Assembly: GCA_902540545.1 (NCBI GenBank)
Contig: CACBMY010000001.1
Location: forward strand, 105,077-148,572
Length of the DNA: 43,496 nt
Reading direction: 5' to 3'
DNA from: an uncultured Pelagibacteraceae bacterium
GTDB lineage: Bacteria; Pseudomonadota; Alphaproteobacteria; Pelagibacterales; Pelagibacteraceae
The first letter of the stretch is position 1. Every line of letters begins with the position of its first letter. Made by a program: the position numbers and the translations under genes. Shown piece by piece: positions 1 to 43,496 of this stretch. The notes beneath the pieces were generated by a model. It was not told where the DNA came from, made no database searches, and saw nothing but the letters and a program-made list of their open reading frames with translations.

Positions 1-1034
1 ATATTTCATTATTAAAAGAGATAAAAAAACTTGGCCTTGGAGCAGATGTAGTTTCAAAGGGTGAATTATATGCGTCACTTAAAGCTGGTATTAATAAAAA
101 TAAGATAGTTTTCTCTGGAGTTGGTAAAACAAAAGATGAAATTGAGTACGCAATTAAACAAAAAATATTATTAATAAATTCTGAGTCTTTAAGTGAAGTT
201 TTAGCAATTGAAAAAGCTGCAAAAAAATTAAATAAAGTTGTTAATATAGGGTTGAGATTAAATCCAGATACCGATGCTGAGACACTAAAACAAATTTCTA
301 CTGGTAAAAGTGAAAATAAATTTGGTGTAGACAAAAAGACATTTGTAAAAATTATCAACTTGATGAAAGACTCAAAATTTTTAAACATTAAATGTTTAAG
401 TGTTCATATTGGTAGTCAAATCTTAAATCATAAACCCTATGAAAAAATGCTTAATGTGCTTGATAAACTTCTGAGAAATTTGGATTACAAATTTGATTTT
501 ATTGACTTAGGTGGAGGGATGGGAATTAATTATGATAATAAAACAAAAAAACTTAATTACTTTAAATATAAAAAATCAATAATTAAATTTAAAAATAAAT
601 ATAATTGTAAAATAATTTTTGAACCTGGAAGATCTATAATTGGAAATGTTGGTATACTTGCAACTAAAGTAATTTATTTAAAACATAATAAAACAAAAAC
701 ATTTGTAATATTGGATGCAGCAATGAATGATTTAATAAGACCAGCTTTGTACAATGCAAAACATAGAATAATTCCGTCACTAAGAAATAAGTCGCGATCG
801 AAAAAAATATTAGAATTTGTCGGCCCTGTATGCGAAACAACTGATAAATTTTTAACAGAAAGGAAATTTCAAAATATAAAAGAAGATGAGATTATGGTTA
901 TTTGCGATACAGGTGCCTATGGTTATTCATTATCATCTAATTATAATCTTAGATTAAGGCCTGCCGAAATTTTGATTAAAGGAAGTAAAGTACAGATTAT
1001 AAGAAAAAGACAAAAAATAAAAGATATAGTCTAA
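1..1034 (+). CDS. lysA: Diaminopimelate decarboxylase, 5' end cut off by the window
   Basis: This PLP enzyme of the alanine-racemase-like fold decarboxylates meso-diaminopimelate to lysine in the cytosol. The ORF track starts it at an internal TTG (252), but the same frame is open back to base 3 and reads family sequence (GADVVSKGELYASLKAG, then IVFSGVGKT), so the gene begins outside the window. Visible motifs in order are SVHIGSQI, the glycine loop DLGGGMGINY, the phosphate-binding EPGRSIIGNVG, the cysteine motif GPVCETTD and the C-terminal CDTGAYGYSLSSNYN. The N-terminal PLP lysine is not in view. It ends 13 bases before plsC on the same strand, so the two are probably cotranscribed. The C-terminal domain looks complete. 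Confidence 0.95.
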   Translation, partial: ISLLKEIKKLGLGADVVSKGELYASLKAGINKNKIVFSGVGKTKDEIEYAIKQKILLINSESLSEVLAIEKAAKKLNKVVNIGLRLNPDTDAETLKQISTGKSENKFGVDKKTFVKIINLMKDSKFLNIKCLSVHIGSQILNHKPYEKMLNVLDKLLRNLDYKFDFIDLGGGMGINYDNKTKKLNYFKYKKSIIKFKNKYNCKIIFEPGRSIIGNVGILATKVIYLKHNKTKTFVILDAAMNDLIRPALYNAKHRIIPSLRNKSRSKKILEFVGPVCETTDKFLTERKFQNIKEDEIMVICDTGAYGYSLSSNYNLRLRPAEILIKGSKVQIIRKRQKIKDIV

Positions 1035-1047
1035 GTTTAAATTTGTA

Positions 1048-1746
1048 ATGAGAAATATCCTATTTAAAAGCGTATTTTTTTCTGGATTAGTATTTATATG
1101 CATTATTTTTATTCCATCATTATTACTACCAAAGAAAATCACTCTTTTCGGAGGTAAACTTTTTGGATACTGGTCCTCATTCTGTTTAAAATTTTTTTAC
1201 TCAACCAGCATAGTAATTAAAGGTCAAGAAAACATAATTAATAACGAGAACTACTTCATCGCATGCTCTCATCAATCGATGTTTGAAACTTTTTTTTTAC
1301 AAACAATATTTAATTCACCAATATTTATTCTTAAAAAAGAACTATTAAATATTCCGATATTTGGTTGGTATTTGAGGAAGATAGATTCTATTTCTGTGAA
1401 TAGAAACAAAATTTCAAGAGAAAACCTTAATTTTACTGAAAAAATTAAAGAAACTATGGAGAAAACTAAAAGACCTGTAATAATTTTTCCACAAGCTACA
1501 CGAGTTCTACCAGACGAAATTATTCCCTTTAAAAAAGGAGTTGGAAGAATTTACAAAGAATTAAATGTAAAATGTCAACCAGTGGCTATTGACTCTGGAA
1601 GAGTATGGCCAAAATCAGGAAAGATGAAGCCCAATAAAACGATTACTATTTCTATTTTAAAACCAATTAATACAGGTATCGAAGAAACAGAGTTTGTAAA
1701 ATTATTGCAAAAAGAAATTTATTCCGAGCTTGGTCTTGCTAACTAA
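1048..1746 (+). CDS. plsC: 1-acyl-sn-glycerol-3-phosphate acyltransferase
   Basis: A 232-residue membrane-associated acyltransferase that adds the second acyl chain to lysophosphatidic acid, giving phosphatidic acid for phospholipid synthesis. An N-terminal hydrophobic segment (about residues 8-28) should anchor it. The catalytic motif reads HQSMFET at about residue 76, a HX4E form of the usual HX4D that I recall from proteobacterial PlsC proteins of the HQSxWET type. The second motif is FPQATRV rather than FPEGTR. The start ATG lies 13 bases after lysA. The 3' end overlaps the convergent dnaN stop by 4 bases, leaving no room for a separate terminator between them. Confidence 0.88.
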   Translation: MRNILFKSVFFSGLVFICIIFIPSLLLPKKITLFGGKLFGYWSSFCLKFFYSTSIVIKGQENIINNENYFIACSHQSMFETFFLQTIFNSPIFILKKELLNIPIFGWYLRKIDSISVNRNKISRENLNFTEKIKETMEKTKRPVIIFPQATRVLPDEIIPFKKGVGRIYKELNVKCQPVAIDSGRVWPKSGKMKPNKTITISILKPINTGIEETEFVKLLQKEIYSELGLAN

Positions 1747-2855
1747 CCTTTCATAGGCATTACAACATAAATACTATCAAAATCTGCAGGGTCTTTTATT
1801 AAAGCTGGAGATCCAGTATCTTTCAAATATATTTCAATGTTATCACCATTTAGTTGGGATGCTATATCTAGCAAATATCTAGAATTAAAACTTATATCTA
1901 AATCTGTCTCAAATTTTACAGAAAGGCTTTCTTTACCATCACCACTATTAGTATTGTTGACGGATAAATCTAAATTATCTTTAGTCAAATTAAATTTTAC
2001 ACCATCTTTTTTATCTAGAGAAACTGATGCTACTCTATCGACAGAATTTAGAAAAGATTTTAGATCTATTTCAAGTTTTTTTTGATTCTCTCTAGGGATA
2101 ACTTGAATATAATTAGGGAATTTTCCATCGATTAATTTTGATATCAAAATACTATTGTTAAGTTCAAATTTAATTTTAGATTTAATATTTGAGACTTTAA
2201 CCTCGCCATCATAATCTTCTAAAAGAGAACATAATTGAAATATAGTTTTTTTTGGAAGTATTATTGGTTCAAATTCAATTTTGTTTTTTAATCTTATTTT
2301 TGAGATAGACATTCTATGGCTATCTGTTGCGGCTGCGGTTAAAAAATTCTTATCATCTTTTTGGGTCTGATGGAAAAAAATACCACTAAGATAATGCCTT
2401 GTTTCATCATTTGAAATCGAAAATTTACATTTGTTTAAAAGTTTTAATAAATCTTTTGAATTTATAGTAAATTCATTTTCATTAAAATTTTCGTCTGTAA
2501 TTGGAAATTCAGAGGCATTAATTGAATTTAAATTGAATAGAGATTTATTTGATTCTAATTGTAATTTACTTTCTCCGGTTTTTTCAAAATTTATCTGGCT
2601 ACCAGATGGTATTTTTCTTACAATATCAAACATAATTGATGAAGAAGTAGTTGTTTTGCCTTCATCAAAAATTTTAATATTTGAAATTTCATTTACAAAT
2701 ATTAAATCTAAATCTGTTGCTGTAATTTTTAACTTTGAATTTGTTGCCTCTATCAAAATATTTGAAAGAATAGGTAAAGTGCTTCTTTTTTCTATTACAC
2801 CCTGACAGTAACCTAAAGATTTTTGCAAATCCTGTTGATTAACACTAAATTTCAT
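1743..2855 (-). CDS. dnaN: DNA polymerase III beta subunit (sliding clamp)
   Basis: A ring-forming processivity clamp of 370 residues, the usual family length, with the three-domain clamp pattern. The N terminus (MKFSVNQQDLQKSLGYCQGVIEKRSTLPILSNI) is characteristic. The middle carries KCKFSISNDETRHYLSGIFF, and the protein ends in VVMPMKG, matching the usual VMPMR/L clamp tail. Its ATG lies inside the end of dnaA (11-base overlap), so the two are probably translated from one mRNA. recF, often next in other bacteria, is absent; instead plsC converges and overlaps the stop. Confidence 0.97.
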   Translation of the reverse strand: MKFSVNQQDLQKSLGYCQGVIEKRSTLPILSNILIEATNSKLKITATDLDLIFVNEISNIKIFDEGKTTTSSSIMFDIVRKIPSGSQINFEKTGESKLQLESNKSLFNLNSINASEFPITDENFNENEFTINSKDLLKLLNKCKFSISNDETRHYLSGIFFHQTQKDDKNFLTAAATDSHRMSISKIRLKNKIEFEPIILPKKTIFQLCSLLEDYDGEVKVSNIKSKIKFELNNSILISKLIDGKFPNYIQVIPRENQKKLEIDLKSFLNSVDRVASVSLDKKDGVKFNLTKDNLDLSVNNTNSGDGKESLSVKFETDLDISFNSRYLLDIASQLNGDNIEIYLKDTGSPALIKDPADFDSIYVVMPMKG

Positions 2856-4254
2856 TTTCTTGTTTGTATAATATTTTATTCTTTAGGCTATCAATGCTTA
2901 AATTTAATTCATTATCTTCTTTTCTTAATTTTTCTATTGTTTTAACTGAATGAATAACGGTTGTGTGATCTCTATTAGCAAATGATCGACCTATCTCAGG
3001 TAAAGATTTAGATGTTAGCATTTTTGCTAAATAAATAGCAGTTTGTCTTGGCCTTACAAGATATCTTGACCTTCTTGGTGACAACATTTCGTTTTTACTT
3101 ATTTTAAAATATTTACATACTATTGTTTGAATATTGTCTATATCAACTTTATTTTCGGTTAAATTTAATAGATCTTTTAATATTACTTTTACCTCAGACA
3201 TTAAAGGTGTTTTTCCATAAATTCTTGAAAATGACACTACTCTATTAAATGCGCCCACAAGCTCCCTGATGCTAGTATTAACTTCAGTGCTAATAAATTT
3301 TATAATCTCGTCACTGATCTTAATATTATTTGGATCATGAATTGCAAGATCTTCATTTTTAGATTTTATTATATTGTATCTTAATTCAAAATCAGCATTT
3401 TGGATATCAACTACTAGACCTCCTGAAAATCTAGATTTAATTCTTTCTTGTATTCTAGTTAATTTGTTTGGTGGTCTATCTGCTGATACAATAATTTGAG
3501 ATCCTTTCTCTAGCAAAACATTAAATGTGTGAAAAAACTCTTCTTGCATAGCTTCTTTTCCATTCATAAATTGAATATCATCAATCAAAAATATGTCAGT
3601 ATTTCTAAAATACTCTTTAAACTTTACCATTTCATTGGATTTTATCGATTTTACAAATTGATACATAAATCTTTCAGCTGAGATAAACATTACTTTATTT
3701 TTTTCTTTCAAACTTAAACCAATTGCATTTAATAAATGTGTCTTACCCATTCCAACTCCTCCATAAATATATAGGGGGTTATAGTGAGCTATTTGCTCTG
3801 AGACTTTTTTTGCAGCTTCAAAAGCTAGTTTATTACTTTTCCCTAGCAAGAAATTCTCAAAGTTTTTATTTGGATCAATTCGATTATATTGAAGATATGA
3901 GTCTTTAATAAATGAAACCTTTTCATTAGCAGATGAATTGTCTTGTTTTATTTCATCACTATTTTTGTTCTTTATATTTTCGTTTATCACAAATTCTATT
4001 CTGGAAATATCTTTTTTATATAATTTAATTATTTGTAATATTTGATCTAAATATCTTGAGGTTATCCAGTCTCTAATAAATCTTGTCGAAACGGATAACA
4101 AAACATAATTTTTAAACTCATCAACTAAATCAATTTTTTTTAACCAACTATCATAAATCTCAGAACCAAACTTATTTTTCATTTCATTTTGTAATAATTT
4201 CCAATCAATCTTATTAATATTGTCTGATTTAATGTTAGTGAGATTATTTTTCAT
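2845..4254 (-). CDS. dnaA: Chromosomal replication initiator protein DnaA
   Basis: An AAA+ initiator of 469 residues that melts the origin and loads helicase. N-terminal domain I (WKLLQNEMKNKFGSEIYDSWL) is followed by a short low-complexity linker rich in N, K and D. The AAA+ core has Walker A GGVGMGKTH (about residue 165), Walker B IFLIDDIQF and arginine-finger region RIKSRFSGG. The C-terminal helix-turn-helix carries the DnaA signature near RRSRYLVRPRQTAIYLAKML and NRDHTTVIHSV. A possible Shine-Dalgarno, AGGAG, sits about 14 bases before the ATG, which is long. Upstream lies a 244-base AT-rich gap, then rpsT on the same strand. Confidence 0.97.
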   Translation of the reverse strand: MKNNLTNIKSDNINKIDWKLLQNEMKNKFGSEIYDSWLKKIDLVDEFKNYVLLSVSTRFIRDWITSRYLDQILQIIKLYKKDISRIEFVINENIKNKNSDEIKQDNSSANEKVSFIKDSYLQYNRIDPNKNFENFLLGKSNKLAFEAAKKVSEQIAHYNPLYIYGGVGMGKTHLLNAIGLSLKEKNKVMFISAERFMYQFVKSIKSNEMVKFKEYFRNTDIFLIDDIQFMNGKEAMQEEFFHTFNVLLEKGSQIIVSADRPPNKLTRIQERIKSRFSGGLVVDIQNADFELRYNIIKSKNEDLAIHDPNNIKISDEIIKFISTEVNTSIRELVGAFNRVVSFSRIYGKTPLMSEVKVILKDLLNLTENKVDIDNIQTIVCKYFKISKNEMLSPRRSRYLVRPRQTAIYLAKMLTSKSLPEIGRSFANRDHTTVIHSVKTIEKLRKEDNELNLSIDSLKNKILYKQENEI

Positions 4255-4498
4255 GAGAGTCTGTTAAACTCCTATTCATAATTCAATGCAATAAATTTAT
4301 TTTTATTCTCAAAAAAAAATAAAATTTACAATTGTATAAATTAATAATTGAATCTCTTTTTAGGGACTTAAAATTAGTAATCTTAAATTTACTTTTTTTT
4401 ATTTTTTTTTATCTTGGGACTAAAAAATTAAAAGATTCTTTTTTTAATTGAAAAAATTATCTCTAGGGTTGTAATTTCTTTAAGTAAACTAAAAGTTG
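4255..4498. other. AT-rich intergenic region between dnaA and rpsT
   Basis: A 244-base gap made largely of A and T runs and the longest stretch in the window with no gene. It contains two similar short blocks on the plus strand, GGGACTTAAAATTA near 4374 and GGGACTAAAAAATTAAAA near 4426, and a small palindrome TACAATTGTA. I looked for DnaA boxes (TTATNCACA or its complement) and found none with fewer than two mismatches. It presumably holds the dnaA promoter. A role as part of the origin is possible from position alone but is not supported by motifs. Confidence 0.4.
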
Positions 4499-4759
4499 TT
4501 ATAAGGAATTTATTTTTTTTGTTATTCTAGAAATATTTCTTGACGCGTTTTGCTTTTTTATCACCCCTGTCTTTGCTATTTTCATCAATTCAGAGTTTAA
4601 TTTTGGCAAGAAAGCTAAAGCTTCTTTTTTGTCCTTTTTATCAAGAATTAAATTCATTTTTTTTATTGCAGATCTAAACCTGCTTTTTCTAGACTTATTT
4701 ACCGTTGTTTGACGTGATATACGTCTTATTCGTTTAATAGCCGATTTAGTGTTTGCCAT
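4499..4759 (-). CDS. rpsT: 30S ribosomal protein S20
   Basis: A small basic ribosomal protein that binds 16S rRNA. The ORF track begins at 4822, but the first 21 residues (MSKIKNYYIDPINFS...) are not S20-like and overlap mutM; the true start is the ATG at 4757-4759, giving 86 residues beginning MANTKSAIKRIRRISRQT. The lysine/arginine-rich helices and the conserved NKSRKSRFRSAIKK segment follow. A good promoter match lies immediately upstream and no Shine-Dalgarno is visible, so the mRNA may be nearly leaderless. dnaA lies 244 bases downstream on the same strand. Confidence 0.95.
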   Translation of the reverse strand: MANTKSAIKRIRRISRQTTVNKSRKSRFRSAIKKMNLILDKKDKKEALAFLPKLNSELMKIAKTGVIKKQNASRNISRITKKINSL

Positions 4760-4768
4760 AAGCGCGAT

Positions 4769-4797
4769 TGTATATAACGAGAAATTTATAGGGTCAA
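4769..4797 (-). promoter_or_regulatory. Putative sigma70-type promoter of rpsT
   Basis: Read on the minus strand, TTGACC (4792-4797) is separated by exactly 17 bases from TATACA (4769-4774). The hexamers are 5/6 and 4/6 matches to consensus. Transcription would start about 3 bases before the rpsT ATG, so translation would be nearly leaderless. An alternative -10 is TATAAA slightly upstream. The site lies in the gap between mutM and rpsT and would let rpsT be expressed independently of mutM. Confidence 0.45.
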
Positions 4798-4809
4798 TAT
4801 AATAATTTT

Positions 4810-5673
4810 TTATTTTTGACAAATATTACAAAAAAATGTTGATCTATTAGCAATAAATTTTTTTTTTATTGTCCCTTTGCATCCTGGTGAAAGGCAACTC
4901 TTATTTTCTCTATTGTATACTTTAAAGTTATCTTGAAAAGATCCATTTTTACCAACTATATTTTTAAAATCTCTAATACTAGACCCTCCTTTTTTTATCG
5001 CTAAATTTAAAATTTTTCTTGAATATTTAATAATATTAATACAATCGTTTTCACTTAAGGATTTTGCTTTTTTTTTTGGATTTATTTTAGAGCTGAATAA
5101 AATTTCACTCGCATAAATATTCCCCAAACCTGAAACAAACTTTTGATCTAAGAGAAAATTTTTTATATTCTTTTTCTTTTTATAAAAATATTTTTTTAAG
5201 TAGTTGAGATTAAATTTTGAAGAAAAAGGCTCAGGACCATAGTTATTTATAAAATTTTCTAAATTATTCTTATTTTCAAATAATTTGAAATAACCAAATC
5301 TTCTAGGATCATTATATATAATTTTTATGTTATCAAATTCCAAAAATACATGGTTATGTTTTTCTGGCAAATAAGGACTATGATAAAAACTTGCATTTGT
5401 TTTTTGATTTAAAATATTTTTTCTTAAGAGATGTATAGTGCCAGACATTCCAAGATGAATTAAGCAAAATTTCTCATCATTTAAAACTAGTATAATATAT
5501 TTTGAAAACCTCTTAACTTTTTTTATTGATTTTGATTGAAGTCTTGTTTCAAAACCTTTTTTTATTTTGTACCTTAAATTCCTATTCTTTATACTTACTT
5601 TTTTTATTTTTTTTCCTGTTATTATTCTACTTAGTGACTCTTTAACAACTTCTACTTCTGGCAATTCTGGCAT
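4810..5673 (-). CDS. mutM: Formamidopyrimidine-DNA glycosylase (8-oxoguanine repair)
   Basis: A bifunctional base-excision enzyme that removes 8-oxoguanine and formamidopyrimidines and nicks the abasic site. The 287 residues start with the catalytic MPELPEVE (the proline is the nucleophile), include the substrate-pocket HLGMSG with its conserved lysine partner region, the helix-two-turn-helix GLGNIYASEILF, and a C-terminal zinc finger of the alphaproteobacterial type (CLSPGC...FFCNICQK). It is divergent from ubiE with only 32 bases between the start codons. rpsT follows 50 bases downstream on the same strand. Confidence 0.95.
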   Translation of the reverse strand: MPELPEVEVVKESLSRIITGKKIKKVSIKNRNLRYKIKKGFETRLQSKSIKKVKRFSKYIILVLNDEKFCLIHLGMSGTIHLLRKNILNQKTNASFYHSPYLPEKHNHVFLEFDNIKIIYNDPRRFGYFKLFENKNNLENFINNYGPEPFSSKFNLNYLKKYFYKKKKNIKNFLLDQKFVSGLGNIYASEILFSSKINPKKKAKSLSENDCINIIKYSRKILNLAIKKGGSSIRDFKNIVGKNGSFQDNFKVYNRENKSCLSPGCKGTIKKKFIANRSTFFCNICQK

Positions 5674-5705
5674 TTATTATTATATTAATTAATATTATTT
5701 ATTTT

Positions 5706-6413
5706 ATGCAACAATATCTTCAAAATAAAAAAGGTCTAGTCCAAGGTGTGTTTGATAAAGTTTATGATAAATACGACATCATGAATGATTTGATGTCACT
5801 TGGAGTTCATAGAATATGGAAAAGAAATTTAATAAATTGGATGAACCCAGGTAAAAATAAAATTCTAGCAGATGTTGCATGTGGCACAGGTGATATAGCA
5901 AAACTTTTTATCGATAATAGTTCAAATAAAAATATAGAATTATTTTGTATTGACCCCAATGAAGGAATGATGAAAAAGGGAAAAAATAGACTATCAAATT
6001 ACAAAAATATCAAGTGGATTAAGGGGTCAGCAGAGAAATTGCCTTTAAAATCTAATTCATGCGATTATTACACAATCAGTTTTGGTTTAAGAAATACAAA
6101 AAATATTAATAAATCCTTAAGTGAAGCGTACAGAGTTTTAAAGTCAGGAGGTAGATTTTTTTGTTTAGAATTTTCAAAAATTCAAAATTTAAACTTAGAT
6201 TTAGTCTATAAAAGATACTCTAAATTAATTCCAGAAATAGGAAAATTTGTGGTTGGTGAAAAAGAGCCTTATGAATATCTAATAAAAAGCATCCAAGAAT
6301 TTGTTAATCAAGAGGAATTAAAGGGTTTAATGAAGAAAAATAATTTTATTAAATGTGAGTATAGAAACTTTTCTGGTGGAATAGTAGCTATTCATTCAGG
6401 TTGGAAAATATGA
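5706..6413 (+). CDS. ubiE: Ubiquinone/menaquinone biosynthesis C-methyltransferase
   Basis: A SAM-dependent methyltransferase of 235 residues that C-methylates the benzoquinol ring in ubiquinone synthesis. The N terminus has the UbiE signature GVFDKVYDKYDIMNDLMSLGVHRIWK; the SAM loop is ADVACGTGDIAKLF (about residue 57), and later blocks include FGLRNTKNINKSLSEAYRVLKSGGRF. Since the lineage appears to be an aerobic alphaproteobacterium, ubiquinone is the likely product. The stop overlaps the ubiB ATG (ATGA), so the genes are translationally coupled. Confidence 0.95.
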   Translation: MQQYLQNKKGLVQGVFDKVYDKYDIMNDLMSLGVHRIWKRNLINWMNPGKNKILADVACGTGDIAKLFIDNSSNKNIELFCIDPNEGMMKKGKNRLSNYKNIKWIKGSAEKLPLKSNSCDYYTISFGLRNTKNINKSLSEAYRVLKSGGRFFCLEFSKIQNLNLDLVYKRYSKLIPEIGKFVVGEKEPYEYLIKSIQEFVNQEELKGLMKKNNFIKCEYRNFSGGIVAIHSGWKI

Positions 6414-7978
6414 TTAAAAAATTATACACACTTTTTAAGCTTGGAAGGAAATTAGCAAAATCTGACGCTTTAAGTATATTCACAAAGTTTCATAATCCAC
6501 CAATTGGAATAAAAATTTTATTCTATTTGTTGTCTTTATCATTTTCAAAAAAAGATAATTCTTTTGTAAATGAAAACGAAGGTGAAAGGTTGTCAAACTC
6601 CTTGCAATCTATGGGCACAACATTCATTAAATTAGGTCAATTTCTGGCAACTAGACCAGATATAATTGGAGAAAAGTTATCAAGGCAACTAGAGAGTTTA
6701 CAAGATCGTTTGCCTCCCTTTGAATTATCTAAAGCTAAAGAAATAATCAAAAAAGATCTAGGGGAAGATAATTTTAATTCAATTATAAATCTATCTGAAC
6801 CAGTGGCAGCAGCATCTATAGCTCAAGTTCATAAAGCGCAAATAAATGACAATGGCACAATTAAAGACGTGGCTATAAAAATTTTACGACCTAATATAAA
6901 AAAAATATTCAACGAAGAAATTGATGCTTTGATGCTTTTTGCTTTTTTAACTGAGTCAATTATCAAAAAGACAAAAAGACTTAAATTAGTTGAGGTTGTT
7001 TATTTGCTAAAAGAAATAACCAATTTAGAAATGGATTTAAGATTTGAAGCCGCTGCAGCTAATGAGTATTCTGAAAACACTAAGAATGACAGTGGATTTC
7101 AAGTTCCTAGAATTTATTGGAATTTTACAAGTGAAAATGTAATGACTTTAGACTGGGTTGAAGGTGTCTCTATAAGAGAAACAGAAGAGTTAGAAAAAAG
7201 AAATATAGATACCAAAAAAATTGCATCAGATATTATTCAACATTTTCTAAGACATGCTGTTAGAGATGGTTTTTTTCATGCAGATATGCATCAAGGTAAC
7301 ATTTTTATAAACAATAGTGGTCAAATAGTTCCTATCGATTTTGGTATAATGGGAAGGCTCGATGATTTGAGTAAAAAATTTCTTGCTGAGATTTTATATG
7401 GATTTATTAAACGAGATTATAAAAAAGTGGCTGAAGTTCATTTGACCGCAGGGTTAGTTCCAAAAGAAGTGCCTGTTGATGATCTCGCCCAAGCACTAAG
7501 ATCAATAGGAGAGCCAATATTTGGTCAGTCAATTAAAGATATATCTGGCGGTAAACTACTCAAACAACTTTTTGATGTGACAGAAAAATTTAATATGCAA
7601 ACTCAACCACAGTTGCTCATGCTACAGAAAACCATGGTAGTAGTTGAAGGTGTTGCAAGAAGATTAAATCCAGAGACAAACATTTGGGAAACGTCAAGAC
7701 CTGTTCTTGAAAAATGGCTTAAAGAAACCAAAGATCCTATAACAACATTGAATGAAACTCTAAAAAATTCTGCAGAAGTTATAAAAAGATTACCAGAAAT
7801 GCCGCAAATAATGGATAAAGCAAACCAAGCATTAACATTTCTTGCAAGTGGACAAATTCCACAAAATACTAATACGTATAATGATCTAAATACAAAAAAA
7901 AATGAAATGGTAGCTTTCAGAAATCAATCAATCATTGGTTTATTATTACTTGTAATTTTAGGATTAGTAGTATTTTAA
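6410..7978 (+). CDS. ubiB: UbiB, ABC1/ADCK-family atypical kinase for ubiquinone synthesis
   Basis: A membrane-bound atypical kinase/ATPase needed for ubiquinone synthesis. I place the start at the ATG at 6410 (ATGA overlap with ubiE, 522 residues) rather than the TTG at 6401 in the track. The family KxGQ motif appears as FIKLGQFLATRPDIIG, the ATP-binding-like AAS loop as EPVAAASIAQVHKAQ, and the catalytic-loop equivalents as DGFFHADMHQGNIF and PIDFGIMG. The C terminus ends in one hydrophobic helix (SIIGLLLLVILGLVVF), consistent with membrane anchoring. coaBC follows after 8 bases. Confidence 0.95.
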   Translation: MIKKLYTLFKLGRKLAKSDALSIFTKFHNPPIGIKILFYLLSLSFSKKDNSFVNENEGERLSNSLQSMGTTFIKLGQFLATRPDIIGEKLSRQLESLQDRLPPFELSKAKEIIKKDLGEDNFNSIINLSEPVAAASIAQVHKAQINDNGTIKDVAIKILRPNIKKIFNEEIDALMLFAFLTESIIKKTKRLKLVEVVYLLKEITNLEMDLRFEAAAANEYSENTKNDSGFQVPRIYWNFTSENVMTLDWVEGVSIRETEELEKRNIDTKKIASDIIQHFLRHAVRDGFFHADMHQGNIFINNSGQIVPIDFGIMGRLDDLSKKFLAEILYGFIKRDYKKVAEVHLTAGLVPKEVPVDDLAQALRSIGEPIFGQSIKDISGGKLLKQLFDVTEKFNMQTQPQLLMLQKTMVVVEGVARRLNPETNIWETSRPVLEKWLKETKDPITTLNETLKNSAEVIKRLPEMPQIMDKANQALTFLASGQIPQNTNTYNDLNTKKNEMVAFRNQSIIGLLLLVILGLVVF

Positions 7979-7986
7979 TCTCGACG

Positions 7987-9186
7987 ATGAATTATTTTGA
8001 GAATAAAAAAATACTGTTAATTATATGTGGTGGAATTTCTGCTTACAAAAGTCTTGAGTTAATAAGATTATTTAGGAAAAATGGTGCTCTTGTAAAAACT
8101 ATATTAACAAAAAATGCAAAAGAATTTGTAACTCCACTATCTGTCTCGTCTCTTTCCCAAGAAAAAGTTTATGACGATATATTTAGTGCAGAAAACGAAG
8201 CTGAGATGGACCATATATCTTTATCAAGATGGGCTGATGCAGTATTAGTTGCACCAATTACAGCTAATACCATATCTAAAGTAGCCTCAGGAAATGCAGA
8301 AGATTTGGCGTCTACTGTTTTATTAGCGTCTAACAAACAAATATTTTTAGCACCGGCAATGAATGTAAGAATGTGGGAGCATCCTTCTACTAAAGAAAAC
8401 ATATTAAAATTAAAAAGCTTTGGATACAAAATTATTGGGCCAGAGATAGGAGATATGGCATGTGGTGAGTACGGTGAAGGAAAAATGACAGAACCAAATG
8501 AAATAGTCAATACGCTTAAAAATTATTTTTCTAATTTAGATAAAAATAATAAATTAAAAGCTTTAGTTACTGCAGGACCAACTAATGAATATATTGATCC
8601 TGTAAGATTTATTACAAATAAATCCAGTGGCAAACAAGGATATGAAATAGCCAAATGTCTTAGAGACAATGGATTTGATACGACACTTATTTCGGGAAAG
8701 ACAAGCATTAAACCTTTGGATGGTGTTAATTTTGTAAGTGTTGAAACGGCTGAAGAGATGTTTAAAGAAAGTTTAAATAATCTACCAACAGATGTAGCTA
8801 TTTTTTCAGCAGCTGTTTCTGATTTTAAAGTGAAAAATTATAAAAGTACAAAGATTAAAAAGAATGAAGAATTTAACTTAGAGCTAGAAAAAAATATTGA
8901 TATTTTAAATCATATATCTAATCATAATTCATTAAGACCAAAAATAACAATTGGTTTTGCGGCAGAAACAAACAATCTCTCGACAAATGCAAAGGAGAAG
9001 TTGAATGAAAAAAATTGCGACTGGATAATTGCAAATGATGTCTCAGATCAAACTATAGGATTTGGATCAGATTTTAATAAAATTTCTATATTTTACAAAG
9101 ATAAACCTGAAGAAAATTTTGAAAAGATGAGTAAATCATTGGTCGCTGAAGAAATTGTCAAAAGAGTAATTCAACAGATTAATTAA
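7987..9186 (+). CDS. coaBC: Bifunctional phosphopantothenoylcysteine decarboxylase / synthetase
   Basis: Makes 4'-phosphopantetheine precursors for coenzyme A. The N-terminal CoaC flavoprotein half (to about residue 190) has CGGISAYKSLELIR, the catalytic histidine in MDHISLSRWADAVLVAP, the PAMNVRMWEHP clamp and the cysteine flap GDMACGEYGEG. The C-terminal CoaB half begins ALVTAGPTNEYIDPVRFITNKSSGKQG, the nucleotide-binding signature, and continues through SAAVSDFKVKNY. At 399 residues it is of normal length. It sits between ubiB and dut in a close plus-strand run that is probably one operon. Confidence 0.96.
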   Translation: MNYFENKKILLIICGGISAYKSLELIRLFRKNGALVKTILTKNAKEFVTPLSVSSLSQEKVYDDIFSAENEAEMDHISLSRWADAVLVAPITANTISKVASGNAEDLASTVLLASNKQIFLAPAMNVRMWEHPSTKENILKLKSFGYKIIGPEIGDMACGEYGEGKMTEPNEIVNTLKNYFSNLDKNNKLKALVTAGPTNEYIDPVRFITNKSSGKQGYEIAKCLRDNGFDTTLISGKTSIKPLDGVNFVSVETAEEMFKESLNNLPTDVAIFSAAVSDFKVKNYKSTKIKKNEEFNLELEKNIDILNHISNHNSLRPKITIGFAAETNNLSTNAKEKLNEKNCDWIIANDVSDQTIGFGSDFNKISIFYKDKPEENFEKMSKSLVAEEIVKRVIQQIN

Positions 9187-9190
9187 CTTA

Positions 9191-9628
9191 ATGGTGAAAG
9201 TCTTAATTAAAAAATTAGACAAGAAAGTTAAACTGCCAGAATATAAAACAACAGGTTCATCTGGACTAGATTTGACTGCATTCATTGAACAGAAAATAGT
9301 AATTAAACCAGGCGAAAACGCTTTAGTGCCAACAGGTATATCTATTGCAATACCTGAGGATACCGAAGTTCAGATCAGGCCGCGATCAGGTTTAGCAGCT
9401 AAAAATAATATAAGTGTATTAAATACTCCTGGAACAATTGATAGTGACTATAGAGGAGAAATAAAAGTAATTTTATTTAATCATGGAAATAAAGACTTTA
9501 CAGTAAATAACGATGATAGAATTGCTCAAATGATATTAATTCCAATTCTAAAAGTAGATTTTGAAACTGTAGAAACTTTGCCTGAGACAATTAGAGGCTC
9601 GGGTGGATTTGGATCAACAGGTAAGTGA
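9191..9628 (+). CDS. dut: Deoxyuridine 5'-triphosphate nucleotidohydrolase (dUTPase)
   Basis: A trimeric dUTPase that hydrolyses dUTP to dUMP and pyrophosphate, keeping uracil out of DNA and supplying thymidylate synthesis. All five motifs are visible in 145 residues: GLDLTAF (1), RPRSGLAAKN (2), GTIDSDYRGEIKV (3), RIAQMILIP (4) and the glycine-rich tail RGSGGFGSTGK (5). It starts 4 bases after coaBC and its stop overlaps the GTG of the next gene (GTGA). Confidence 0.97.
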   Translation: MVKVLIKKLDKKVKLPEYKTTGSSGLDLTAFIEQKIVIKPGENALVPTGISIAIPEDTEVQIRPRSGLAAKNNISVLNTPGTIDSDYRGEIKVILFNHGNKDFTVNNDDRIAQMILIPILKVDFETVETLPETIRGSGGFGSTGK

Positions 9629-10377
9629 AAAATTCATTATCAAAACAAAAGCTTGAGAGATACTCTAGACAAATAATACTTAAAGATATTGGTATATTAG
9701 GACAAAAGAAAATAATTAATTCAAAAGTTTTAATTGTAGGTATTGGTGGTTTGGGTAGTCCAGTTGCAGATTTGTTGGCTAGATGTGGTGTAGGGTATAT
9801 AGGAGCTATTGATCACGACAAAGTAGATATTTCAAATCTTCAAAGACAAATCTTATATACTTCACAAGATGTAGGAAAATTTAAGGTTGATATCTTTAAA
9901 AGAAGAATAAAGTTAATTAACAGAGATGTAAAAGTCAAAATTTTAAAAGAAAGAGCATCTGAAAAAAATTTAAATAAAATTATTAAAGATTTCGATATAA
10001 TCGTGGATGGAACAGATAATTTTAAAACTAAATTTTTAATAAATAAGTTTTCATTAAAATACAAAAGAAAATTAATTGTTGGGGCGATTAGTAAATTTGA
10101 TGGACACATTTTTTCATTCGATTTTAATAATAAATCAAGTCCATGTTTGAAGTGTTTTTATCAATCAGAGCCTTCTGATGAGGTTTTAAATTGTGAAAAT
10201 GAGGGAATATTGGGAACTACATCAAACATAATTGGGAGTATGCAGGCAAATGAAGTTTTAAAAAATATAATTTCATCAGATAAAAGTCTTCACTCATCAA
10301 TTCTAATTGTTAATCTGAAAAAACTGAAATTTAGAAAAATAAAATTTACTAAAAAAAAAGGTTGTTTGTGCAATTAA
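9625..10377 (+). CDS. ThiF/MoeB-family adenylyltransferase (E1-like)
   Basis: An E1-like enzyme that adenylates the C-terminal glycine of a ubiquitin-fold sulfur carrier (ThiS or MoaD type). The 250 residues begin with a GTG codon overlapping the dut stop. Features seen are SRQIILKDIG, the nucleotide loop VGIGGLGSPVADLLARCGVG, DHDKVDISNLQRQ, VDGTDNF, a first zinc pair CLKC, the probable catalytic cysteine in LNCENEGILG and a final GCLCN. The last pair is CxC rather than the usual CxxC. No rhodanese domain is attached. I cannot tell ThiF from MoeB by sequence alone; its carrier-protein partner is not in the window. Confidence 0.85.
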   Translation: MKNSLSKQKLERYSRQIILKDIGILGQKKIINSKVLIVGIGGLGSPVADLLARCGVGYIGAIDHDKVDISNLQRQILYTSQDVGKFKVDIFKRRIKLINRDVKVKILKERASEKNLNKIIKDFDIIVDGTDNFKTKFLINKFSLKYKRKLIVGAISKFDGHIFSFDFNNKSSPCLKCFYQSEPSDEVLNCENEGILGTTSNIIGSMQANEVLKNIISSDKSLHSSILIVNLKKLKFRKIKFTKKKGCLCN

Positions 10378-10814
10378 TCTTTAAGATTTTAATCATAGTA
10401 TTATTTACTTCGAGTGCAATTTCTGAAGATAATGAAAAATTTTTAATGCTTAAAAATGATAAAGTAAATGTAAGATATGGGCCAAGTTTTGATTATCCAA
10501 TAAAATATATTTACAAAAAATTAAACTTGCCGGTAAAAGTGATTGATAAAAAAGAAAATTTTAGAAGAATAATTGACAATAAAAAGAATGGTGGGTGGAT
10601 ACACATTTCTCAATTGAAGCAATCAAAATCCTTTATAACTGTATCAAATAAAATTCTATTCAAAAAACCAACTAAATTTTCTAAACCCTTGGCTAAAATA
10701 GAAACTGGAAGATTATTGTTAGTAAAAAAATGCGAGAGAAATTGGTGCTTAGTAGAAACTAAAAGTTTTAAAGGGTGGGTTAACGAAGAAAATCTTTGGG
10801 GAAAAATCAACTAA
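10368..10814 (+). CDS. Secreted bacterial SH3-domain protein
   Basis: A predicted periplasmic protein of about 148 residues. The ORF track starts at a TTG (10362), but the AAGG at 10358-10361 is correctly spaced for the GTG at 10368, giving MQLIFKILIIVLFTSSAISED, a clean signal peptide. Two SH3b-like repeats follow: one with KVNVRYGPSFDYPIKYIYKKLNLPVKVID and GWIHISQL, the second ending WCLVETKSFKGWVNEENLWG. Proteins of this type often accompany cell-wall or stress functions, but no specific role is known to me. Overlap with the ThiF-like gene suggests cotranscription. Confidence 0.75.
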   Translation: MQLIFKILIIVLFTSSAISEDNEKFLMLKNDKVNVRYGPSFDYPIKYIYKKLNLPVKVIDKKENFRRIIDNKKNGGWIHISQLKQSKSFITVSNKILFKKPTKFSKPLAKIETGRLLLVKKCERNWCLVETKSFKGWVNEENLWGKIN

Positions 10815-10840
10815 CTCTCTAAGTTATATATATTAACTAA

Positions 10841-11020
10841 TTATTTTTGTTGGACACAAACGTCTTTGATAACTGGAGCATTCGCACAATCAACACATTT
10901 AGTCTTTTGAACTATACATCCATCATCAAGGACTTCAACATCAACTATCTTATCACACTTCGAACAAGTTGAAGAGATTGTTAATCCACATTTTTTACAA
11001 TTATAATTTTCTATTTGCAT
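10841..11020 (-). CDS. Cysteine-rich 59-residue protein, probable zinc-ribbon or metal binder
   Basis: Not in the ORF track because it is short. The minus-strand frame from the ATG at 11018-11020 to the TAA at 10841-10843 encodes 59 residues with eight cysteines at positions 8, 11, 19, 22, 35, 42, 45 and 55. Three CxxC pairs are seen: NCKKCG, CSKC and CVDC. The pattern resembles a treble zinc ribbon or rubredoxin-like fold, but I do not recognise a named family. There is no signal peptide, so it is probably cytosolic. It lies downstream of katG, the hydroxylase and the DUF2061 gene, behind three repeats sharing the core seen in the katG promoter. Coding status is inferred from the intact frame and the ordered cysteine pairs. 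Confidence 0.75.
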   Translation of the reverse strand: MQIENYNCKKCGLTISSTCSKCDKIVDVEVLDDGCIVQKTKCVDCANAPVIKDVCVQQK

Positions 11021-11064
11021 ATTTTAAAAATTAAATATGAAAAAATTATTTTCAACAAATATCC

Positions 11065-11085
11065 TTGCGAATAATTATTATTTAC
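11065..11085 (+). repeat. Operator-like repeat copy 1 (TTGCGAATAATTATTATTTAC)
   Basis: First of three related copies upstream of the Cys-rich gene. The first 18 bases are identical to copy 2 at 11095. The central GAATAATTATTA is also found in one box of the katG promoter. AATAATTATT is a perfect palindrome, so orientation is not informative. It resembles Fur/PerR/Irr-type operators but is a weaker match to the Fur 7-1-7 consensus than copy 3. Confidence 0.55.
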
Positions 11086-11094
11086 GCATTTTTT

Positions 11095-11114
11095 TTGCGA
11101 ATAATTATTATTAC
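11095..11114 (+). repeat. Operator-like repeat copy 2 (TTGCGAATAATTATTATTAC)
   Basis: Second copy, 30 bases downstream of copy 1 on the plus strand, about three helical turns, so a regulator could occupy both on the same DNA face. The 18-base identity to copy 1 is well beyond a simple AT run because it includes the GCG triplet. Between the copies, TGCG/CGCA arms could also form a weak hairpin. Confidence 0.55.
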
Positions 11115-11151
11115 TACAAATTTTCCTTATTAAATTTTTCCTAAATACTTA

Positions 11152-11172
11152 TTGATAATGATTATTATTTAC
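11152..11172 (+). promoter_or_regulatory. Fur-box-like copy 3 of the repeat
   Basis: TTGATAATGATTATTATTTAC matches copy 1 at 18 of 21 positions. Its inner 15 bases, TGATAATGATTATTA (11153-11167), match the Fur 7-1-7 consensus TGATAATNATTATCA at all but one position. It overlaps the stop codon of the DUF2061 gene, about 130 bases upstream of the Cys-rich ATG. Binding by Fur, Mur or Irr is inferred. Confidence 0.5.
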
Positions 11173-11407
11173 TTTTTGATCTACTTGCCCACCACTTATC
11201 TAAAATGAAATACCAAATAGAATTGGCAATTGGTTCTACAATTGCATCGGTCAAAGCTATCATAAAAGATACATCAGCAACTAACATCAAAACAGTTATA
11301 GCAATTGCAAAATGACCAACTGTATAAACAATTGTTCTTAAAATAGAGCCTCTGTTATTGGAATAAATCTGACCGGCAGCTTTAAAAATACCGTTGGTAA
11401 CTTCCAT
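11165..11407 (-). CDS. DUF2061-family small membrane protein
   Basis: An 80-residue protein with two predicted membrane helices (about residues 24-44 and 47-68) and a basic tail KWWASRSKSK. The pattern RSILRTIVYTVGHF...ALTDAIVEPIANSIWYFILDKWW fits DUF2061, a family of small membrane proteins of unknown function. Its ATG shares one base with the stop of the preceding hydroxylase gene, so the two are almost certainly translated from the same mRNA. The link to katG and the hydroxylase is positional only. Confidence 0.7.
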   Translation of the reverse strand: MEVTNGIFKAAGQIYSNNRGSILRTIVYTVGHFAIAITVLMLVADVSFMIALTDAIVEPIANSIWYFILDKWWASRSKSK

Positions 11408-12003
11408 TATTCTTTAAACGGGCTTTCAAGAACACAAGCAACTAAGTGAACTCTAGCCTGTTCTCCTCCATTAAAAAAGTTATGATACTTTGTATTGTTA
11501 GTAATCCATACATGTCCATCTGCAGGCAAATGTTTTGCAACATTTTCAATGACCATTGAACAACCTGCATTAGTTACTATCGGAATATGCAATCTACACT
11601 CTGGATCTTTGTGCCAACTTAGCGTTGATCTTGGCTCTTTTAATAAAAGCCTTACTCTTCCTAGTTTAAATTTTTTACTAAGAATTTCATAAACCTCTTT
11701 AAAATAAGTTTTCTCAAACTCTGGAAGCAACTGAGTATATTTAGATTCATCAATATCAATATCTCTTGAGACTTCTTTGCCTGTCTCATCTGCAATAGTC
11801 CAGTATCTACCTCTGATATTGTTCCCTTCTATAGAGTCTTTGTTATTTGGAATTTGATTTAAAGGAATTGCACCAAAGTGAGTAACACCTGGTGAATTAA
11901 ATTTCTTTTTCTCTAAAATTAGATTTAAGTCATTTCGCAATCTATTTATATCAAACTTAATTTCAGGAACTTTATAAAAGTCTTCGAACGATAGTGATGT
12001 CAT
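11407..12003 (-). CDS. Aspartyl/asparaginyl beta-hydroxylase-like 2-oxoglutarate/Fe(II) dioxygenase
   Basis: A 198-residue cupin-type dioxygenase. The facial triad is visible as His131 and Asp133 in LSWHKDPECRLHIPI and His174 in YHNFFNGG, with the probable 2-oxoglutarate-binding arginine at Arg184 in QARVHLVA. This matches the Asp/Asn beta-hydroxylase family (PF05118 type). It has no signal peptide or membrane segment, so it should act in the cytosol. Its substrate is unknown; relatives hydroxylate proteins, free amino acids or peptides. It begins 19 bases after katG and overlaps the DUF2061 gene, suggesting a katG operon whose products either need or respond to iron. Confidence 0.8.
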   Translation of the reverse strand: MTSLSFEDFYKVPEIKFDINRLRNDLNLILEKKKFNSPGVTHFGAIPLNQIPNNKDSIEGNNIRGRYWTIADETGKEVSRDIDIDESKYTQLLPEFEKTYFKEVYEILSKKFKLGRVRLLLKEPRSTLSWHKDPECRLHIPIVTNAGCSMVIENVAKHLPADGHVWITNNTKYHNFFNGGEQARVHLVACVLESPFKE

Positions 12004-12022
12004 TTTTCCGCTTTCCTTATTA

Positions 12023-14260
12023 CTAGTTTAATCTTAAATCAAATCTATCTGCATTCATAACTTTGACCCATGCAGATACAAAGTCTTTGACAAATTTGTC
12101 AGATGAGTCTTTGCAGGCATAGACTTCGGCTAATGCTCTTAATTGAGAATTTGAACCAAAAATAAGGTCAACTCTTGAACCTTTCCACTTAGTTTTTTTA
12201 GACTTTCTATCTTTACCAACAAAATATTGTTCAGATTTGTCAGTTTCTTTCCAAGTGGTACTCATATCTAGAAGATTTACAAAATAATCTGTTGATAGAG
12301 TTCCAGGTTTTTTTGTGAAAACTCCATTTTTAGAACTATCATAGTTTGTATCTAAAACTCTCATTCCTCCTACAAGAACTGTCATCTCTGGTGCCGTTAA
12401 TCCCATTAATTGTGCCTTATCAATTAATTTTTCCTCAGCTGAAACATTAGATTTACCTGTTTTCATGTAGTTTCTAAAACCATCTGCTTGCGGCTCAAGT
12501 AATCCAAATGAATTTACATCTGTTTGGTCTTGTCTCGCATCTCCTCTTCCTGGAGTAAATGGAACTTGAATTTTATGACCAGCTTTTTTTGCTGCCGTCT
12601 CTATTCCTACATTTCCACCTAATACTATAAGATCCGCCATTGAGACTGATTTTTTATTTGTATCAAATTTTTTCTTAATTTTTTGTAAAGCATTAATAAC
12701 CTTTGAAAGTTTTTTAGGGTTATTGACTTTCCAACTTCTTTGAGGCTCAAGCATAATTCTTGCTCCGTTTGCTCCACCTCTTTTGTCAGAACCTCTGTAT
12801 GTAGAAGCAGAAGCCCAAGCCGTAGAAACTAAATCAGAAACAGAGATTTTTGATTTTGAAAGCTTTGATTTTAAATCTCTTATATCTTTTGATTTAAGTT
12901 TATATTTTGGTTTATCTATAGGATCTTGCCAAATTAATTGTTCTTTTGGTACTTCGCTACCCAAATAACATGCTCTTGGTCCCATGTCTCTATGAGTAAG
13001 CTTAAACCAAGCTCTTGCAAATGCATCAGCAAATTCATCTGGATTTTGATAGAAATGTTTTGAAATTGGTCCATAACTTTTATCCATTCTCAAAGATAAA
13101 TCGGTCGTTTGCATCATTGGAGGGTGCATTTTACTTTTATCATGAGCATCTGGTACCATTTTTATTCTCTGACCATTCTTTTTTGGAGTCCATTGAAATG
13201 CTCCAGCAGGTCCTTTTGTCAATTCCCATTCATGGTTAAATAAACAATCAAAGTAACCCATATCCCATTGTGTTGGTGTTTGTGTCCATGCTCCTTCAAT
13301 ACCACTGCTTATTGCATGTACACCTTTTCCTGATTTGTAATTACTATTCCAACCAGTTGCTTGATCTTGAATTCTTGACGCTTCTGGGTCAGGACCTTTA
13401 TGAGACTCTGGTGCAGCACCATGAGATTTTCCAAAAGTGTGACCACCAGCAACTAGTGCAACTGTTTCATAATCATTCATTGCCATTCGTCCAAATGTTT
13501 CTCTAATATCGTGAGCTGCTTTCAATGGGTCTGGATTAAAATCTGGACCTTGTGGATTTACATAAATTAGTCCCATGTGAGAAGCTCCCAATGGTTGTTC
13601 AAGATCTCTTTTTCCGCTGTATCTCTTAACACCTAACATTTCTTTTTCTGAACCCCAGTAAATATCATCTTCTGGTTCCCAGATATCAGTTCTTCCTGCT
13701 CCAAAACCAAAAGTTTTAAAGCCCATTGACTCTAATGCTACATTTCCAACTAATATAAATAAATCTGCCCAAGAAATTCTTTTTCCATATTTCTGTTTTA
13801 TTGGCCACAAAAGTAATCTAGCTTTATCTAAATTAACATTATCAGGCCAAGCATTTAACGGTGCAAATCTTTGATTACCTGTTCCAGCTCCCCCTCTACC
13901 ATCACCTGTTCTGTATGTACCTGCTGCGTGCCATGCTAATCTGATAAATAAAGGACCATAATGACCGTAATCTGCTGGCCACCAATCTTGTGAGTCGGTC
14001 ATTAATTTATTTAAATCTTTTTTGAGTGCTTTGTAATTCAGTTTTTTAAATTCTTTAGAATAATTAAATTTTTTCTCCATTGGATTTGATAAATTCGAGT
14101 GCTGACTTAAAATTTTCAAATTCAAACTATTTGGCCAAAAATCTCTATTTGTTTGTCCTCTTCCAGCACTAAATTTTGCTGGTGTGCCTGCACCTGTAAA
14201 CGGACACTTACTTAGTTCTGCTGATTTAAATGTTTTAGTTTTATGAAATTCTGCACTCAT
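12023..14260 (-). CDS. katG: Catalase-peroxidase
   Basis: A heme enzyme of 745 residues that destroys hydrogen peroxide by catalase and peroxidase reactions. The distal site [20 protein letters not shown] carries Arg107, Trp110 and His111; Tyr233 in LIYVNPQGP and Met259 in GRMAMND complete the Met-Tyr-Trp adduct needed for catalase activity; the proximal heme ligand is His274 in [13 protein letters not shown]. The second, non-heme domain starts near residue 440 and is full length. A strong Shine-Dalgarno (AAAGGAG) precedes the ATG by about 10 bases. The upstream promoter contains two operator-like boxes and the next gene upstream is irr. I see no signal peptide. Confidence 0.98.
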
Positions 14261-14282
14261 TATTTTTTATCTCCTTTAGTAT

Positions 14283-14297
14283 TAATAATTATTCTAA
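14283..14297 (-). promoter_or_regulatory. Irr/PerR-like box 2 at the katG transcription start
   Basis: On the minus strand it reads TTAGAATAATTATTA. It differs at one position from box 1, located 23 bases upstream, and covers the expected transcription start of katG. Its GAATAATTATTA core is shared with the repeats before the Cys-rich gene. A repressor here would block promoter clearance. Confidence 0.6.
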
Positions 14298-14304
14298 TTC
14301 CTTT

Positions 14305-14333
14305 TTTATAATTATTCTAAAGAAGATTGTCAA
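14305..14333 (-). promoter_or_regulatory. katG promoter (TTGACA-17-TATAAA)
   Basis: On the minus strand, a perfect -35 TTGACA (14328-14333), a 17-base spacer and TATAAA (14305-14310, 5/6). The start of transcription should fall near 14298, giving a leader of about 38 bases that includes the Shine-Dalgarno. This is the clearest promoter in the window. Both flanking boxes are placed where a repressor would compete with RNA polymerase. Confidence 0.75.
14306..14320 (-). promoter_or_regulatory. Irr/PerR-like box 1 inside the katG promoter
   Basis: On the minus strand it reads TTAGAATAATTATAA, one mismatch from the PerR consensus TTATAATNATTATAA as I recall it, with a left half TTAGAAT like an Irr half-site. 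It lies in the spacer and overlaps the -10. Which Fur-family protein binds is not decided by sequence; Irr is favoured because irr is next door. Confidence 0.6.
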
Positions 14334-14367
14334 TAAGTCAGAATATTTATGATTCAATTTTGGAAAC

Positions 14368-14778
14368 TTAGTCTTCTAATTTTACTAAAACTTCGACTGA
14401 TTTAATTTTTTTTCCAGGAATAGATTTTTGAATTTCTATCGGCCCTACATCTTCATTTTTAAGATCAATAAGCTTTTCCTCTTTAACATCAAAAAAATGG
14501 TGATGATCTGTGACATTTGTATCAAAGTAGGTTTGATTAGAATGTATAGGAATTTCTTTTAGATATCCTTTTTTATGAAAAGCATGAACTGTATTGTAAA
14601 CAGTTGCTAAAGAAACTTTCTCTCCAGTTTTGTCTTTAATTAAATTGAATAAGTCGTTTATTGTGAAATGGAAAGTTTTATCTCTATTAAATAAAACTTC
14701 GCATATATTTATTCTTTGTTTAGTTGGTCTTAAGCTAGAGTTTCTTAGTTTTTCAATAAATTCTTGTTTACTTGTCAT
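14368..14778 (-). CDS. irr: Iron response regulator Irr (Fur superfamily)
   Basis: A winged-helix regulator of 136 residues. The track starts at TTG 14784; the ATG at 14776-14778 (MTSKQEFIEKLRNS) is preferred. The DNA-binding part includes LRPTKQRINICEVLF and VSLATVYNTVHAFHKKGYLKEI. The motif FDTNVTDHHHFFDVKEEKLIDL matches Irr rather than Fur, with the HHH metal/heme site and no CxxC zinc pairs. In other alphaproteobacteria Irr senses heme status and controls iron and peroxide genes under iron limitation. It lies upstream of katG on the same strand and diverges from fabA, with a likely self-operator in between. Confidence 0.85.
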   Translation of the reverse strand: MTSKQEFIEKLRNSSLRPTKQRINICEVLFNRDKTFHFTINDLFNLIKDKTGEKVSLATVYNTVHAFHKKGYLKEIPIHSNQTYFDTNVTDHHHFFDVKEEKLIDLKNEDVGPIEIQKSIPGKKIKSVEVLVKLED

Positions 14779-14784
14779 TAGCAA

Positions 14785-14801
14785 TTTAAAACTATTCTAA
14801 A
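14785..14801 (-). promoter_or_regulatory. Putative Irr self-operator between irr and fabA
   Basis: On the minus strand it reads TTTAGAATAGTTTTAAA, a near-palindrome with arms TTTAGAA and TTTTAAA that would be perfect but for one base. It shares TTAGAATA with both katG boxes and begins 7 bases before the irr ATG. On the other strand it covers the -35 region of the fabA promoter, so a bound regulator could affect both genes. Confidence 0.55.
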
Positions 14802-14813
14802 CTATTTGTATAT

Positions 14814-14819
14814 TATAAT
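14814..14819 (+). promoter_or_regulatory. -10 element of the fabA promoter
   Basis: A perfect TATAAT lies 32 bases before the fabA ATG. No good -35 hexamer is seen at 16-18 bases upstream; that region is occupied by the Irr-like box. A weak -35 is compatible with an activator- or repressor-controlled promoter. An overlapping TATAAT on the minus strand (ATTATA at 14812-14817) could serve irr. Confidence 0.45.
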
Positions 14820-14851
14820 GTACCTAAATCAAGTAATAAGATTACAAAATT

Positions 14852-15352
14852 ATGAAAAAAAGTTCCTTTAATTACAACGAACTAATTGATTGCGCTAACG
14901 GTAAGTTATTTGGTCCAGGTAATGCAAAATTACCTTCTCCACCAATGCTAATGTTTGATAGAATTACAGAAATAACCGAAAGTAAGGGTTTTTATAAAAA
15001 AGGATCTATGAAAGCCGAACTTGATATTAAAGATAATTTATGGTTCTTTGATTGTCATTTTAGAGAAGATCCAGTAATGCCTGGTTGTCTTGGTTTAGAT
15101 GCTATGTGGCAGTTAGTTGGCTTTTTTCTTGGTTGGCTTGGAAATCCAGGAAGAGGTAGAGCATTAGGTGTAAGCACTGTAAAATTCACCGGGGAAGTTC
15201 TTAAAAATGTCAAAATGGCAACATATGAAATAGATATGAAAAGAATTCTTGTTAAAGGAGAAACAACTGTAGGTCTTGCAAATGGAATATTGCTTGCTGA
15301 TGGAAAAAAGATTTATAGTGCAGAAAATCTTAAGGTAGGATTATTTAAATAA
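14852..15352 (+). CDS. fabA: 3-hydroxydecanoyl-ACP dehydratase/isomerase
   Basis: A 166-residue hot-dog-fold enzyme that dehydrates 3-hydroxydecanoyl-ACP and isomerises the product to cis-3-decenoyl-ACP, the branch point to unsaturated fatty acids. The catalytic histidine is in [22 protein letters not shown] (about residue 70), with the conserved aspartate/glycine stretch beside it. [12 protein letters not shown] and [13 protein letters not shown] are further family blocks. The stop shares one base with the fabB ATG. It diverges from irr across a 73-base gap. Confidence 0.96.
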
Positions 15353-16563
15353 TGAAAAGAGTAGTCGTAACAGGACTTGGTGTAGTTTCATGTTTGGGAA
15401 ATAACCAAGATGAAGTTTATCAATCGTTAGTTAATACAAAATCAGGAATAACATTTTCTGAGGAATACAAAGAACATAATTTAAAAAGTCATGTTCATGG
15501 TAAACCTAATATCAAGTTAGAGGATTACATTGATAGAAAAGTTATTCGTTTTATGGGTGCTGGATCAGCATATAATTATGTTGCTATGAGCGAAGCAGTT
15601 AAAGACTCTGGATTAGAAGAAAATGAAGTTAGTAATATTTCAACAGGTATGGTCATGGGATCAGGAGGACCATCAATTGAAAATGTAATATTAGCATCAG
15701 ATAAGACTAGAGAAAAAAATCCAAAAAAGATGGGTCCATTTATAGTTCCAAGAACAATGGCAAGTACTGCTTCTGCCACTTTAGCAGTTCCATTTAAAAT
15801 AAAAGGCACTAATTACACAATAAGTTCTGCGTGTGCAACGAGTGGTCATTGTATTGGTAACGCAATGGAACTTATTCAATTAGGAAAACAAAATATTATT
15901 TTTGCAGGTGGCAGTGATGAGGTTCACTTTGCAATGACTGCAATGTTTGATGCAATGACTGCACTATCCTCAAAATATAACGATACCCCTGAAAAAGCCT
16001 CAAGACCGTATGATAAAACAAGGGATGGTTTTGTAATTGCTGGTGGAGGTGGAGTTCTCGTTTTAGAGGAATATGAGCATGCCAAAGCAAGAGGTGCTAA
16101 AATATACGCAGAATTAACTGGTTATGGAGCAACCTCAGATGGCTATGATATGGTTGCACCATCTGGTGAGGGAGCGGTAAGATGTATGAAAATGGCTCTT
16201 GCAACCTCAAAAAATAAAATTGACTATATTAATACTCACGGGACATCAACACCCGTGGGAGATATTACAGAATTAAAAGCAGTTGGTGAGGCTTTTCAAG
16301 AATATAAACCTAAGATAAGTTCAACAAAATCTTTGTCGGGCCATTCATTAGGTGCAACATCAGTTCACGAAGCAATTTATAGTTTGATAATGATGAAAAA
16401 CAATTTTATTTCAGCATCAGCAAATATTTCAGAAATAGATGATGAAGCTAAAAGCTATCCAATTGTTACACAAGTTGAAAAAGATGTAAATCTAAATGCA
16501 ATTATGTCTAACAGCTTTGGTTTTGGTGGAACTAATGCAACATTAGTGTTTGAGAAGGTTTAG
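15352..16563 (+). CDS. fabB: 3-oxoacyl-ACP synthase I
   Basis: A condensing enzyme that elongates acyl-ACPs, including the unsaturated intermediate made by FabA. The catalytic triad is visible as Cys in [15 protein letters not shown], His in [11 protein letters not shown] and His in [14 protein letters not shown]. The 403 residues are normal length, starting [16 protein letters not shown] and ending [15 protein letters not shown]. It overlaps fabA by one base and is followed at 4 bases by fabI. The FabA-FabB pairing marks the anaerobic-type unsaturated fatty acid route. Confidence 0.96.
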
Positions 16564-16567
16564 ATCT

Positions 16568-17353
16568 ATGGGTTTAATGAAGGGAAAAAAAGGTCTTATC
16601 ATGGGCGTTGCTAATGAGAGGTCAATTGCGTGGGGTATATCGCAAAAACTAGCAGAAGCTGGAGCAGAGTTAGCTTTTACATATTTGGGTGATGCTTTAA
16701 AAAAAAGAGTTGTTCCACTTGCGGAAAAACTAAATTCAAACTTAACATTTAGCTGTGATGTAGAAAAAAAAGAAGAAGTTGTAAAACTTTTTGAAGACGT
16801 AAAAAGTCAATGGGGAGAAATTGATTTTATTGTGCATGCAATTGCATTTTCAGATAAGTCCGAGTTATCAGGAGAATATTTAAATACAACTAGAGAAAAC
16901 TTTTTAAGAAGTATGTTAATATCTTGTTTTTCATTTACTGAAGTTGCTAGAGAGGTATCTAAAATAATGAAGCAAGGTGGCAGTATGATTACTTTGAGTT
17001 ATGAAGCAAATAAAGCCATACCTAATTATAATGTAATGGGAGTATGTAAAGCTGCACTAGAGTCTAGTGTTAAATATCTAGCAAGGGATCTGGGAGCAAA
17101 GAATATTAGAGTTAATGCAATAAGCGCGGGACCAATTAAAACTTTAGCAGCTTCTGCTATTGGGGATGCTAAATTTCTTTATAAGTGGAATGCTGATCAT
17201 TCATTTTTGAAAAGAAATGTAGATAATCTTGACGTGGGAAATTCAGCTTTATATTTACTAAGTGATATGGCGGGAGGCGTTACTGGTGAGATTCACTATG
17301 TAGATGCTGGTTACAATAAAGTTGGAATGCCAGATCCTAAGAACATTACCTAA
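16568..17353 (+). CDS. fabI: Enoyl-ACP reductase (NADH)
   Basis: A short-chain dehydrogenase that completes each elongation cycle by reducing enoyl-ACP. I start it at the ATG at 16568 (MGLMKGKKGLIMGVANERSIAWGI, 261 residues), not the TTG at 16550 inside fabB. The nucleotide loop is the FabI type GVANERSIAWGI. The catalytic pattern Tyr-x6-Lys is in NYNVMGVCKAALESS, preceded by LSYEANKAIP. It ends the fabA-fabB-fabI operon; the next gene is 24 bases away behind a short tandem repeat. Confidence 0.96.
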   Translation: MGLMKGKKGLIMGVANERSIAWGISQKLAEAGAELAFTYLGDALKKRVVPLAEKLNSNLTFSCDVEKKEEVVKLFEDVKSQWGEIDFIVHAIAFSDKSELSGEYLNTTRENFLRSMLISCFSFTEVAREVSKIMKQGGSMITLSYEANKAIPNYNVMGVCKAALESSVKYLARDLGAKNIRVNAISAGPIKTLAASAIGDAKFLYKWNADHSFLKRNVDNLDVGNSALYLLSDMAGGVTGEIHYVDAGYNKVGMPDPKNIT

Positions 17354-17357
17354 AATC

Positions 17358-17377
17358 TAGTTAAATTTAGTTAAATT
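17358..17377 (+). repeat. Perfect tandem 10-mer (TAGTTAAATT twice)
   Basis: Two adjoining copies of TAGTTAAATT fill the gap between fabI and the DUF4149 gene and end directly at its ATG. No Shine-Dalgarno is present there. It is probably a small slippage duplication in AT-rich DNA, although it sits where a ribosome would bind. Confidence 0.5.
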
Positions 17378-17767
17378 ATGATGGAACAAATTAGTATTTA
17401 TCTGACAAGTATTATATTGGGAATTATGCTCTTCTTTTCTTTTGTTGTAGCGCCTGTTACTTTCACTGCATTAAATGAAGAAAATGCTAGGAAATTTATA
17501 AGAAAAATATTTCCTTACTACTACACCGTTAATTTAGCTATTAGTGCTTTAGTTTTAATTTTATTTATAATTCTAAAAATGTTTTCCTTAGATTTTTATT
17601 TAATTTTGAGTGTTGTGGTATTATTTGCTGTATCAAATTTTGTACTAATGCCAATGATAAATAAGTTCAGAGATGAAAAGCAGGATAAAAAGTTTAAACA
17701 GTCACACTTTATTTCTGTAGTGATAAATTTTGTGCAAATGATTTTGTTAGTAATTATCTTAATTTAA
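17378..17767 (+). CDS. DUF4149-type four-helix membrane protein
   Basis: A 129-residue integral membrane protein with about four hydrophobic helices (residues 6-30, 47-68, 72-92 and 108-129). The N-terminal MLFFSFVVAPVTFTALNEENARKFIRKIFPYYY fits DUF4149/TMEM205-like proteins of unknown function. It starts with two consecutive ATGs, either of which could be used. Its stop overlaps the stop of a frameshifted small ORF on the opposite strand. Confidence 0.6.
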   Translation: MMEQISIYLTSIILGIMLFFSFVVAPVTFTALNEENARKFIRKIFPYYYTVNLAISALVLILFIILKMFSLDFYLILSVVVLFAVSNFVLMPMINKFRDEKQDKKFKQSHFISVVINFVQMILLVIILI

Positions 17768-17915
17768 AAAGTATGAGTTATACCTAAACCAACAGCTATA
17801 AAAATACCTAACCAAATTAAACCTTTAATAAAAAAAATGCAAAACTACCAAGTAATAAATATCTTCCGATTTTATTTTTTTGTATTTCTAACTTAAAGTT
17901 TTTTAAAAGCTTCAT
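17764..17915 (-). pseudogene. Frameshifted small membrane-protein ORF (one-base slip at an A8 run)
   Basis: On the minus strand, ATG at 17913-17915 opens MKLLKNFKLEIQKNKIGRYLLLGSFAFF, which runs into a stop at once. If the eight-base homopolymer (A8 at 17830-17837, plus-strand view) had nine bases, the frame would continue as FIKGLIWLGIFIAVGLGITHTF to a TAA at 17764-17766. The joined product would be a 50-residue protein with one hydrophobic helix and a basic N terminus. Either this is a real one-base deletion, a sequencing or assembly error, or a gene expressed by slippage. The family is not recognised. Confidence 0.5.
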
Positions 17916-17942
17916 TTTATTAAAATTTATTAGAATTATTTT

Positions 17943-18305
17943 CTACTTGATTTTTTCCCACTCTTTCAAACCTCCGGTGATATTTTTGACATTTTTAACC
18001 CCCATGTCTTTCATAGTTTTGGTTGCTAATGTTCCTTGTCCACCAACTCCACAAAAAACAACGTATTCTTTATCAGGATTATTTTTAAACATATCATTTT
18101 CTAAAGGACTGCCTTCTGCTAAATAAAATTCTAATAAACCTCTATCTAAGTGAATTGCATTACCGATTGTTCCTTTTGAAAAGCTTTCCTTATCTCTAAC
18201 ATCGATAAATTGAACATTTGGGTCATTTAGCTTTTCTTTTGCATCGCTAGCGCTGATATTTTCAATTTCATTGCTTACACTCATCAAATCATCAAATTTT
18301 TTCAT
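17943..18305 (-). CDS. Single-domain rhodanese-like protein
   Basis: A 120-residue sulfurtransferase-like protein. It contains VQFIDVRDKESFSKGTIGNAIHLDRGLLEF, the usual first half of a rhodanese domain, and the active-site cysteine in VVFCGVGGQGTLATKTMKDMG, followed by VKNITGGLKEWEK. It has no signal peptide. A strong Shine-Dalgarno (AAAGGAG) sits before the ATG. It lies 15 bases after pnp on the same strand and may be transcribed with it. The sulfur acceptor is unknown; the ThiF/MoeB-like protein in this window is a possible but unproven partner. Confidence 0.85.
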   Translation of the reverse strand: MKKFDDLMSVSNEIENISASDAKEKLNDPNVQFIDVRDKESFSKGTIGNAIHLDRGLLEFYLAEGSPLENDMFKNNPDKEYVVFCGVGGQGTLATKTMKDMGVKNVKNITGGLKEWEKIK

Positions 18306-18320
18306 ATTTCTCCTTTAAAT

Positions 18321-20393
18321 TTATATTGCAGCTTGTTTAATTGATAGCTTAACCTTTCCTCTATCAAAGCCAATTACTTTAACTTTAACTTCGTCACCCT
18401 CTTTTACAACATCAGTTACTTTTCCGACTCTTTTATCTGCGAGCTCTGATATATGTACAAGACCGTCCTGTTTTCCAAGGAAATTCACAAATGCACCAAA
18501 CTCCATAATTTTCATAACTTTTCCATTATAAATTTTATTAAGTTCAGCCTTGGCGGTTAAATCTTTTATCATTTGCATTGCTTTATTCCTAGATTCTTCA
18601 TCTGGAGCAGCTACTGTGACTTCACCTTCGTCATTGATATCGACTTTTGCACCTGACACTTCAACTATTTCTCTTATAGTTGCACCACCTTTTCCAATGA
18701 CTGTAGCAATATCTTTCTTATCTACAGTGATTTTTTCCATTTTAGGTGTATGTTTTCCGACATCTTCTCGCGATTTTGATAGAGCTTTGTTCATTTCGCT
18801 TAAGATATGAATTCTTCCATCTTTTGCCTGTTTTAGAGCTTGCTCCATAATTTCAAATGTTATTCCTGTAATTTTAATATCCATTTGAAGAGATGTTATT
18901 CCATCTTTAGTTCCAGCAACTTTGAAGTCCATATCACCTAGGTGATCTTCATCTCCTAGAATATCTGAAAGAACGCTAAATTCTTCTCCTTCTTTAATTA
19001 ATCCCATTGCAATACCAGCAACTGGCTCTTTAATAGGTACACCTGCATCCATCAATGCCAAAGACGATCCACAAACAGTTGCCATTGATGAAGAACCATT
19101 TGACTCGGTTATCTCTGATACAATTCTAAAAGTATATGGAAAACTTTCCTTTGAAGGTAAAGAAGAATTTATTGCTCTCCAAGCTAATTTCCCATGACCA
19201 ATTTCTCTTCTTCCAGTTCCTATTCTTCCAGTCTCTCCAACAGAAAAAGGTGGAAAATTATAATGAAGCATAAATCTTTCTTTTTGTAATCCTTCAAGAC
19301 TTTCTATTTTCTGCTCATCATCTGATGTACCAAGTGTAGTTGTAACTATTGCTTGAGTTTCTCCTCGTGTAAACAAAGCAGAGCCGTGTACTCTTGGAAG
19401 AATTCCAACTTCACACATAATTGGTCTAACATCTGCAAGACCTCTACCATCAATTCTATTTTTATTTTTTAAGATATCTGTTCTTACAATCCTTTTTTCT
19501 AAATTTTTAAGTTCTGAATTTACATCAAGATCTGTATATTTTTCATCTTCTTCATATAACTTTTTTGCTTTATCAGTTATCTCGGAAATTAAATTTGATC
19601 TTTCCTGTTTATCTTTTATTGAAAAAGCTTTTTTAAGCTCTTCTGTAAATTCGCTTTCTAATTTATTTTTTACTTCTGAAAGATCTTTTTTCTCGACTAC
19701 CCAGTCAGGTTTTTTACAATCTTTAGCTAGTTCCTCTATCATCTCAATTATAGGAACAAACCCTTTGTGACCAAACTTAACAGCATTTAACATTTCCTCT
19801 TCGGTTAAACCACTTGCCTCTGACTCAACCATTAAAACTGCATCTTTTGTTCCTGCTACTACAAGGTCAAGTTTTGAATCTTTAAGTTCCGCCTTAGTAG
19901 GATTAAGAACATATTCTCCTTTGATAAAACCAACTCTAGAAGCTCCGACAGGGCCCAGAAATGGCATTCCTGAAATTGCCAAAGCTGCTGATGAAGCAAT
20001 TATTGATAAAATATCTGCTTCGTTTTCTTTGTCATAAGATATCACAGTTGGTAATACCTGGACTTCGTTTTTAAATTCATCTGGAAAAAGTGGTCTGATC
20101 GGTCTATCAATCAATCTTGAAATTAACGTTTCACTATCTGTTGGTCTTGCTTCTCTCTTAAAATATCCACCCGGAATTTTACCTGCTGCGTAATATTTTT
20201 CTTGATAATTTACTGATAAAGGAAAGTAATCTATATCTGGATTAACTTTTTTAGCTCCAACTGCTGTTGCTAAAACAACTGTTTCCCCACATTGAGCGAT
20301 AATTGCGCCATCTGCTTGTCTAGCTATTTTACCTGTTTCTAAACTTATCTTTTTCCCTGCGACTTCTATTTCTTTCTTTACAACTTTAAACAT
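18321..20393 (-). CDS. pnp: Polyribonucleotide nucleotidyltransferase (PNPase)
   Basis: A 3'-5' phosphorolytic exoribonuclease of 690 residues, part of RNA turnover. Domains in order are RNase PH 1 ([22 protein letters not shown]), an alpha-helical linker, RNase PH 2 ([45 protein letters not shown]), KH ([20 protein letters not shown], about residue 560) and S1 ([30 protein letters not shown], about 625). The start ATG directly abuts the rpsO stop (TAAATG), so the two are coupled, the common bacterial rpsO-pnp order. Confidence 0.98.
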
Positions 20394-20642
20394 TTACTTC
20401 CTTAAATTTAATTTTGATATTACTTCTTTATAAGACTCCACTTTATTTTTCTTAAGATAGTCTAATAATTTTTTTCTTCTATTTACTGCTCTTAAAAGAC
20501 CAACAGATGAATGTTTATCTTTTTTGAACTGTTTAATATGTTTAGACAAGTTCTCAATTTTATCTGTTAGTTGAGCAACTTGAACTTCTGAAGAACCTGT
20601 ATCCTTATCATGGATTGCCAGTTCTTTTGCTTTATTTGCCAT
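20394..20642 (-). CDS. rpsO: 30S ribosomal protein S15
   Basis: A primary 16S rRNA-binding protein. At 82 residues it is slightly shorter than the usual 88-89; the shortening is at the N terminus before the conserved DTGSSEVQVAQLTDKI. The RNA-binding helices HIKQFKKDKHSSVGLLRAVNRRKKLLDYLKK are intact. It follows rbfA by 10 bases; truB, usually between rbfA and rpsO in this operon, is missing here. Confidence 0.97.
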   Translation of the reverse strand: MANKAKELAIHDKDTGSSEVQVAQLTDKIENLSKHIKQFKKDKHSSVGLLRAVNRRKKLLDYLKKNKVESYKEVISKLNLRK

Positions 20643-20652
20643 TTTCTATTCC

Positions 20653-21018
20653 TTATTTATTTGTTTGTTTTATTAAATTTTCAATTTTTTCTGCGTAATC
20701 AAAAGAATCGTCTTTTACAAAAAATAGTTTTGGTAAAAATTTCATTACTATCTTTTTTGATAAGACTTTTCTTATTAAAAATGAAAATTCTTTTAATTTA
20801 GCAACGACTTCTTCAGCGTCTTTTCCGCCTAAAGGCATTACAAAAATTTTTGCTGTTTTTAAATCTGGAGACATTCTAACTTCGGTCACTGTTATCTCTT
20901 TTGTAGATAAATTTGGCAGTTTTGCTTCATCTCTAATAAACAACATTCCTAACGCTTGTTTAATCATTTCACCAACTCTTAGTTGTCTTTGAGTAACTGG
21001 TTTTCCTAGATTAGTCAT
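20653..21018 (-). CDS. rbfA: Ribosome-binding factor A
   Basis: A 121-residue KH-fold factor for maturation of the 30S subunit. Seen are the N-terminal QRQLRVGEMIKQALGMLF, the strand ITVTEVRMSPDLKTAKIFVMPLGG and the C-terminal RKVLSKKIVMKFLPKLFFVKDDSFDYAEKIENLI, all family blocks. It begins 3 bases after the infB stop, so the genes are cotranscribed. Confidence 0.95.
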   Translation of the reverse strand: MTNLGKPVTQRQLRVGEMIKQALGMLFIRDEAKLPNLSTKEITVTEVRMSPDLKTAKIFVMPLGGKDAEEVVAKLKEFSFLIRKVLSKKIVMKFLPKLFFVKDDSFDYAEKIENLIKQTNK

Positions 21019-21021
21019 TAA

Positions 21022-23241
21022 TTATATTGTTCTCTCTGTAACAGTTGAGTTGTAAACCTCAATTACGTCATTTTTCTGAAAATCGACAAAATCCTTAAGT
21101 GTTATTCCGCACTCTAAACCAGCAGACACCTGTTTAGTTTGATTTTTTTCTCTAAATATTGAGCCAATTTTTCCATTGAAAATTATAGCTCCATCTCTAA
21201 TTACCCTAGCACTAGAGTCTTGAGTAATTTCTCCATCTGTTACTTTGGAACCTGCAACTTTGCCTACTTTTGAAACTTTAAATATTTCCAATATCTCTGC
21301 TGTTCCAATTATTTTTTCGTCTACTTCTGGAGTTAATAGACCGGACATTTTACTTTTTATGAAATCTAAAACTTCATAAATAATATTAAAGCTGGATATA
21401 GAAATTTTTTCTTGTTCAGCTCTTTTTTTTGCTTCTTTGCTAGGTTTTACATTGAAGGCGATTATTACAGCATTAGATGCCTTTGCTAATGTAACATCAG
21501 TTTCTGTAACCATTCCAATATCAGATAAGAGTATTTTTGGCTTAACCTCATCGTGTTTAATTTGATTTACCGCATTTTTTATTGCCTCAGTAGAACCATG
21601 AACATCTGATTTTATTATAATATTTAGTTCTTCAGATGATATATCCTTAAATGCTGAGTCTTGTGTAACAAATGAGAGTGGGTTTTTACTATCCTTTGAT
21701 TCCTGAATTCTTCCTTCACACAGGGATTTTGCCTCTTTTTCACTTTTCAATACAATAAAATCATCTCCCGATTTCGCAGCTCCATTAATACCTAATATTT
21801 CAATTGGTGTTGCGGGTTCTGCTTTTTCAATTTGTTTTCCTTGATCATTTATTATAGCTCTGACTTTGCCCCACTTCAAACCACTAACAAAGTAATCTCC
21901 CTTTTTTAAAGTGCCAGCTGTGATAATTACATTTGCAATTGGACCTCTTCCAATATCGATTTTGGACTCCAACACAATTCCCTTAGCATCTGTTTCAAAA
22001 TCAGTTTTTAAGTCTAATATTTCTGCTTGCAAAATGACACTATCAACTAATTTATCTAAGTTTTGTTTTGTTTTAGTTGATATTTCTACCATCAATGTAT
22101 CACCTGATAAATCTTCTGCTATAAGTTCATATTCTAAAAGTTGATTTTTAATTTTTTGGGGGTCAGCATCAGGTAGATCACACTTATTGATTGCTACAAC
22201 AATTGGTACCTTTGCTGCTTTTGCATGTTTGATTGATTCGATTGTTTGTGGTTTCACTCCATCATCAGCAGCTACCACTAAGATTACTATATCGGTTAAT
22301 TTTGAACCTCTTGCTCTCATTTCGGTGAATGCTGCATGACCAGGAGTATCGATAAAAGTAATTTTATTTTTTTCATGTATAATCTGATATGCACCAATGT
22401 GTTGTGTAATTCCTCCAAACTCACCTGAGACAACATTTGCTTTTCTTAAAACATCTAAAACAGATGTCTTACCATGATCCACATGGCCCATAACTGTAAC
22501 AATAGGAGCTCTGCTCTTAAGATTTTTTGCTTTTATTTCTTTAATTTTGTCTAAAATTTCCTCAGCTTTTTCCTCTTTAACAGGATTGTGACCAAATTCC
22601 TTAACTAAATATTCCGCTGTATCAGAATCAATTGTATGATTAATAGTAACTGTTACTCCCATCCCCATTAAATGTTTGATTATACTACTTGATTGCTCAG
22701 CCATTCTATTTGCCAATTCCCTGATTGTAATTACTTCCGGAATATTTATATCTCTCTTAATTGGCTTAAAATTTTCTTTACTCTCCTCTTTGTTTAATAA
22801 CCTATTCTCTTTTTGCTTTGCTCTTTTTAAAGAAGCTAAACTTCTTGACCTGGTTCCAATATCATCTCCGCTTAATGCTCTAGAAACTGTAAGTTTTAAT
22901 TCTCTTCTTGTGCTACCTGATTTATTTGACTTATTATCCTTTTGAACATTTTCACCTTTTAATCTCCTAGTTGCTCTTTGTTCTGCAAGTTTTCTTTTTT
23001 CAAAATCACTTGTAATTGGAGAAGGTGGTTTTGAAAAATGAGCTTTTTTTGGTGCGAAAGTATTTTGGAATTTATTTTCAACTGATTTGTTTCCTCTTGA
23101 AAAATTTGATTTATTTCCAAATCTAGGAGACCTTTTCTCTATTACAACTGTATTCTTTGAATGAGATTTTGCTTGCTCGATACTATTAATCGTTTTTTTG
23201 GATGCTCCAGAAATTGATAACTTTAATTTTTTCTTTTCCAT
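21022..23241 (-). CDS. infB: Translation initiation factor IF-2
   Basis: A GTPase that delivers initiator tRNA to the ribosome. The N-terminal 160 or so residues are basic and low in complexity, with the alphaproteobacterial SHSKNTVVIEKR motif. An IF2-N domain follows (IPEVITIRELANRMAEQSSSIIKHLMGMG). The G domain has GHVDHGKTS (G1, about residue 250), GGITQHIGAYQ (G2), DTPGHAAF (G3), NKCD (G4) and C-terminal domains ending in ECGITLKDFVDFQKNDVIEVY. At 739 residues it is short for an alphaproteobacterium. It starts 10 bases after nusA; the usual rnpM/ylxR gene between them is missing. Confidence 0.97.
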   Translation of the reverse strand: MEKKKLKLSISGASKKTINSIEQAKSHSKNTVVIEKRSPRFGNKSNFSRGNKSVENKFQNTFAPKKAHFSKPPSPITSDFEKRKLAEQRATRRLKGENVQKDNKSNKSGSTRRELKLTVSRALSGDDIGTRSRSLASLKRAKQKENRLLNKEESKENFKPIKRDINIPEVITIRELANRMAEQSSSIIKHLMGMGVTVTINHTIDSDTAEYLVKEFGHNPVKEEKAEEILDKIKEIKAKNLKSRAPIVTVMGHVDHGKTSVLDVLRKANVVSGEFGGITQHIGAYQIIHEKNKITFIDTPGHAAFTEMRARGSKLTDIVILVVAADDGVKPQTIESIKHAKAAKVPIVVAINKCDLPDADPQKIKNQLLEYELIAEDLSGDTLMVEISTKTKQNLDKLVDSVILQAEILDLKTDFETDAKGIVLESKIDIGRGPIANVIITAGTLKKGDYFVSGLKWGKVRAIINDQGKQIEKAEPATPIEILGINGAAKSGDDFIVLKSEKEAKSLCEGRIQESKDSKNPLSFVTQDSAFKDISSEELNIIIKSDVHGSTEAIKNAVNQIKHDEVKPKILLSDIGMVTETDVTLAKASNAVIIAFNVKPSKEAKKRAEQEKISISSFNIIYEVLDFIKSKMSGLLTPEVDEKIIGTAEILEIFKVSKVGKVAGSKVTDGEITQDSSARVIRDGAIIFNGKIGSIFREKNQTKQVSAGLECGITLKDFVDFQKNDVIEVYNSTVTERTI

Positions 23242-23251
23242 TTTTCATCTC

Positions 23252-24805
23252 TCAATCTTGATATACTACATCTCTTGCAGACATAATTAAATCGTCTGCT
23301 TCTTTTTTTGAAAGCGCAAAATCCTCCAAATAACCTTTAATTCTTACTCTTTCACCTTTGATAATATCGTAACCACCAGTCAACTCATCAGATGCTAAAT
23401 CTGCAAAATCATTTAATGTTAATATTTTTTGTTCACCAAGTGTAAGTAGCATTCCTGGCGTTAAACCTTTGTGATTTATTAGATCATTTTCTAAACCTAA
23501 ATCTTTAATTCTATTTGCTATTTCTTCTTGGTCTTTTTGGTAAAATTCTTTAGCTCTTTCAATTAGCTCTTTTGCAGTATCTTCTTCTATTCCCTCAATT
23601 TTAATTAAGGCATCAGGATTGCTATCTTTAATGTCATCAATTGACGAAAATCCCTCGGCAACAAGTAACTGTCCTAATGTTTCATCCAATTCTAAATTTT
23701 TTACAAAATTGTCTGTTTTCTCCTTGAATTCTATTTGTCTTCTCTCTGAGTCCTCTTGATCAGTCATAATGTTAATTTCATAGTTCATTAATTTAGTGGC
23801 TAATCTTACATTTTGACCTCTCCTTCCGATTGCTTTACTTAAATTTTCCTCTGTTAAAATTACATCGAGTTTTCTTCCTTCTTCATCTACATTAACTCTT
23901 TGTACTTCTGCAGGTGATAGAGCATTTGCTACTATAACTGCAGGGTCTTCTGACCAATTGACTATATCAATTTTTTCACCTTGAAGTTCATTTACTACTG
24001 CTTGAACTCGACTTCCCCTCATACCTACGCATGCACCTACTGGATCTAAGGATGTATCAATTGCTTTTACACATATTTTAGCCCTACTGCCTGGATCCCT
24101 TGATGATGATTTAATCTCAATAAGGCCATCGTAAATTTCTGGAACTTCTTGAATAAAAAGTTTTTCCATAAACTTAGGGTGTGCTCGTGAAAGAAATATT
24201 TGTTGACCTCTCGGCTCTCTTCTTACATCCAAGCAATATGCTTTTACCCTATCTCCTGCCTTTATATTTTCTCTAGGTATCATCTCATTTTTTTGAATTA
24301 TTGCTTCAGTTCTTCCTAGATCAACAATTACATTTCCAAACTCTAATCGTTTAACAATACCACTTAAAATTGTGTCAATTTTATCTTTAAAATCGTTGTA
24401 TTGTCTTTCTCTCTCTGCTTCCCTAACATTAGAACTAATTACCTGTTTTGCAGTTTGTGCTGCAATTCTACCAAAATCAAATGATGGCAATGGTTGAAAT
24501 ACTTCATCACCTATTTGTTTTCCTTGATTACTTTCGTTAAGCTTAATTGCATCATCCAAGGTTATTTCTAAATTAGAGTTTTCTGTCTTTTCTACGATTA
24601 CTAATTTTCTATATATCCCAATGTTTCCATTCTCCCTATCGATCTCAACTTTAATTTCATTTTCGGATCCAAATTTAAACTTAGCTGCTTTTGCAATACC
24701 ATTTTCCATCGATCCAATAATTAACTCTTTATCGATAGATTTTTCTAAAGCTACTGCTTCTGCTATTCTTATCAATTCTAATTTATCGGCTCTTCTATTT
24801 AACAT
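23252..24805 (-). CDS. nusA: Transcription termination/antitermination factor NusA
   Basis: An RNA polymerase-binding elongation factor. The track starts at 24841, but those 12 residues lie over a terminator hairpin; the ATG at 24803-24805 gives MLNRRADKLELIRIAEAVALEKSID, which matches family N termini (517 residues). Domains are the N-terminal polymerase-binding region, S1 (VKRLEFGNVIVDLGRTEAII), two KH domains (DPVGACVGMRGSRVQAV and LSKAIGRRGQNVRLATKLMNY) and C-terminal acidic repeats (VAEGFSSIDDI...). No Shine-Dalgarno is seen before the ATG. It heads the nusA-infB-rbfA-rpsO-pnp run; rimP, normally just upstream, is absent. Confidence 0.96.
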   Translation of the reverse strand: MLNRRADKLELIRIAEAVALEKSIDKELIIGSMENGIAKAAKFKFGSENEIKVEIDRENGNIGIYRKLVIVEKTENSNLEITLDDAIKLNESNQGKQIGDEVFQPLPSFDFGRIAAQTAKQVISSNVREAERERQYNDFKDKIDTILSGIVKRLEFGNVIVDLGRTEAIIQKNEMIPRENIKAGDRVKAYCLDVRREPRGQQIFLSRAHPKFMEKLFIQEVPEIYDGLIEIKSSSRDPGSRAKICVKAIDTSLDPVGACVGMRGSRVQAVVNELQGEKIDIVNWSEDPAVIVANALSPAEVQRVNVDEEGRKLDVILTEENLSKAIGRRGQNVRLATKLMNYEINIMTDQEDSERRQIEFKEKTDNFVKNLELDETLGQLLVAEGFSSIDDIKDSNPDALIKIEGIEEDTAKELIERAKEFYQKDQEEIANRIKDLGLENDLINHKGLTPGMLLTLGEQKILTLNDFADLASDELTGGYDIIKGERVRIKGYLEDFALSKKEADDLIMSARDVVYQD

Positions 24806-24817
24806 TTCAATCGCAAT

Positions 24818-24844
24818 AAAAAAAAATGGGCCGAAGCCCATTTT
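24818..24844 (-). terminator. Rho-independent terminator between metK and nusA
   Basis: On the minus strand, AAAATGGGC-TTCG-GCCCATTTT forms a perfect 9-bp stem with a stable UUCG tetraloop, followed by a T run (nine T in all, 24818-24826). It should end transcripts coming from metK. The T run stops only 12 bases before the nusA ATG, so it may also act as an attenuator for nusA. It is the strongest terminator I see in the window. Confidence 0.88.
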
Positions 24845-24900
24845 GAAATTTTATTAATTTGAGTGGAATATATTTATTTTTTCTTAATATTCAACTTTAT

Positions 24901-26064
24901 TTACTTACTAAATACCTCTGATTTATTGGTCTTTTCCCACGAAAATGAACCTTTATCATCTGGGACTCTACCAAAGTGTCCGTAGGCTGCTGTTTTTTCG
25001 TAGATAGGCTTATTAAGACCAAGCATTTCTCTGATGCCTCTAGGGCTTAAATCAAAATTTTCATGAATAAGCTTCTCAACATGCTTATTTTTTTCATAAT
25101 CATTATCGAACAAATCAACATATATAGATAAAGGTTTTGATACCCCAATTGCATAAGCAAGTTGGATCAAACATTTATCTGCTATTTTTGATGCAACAAT
25201 ATTTTTTGCTAAATATCTTGACGCATAAGCAGCGGATCTATCAACTTTAGTTGGATCTTTACCTGAAAATGCTCCACCTCCATGCGGAGCAGCCCCACCG
25301 TAGGTATCAACAATTATTTTTCTACCAGTTAAACCGCTATCACCATCTGGACCTCCAATTACAAAATTTCCAGTCGGATTTACATAAATTTCATTTTCAT
25401 CTAATGAACTTAACAATTCCTTTGGTATTGATCTTTCAATGTAAGGTTTAACTAAATCTCTTACCTGAGATTGATTTACATCAGGTGAATGTTGTGTTGA
25501 TATAACTACTGATTTCACAGATGAGGGCTTTCCATCTTTATATTCTATTGTTATTTGGCTTTTTGAGTCTGGTTCTATGTTTTTTAATTTTCCAGATTTT
25601 CTATCTTCTGCCATAAGTCTCAATATTTTATGAGAATAATGTATTGGTGCTGGCATAAGAACATCGGTTTCATTACAAGCATAACCAAACATAATACCTT
25701 GGTCACCTGCGCCTTCATCTTTATTCCCAGAAGAGTCTACACCCATGGCAATATCAGCAGATTGAGCATGTAAATGGCTTTCAACTGAAGTTGCCTCTTT
25801 CCAGGTAAATCCTGCTTGATCATAACCGATATCTTTAATGCAATTTCTAACCTTTTGAATTAAATCCTCTTTTTTAATTTCTGGACCTCTTACTTCACCA
25901 GCTAAGACAACTTTGTTAGTTGTTGTCAAGGTTTCACAAGCAACTCTTGATTGAGGTTCAGCTGCTAAATATGTATCCACAACCATATCAGAAATTCTAT
26001 CACAAACCTTATCTGGATGGCCTTCGGACACTGACTCGCTAGTAAATAAGTAATCTTTTTTCAT
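24901..26064 (-). CDS. metK: S-adenosylmethionine synthetase
   Basis: Makes SAM from methionine and ATP. The 387 residues start [22 protein letters not shown], the N-terminal signature, and contain [16 protein letters not shown] (adenosine site) and [25 protein letters not shown] (the P-loop-like GGGAFSGKD). The C terminus has [18 protein letters not shown]. The ATG overlaps the lnt stop by 4 bases. I see no SAM riboswitch ahead of it, as there is no leader. A clear terminator follows. trmB, usually next in alphaproteobacteria, is missing. Confidence 0.98.
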
Positions 26065-27581
26065 TTATTCTCCCTAATTTTTAAAATCAAAAAGAAGTTA
26101 GTATAAATTAGAACAAAATAAAAGAAGATCTTATTACCATGTTTAGCAAAATAAGTTTTATCAACACGTTTAATTTCATTAACATCAAAATATCCTTTTT
26201 TAGTTATTTGTTTAATAATTTGACCTTTAGGATTAATGAAAGCAGATATCCCATTATTTGTTGACCTTATAACATTTTTACCTTCTTCAATTGATCTAAA
26301 TATTGAATGATTTAAATGTTGTTTGGGTCCTATTGATTTCCCAAACCAACCATCTTCAGAAATATTTAATATAAAATCATAATAATTTTTATTTGGATTA
26401 ATTTTTCCTGAATAGATAATTTCATAACAAATAAGTGGGATAAATTTTAATTGATTAATTTCCAAAATTTCTCTTTTATCATCAGCTGAAAATGATTGAT
26501 ATCCTTGAGTTATCTTTTTTAAACCTATTCTTTTAAGGAAATTTTCAAAAGGCAAAAATTCTCCAAATGGAACAAGTTTATTCTTATTGTATTTATATAA
26601 TAATTCAGTCTCGTTATTTAATACTATTAGAGAATTATAAATTTTATTATGGTTGACACTATTAATACCCAATATTACCTTATGATTGATATTATAATTT
26701 TCTTTGAAGATATCTTTAAAAAATTTTAGATCTTTAAAATATATACTTGTAATAATTCCCTCTGGGTAAATGAATATTGTTTTTTTTAGGTTATATGGGT
26801 CGCTTAAACTAATTAATTCATTAATATTTTTTTTTGCGTCTTGGTTTGATAAGAATCTTTCGATAGGTATGTTTGGAGAGATAACTCGAATAATGGAACC
26901 TAAGTTATCATGTTTTTTTCTTTCAAAATTTTTAATAATAAATTTTCCATATAAGAAATTGATTATTACTAAAATTAAACTAAGACTAAAAATTAAAAAC
27001 TTAGCTAAGGCTCTATATTTAAAAAAAAATATTACTGGCAATAAAAATATAGTTATTGATAATAAATTTAATGAATAAGTACCTACATAAGATAAAATTT
27101 GTAAAGAAGGTAAATTATTTGAAAGACTAAAAACTAATAAATTCCAAGGAAAACCACCAAAAATAAAACTTCTTATAAACTCAATTACACCAAAAAGAAT
27201 TGAGAAGATTAAAATTGATGAGATTTTATTTTTTAAATTAAAAAAATTGCATAGAAAAGTAACTAAACCATAAAATATTCCCAGAAATAAAGGAACTAAT
27301 ATTAATGCAAATGGAATAATAAATTTGAAGTTTACATCAAATGTCAAAGAATTTGTAATCCAATAAAGGTTAGAAATAAAATAACCAAATCCAAAGATCC
27401 AACCGACAAAAAATGAGATAGTTTTGTTATCTACATAATTAACTAATATGTAAAGTAATAACGGAAGTGTTAAAAAATTAATAAAAACTAAGTTATAAGG
27501 AGGTAAACTAAATGACGTGAGTATACCTAAAAGTAAGCATATTAGAATTAAGTAAGCTTTATTTTCTAGAATAGAGTTCAA
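26061..27581 (-). CDS. lnt: Apolipoprotein N-acyltransferase
   Basis: An inner-membrane enzyme that adds the third acyl chain to lipoproteins. The N-terminal half has about six to seven membrane helices; the C-terminal half is a nitrilase-like periplasmic domain with the triad Glu (IYPEGIITS), Lys ([13 protein letters not shown]) and Cys ([13 protein letters not shown]). A last helix ends the protein (506 residues). The start is TTG, overlapping the ybeY stop as TTGA; no near ATG exists. The corC-like gene usually between ybeY and lnt is absent. Confidence 0.93.
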
Positions 27582-28024
27582 TTTATTTTATTCAATTTTT
27601 TAAATATTAAATTTTCTTTTTTTTTCATTAAATAATAATCTTTATTTTTTTTATGGTCATGCCCTAAGAGATGTAAATAACCATGTATCCACATTTTATC
27701 CAATTCATGATCAAAACTAGATAATTTTGCTCTTCTATTAATTATTTCAAAAGAAATTGCTATATCGCCTAAATATAATTTATTTTTTAATTTAATTTTA
27801 AGAGGAAAAGAAAGTACATCTGTTGAAACATTTTTATTTCTAAACTTTGAATTTAAGTCTTTCATTTTTTTATTATTAGTAAGCATCACAGTGAATTCTT
27901 GGTTTTTATTTTTGAAGGAGTTAAATCTAGATAATTTGTTTAATTTCTTTTTGAAGTATAGCTCTGGTTTTTTTAATTTTTTTTCCCAAATTTTTTTATC
28001 TAAAACTATGATGGCTTTAATCAT
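27578..28024 (-). CDS. ybeY: Endoribonuclease YbeY (rRNA maturation)
   Basis: A metal-dependent endoribonuclease of 148 residues involved in 16S rRNA 3' processing and ribosome quality control. The zinc motif H-x3-H-x5-H is plainly visible as HGYLHLLGHDH. The upstream block STDVLSFPLKI and GDIAISFEII are also conserved. It overlaps phoH at its start by one base and lnt at its end, so it is translated within a tightly packed mRNA. Confidence 0.94.
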   Translation of the reverse strand: MIKAIIVLDKKIWEKKLKKPELYFKKKLNKLSRFNSFKNKNQEFTVMLTNNKKMKDLNSKFRNKNVSTDVLSFPLKIKLKNKLYLGDIAISFEIINRRAKLSSFDHELDKMWIHGYLHLLGHDHKKNKDYYLMKKKENLIFKKLNKIN

Positions 28025-29031
28025 TAATCTGAATTTTTATCAGAATAAGCCTTGACTATTTTGGAAACTAGCGGGTGTCTTACAACATCCGTATGATCAA
28101 AATCTACCACAGAAATCTCATTTAAATGACCAAGTAATTTTTTTGATCTATTTAAACCTGACATTGTTTTATTTGGTAAGTCTATTTGGGAAGGATCACC
28201 GTTAATAACTATTTTGGAATTTTCACCAATTCTTGTTAAGAACATTTTTATTTGAGTATCGGTGGCATTTTGTGCTTCATCAAGAATTGCAAAAGAATTT
28301 TTTAAAGTTCTTCCCCTCATAAAAGCAAGTGGTGCAATTTCAATATCTCCAACTTCTATTTTTTTTTGAATTTTTTCAAAATCTAATAAGTCATACAATG
28401 AATCGTAAAGAGGTCTTAAATAAGGATCAACTTTTTCTCTCATATCTCCTGGTAAAAAACCCAATCTCTCTCCTGCTTCCACTGCTGGTCTAGATAAAAT
28501 GATACGCTCTATTTTTTTTTCAAGTAACATCGTTAAGGCAACAGCGACAGCTAGAAAAGTTTTACCAGTTCCAGCTGGTCCTGCAGAAATAACAATATCT
28601 GACTCTTTTAAAGCTCTTATGTAATTTTTTTGTTTCTCTGATCTTGGTATTACAGATTTTTTTGGAGTTTTTATTATGTATTCTACATTTCCACTTTTAT
28701 TTGTAACTTTCTCGTCAATCATAAATTTGTTCACAGATGACTCTATATCCTTTTTTTCTAATGTTCCATTATTTAAAAATTGATCTACAAGAAATTGAAT
28801 TGCATTCTTTATTAATTCATTTTTTTCAGGAGTATTTTTTAATAAAATCGAGTTTCCTCTTGAGTAAATGCTAGTTTTTGTAATTTTTTCTAGTTCTTTT
28901 AGATTATTATTAAATTCTCCCAAAACACCCAACAATAATTCATTACTTTGAAATACAATACTTATGGTATTATTTTCTGAATAGACAAATTTTAGATCAG
29001 AATTGATTTTTGGTTTTACAAAATTTTTCAA
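28024..29031 (-). CDS. phoH: PhoH-family ATPase (YbeZ type)
   Basis: A cytosolic P-loop ATPase of 335 residues, thought to work with YbeY in RNA metabolism. Walker A is SAGPAGTGKTFLAVA (about residue 155); the segment RPAVEAGERLGFLPGDMREKVDPYLRPLYDSL and Walker B FAILDEAQNAT are diagnostic, with a late GDPSQIDLP. The start is TTG one base after the miaB stop; no ATG fits, so initiation may depend on coupling with miaB. Confidence 0.94.
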   Translation of the reverse strand: MKNFVKPKINSDLKFVYSENNTISIVFQSNELLLGVLGEFNNNLKELEKITKTSIYSRGNSILLKNTPEKNELIKNAIQFLVDQFLNNGTLEKKDIESSVNKFMIDEKVTNKSGNVEYIIKTPKKSVIPRSEKQKNYIRALKESDIVISAGPAGTGKTFLAVAVALTMLLEKKIERIILSRPAVEAGERLGFLPGDMREKVDPYLRPLYDSLYDLLDFEKIQKKIEVGDIEIAPLAFMRGRTLKNSFAILDEAQNATDTQIKMFLTRIGENSKIVINGDPSQIDLPNKTMSGLNRSKKLLGHLNEISVVDFDHTDVVRHPLVSKIVKAYSDKNSD

Positions 29032-29032
29032 G

Positions 29033-30364
29033 CTATGCTGCTTTCACTTTATCTATTACTTTACCAAATAAAGAATTTTGATTACTTTTTTCAATATTAA
29101 CTTTTATTAATTTGCCAATATGACTTTCATTGCCATCAAAAATTACTGAATTTAAGAATTTATTTCGACCAAAAAATTTATTTTGGTTTTCAAGTTTATT
29201 TTCTACAAGTACTTCTAAAGTTTTGCCTTCCAATGACTTATTTAATTCTATTTGATTGCTAAACAATTTATCTTGAATAGTTATAAGTCTGCTTTTAATT
29301 TTATCTTTATCAGTAATCTCTAATTCTGCAGCCTTTGTTCCTGGTCTTGGACTATAAATAAAAGAAAATGAATTTATAAATTTAATTTTATTAACTAAAT
29401 TTAAAGTCTCTTTAAAATCATCCTCCGTTTCTCCAGGGTATCCAATAATAAAGTCACTGGAAAATTTTATATCAGAATTAATGTTTATTAATTTTTCATA
29501 AATATTTAAATAATAATCTACATTATGCTTTCTGTTCATCATTTTTAATATTCTGTCAGAACCACTTTGTATCGGTAAATGAACAAAAGGCATTAATTTT
29601 TTTGAATTTTTGTAACATTCAATAAGATCATCTGTCATATCTCTTGGATGAGAGGTGGTATATCTAATTCTACTTATTTCGTTATATTTACTGAGTGTGT
29701 TAATTAGATCTGATAGTCTGTACTCTCTAGATCCATCTATATAAGAATAAGCATTTACGTTTTGACCAAGAAAAGTTATTTCTTTAGATCCGTTCTTTAT
29801 CAATCTCTCAGCTTCATCAATAATGCTTTTAAATGGTCGAGAATATTCTGGTCCTCTAGTATAAGGTACAACACAAAAGTGACAGAACTTATCACAGCCC
29901 TCTTGAATTGTTAGAAAAGATGAAACATTGGTATCGTTATTTTTAATATTATCGAAATATCTAAACTTTGAAACTGAGTCGAATTCAGTTTCTTCAACTT
30001 TATTTTCCTCTTCAAAGCTTTTTAAAAGATTATTTATTTTTTGATAAGATTGAGGACCTATAACTAAATCTATATATTTCTCTCTATTAAGCATCTCAGT
30101 ATTTTCAGCTTGAGCGACGCAGCCTGCAACAACCATGATTGGTTTTTTTTTATCTTTATATAATTTTTTTACTCTGCCAATCTCATGATAAACTTTGTCC
30201 TTGGCCTTGTCTCGAATATGACATGTATTCAAAATATAACAGTCAGCATCATCTTGATTTTCTGTTTTATTATATCCTATTGATTTAACAGCATCATATA
30301 TCCTGTTAGAGTCATATTCATTCATTTGACAACCAAATGTCTTTATAAAAACCTTCTTGTGCAT
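29033..30364 (-). CDS. miaB: tRNA-2-methylthio-N6-dimethylallyladenosine synthase
   Basis: A radical-SAM methylthiotransferase that modifies A37 of tRNAs. The N-terminal UPF0004 domain has cysteines in FIKTFGCQMNEYDS, LNTCHIRDKA and VVAGCVAQAE, binding the auxiliary cluster. The radical-SAM triad is CDKFCHFCVVPYTRG (about residue 157). A TRAM domain ends the 443 residues (LEVLVENK...GKLIKVNIEKSNQNSLFG). It starts 3 bases after fur. Confidence 0.97.
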   Translation of the reverse strand: MHKKVFIKTFGCQMNEYDSNRIYDAVKSIGYNKTENQDDADCYILNTCHIRDKAKDKVYHEIGRVKKLYKDKKKPIMVVAGCVAQAENTEMLNREKYIDLVIGPQSYQKINNLLKSFEEENKVEETEFDSVSKFRYFDNIKNNDTNVSSFLTIQEGCDKFCHFCVVPYTRGPEYSRPFKSIIDEAERLIKNGSKEITFLGQNVNAYSYIDGSREYRLSDLINTLSKYNEISRIRYTTSHPRDMTDDLIECYKNSKKLMPFVHLPIQSGSDRILKMMNRKHNVDYYLNIYEKLININSDIKFSSDFIIGYPGETEDDFKETLNLVNKIKFINSFSFIYSPRPGTKAAELEITDKDKIKSRLITIQDKLFSNQIELNKSLEGKTLEVLVENKLENQNKFFGRNKFLNSVIFDGNESHIGKLIKVNIEKSNQNSLFGKVIDKVKAA

Positions 30365-30367
30365 GAA

Positions 30368-30787
30368 TTATTTTTTTTTAATACCGTATAGTTCTAATTT
30401 ATGATCAACGAGCTTGTAGCCATATTTATCAGCAATTTTTTTTTGCAATTCTTCGATTTCCTCATCAACAAATTCTATTATTTCTCCAGTTTTAATATCT
30501 ATCAAGTGATTATGATCATCATTTAGCTCATATCTTGCTTTGCCAGACTTAAAATCATGTTTTGTTAAAATTCCAGCTTCTTCAAAAAGTTTGACTGTTC
30601 TATAAACTGTCGCAATACTAATTTTAGAATCTATTTGTGAGACCCTATTATATAGCTCATCGACATCTGGGTGGTCAGACTCTCCATATGTTTTTTTAGA
30701 TTCGGATATTACTCTTGCAATTATCCTTCTTTGATCTGTAAGTTTTACTCCATTTTTTTGACATTTTTCTTCAATAGTTTCTAACAT
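30368..30787 (-). CDS. fur: Fur-family metal-responsive regulator (Fur/Mur)
   Basis: A 139-residue winged-helix regulator. Seen are GVKLTDQRRIIARVI, ISIATVYRTVKLFEEAGIL (recognition helix) and the metal region DHNHLIDIKTGEIIEFVDEEIEELQ, ending YKLVDHKLELYGIKKK. CxxC zinc pairs are absent, as in alphaproteobacterial Fur/Mur proteins, some of which respond to manganese. The position between tsaB and miaB is the classic alphaproteobacterial one. It is a second Fur-superfamily protein beside Irr, so either could bind the boxes near katG. Confidence 0.9.
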   Translation of the reverse strand: MLETIEEKCQKNGVKLTDQRRIIARVISESKKTYGESDHPDVDELYNRVSQIDSKISIATVYRTVKLFEEAGILTKHDFKSGKARYELNDDHNHLIDIKTGEIIEFVDEEIEELQKKIADKYGYKLVDHKLELYGIKKK

Positions 30788-30795
30788 AATTTATT

Positions 30796-31173
30796 TTAAC
30801 TCGAGTAAAGGGGTTTAATCAAATTAATATTTGTAAAATTTTTTTTATCAATCTTTACTAACTGATCTATACCTTTTTCAGTTAAGTGTTCACTTAAAAA
30901 TCCATATAAATCAATATTTTTTGCAAAAGCAATACCTTTAGCAATTGCTATTGAATTTCTAATGCTTGAGATTTTGCCAGGACCTTGATTAACAAATATT
31001 TCACTTATTTTATCTAAATTTGAGTCATGTTCTTTAAGGAAATTTAAAATTAGTATCATTATTTTGTCAAAATTTTCTCTACTGTTTGTATGAGCGGTAG
31101 TATAAGATTCTATGTTAGTTATGAGAGAAAATAATATTTTATCATCTGCAGCGTTAATAATTAAAGTATTCAT
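30796..31173 (-). CDS. tsaB: TsaB-like protein, about half the usual length
   Basis: TsaB partners TsaD in making the t6A modification of tRNA. The track starts at 31347, but the family-like N terminus is MNTLIINAADDKILFSLIT from the ATG at 31171-31173, giving 125 residues against about 230 in E. coli. The key block NQGPGKISSIRNSIAIAKGIAF resembles the usual GPGSFTGLRxGxAxAKGLA but with KISS for SFTG. The second ASKHA half is largely missing, although the tail INLIKPLYSS recalls normal TsaB C termini. rimI, normally next, is absent. The 5' end overlaps the divergent deacetylase gene. Confidence 0.75.
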   Translation of the reverse strand: MNTLIINAADDKILFSLITNIESYTTAHTNSRENFDKIMILILNFLKEHDSNLDKISEIFVNQGPGKISSIRNSIAIAKGIAFAKNIDLYGFLSEHLTEKGIDQLVKIDKKNFTNINLIKPLYSS

Positions 31174-32173
31174 TTTTTTTATTATTTTTTTAAACGTTAA
31201 AGCTGAAGTAGTAAATAAAAAATATTTTAAAAATGAACAAGGTATTTTAGCAATTATGTACCATAGATTTGAAGAAAATAAGTATCCATCAACAAATATA
31301 AGATTAGATATATTCAAAAAACATATTAATTTAATAAAAGAAAACAATTTAAATTTTTATAATCCTAGTGAATTTTCAAAAAATTTTAAAATAGTTAAGG
31401 AACAAAAAAAAATTCTACTAACTATCGATGATGCATTCACATCATTTTATGAAAATGCTTGGCCAATCTTGAAGAAAGAAAAAATTCCATTTATTTTATT
31501 TGTTTCAACAGAAGCTGTTGGAAATAAAGGGTACATGAGCTGGGACCAAATAAAAGAAGTAGAAAAAGAGAACTTTGCGTACATTGGTAATCATTCACAT
31601 TCACACGATTATTTAACCAAATTTACTTTTCAAAAGTTTGTAGAAGATATTGAGAAATCAATTAAAATTTTTAATGACAAATTAGGTTATAATCCAAGTT
31701 TTTTTTCATATCCTTTTGGTGAGTATAATTTAGAGCAGAAAAATTTTATTTCAAATAATTTTGAATTTGCATTTGGCCAACATTCAGGTGTCATTGATTT
31801 AAACAAAGATAGATATGAACTACCAAGATTTCCGATAAATGAAAAATATGGAGAAATAAATAGATTTAAAGAGGTAATATCTTATTTGCCACTACAATAT
31901 AGGATTATTAAACCTGAAAACAAATTTATGAATGATGGAGAAAATCCACCTAAAATGATGATAGAGTTTTTTGAAGATCAAAAAAATTTAGAAAATATTA
32001 ATTGTTTTTCAAATGAAGGTTCAAAATGGAGAAAAACAAAAGTTGTCTTAATTGACAATATATTAAATATTAACTTTGCAGAAAAATTTATTGAAAGAAG
32101 AGGGAGAATTAATTGTTCTTTAAAAGATGAAAATGGGTGGAGATTTTCAGGTTTCCAATTTGTTCAAAATTAA
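31112..32173 (+). CDS. Secreted polysaccharide deacetylase (NodB-like)
   Basis: A carbohydrate esterase family 4-like protein of up to 353 residues. The NodB blocks are seen: LLTIDDAFTSFYENAWPIL (metal/catalytic Asp pair), IGNHSHSHDYLTKF (His-x3-His) and FSYPFGEYN. A hydrophobic signal segment, IIKVFIFFIIFLNVKA, precedes the mature part. The ATGs at 31112 and 31121 both lie inside tsaB on the other strand; a non-AUG start near 31157-31160 would give a more compact signal peptide. After the NodB domain, about 90 further residues form an unrecognised C-terminal part. Its substrate (peptidoglycan or another glycan) is unknown. It converges on the Bax-like gene with a 4-base overlap. Confidence 0.82.
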   Translation: MLVMRENNILSSAALIIKVFIFFIIFLNVKAEVVNKKYFKNEQGILAIMYHRFEENKYPSTNIRLDIFKKHINLIKENNLNFYNPSEFSKNFKIVKEQKKILLTIDDAFTSFYENAWPILKKEKIPFILFVSTEAVGNKGYMSWDQIKEVEKENFAYIGNHSHSHDYLTKFTFQKFVEDIEKSIKIFNDKLGYNPSFFSYPFGEYNLEQKNFISNNFEFAFGQHSGVIDLNKDRYELPRFPINEKYGEINRFKEVISYLPLQYRIIKPENKFMNDGENPPKMMIEFFEDQKNLENINCFSNEGSKWRKTKVVLIDNILNINFAEKFIERRGRINCSLKDENGWRFSGFQFVQN

Positions 32174-33261
32174 ATTAATTTTTTAGTCTTATTACTTGTA
32201 GGCATTACATTAACATCATCAAAATCCGTAAGGGAATTTTGCTTTATAATTTGTTTTAACACATCAATATATTGTTGCCCTGTCTCCGCATATTTATCTA
32301 AAAAATTTACCAATTTTAAACTGTCTAATTTTTCATCGTTATCCCTTTGAATTGCTCTTTCTTTTCTAAATTCAATATAACTGCTATGGGTATTTAAATT
32401 TCGTTGATATGCTCTCACTGATGCTTTAAGAACTGCAAACTTTGCAACTTTGTGTTTTGCATCTTTATCTACACCTGCTGGTCTAATTCCATCGCCATTC
32501 CAAGTCCATTGTCCAAATAATGCATTGCCTTCCTGTGCAAATCTAGATGTCCCCCATCCAGTTTCTTTAGCAGCTTGAGCCAGTGCTAAAGAGACAGGTA
32601 TTTCATCCATTCTAACTTTCAGAGAATAAAAATCTCCATCTTTTAAACCATATTGTTTAAATTTTTCTTTCAACCAATTCTTTTCTTTTTGCGTGTTTAT
32701 ATTCTTAGCCAATATTCTAAATAATTCTCTTCTATCAAGACGAATTTTAGCGTTCTCTTCTACGATTAATGGTAAAACTATTTGAATAAATAGTCTCTTT
32801 CTTTTTTTTGAACTTTCAATACTTTTAATCTCTTTTGGAAGATGATCGATTTTATTGCCTATATTTACTAACTTAGTCTCTCTAACTCTTTCAAGATTAT
32901 AATTTGTATCTTTAAACAATTGCTCAATTGTTCTTGCATCAAATCTTATTGAATTCTGTCCCTCGTCATCTGTACTGAAGAAATCAATATCAGCAAAAAT
33001 ATTTTTCAGACTCAGTTTATTTGTTTTAGTTTCTCTATCTCCATCAAGGATTTTTTTTCTTTTGTCTAGTTCTTGGTCAAAATTTACACCAGCATTTGAG
33101 ATTACAGATTTTTTGAAATTTAAATTTTTATCTAGAAAATTGCTTAAAGTCGGTAAGGAAAAGAATGAAAATATTACAAAAATACTTATTGCTGAAAATC
33201 TAAATACATTATTTTTCTTTTGCTTGAGTTTAATAATTTTATTTTTTGTACGTCTAACCAT
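32170..33261 (-). CDS. Bax-like glucosaminidase (peptidoglycan hydrolase)
   Basis: A predicted membrane-anchored or periplasmic hydrolase of 363 residues, using the ATG at 33259-33261 rather than the TTG at 33270. A basic N terminus is followed by one hydrophobic segment (FRFSAISIFVIFSFFSLPTLS). The C-terminal domain is glucosaminidase-like: SLALAQAAKETGWGTSRFAQEGNALFGQWTW with the probable catalytic glutamate, then AKFAVLKASVRAYQRNLNTH. This matches E. coli Bax-type proteins related to GH73. The middle region is rich in charged residues without a recognised fold. Confidence 0.85.
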   Translation of the reverse strand: MVRRTKNKIIKLKQKKNNVFRFSAISIFVIFSFFSLPTLSNFLDKNLNFKKSVISNAGVNFDQELDKRKKILDGDRETKTNKLSLKNIFADIDFFSTDDEGQNSIRFDARTIEQLFKDTNYNLERVRETKLVNIGNKIDHLPKEIKSIESSKKRKRLFIQIVLPLIVEENAKIRLDRRELFRILAKNINTQKEKNWLKEKFKQYGLKDGDFYSLKVRMDEIPVSLALAQAAKETGWGTSRFAQEGNALFGQWTWNGDGIRPAGVDKDAKHKVAKFAVLKASVRAYQRNLNTHSSYIEFRKERAIQRDNDEKLDSLKLVNFLDKYAETGQQYIDVLKQIIKQNSLTDFDDVNVMPTSNKTKKLI

Positions 33262-33289
33262 TAATTTCAATATAATTATTATTGATTAA

Positions 33290-33832
33290 TTATACAGCTA
33301 AAACTTCTTTAACTTCAGGAATGTAATGACAAAGTAAGTTTTCCACTCCTTTTTTTAAAGTAAGAGTTGAAGATGGACAGCCTGAACAACTACCTTTTAA
33401 CAAAACTTTAACTTTTCCATCCTTGAATTCTTGGAACTTTATATCTCCGCCATCTCTTGCAACAGCAGGTCTGATTTTTGAATCTAGAACACTTATTATT
33501 TTTTTTTCAATTTCTGAATAATTTTTGTCTTGCTCTTCTTCATTAGTTTTATCGATAATGCAGGTATTACCATTTGCGTAATGCTCATTTACATATGATA
33601 TGACAATGTGCTGAATATCTTCCCAATTTTTATTTTCTTCTTTATTTATAGAAAAAAAATCTTCTCCTAAAAATACTCCAGTCACACCATTTATTTGTAA
33701 TAAGTTCTTTATTAGTAAATTAGTTGTATCTTTTTTATTCAAAACTTCTAAAGGACCGTTATTAGATACCTTTCTACCAGGCAGAAACTTTAATGAATTT
33801 GGGTTTGGTGTATTCTCAGTTTGTATAAACAT
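33290..33832 (-). CDS. Nfu-type iron-sulfur cluster carrier
   Basis: A 180-residue scaffold/carrier that passes Fe-S clusters to client proteins. The N-terminal Nfu_N domain begins MFIQTENTPNPNSLKFLPG, and the C-terminal NifU-like domain has RPAVARDGGDIKFQEF and the cluster-binding CSGCPSSTLTLKKGVENLL. This two-domain form is typical of alphaproteobacteria and mitochondria (NFU1). Clients in the window could include MiaB. It lies 37 bases after trpS on the same strand. Confidence 0.93.
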   Translation of the reverse strand: MFIQTENTPNPNSLKFLPGRKVSNNGPLEVLNKKDTTNLLIKNLLQINGVTGVFLGEDFFSINKEENKNWEDIQHIVISYVNEHYANGNTCIIDKTNEEEQDKNYSEIEKKIISVLDSKIRPAVARDGGDIKFQEFKDGKVKVLLKGSCSGCPSSTLTLKKGVENLLCHYIPEVKEVLAV

Positions 33833-33869
33833 AAGCTTTATATAGTGTTTATTTCAAAATATTAAATGG

Positions 33870-34871
33870 TTAAAAACCAACTATTTCTCTAATCTTTTTA
33901 ACCTTTTTAGAAGAAATATCTTCTGCTTTTTCTGCTCCATCTTTTAAAATTTGATCTATGTAATTTTTATCTGACAACAATTTTTGTATTTCTTTTGATA
34001 TAGGGGAGAGCTTGGCCACAATTATTTCAGATAGTTTATTTTTTAAATCAGAAAAATTTTTTCCTTCAAATTCATTTAATGTATCAGTAATATTTTGATT
34101 GCTTAAACTTGAGTAAATACCCATCAAATTTTCTGCTTCGGGTCTACCTTTAAGTCCATCTTCTTTTCCAGGTAAAGTATCATTATCTGTTTTTGCTTTT
34201 TTTATTTTGTTTATAATTTGATCCTCGTCATCTGTTAGATTAATCCTACTGCCTTCAGCAATATCTGACTTACTCATTTTTTTGGAACCATCTTTCAAAC
34301 TCATTATTCTTGAAAAATGTTTTTGGATTAGAGGTTCAGGAGGTCTTAGGAAATCTGGACATTTATATTCGTTATTGAATTTTTGAGCTATATCTCTGCA
34401 GAGTTCTAAATGTTGTTTTTGATCATCTCCAACCGGTACATGAGTAGCGTCGTATAAAAGAATATCAGAGGCCATTAGAATAGGATAAATATATAAACCA
34501 ACACTAGCTTTTTCCTTATCTTTTCCTGCTTTTTCTTTGAATTGCGTCATTCTATTAAGCCATCCCATTCTGGCTACACATCCTAAAATCCAAGAGCCCT
34601 CGGAATGTGCAGGAACTAAAGACTGATTAAATATTATACTTTTTTTTGGATCAATACCGCTTGCGATGAATGCTGCTGCTGTTTCTCTAATATTATTTTT
34701 TAACTCTATCGGATCTTGCATTACAGTGATGGCATGAAGATCAACGACACAAAAAATACATCTATTGTCTTTATTGTTTTGTAAATCAACAAAATTTTTT
34801 ATTGCACCTATATAATTGCCAAGATGTAAATTTCCAGTTGGTTGAACTCCAGAAAAAATTTTTTTAGACAT
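33870..34871 (-). CDS. trpS: Tryptophanyl-tRNA synthetase
   Basis: A class I aminoacyl-tRNA synthetase of 333 residues, normal length. The HIGH-type motif is in [17 protein letters not shown], and KMSKS is exact in [15 protein letters not shown] (about residue 195). [31 protein letters not shown] is the family block for tryptophan/ATP binding. The start ATG is 3 bases after the murJ stop. Confidence 0.97.
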
Positions 34872-34874
34872 AAT

Positions 34875-36401
34875 TTAATAGTTTAATTTAATATCAGATA
34901 TTTTAAAGGCCTTAATGAGTATTGAAATCAATAAATAAAAAGCAAAAGTTAAAAGAACTAATAATATAATTGCTAAAAATTTGTAACTATTTGAAAATAT
35001 AAAATAATTGCCAAAATAATTTATTAATATTTTAAATAATCCCAAACAAATTAAATTTGAAATTGATATTTTAAAAAGTTGTATAAAAAATGAGTTGTTG
35101 AAATTAAAATAATTTTTATTTAGTGCAAATACCATTAGTAAGAAACCGTTCAACCACGAAGAAATAGTTGTTGCTATAGGAATTATAATAAAACCTATTT
35201 TACTAAATAAAGATACACTAATAACAATATTCAAAATTACAGAAATCAATGAAAAGTAAAAAGGTGTTTTTGTATCATTTCTGGCAAATATAAAACTTGA
35301 AAATATTTTTATCATTGAGAATGCAGGTAAACCTAATGCAAAATAAAATAATGCAAGTGCTGAATTTTTAACACTTTCTTCATTAAAAGATCCATAGCCA
35401 AAAAGTGCGGAAACAATTTCTTCAGAAGCAATAATTAATGCTAGGGTAGCTGGAAGACTTAAAAATAAACTTAACTCCAAAGACTTATTTTGTAAAATTT
35501 CCAATTTTACATTGTTTTTAGTCTTAACATATCTGCTCAAGTTAGGTAAAATAATAATACCGATTGCAATCCCTGCTATCGCTAAGTTTATCTGGTATAT
35601 TCTGTCTGCATAATATAAATATGAAACAGCACTTGCTTGGAAAGAAGCAATTATTGTTCCAACTAATATGTTAATTTGAGTAACCCCAGATGAAAATATA
35701 CTCGGCAAGAGCTTTTTAAAAAAGAATTTTATTTTGTAATCTATTTGAAAATTGAATTTAAAACTTGGATAAAAATATTTTCGAGTAAAAATATATAAAA
35801 ATATAAATTGTATAATTCCTGCAAATGTTACTGCGTAACTTAGATAGTAAACTAAATCAGTATCATTTTTTATAAAAAAGAAACATATTATTAGTATTAT
35901 ATTTAAAAAAAGTGGGGCTGCAGCTGCTGCGGCAAACTTATTGTGAGAATTTAAAATTGCTGAAAAAAAGGAAGCTGTGCTTATAAAAAGTAAAAATGGA
36001 AAAGTAATTCTTGTTAAATCAACTGCTAATTTGAACTTTTCATCTATATCTGAGAAGCCAGGAGCAATCAATTTTACAAAGCTTGGCATAAAAATTTCGA
36101 CAAGAATTGTTAGACTTAAAAGTGCTAGAACCAATAAATTAAATACAGAGCCTGCAAATTTTTGAGCTTTTTTTTTACTAGACAAAAGTTCTGATGTATA
36201 AGATGGAACAAATGCTGCATTAAAAGTACCTTCTGCAAACAATCTTCTAAAGGTATTTGGTATTCTAAATGCTACGAAGAATGCATCAGCAATTGGTCCT
36301 GAACCAAGATAAATTGCTATGAAAAAGTCTCTAATGTATCCTAAAATCCTACTTAGTATAACAAACAGACTAAATGTGCCTGTTGACTTAATTAAATTCA
36401 T
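34875..36401 (-). CDS. murJ: Lipid II flippase MurJ
   Basis: A polytopic inner-membrane protein of 508 residues with about 14 helices, moving lipid II across the membrane for peptidoglycan synthesis. The N terminus GTFSLFVILSRILGYIRDFFIAIYLGSGPIADAFFVAFRIPNTFRRLFAEGTFNAAFVPSY is strongly diagnostic and includes the arginines lining the cavity. It is divergent from maeB across 43 bases. The murJ-trpS-nfu order looks like one operon, with unrelated functions sharing a transcript. Confidence 0.95.
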   Translation of the reverse strand: MNLIKSTGTFSLFVILSRILGYIRDFFIAIYLGSGPIADAFFVAFRIPNTFRRLFAEGTFNAAFVPSYTSELLSSKKKAQKFAGSVFNLLVLALLSLTILVEIFMPSFVKLIAPGFSDIDEKFKLAVDLTRITFPFLLFISTASFFSAILNSHNKFAAAAAAPLFLNIILIICFFFIKNDTDLVYYLSYAVTFAGIIQFIFLYIFTRKYFYPSFKFNFQIDYKIKFFFKKLLPSIFSSGVTQINILVGTIIASFQASAVSYLYYADRIYQINLAIAGIAIGIIILPNLSRYVKTKNNVKLEILQNKSLELSLFLSLPATLALIIASEEIVSALFGYGSFNEESVKNSALALFYFALGLPAFSMIKIFSSFIFARNDTKTPFYFSLISVILNIVISVSLFSKIGFIIIPIATTISSWLNGFLLMVFALNKNYFNFNNSFFIQLFKISISNLICLGLFKILINYFGNYFIFSNSYKFLAIILLVLLTFAFYLLISILIKAFKISDIKLNY

Positions 36402-36444
36402 AAATCATATTAGTAACTTAATCCTTTTTTATATCTAACAAATA

Positions 36445-38733
36445 ATGAAAAAAAACAAAATTGAACATTATTCTGATAAAGAAGCTTTGGATTTTCATAC
36501 TAATGATAAATCTGGCAAGATAGAGATCGTTTCATCAAAGCCTGTAACTACAAAAAGAGACTTGGCCCTAGCTTATTCTCCAGGCGTTGCGGCTCCTGTA
36601 AAAGCAATAGCTGATAATCCTGAGTTGGCATACGAATATACTACTAAAGGTAACCTAGTTGCTGTAATTAGTAATGGATCAGCAATATTGGGGCTGGGAA
36701 ACTTGGGTGCCATAGCATCAAAACCAGTTATGGAAGGAAAAGCTGTTCTATTTAAAAGATTTGCGGATATTGACTCTATAGATTTAGAAATAGATACAGA
36801 AGATACAAAAGAAATAATTAATACCATTAAACATATAGCAAAAAGTTTTGGTGGTATAAATCTTGAAGACATTGCAGCTCCAAACTGTTTTATAATTGAG
36901 GAAGAGTTAAAGAAAATTTTAGATATTCCTGTATTTCACGACGATCAACATGGAACGGCAATAATAACAACAGCAGCATTAATTAACGCTGTGGATATTG
37001 CAAAAAAGAATTTAAAAAAAATTAAGGTAGTAATAAATGGTGCAGGTGCTGCAGCTATGGCTTGTGCAAAATTATTTAGAAGTACTGGTATTCCAAAAAA
37101 TAATATCAAAATGTTGGATACAAAAGGAGTAATAAATAAAAATAGAAAAGATATTAATTCTTGGAAAAAAGAATTTGCAGTAGAAACAAAGGATAAAAGT
37201 TTAGATGATGCGATGAAAAATGCAGATGTATTTTTAGGCTTATCCGCTGCAGGTGTTGTAAAAAAAAGTATGGTTAAAAAAATGGCTAAAAATCCTATTA
37301 TATTTGCATGCGCAAATCCAGATCCTGAGATTAAACCCGAAGATATAGAAGAAGTGAGAAATGATGCAATTATAGCAACAGGTAGATCCGATTATCCAAA
37401 CCAAGTAAATAATTTGATTGGGTTTCCATACATATTTAGAGGGGCATTAGATGTTAGAGCAAAAACTATTAATGAAGAGATGAAAGTTGCAGCAGCTAAT
37501 GCTATTGCTTCACTTGCAAGAGAATTTGTGCCTGACGAAGTCGCGGCTGCAATGGGTGGTGAAAGACCTAATTATGGAAAAGAATATATTATTCCATCTA
37601 CTTTTGACCCTCGGTTAATAAGTGTAATACCAGTAGCAGTCGCAAAAGCTGCTATAAAATCTGGTGTTGCTAGAAAAAAAATAGAAAATTTTGATCAATA
37701 TTCTGAACAGCTAAAACAAAGGCTCGACCCATCTGTAACTATTATGCAGGGAATTAACAACCAAATTAAAAAAACAAACAAAAAAGTTGTATTTGCCGAT
37801 GGTGAAGATGAAAATACTTTGAAGGCTGCAATAGCATTTAAAAATAGTGGACTAGGAACACCTATTTTGGTTGCTAAAGAAAAAGTGGTTAAAGAAAAAC
37901 TCAGAGAGATTGGTTACGGAGAAAACTTTGATATAAAGATTGTAAACTCCACTTTAAGTGACAAACGAAAAAAATATGTAAACTACCTATTTAAAAAACT
38001 TCAAAGAACAGAGGGGTTGCTTGAAAGAGATTGTGATAAAATGGTTAGAAATGATAGAGTTATATGGGGTTCTTGCATGGTTGCATGTGGTGATGCTGAT
38101 GCAATGGTTACTGGAAATTCGAGAAGGTATGGACAATCTCTTGATAAAGTAAAAAAGGTAATAGATGCAAGACCTGGGGAAATTATGTTTGGATTGAACA
38201 TGATTGTAAATAAAGGAAAAACGGTCTTTATTGCAGATACAAGTGTTCACGAATATCCCACATCTGAGCAACTTTCTGAAATAGCTATTTCTGCATCTAG
38301 GGTTGCAAAATTATTTGGATTTGAACCAAAAGTTGCTTTTCTTTCACACTCAACCTTTGGCCAACCAATTACTGCAAGAACTAAACATATTAGAGATGCA
38401 GTAGAAATTTTAAAATATAAAAAGGTTAACTTTAAATTTGATGGAGATATGCAGCCTGATGTAGCATTAAGTGATGAGTATAAAGACCTATATCCTTTCT
38501 CTGAGATTGTTGGTAATGCAAATATATTAATTATGCCTGGGCAGCATAGCGCTGCTATAACTTATAAAATAATGAAAACTTTAGGTGGTGCAAAAGTTAT
38601 TGGACCACTGTTAATCGGTTTAGGTCAGGCGATTGAAATAGCTCCATTAAGATCATCGACATCTGACATATTAAATTTAGCATCTGTTGCAGCATATTCA
38701 GCAGGGGTGATTAATTACAAAAAACCTAATTAG
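36445..38733 (+). CDS. maeB: NADP-dependent malic enzyme with phosphotransacetylase-like C domain
   Basis: Converts malate to pyruvate with CO2 release and NADPH, linking the TCA cycle to acetyl-CoA and reducing power. The 762 residues are a known fusion: the malic enzyme part (1 to about 430) has LALAYSPGVAAPVKAI, FHDDQHGTAII and the NADP loop VVINGAGAAAMACAKLF; the C-terminal part (about 440-762) resembles phosphotransacetylase (KKVVFADGEDENTLKAA, SEIVGNANILIMPGQHSAAITYKIM), which is regulatory in characterised MaeB proteins. The 3' end overlaps the convergent BON lipoprotein gene by 4 bases. Confidence 0.96.
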   Translation: MKKNKIEHYSDKEALDFHTNDKSGKIEIVSSKPVTTKRDLALAYSPGVAAPVKAIADNPELAYEYTTKGNLVAVISNGSAILGLGNLGAIASKPVMEGKAVLFKRFADIDSIDLEIDTEDTKEIINTIKHIAKSFGGINLEDIAAPNCFIIEEELKKILDIPVFHDDQHGTAIITTAALINAVDIAKKNLKKIKVVINGAGAAAMACAKLFRSTGIPKNNIKMLDTKGVINKNRKDINSWKKEFAVETKDKSLDDAMKNADVFLGLSAAGVVKKSMVKKMAKNPIIFACANPDPEIKPEDIEEVRNDAIIATGRSDYPNQVNNLIGFPYIFRGALDVRAKTINEEMKVAAANAIASLAREFVPDEVAAAMGGERPNYGKEYIIPSTFDPRLISVIPVAVAKAAIKSGVARKKIENFDQYSEQLKQRLDPSVTIMQGINNQIKKTNKKVVFADGEDENTLKAAIAFKNSGLGTPILVAKEKVVKEKLREIGYGENFDIKIVNSTLSDKRKKYVNYLFKKLQRTEGLLERDCDKMVRNDRVIWGSCMVACGDADAMVTGNSRRYGQSLDKVKKVIDARPGEIMFGLNMIVNKGKTVFIADTSVHEYPTSEQLSEIAISASRVAKLFGFEPKVAFLSHSTFGQPITARTKHIRDAVEILKYKKVNFKFDGDMQPDVALSDEYKDLYPFSEIVGNANILIMPGQHSAAITYKIMKTLGGAKVIGPLLIGLGQAIEIAPLRSSTSDILNLASVAAYSAGVINYKKPN

Positions 38734-39323
38734 TTTTTTACTACCCTAAGATCTTCTACAAGAAAAATGCTTGTAACAACATCTTCAACATCTAGAACTT
38801 GCTTACCTTCGTTTATAACCTCAGCTCTTTCTTCTTCATTTTGAGATATCCCATAAATATAAATAATTTTCTTATAAGTATCGATATCATAGTTTGCAGA
38901 CTTAATTTTTTTATTTGTTATAAGAGCTGTTCTTAATTGAGAAGTTATCAGTATATCTTTCGCAGTTTGTTTAAAATTAAACTGTTCCTTAATTTTTAAA
39001 TCATTTTTCACTGATCTTGCACCTTTTATTTCCCAACCCAATTTTGTTATTTTAAGTTTTTCTTCAACAGTATTAACCTTACCGGTTATAAAAATTCTCC
39101 CGTCTAATACTTTTGTTTTAACATTAAGAAAATATCCTTTATCCATCAGTATTAGTTTGGCTCTTAGATTTTTTTGCATCAAGGAATCGTCAATTTGAGT
39201 ACCTATTGTTCTTGGATCCATTGCAATTGAAACACCTGTTCCCAATACTCCAGTAGAGGAGTAGCCTACACATCCTGTTATGGATATAAAAATTAATAAT
39301 ATTAAAGAATATTTAGATTTCAT
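38730..39323 (-). CDS. BON-domain outer-membrane lipoprotein (DolP/YraP-like)
   Basis: A 197-residue lipoprotein. The signal peptide ends in the lipobox SITGC, placing the lipidated cysteine at about residue 17. Two BON domains follow (IDDSLMQKNLRAKLILM...VKTKVLDGRIFITGKV and AKDILITSQLRTALIT...YKKIIYIYGISQNEEERAEV). BON domains bind phospholipid surfaces; E. coli DolP supports outer-membrane integrity. The start overlaps the rsmI end by 11 bases. The grouping with rsmI and the LpoA-like gene mirrors the E. coli rsmI-lpoA-yraN-diaA-dolP neighbourhood. Confidence 0.88.
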   Translation of the reverse strand: MKSKYSLILLIFISITGCVGYSSTGVLGTGVSIAMDPRTIGTQIDDSLMQKNLRAKLILMDKGYFLNVKTKVLDGRIFITGKVNTVEEKLKITKLGWEIKGARSVKNDLKIKEQFNFKQTAKDILITSQLRTALITNKKIKSANYDIDTYKKIIYIYGISQNEEERAEVINEGKQVLDVEDVVTSIFLVEDLRVVKN

Positions 39324-40170
39324 TTTTTTTATTTAAGCAAAAATCATAAATTATTTTTTTTGAAATGTTATTTTCATGATTAATCTTTAGCACAACATCT
39401 TTTATTGACATATTTTTTAAAAGTTTAATAATTTTTTTTTTAACTGATTCTTCAATAACTTGTAACCTTTTTTGTGAAGTTTTATTTTGAGATATAACAA
39501 CAGTCATTTCACCTTTTTGAGATATAATAACATTATTTAAATTTTTAACTTTCTCTCTAATGTACTCTTCGTGTATTTTGGTCATTTCTCGAGTAATTAA
39601 AATTTCTCTATCGTAAAAATATTTTTGTATATGATATATAATTTTTTTTATTTTTTTTGGCGAAACAAAGAAGACAAGTGAAAAATTTATATTCGAAATT
39701 TTTTTAAAAAGTTGTTCAATATCTGATTTTTTTTCAGGTATAAAACCGCAAAAGAAAAAATTGTGGGAAAAACCACTAACAGAAATCGCAGATGTTGCAG
39801 CAGATGCGCCTGGAACTGGAAATACATTTATTTCACTCTTAATACATTCATTTATCAAATGTATTCCTGGATCTGAAATTGTGGGTGTACCAGCATCAGA
39901 TATAATAGATATTATTCTGTTTTTCTTTAATAAATCTAACACATTTTTAATATTTTTTTTTTCATTAAATTTATGATTTGATAATAATTTAGTTTTAATA
40001 TTAAACTTGGCTAACAGTTTACTTGAAACTCTCGTATCTTCTGACAAAATAATGTCTGATTTATTTAAAATGTGTAAAGCTCTAAAAGTGATATCACCTA
40101 GATTTCCTATTGGCGTAGAAACACAATATAGCCCAGGTTTTAAGTTATCTTTTATTTCAAATTTATACAT
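39313..40170 (-). CDS. rsmI: 16S rRNA (cytidine-1402-2'-O)-methyltransferase
   Basis: A SAM-dependent tetrapyrrole-methylase-fold enzyme of 285 residues that modifies C1402 in the ribosomal decoding centre. Visible motifs are GLYCVSTPIGNLGDITFRAL (start), LSEDTRVSSKLL, ISDAGTPTISDPG and FPVPGASAATSAISVSGF, all diagnostic. It is divergent from the LpoA-like gene with only 9 bases between start codons, so each promoter must lie in the other's coding region. Confidence 0.96.
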   Translation of the reverse strand: MYKFEIKDNLKPGLYCVSTPIGNLGDITFRALHILNKSDIILSEDTRVSSKLLAKFNIKTKLLSNHKFNEKKNIKNVLDLLKKNRIISIISDAGTPTISDPGIHLINECIKSEINVFPVPGASAATSAISVSGFSHNFFFCGFIPEKKSDIEQLFKKISNINFSLVFFVSPKKIKKIIYHIQKYFYDREILITREMTKIHEEYIREKVKNLNNVIISQKGEMTVVISQNKTSQKRLQVIEESVKKKIIKLLKNMSIKDVVLKINHENNISKKIIYDFCLNKKNEI

Positions 40171-40179
40171 TTAGAATTA

Positions 40180-41331
40180 ATGAAAACATTATATATCACA
40201 GTTTTAAAAGTTTTTCTTATTATCGTTTCTTTTAATCTTGAAGCGATTTCAGAAGAAAAAATTAAAATTGGTTTAGTTATTCCTTTGTCTGGTGAGTTCT
40301 CCTATATAGGGGAGTCAGTTCTTAAATCAACTAGAATGGCGCTAAATAAAATTAATGACCGTAGAATTACAGTTATACCAAAAGATACAAAAGCAAATCC
40401 AATTGATACACTTAGAGTTTCAAAAGAACTTTATGAGCAAGGGATTAAAATAATAATTGGACCTGTATTTAATGAGAGTAATAAATATCTTGATGAGTTA
40501 GATGGTGTAACATTTTTGTCTTTTACAAATAAAATAAGAAATAACCCAAAAAATGTAATATCTGCTGGAGTAAATGCGATATCGCAAATTAATACAATTA
40601 AAAAATATTTAAGTGAAAATAATTTGAGTAATACAATATTTTTAATTCCTGATGCAGATTATAAAAGAGAAATAGAGCAAGCTATTGAAAAATCAAATTT
40701 ATTGTTAAAAGAAAAATTTATTTATAATAAAGATCCAACATTGTTAACTAAGCAAATTGAAGATTTAACAAGATATCAGCAAAGGAAAAAAAATTTAGAA
40801 AATGAAATTAAAAGAATAGAAACTTCAAATACTTTAAATAAAAAGAAAAAAATTGATGAATTAAAAAAAAAAGATACCTTAGGTTTCATTAATTTTGACT
40901 CAGTAATAATCGCTGATTTTAGTGAAAGCTTAAAAAGTGTTGCAACATCTCTACTATATACTGATGTATCTTCAGAAAGAATAAAATACATCACGTTGAA
41001 TCAATGGTTTGATGAAAGTCTTTTAAAAGAAAGCTCATTACATCCAATATATTTTCCATCAATTAATAAAGATAATTTTGAAATATTTAAAAAAGAATAT
41101 GTTCAAAACTTCAAAATTACACCAAATCAAATATCTTTTTTGAGTTATGATCTAGTAGGGTTGATATATTACTTATTAATAAATAACGATTTTAAGACTA
41201 ATGAAAATTTATTTATTAAGAAAAACAAATTTAAAGGGAAAATTGGTATCTTTGAAATAAATAAAAAAACTATAACACATCAATTAAACTTTTACGAAAT
41301 ACAAGACAATGATTTTAAAGAAATTTTTTAA
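40180..41331 (+). CDS. LpoA-like penicillin-binding protein activator (periplasmic-binding fold)
   Basis: A predicted periplasmic protein of 383 residues. The signal peptide is MKTLYITVLKVFLIIVSFNLEAISEE with no obvious lipobox. The mature part has the type 1 periplasmic-binding fold: IKIGLVIPLSGEFSYIGESVLKSTRMALNKIN, then IIIGPVFNESNKY. It matches the C-terminal domain of LpoA, which activates the peptidoglycan synthase PBP1A; the N-terminal TPR domain of E. coli LpoA is absent. A lysine/glutamate-rich helical insert (about residues 195-232) is unusual. Assignment leans on its place beside rsmI; a general amino-acid-binding protein is the alternative. Confidence 0.72.
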   Translation: MKTLYITVLKVFLIIVSFNLEAISEEKIKIGLVIPLSGEFSYIGESVLKSTRMALNKINDRRITVIPKDTKANPIDTLRVSKELYEQGIKIIIGPVFNESNKYLDELDGVTFLSFTNKIRNNPKNVISAGVNAISQINTIKKYLSENNLSNTIFLIPDADYKREIEQAIEKSNLLLKEKFIYNKDPTLLTKQIEDLTRYQQRKKNLENEIKRIETSNTLNKKKKIDELKKKDTLGFINFDSVIIADFSESLKSVATSLLYTDVSSERIKYITLNQWFDESLLKESSLHPIYFPSINKDNFEIFKKEYVQNFKITPNQISFLSYDLVGLIYYLLINNDFKTNENLFIKKNKFKGKIGIFEINKKTITHQLNFYEIQDNDFKEIF

Positions 41332-41929
41332 TTTTTTTAAAAGCTTGTGCGCGGTGATCATTTTTAAATTTTAACTCTTGACTCATTTGACCAAATGTTA
41401 ATCTTTTATTGTCAGGGATAAAAATTGGATCATATCCAAAACCTTTGTCTCCAATTTTTTTTTTGGAAATTCTTCCATTAATAATTCCTAAAGATTGGAC
41501 TGGATTTTTTTTTAATCCATAAATAGTCAATGCACAAATAAATCTTGCTTTAATCTTCTTTGATTTCCAGTTTTTATCTTCCTTCGATAGTTTTTTATAT
41601 ATCTTGGATATTGCCAAGTTAAAATCGCCCCTTTTTCCACCCCATCTTGCAGAATAAATACCTGGCTGATTATTTAGCAATTCAATTTCAAGCCCAGAAT
41701 CATCTGCAATACAAATTTTATTTGTTTTTTTTGAGTAGTATTTCGCTTTGATTAAAGAATTTTTAAGAAATGTATCTCCATTTTCTTTGGGGCTTTTGAG
41801 ACCATAATCCTTGGGAGACGTAATAATATAGTATTTAGGTAATAAATCTTTTATTTCTTTAATTTTTCCCTCATTATTTGATCCTACCACAATTTCTTTA
41901 TTTTTTTTTTTTAACATCTGGAATTTCAT
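41315..41929 (-). CDS. rdgB: XTP/dITP pyrophosphatase (non-canonical purine NTPase)
   Basis: Removes ITP, dITP and XTP from nucleotide pools. The 204 residues include EIVVGSNNEGKIKEIKDLL, the metal-binding CIADDSGLEIELLNNQPGIYSARWGG and the signature GFGYDPIFIPDNKRLTFGQM. It overlaps the convergent LpoA-like gene by 17 bases and is divergent from grpE across 24 bases. rph, the usual alphaproteobacterial neighbour, is not here. Confidence 0.95.
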   Translation of the reverse strand: MKFQMLKKKNKEIVVGSNNEGKIKEIKDLLPKYYIITSPKDYGLKSPKENGDTFLKNSLIKAKYYSKKTNKICIADDSGLEIELLNNQPGIYSARWGGKRGDFNLAISKIYKKLSKEDKNWKSKKIKARFICALTIYGLKKNPVQSLGIINGRISKKKIGDKGFGYDPIFIPDNKRLTFGQMSQELKFKNDHRAQAFKKIKKFL

Positions 41930-41953
41930 GAATTTCTTACCATATAGACTGTA

Positions 41954-42592
41954 ATGGAAAAAGAAGAATCACAAAATAAAGAACATCAAAATCTTAAAGA
42001 TGAAAATTCAGAGCTAGGTGCAGATACACAGGCTCCAGAGGAGACTGAAAAAAAAGACGAAGACAAAAAACTTTCACCCGAGGATGAAATTGCAAATCTT
42101 AAAGATAAAGTAGCTAGAACATTTGCTGAAATGGAAAATCAAAGGAGAAGATTTGAAAAAGAGAAAGATGAAGCATTTGAATATGGTGGATTTTCATTTG
42201 CAAGAGAAACTCTTAATCTTCTAGATAATTTAGAGAGATCAAAACAAACACTGGAAAATGATGAGACTATAAAAGATAAAGATACATTAAAGAAATTAAT
42301 AGAGCATATTAATATTATTAATAAAGATATGATTTCAATCTTCAAAAAAAATAATATTGAGCCCATTAAAGCAATTAACGAAAAACTAGATCCAAATTTA
42401 CATCAGGCTATGATGGAAATTGAAGATGATACAAAAGATCAAGGGACAATTGTTCAAGAAATTCAGAAAGGTTTTATGATGAAGGATAGATTGCTGAGAC
42501 CTTCGTTGGTAGCTGTATCTAAAAGAAAAACTGAAGAGAAAGAGAATAACCAAAAAAACCCAGAAAATCAGGAAAAAAAGGCGAAAAATTAA
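41954..42592 (+). CDS. grpE: Nucleotide exchange factor GrpE
   Basis: The 212-residue nucleotide exchange factor for DnaK. A charged, disordered N terminus (to about residue 45) precedes a long coiled coil (EIANLKDKVARTFAEMENQRRRFEKEKDEAFEYG) and the C-terminal beta domain with IKAINEKLDPNLHQAM and VVQEIQKGFMMKDRLLRPSLVAVSK-type sequence. dnaK follows after 61 bases. hrcA, commonly upstream of grpE, is missing; rdgB diverges instead, and I see no CIRCE element. Confidence 0.95.
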   Translation: MEKEESQNKEHQNLKDENSELGADTQAPEETEKKDEDKKLSPEDEIANLKDKVARTFAEMENQRRRFEKEKDEAFEYGGFSFARETLNLLDNLERSKQTLENDETIKDKDTLKKLIEHINIINKDMISIFKKNNIEPIKAINEKLDPNLHQAMMEIEDDTKDQGTIVQEIQKGFMMKDRLLRPSLVAVSKRKTEEKENNQKNPENQEKKAKN

Positions 42593-42650
42593 TTATTTAT
42601 AATGGTTGTAGTTGTAAAATAAGCACTTATATGAGCTTCAGATAGGATAG

Positions 42651-43496
<846 letters not shown>

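Follow-up and report, generated by a model that had tools for sequence, protein, structure and literature searches.

Locus and reading frame

The DNA analysed here, hereafter the window, is a stretch of 43,496 nucleotides from an uncultured Pelagibacteraceae bacterium. Its best named relatives in genome_contigs are single-cell genomes of Pelagibacteraceae, which places it in SAR11. It contains an ORF that runs uninterrupted from ATG to stop on the minus strand and encodes a protein of 59 amino acids (aa) with eight cysteines, at positions 8, 11, 19, 22, 35, 42, 45 and 55, which form three CxxC pairs; the protein has 8 acidic and 8 basic residues. The features of the locus and the candidate regulator are as follows.

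10841..11020, minus strand: 59-aa eight-cysteine protein (P0001), ATG at 11020
11028..11033, minus strand: TAATTT, resembling a -10 element, located 8-13 bp upstream of the ATG (at -13 in the window)
11050..11055, minus strand: TTGAAA, resembling a -35 element, located 30-35 bp upstream of the ATG
11067..11085, minus strand: predicted Fur box proximal to the gene, GTAAATAATAATTATTCGC, centred 21 bp above the TTG; 18-bp repeat at 11065
11097..11115, minus strand: second copy resembling a Fur box, 30 bp (about 3 turns) farther upstream; 18-bp repeat at 11095
11154..11172, minus strand: predicted third Fur box GTAAATAATAATCATTATC, overlapping the DUF2061 gene at its 3' end; 83% copy of the repeat at 11152
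11165..11407, minus strand: DUF2061 small membrane protein (Pfam PF09834, E 1.3e-5, above the cut-off)
30368..30787, minus strand: Fur, candidate regulator (PF01475, E 6.6e-38)

The initial annotation, which gave no strand, had proposed an undetected gene here, with an intact frame of 59 residues, eight cysteines and three CxxC pairs. All of these features were confirmed on the minus strand.

Distribution and conservation of the family

A match to the 59-aa protein was found in 124 of the 297 Pelagibacteraceae genomes sampled. In 75 of the 297 genomes the protein is of the window's own eight-cysteine type (type A), and in 49 of the 124 matching genomes it belongs to another type (type B) at 30-49% identity; a search with a B profile placed type B in 56 genomes. 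No genome carries both types, while about 14 would be expected to do so if the two were independent (a figure uncorrected for phylogeny), and four genera (g1, g3, g4 and g9) contain both types in different genomes. Since A and B never share a genome, it is suggested that the two types replace each other. Beyond this family, one clear A relative comes from another alphaproteobacterial family (L271), with no recognisable Fur box within 170 bp upstream of its gene, and B types are present in a few other proteobacteria. Three B-type relatives from distant proteobacteria (L167, L168 and L274; MATYEC..CGMGVNATCAKC...KIKSPxCCGxDM) show high similarity. A phage origin was considered and rejected, as type A has no relatives on viral contigs or in phages and a B-type protein has no plasmid relative.

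The alignment of 23 diverse A proteins, with identities to the window's protein down to 48%, contains 16 invariant columns, which comprise all eight cysteines together with Lys10, Gly12, Ser20, Gly34, Val37, Lys41, Pro49 and Asp53. The pairwise dN/dS of the A gene ranges from 0.01 to 0.14, as estimated by the simple pairwise NG86 method with dS often above 1 and, for several pairs, at saturation or close to it. The initial annotation had named a broken frame or unconserved cysteines in relatives as grounds for abandoning the gene, and had called for a substitution test of purifying selection; the frame and all eight cysteines are kept in the relatives, and the dN/dS values are low. Small ORFs in an AT-rich genome may be spurious, but the dN/dS range, the 16 invariant columns including the eight cysteines and the conserved promoter described below leave such an explanation with practically no chance here. 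Judged from sequence, the ORF represents a genuine, unnamed gene family in the Pelagibacteraceae (SAR11), whose members lie under the annotation size.

Putative Fur boxes upstream of the gene

Upstream of the start, an 18-bp repeat occurs in two identical copies (11065 and 11095) and one 83% copy (11152), so that 3 matches were found in the window against a chance mean of 0.58. The "operator-like" character that the initial annotation had seen in these repeats is thus borne out by their frequency, and it is further borne out by their match to the Fur consensus. When the upstream regions belonging to 50 distinct A proteins were aligned on the conserved TTG, the consensus GATAATrATwATCATTctC was obtained, and its logo agrees with the classical Fur consensus. 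By this match the repeats are predicted Fur boxes. The best 15-bp Fur-box score of 108 distinct A upstream regions averaged 12.7 versus 9.6 for shuffled sequences, and that of B-type upstream regions was 9.0 versus 9.0 for shuffled sequences, i.e. no boxes were found at B-type genes. Almost every A-type locus retains the boxes, and these loci fall into about ten gene neighbourhoods. In two genomes (G051 and G093) the sole genomic match to the 16-bp core with zero mismatches precedes the A gene, and in another (G155) there are two such matches, one at the A gene and one at sfuC.

The same box was found at sfuC, a gene of the iron(III) transporter, at 17 of 20 loci, the genomes of the g9 clade being among the exceptions (the SfuC query consisted of 93 aa, the last 23 of them approximate, and, along most of its length, its matches shared 56-90% identity with it). 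It was also found near iscR/suf in some genomes and near a few other genes, the genomes scanned for it being complete or nearly so. Fur is encoded in 7 of the 8 genomes surveyed. The A gene therefore has the marks by which we assign a gene to the predicted Fur regulon: a box above chance in the promoter region, an encoded Fur, and the same box at iron genes. Fur, Irr and Zur are separate proteins. Zur was rejected as the default regulator, because it is encoded by a gene of its own adjacent to znuBC and because sfuC and suf carry the boxes seen at the A gene.

In the g9 clade (L239, L240; G031, G060), sfuC has no Fur boxes and the A gene keeps its box. A search for the Fur family in one of these genomes (G031, 84% complete) gave Zur only, yet its A gene has a Fur box. 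This may be explained by genome incompleteness, by a swap of the regulator or by control through Zur.

Promoter anatomy

A TTG is located at -34/-35 from the ATG in 48 of the 50 distinct A proteins and a TAnnnT at -12 in 36 of them, and a Shine-Dalgarno sequence was seen in 1 of the 50. About 6-7 bp separate the end of the -10 element from the ATG. The spacing of the -35 and -10 elements to the ATG and the near absence of a Shine-Dalgarno sequence imply that transcription would begin at the ATG or no more than one or two bases away, giving a leaderless mRNA.

In 38 of the 50 cases the predicted Fur box is centred 21 bp above the TTG, and in two cases 17 bp above it. The g9 clade has a distance of 31 bp and one locus (L047) a distance of 42 bp, positions that are about one and two helical turns above the usual one, and the distal boxes are mostly 30, 41, 50 or 60 bp farther upstream. 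No good-quality Fur box overlaps the -35/-10 region in the A loci scored; the AT-rich matches that occur downstream of the TTG score low and are noise, none of them having the G/C positions of the box. A box that sits above the -35, on a constant helical face and off the core promoter has the geometry of direct activation, as reported for Fur in Neisseria and Bacillus (PMC4014563, PMC7762939).

Gene neighbourhood

In the window, the A gene stands behind the row irr-katG-AspH-DUF2061. Elsewhere it is found beside fabI, UPF0047/AFG1, DUF3833/CMAS, a gene for an M50 peptidase protein or msrB (SelR), and its other neighbours include dapB, thiolase/deacetylase and recJ; in every neighbourhood it has its own promoter. 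No partner gene is consistently adjacent across the A loci. DUF2061 adjoins the A gene in two clades, and in HTCC7211-type genomes (G035, which we take to be HTCC7211) it follows 39 bp downstream of the A gene. DUF2061 was rejected as an obligate partner, as many genomes without the A gene have it too, and the other SAR11 DUF2061 copies examined have no Fur boxes.

The linkage to katG is restricted to the window's clade and a few related clades and thus is not a conserved one. The initial annotation had considered the protein as a redox partner of the katG cluster, and the order of genes in the window's clade is in line with a partnership with KatG. We consider this very unlikely, because a separate promoter with its own putative Fur boxes sets the A gene apart from that row and because katG is absent near the A gene in most other SAR11 clades. 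The occurrence of the Fur-boxed gene in about ten unrelated neighbourhoods indicates that the katG neighbourhood is incidental.

Direction of the predicted Fur control

In the mechanism that we favour, Fe-Fur bound at about -56 would contact RNA polymerase, and the A gene would be switched on by Fe-Fur when iron is sufficient. We rate the chance of activation by Fur as slightly better than even, and that of repression with derepression under iron limitation as slightly worse than even. Fur is likewise bound at the promoter region of iron-activated genes such as Neisseria norB and Bacillus pfeT (PMC4014563, PMC7762939); these genes differ in their products, and, unlike them, the A gene has a predicted leaderless promoter and its activation is a prediction.

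In the main alternative, Fe-Fur occupying the upstream boxes would block polymerase or the alpha subunit of polymerase and so restrict production of the protein to iron limitation; its role could then be, for instance, that of a zinc-thiolate substitute or of an iron-sparing helper co-expressed with DUF2061. The precedent for Fur repression of DUF2061 is what holds our preference for activation so low: in Caulobacter the DUF2061 gene CC_0155 is Fur-repressed, being 13-fold up under iron limitation and 6-fold up in a fur mutant (PMC3751524), and a Shewanella Fur study lists DUF2061 as up 3.51 (PMC12442407). If the A gene and the DUF2061 gene that follows it after 39 bp in HTCC7211-type loci are co-transcribed, repression would be expected; the other SAR11 DUF2061 genes examined, on the contrary, are without Fur boxes. 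The known responses of Fur-boxed SAR11 genes to iron limitation are inductions, and they include sfuC and suf, which carry the same box: in Ca. P. ubique sfuC was up 16-fold and the suf genes about 2-fold (PMC2864753), and in HTCC7211 sfuA/B were up (PMC13271415). However, the boxes of sfuC differ in their placement, lying 20-85 bp before the ATG, apparently in the leader region, and mostly followed by a Shine-Dalgarno sequence. Multiple boxes at the A gene could permit Fur arrays and hence repression, but the boxes lie upstream of the -35, no good box covers the -35/-10 region, and the spacing between box and promoter preserves the helical phase. Taking these points together, we regard repression by such a block as possible but somewhat doubtful, and we keep activation as the working model.

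Possible metal sites, fold and function

SAR11 bacteria, the dominant bacterioplankton of the surface ocean, live with iron at picomolar levels. Ca. P. ubique is reported to have Fur and Irr and to lack ferritin (PMC2864753), and it is reported to be without siderophore genes. A small metal protein under Fur control, lying under the size kept by many ORF tracks, could be a missing component of the way in which such cells deal with surplus or scarce iron.

Searches with Pfam, NCBIfam, PHROG and PDB profiles gave no match above the curated cut-offs, in agreement with the initial annotation, which had not recognised the family. The best Pfam match was the double zinc ribbon PF12773 (E 0.0013, 19.3 bits, below the cut-off of 27.3), and the best of the weak PDB matches was the zinc ribbon of archaeal Nop10 (E 0.18). 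The likeness to PF12773 is confined to the CxxC-x7-CxxC knuckle pair in residues 5-29, and the second half of the A protein (C35, C42xxC45, C55, PVIKDVC) is uncovered. The AlphaFold model, built on an alignment of 15 close, near-identical relatives, was poor (pLDDT 62), and the Foldseek matches of this model to rubrerythrin and Nop10 were insignificant.

The cysteines in CxxC pairs are invariant in the 23 diverse relatives, which is what we look for in a metalloprotein. The A protein, probably cytoplasmic, would likely fold around two metal sites, Cys8/11/19/22 and Cys35/42/45/55, and would then serve iron homeostasis, as a metal buffer or a rubredoxin-like Fe/Zn-thiolate protein. We infer the fold and the function, and also the two-site arrangement and the metal, as the model is poor and no fold was found. 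The zinc ribbon and the small iron or zinc buffer had been offered side by side in the initial annotation. A small metal-binding protein resembling a zinc ribbon is still the best reading, and an iron buffer still has to be considered, given the putative control by an iron regulator. The direction of that control bears on the metal: under activation by Fe-Fur an iron-loaded buffer or a rubredoxin-like protein would be likeliest, and under repression by Fe-Fur a zinc protein of the iron-sparing response. As a whole, a small cytoplasmic protein built around two four-ligand metal sites and controlled directly by Fur seems to us a reasonably probable explanation.

The A protein was compared with several known small proteins. 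Like the FeCys4 proteins rubredoxin and desulforedoxin, it is small and has two CxxC pairs about 30 residues apart; it differs in having eight cysteines rather than four, and with the poor model it shows no sequence or fold match above threshold. The CCGxDM ending of the B relatives presumably resembles desulforedoxin. Bacterial metallothioneins (SmtA/BmtA) are, like the A protein, Cys-rich proteins of 55-60 aa that are possibly metal-inducible; the A protein differs from them by its CxxC knuckles and its invariant non-Cys core, and no metallothionein family in Pfam or NCBIfam matched it. Bacterioferritin-associated ferredoxin (Bfd) is also a small cysteine protein under Fur, in Caulobacter (PMC3751524), but the A protein has no family match and Ca. 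P. ubique is reported to be without ferritin (PMC2864753).

It is also conceivable that the protein is a purely structural zinc-ribbon adaptor for a protein or nucleic acid and that its iron control is incidental, as the PF12773 and Nop10 matches and the existence of type B without Fur control would allow. We think this rather unlikely, since the Fur boxes are kept at nearly all A loci in about ten neighbourhoods, the balance of acidic and basic residues is unlike that of a typical nucleic-acid binder, and no partner gene is consistently adjacent. Returning to a metal protein under direct Fur control, a bolder version, which we consider unlikely, is that ferritin-less SAR11 cells use a small Fur-activated leaderless thiolate protein as an iron sink or sensor-buffer, which moves around the genome as a promoter-plus-gene cassette of about 330 bp. 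If true, this would be a minimal iron store or buffer of a type not described before. The A promoter would offer a clean natural test case for direct activation by Fur. HTCC7211-type cells have been brought into culture, and qPCR can measure how they respond to iron.

Other predicted Fur and Irr boxes

At two loci (L219 and L215), tandem Fur boxes separate an iscR-sufB cluster from a hydrolase-like gene that runs divergently. These boxes are about 100 bp away from the iscR promoter and so may serve the hydrolase gene. Another Fur box was located upstream of a nuoA-like gene (L192, about 1500; G003 C1:551967); nuo genes are reported to be Fur-activated in Neisseria (PMC4014563) and positively Fur-dependent in Caulobacter (PMC3751524). 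A further one (L212, about 1500-1520; G069 C2:128738) has a second Asp/Asn beta-hydroxylase-like gene on one side and a hemB-like gene on the other, and an Asp/Asn beta-hydroxylase is also present in the katG cluster of the window. In that cluster, TATTCTAA-like repeats resembling Irr (ICE) boxes were noticed at 14285-14330, in the gap between katG and the Irr-family gene, and at 14795-14805, before the Irr-family gene, which suggests that Irr may control katG and itself.
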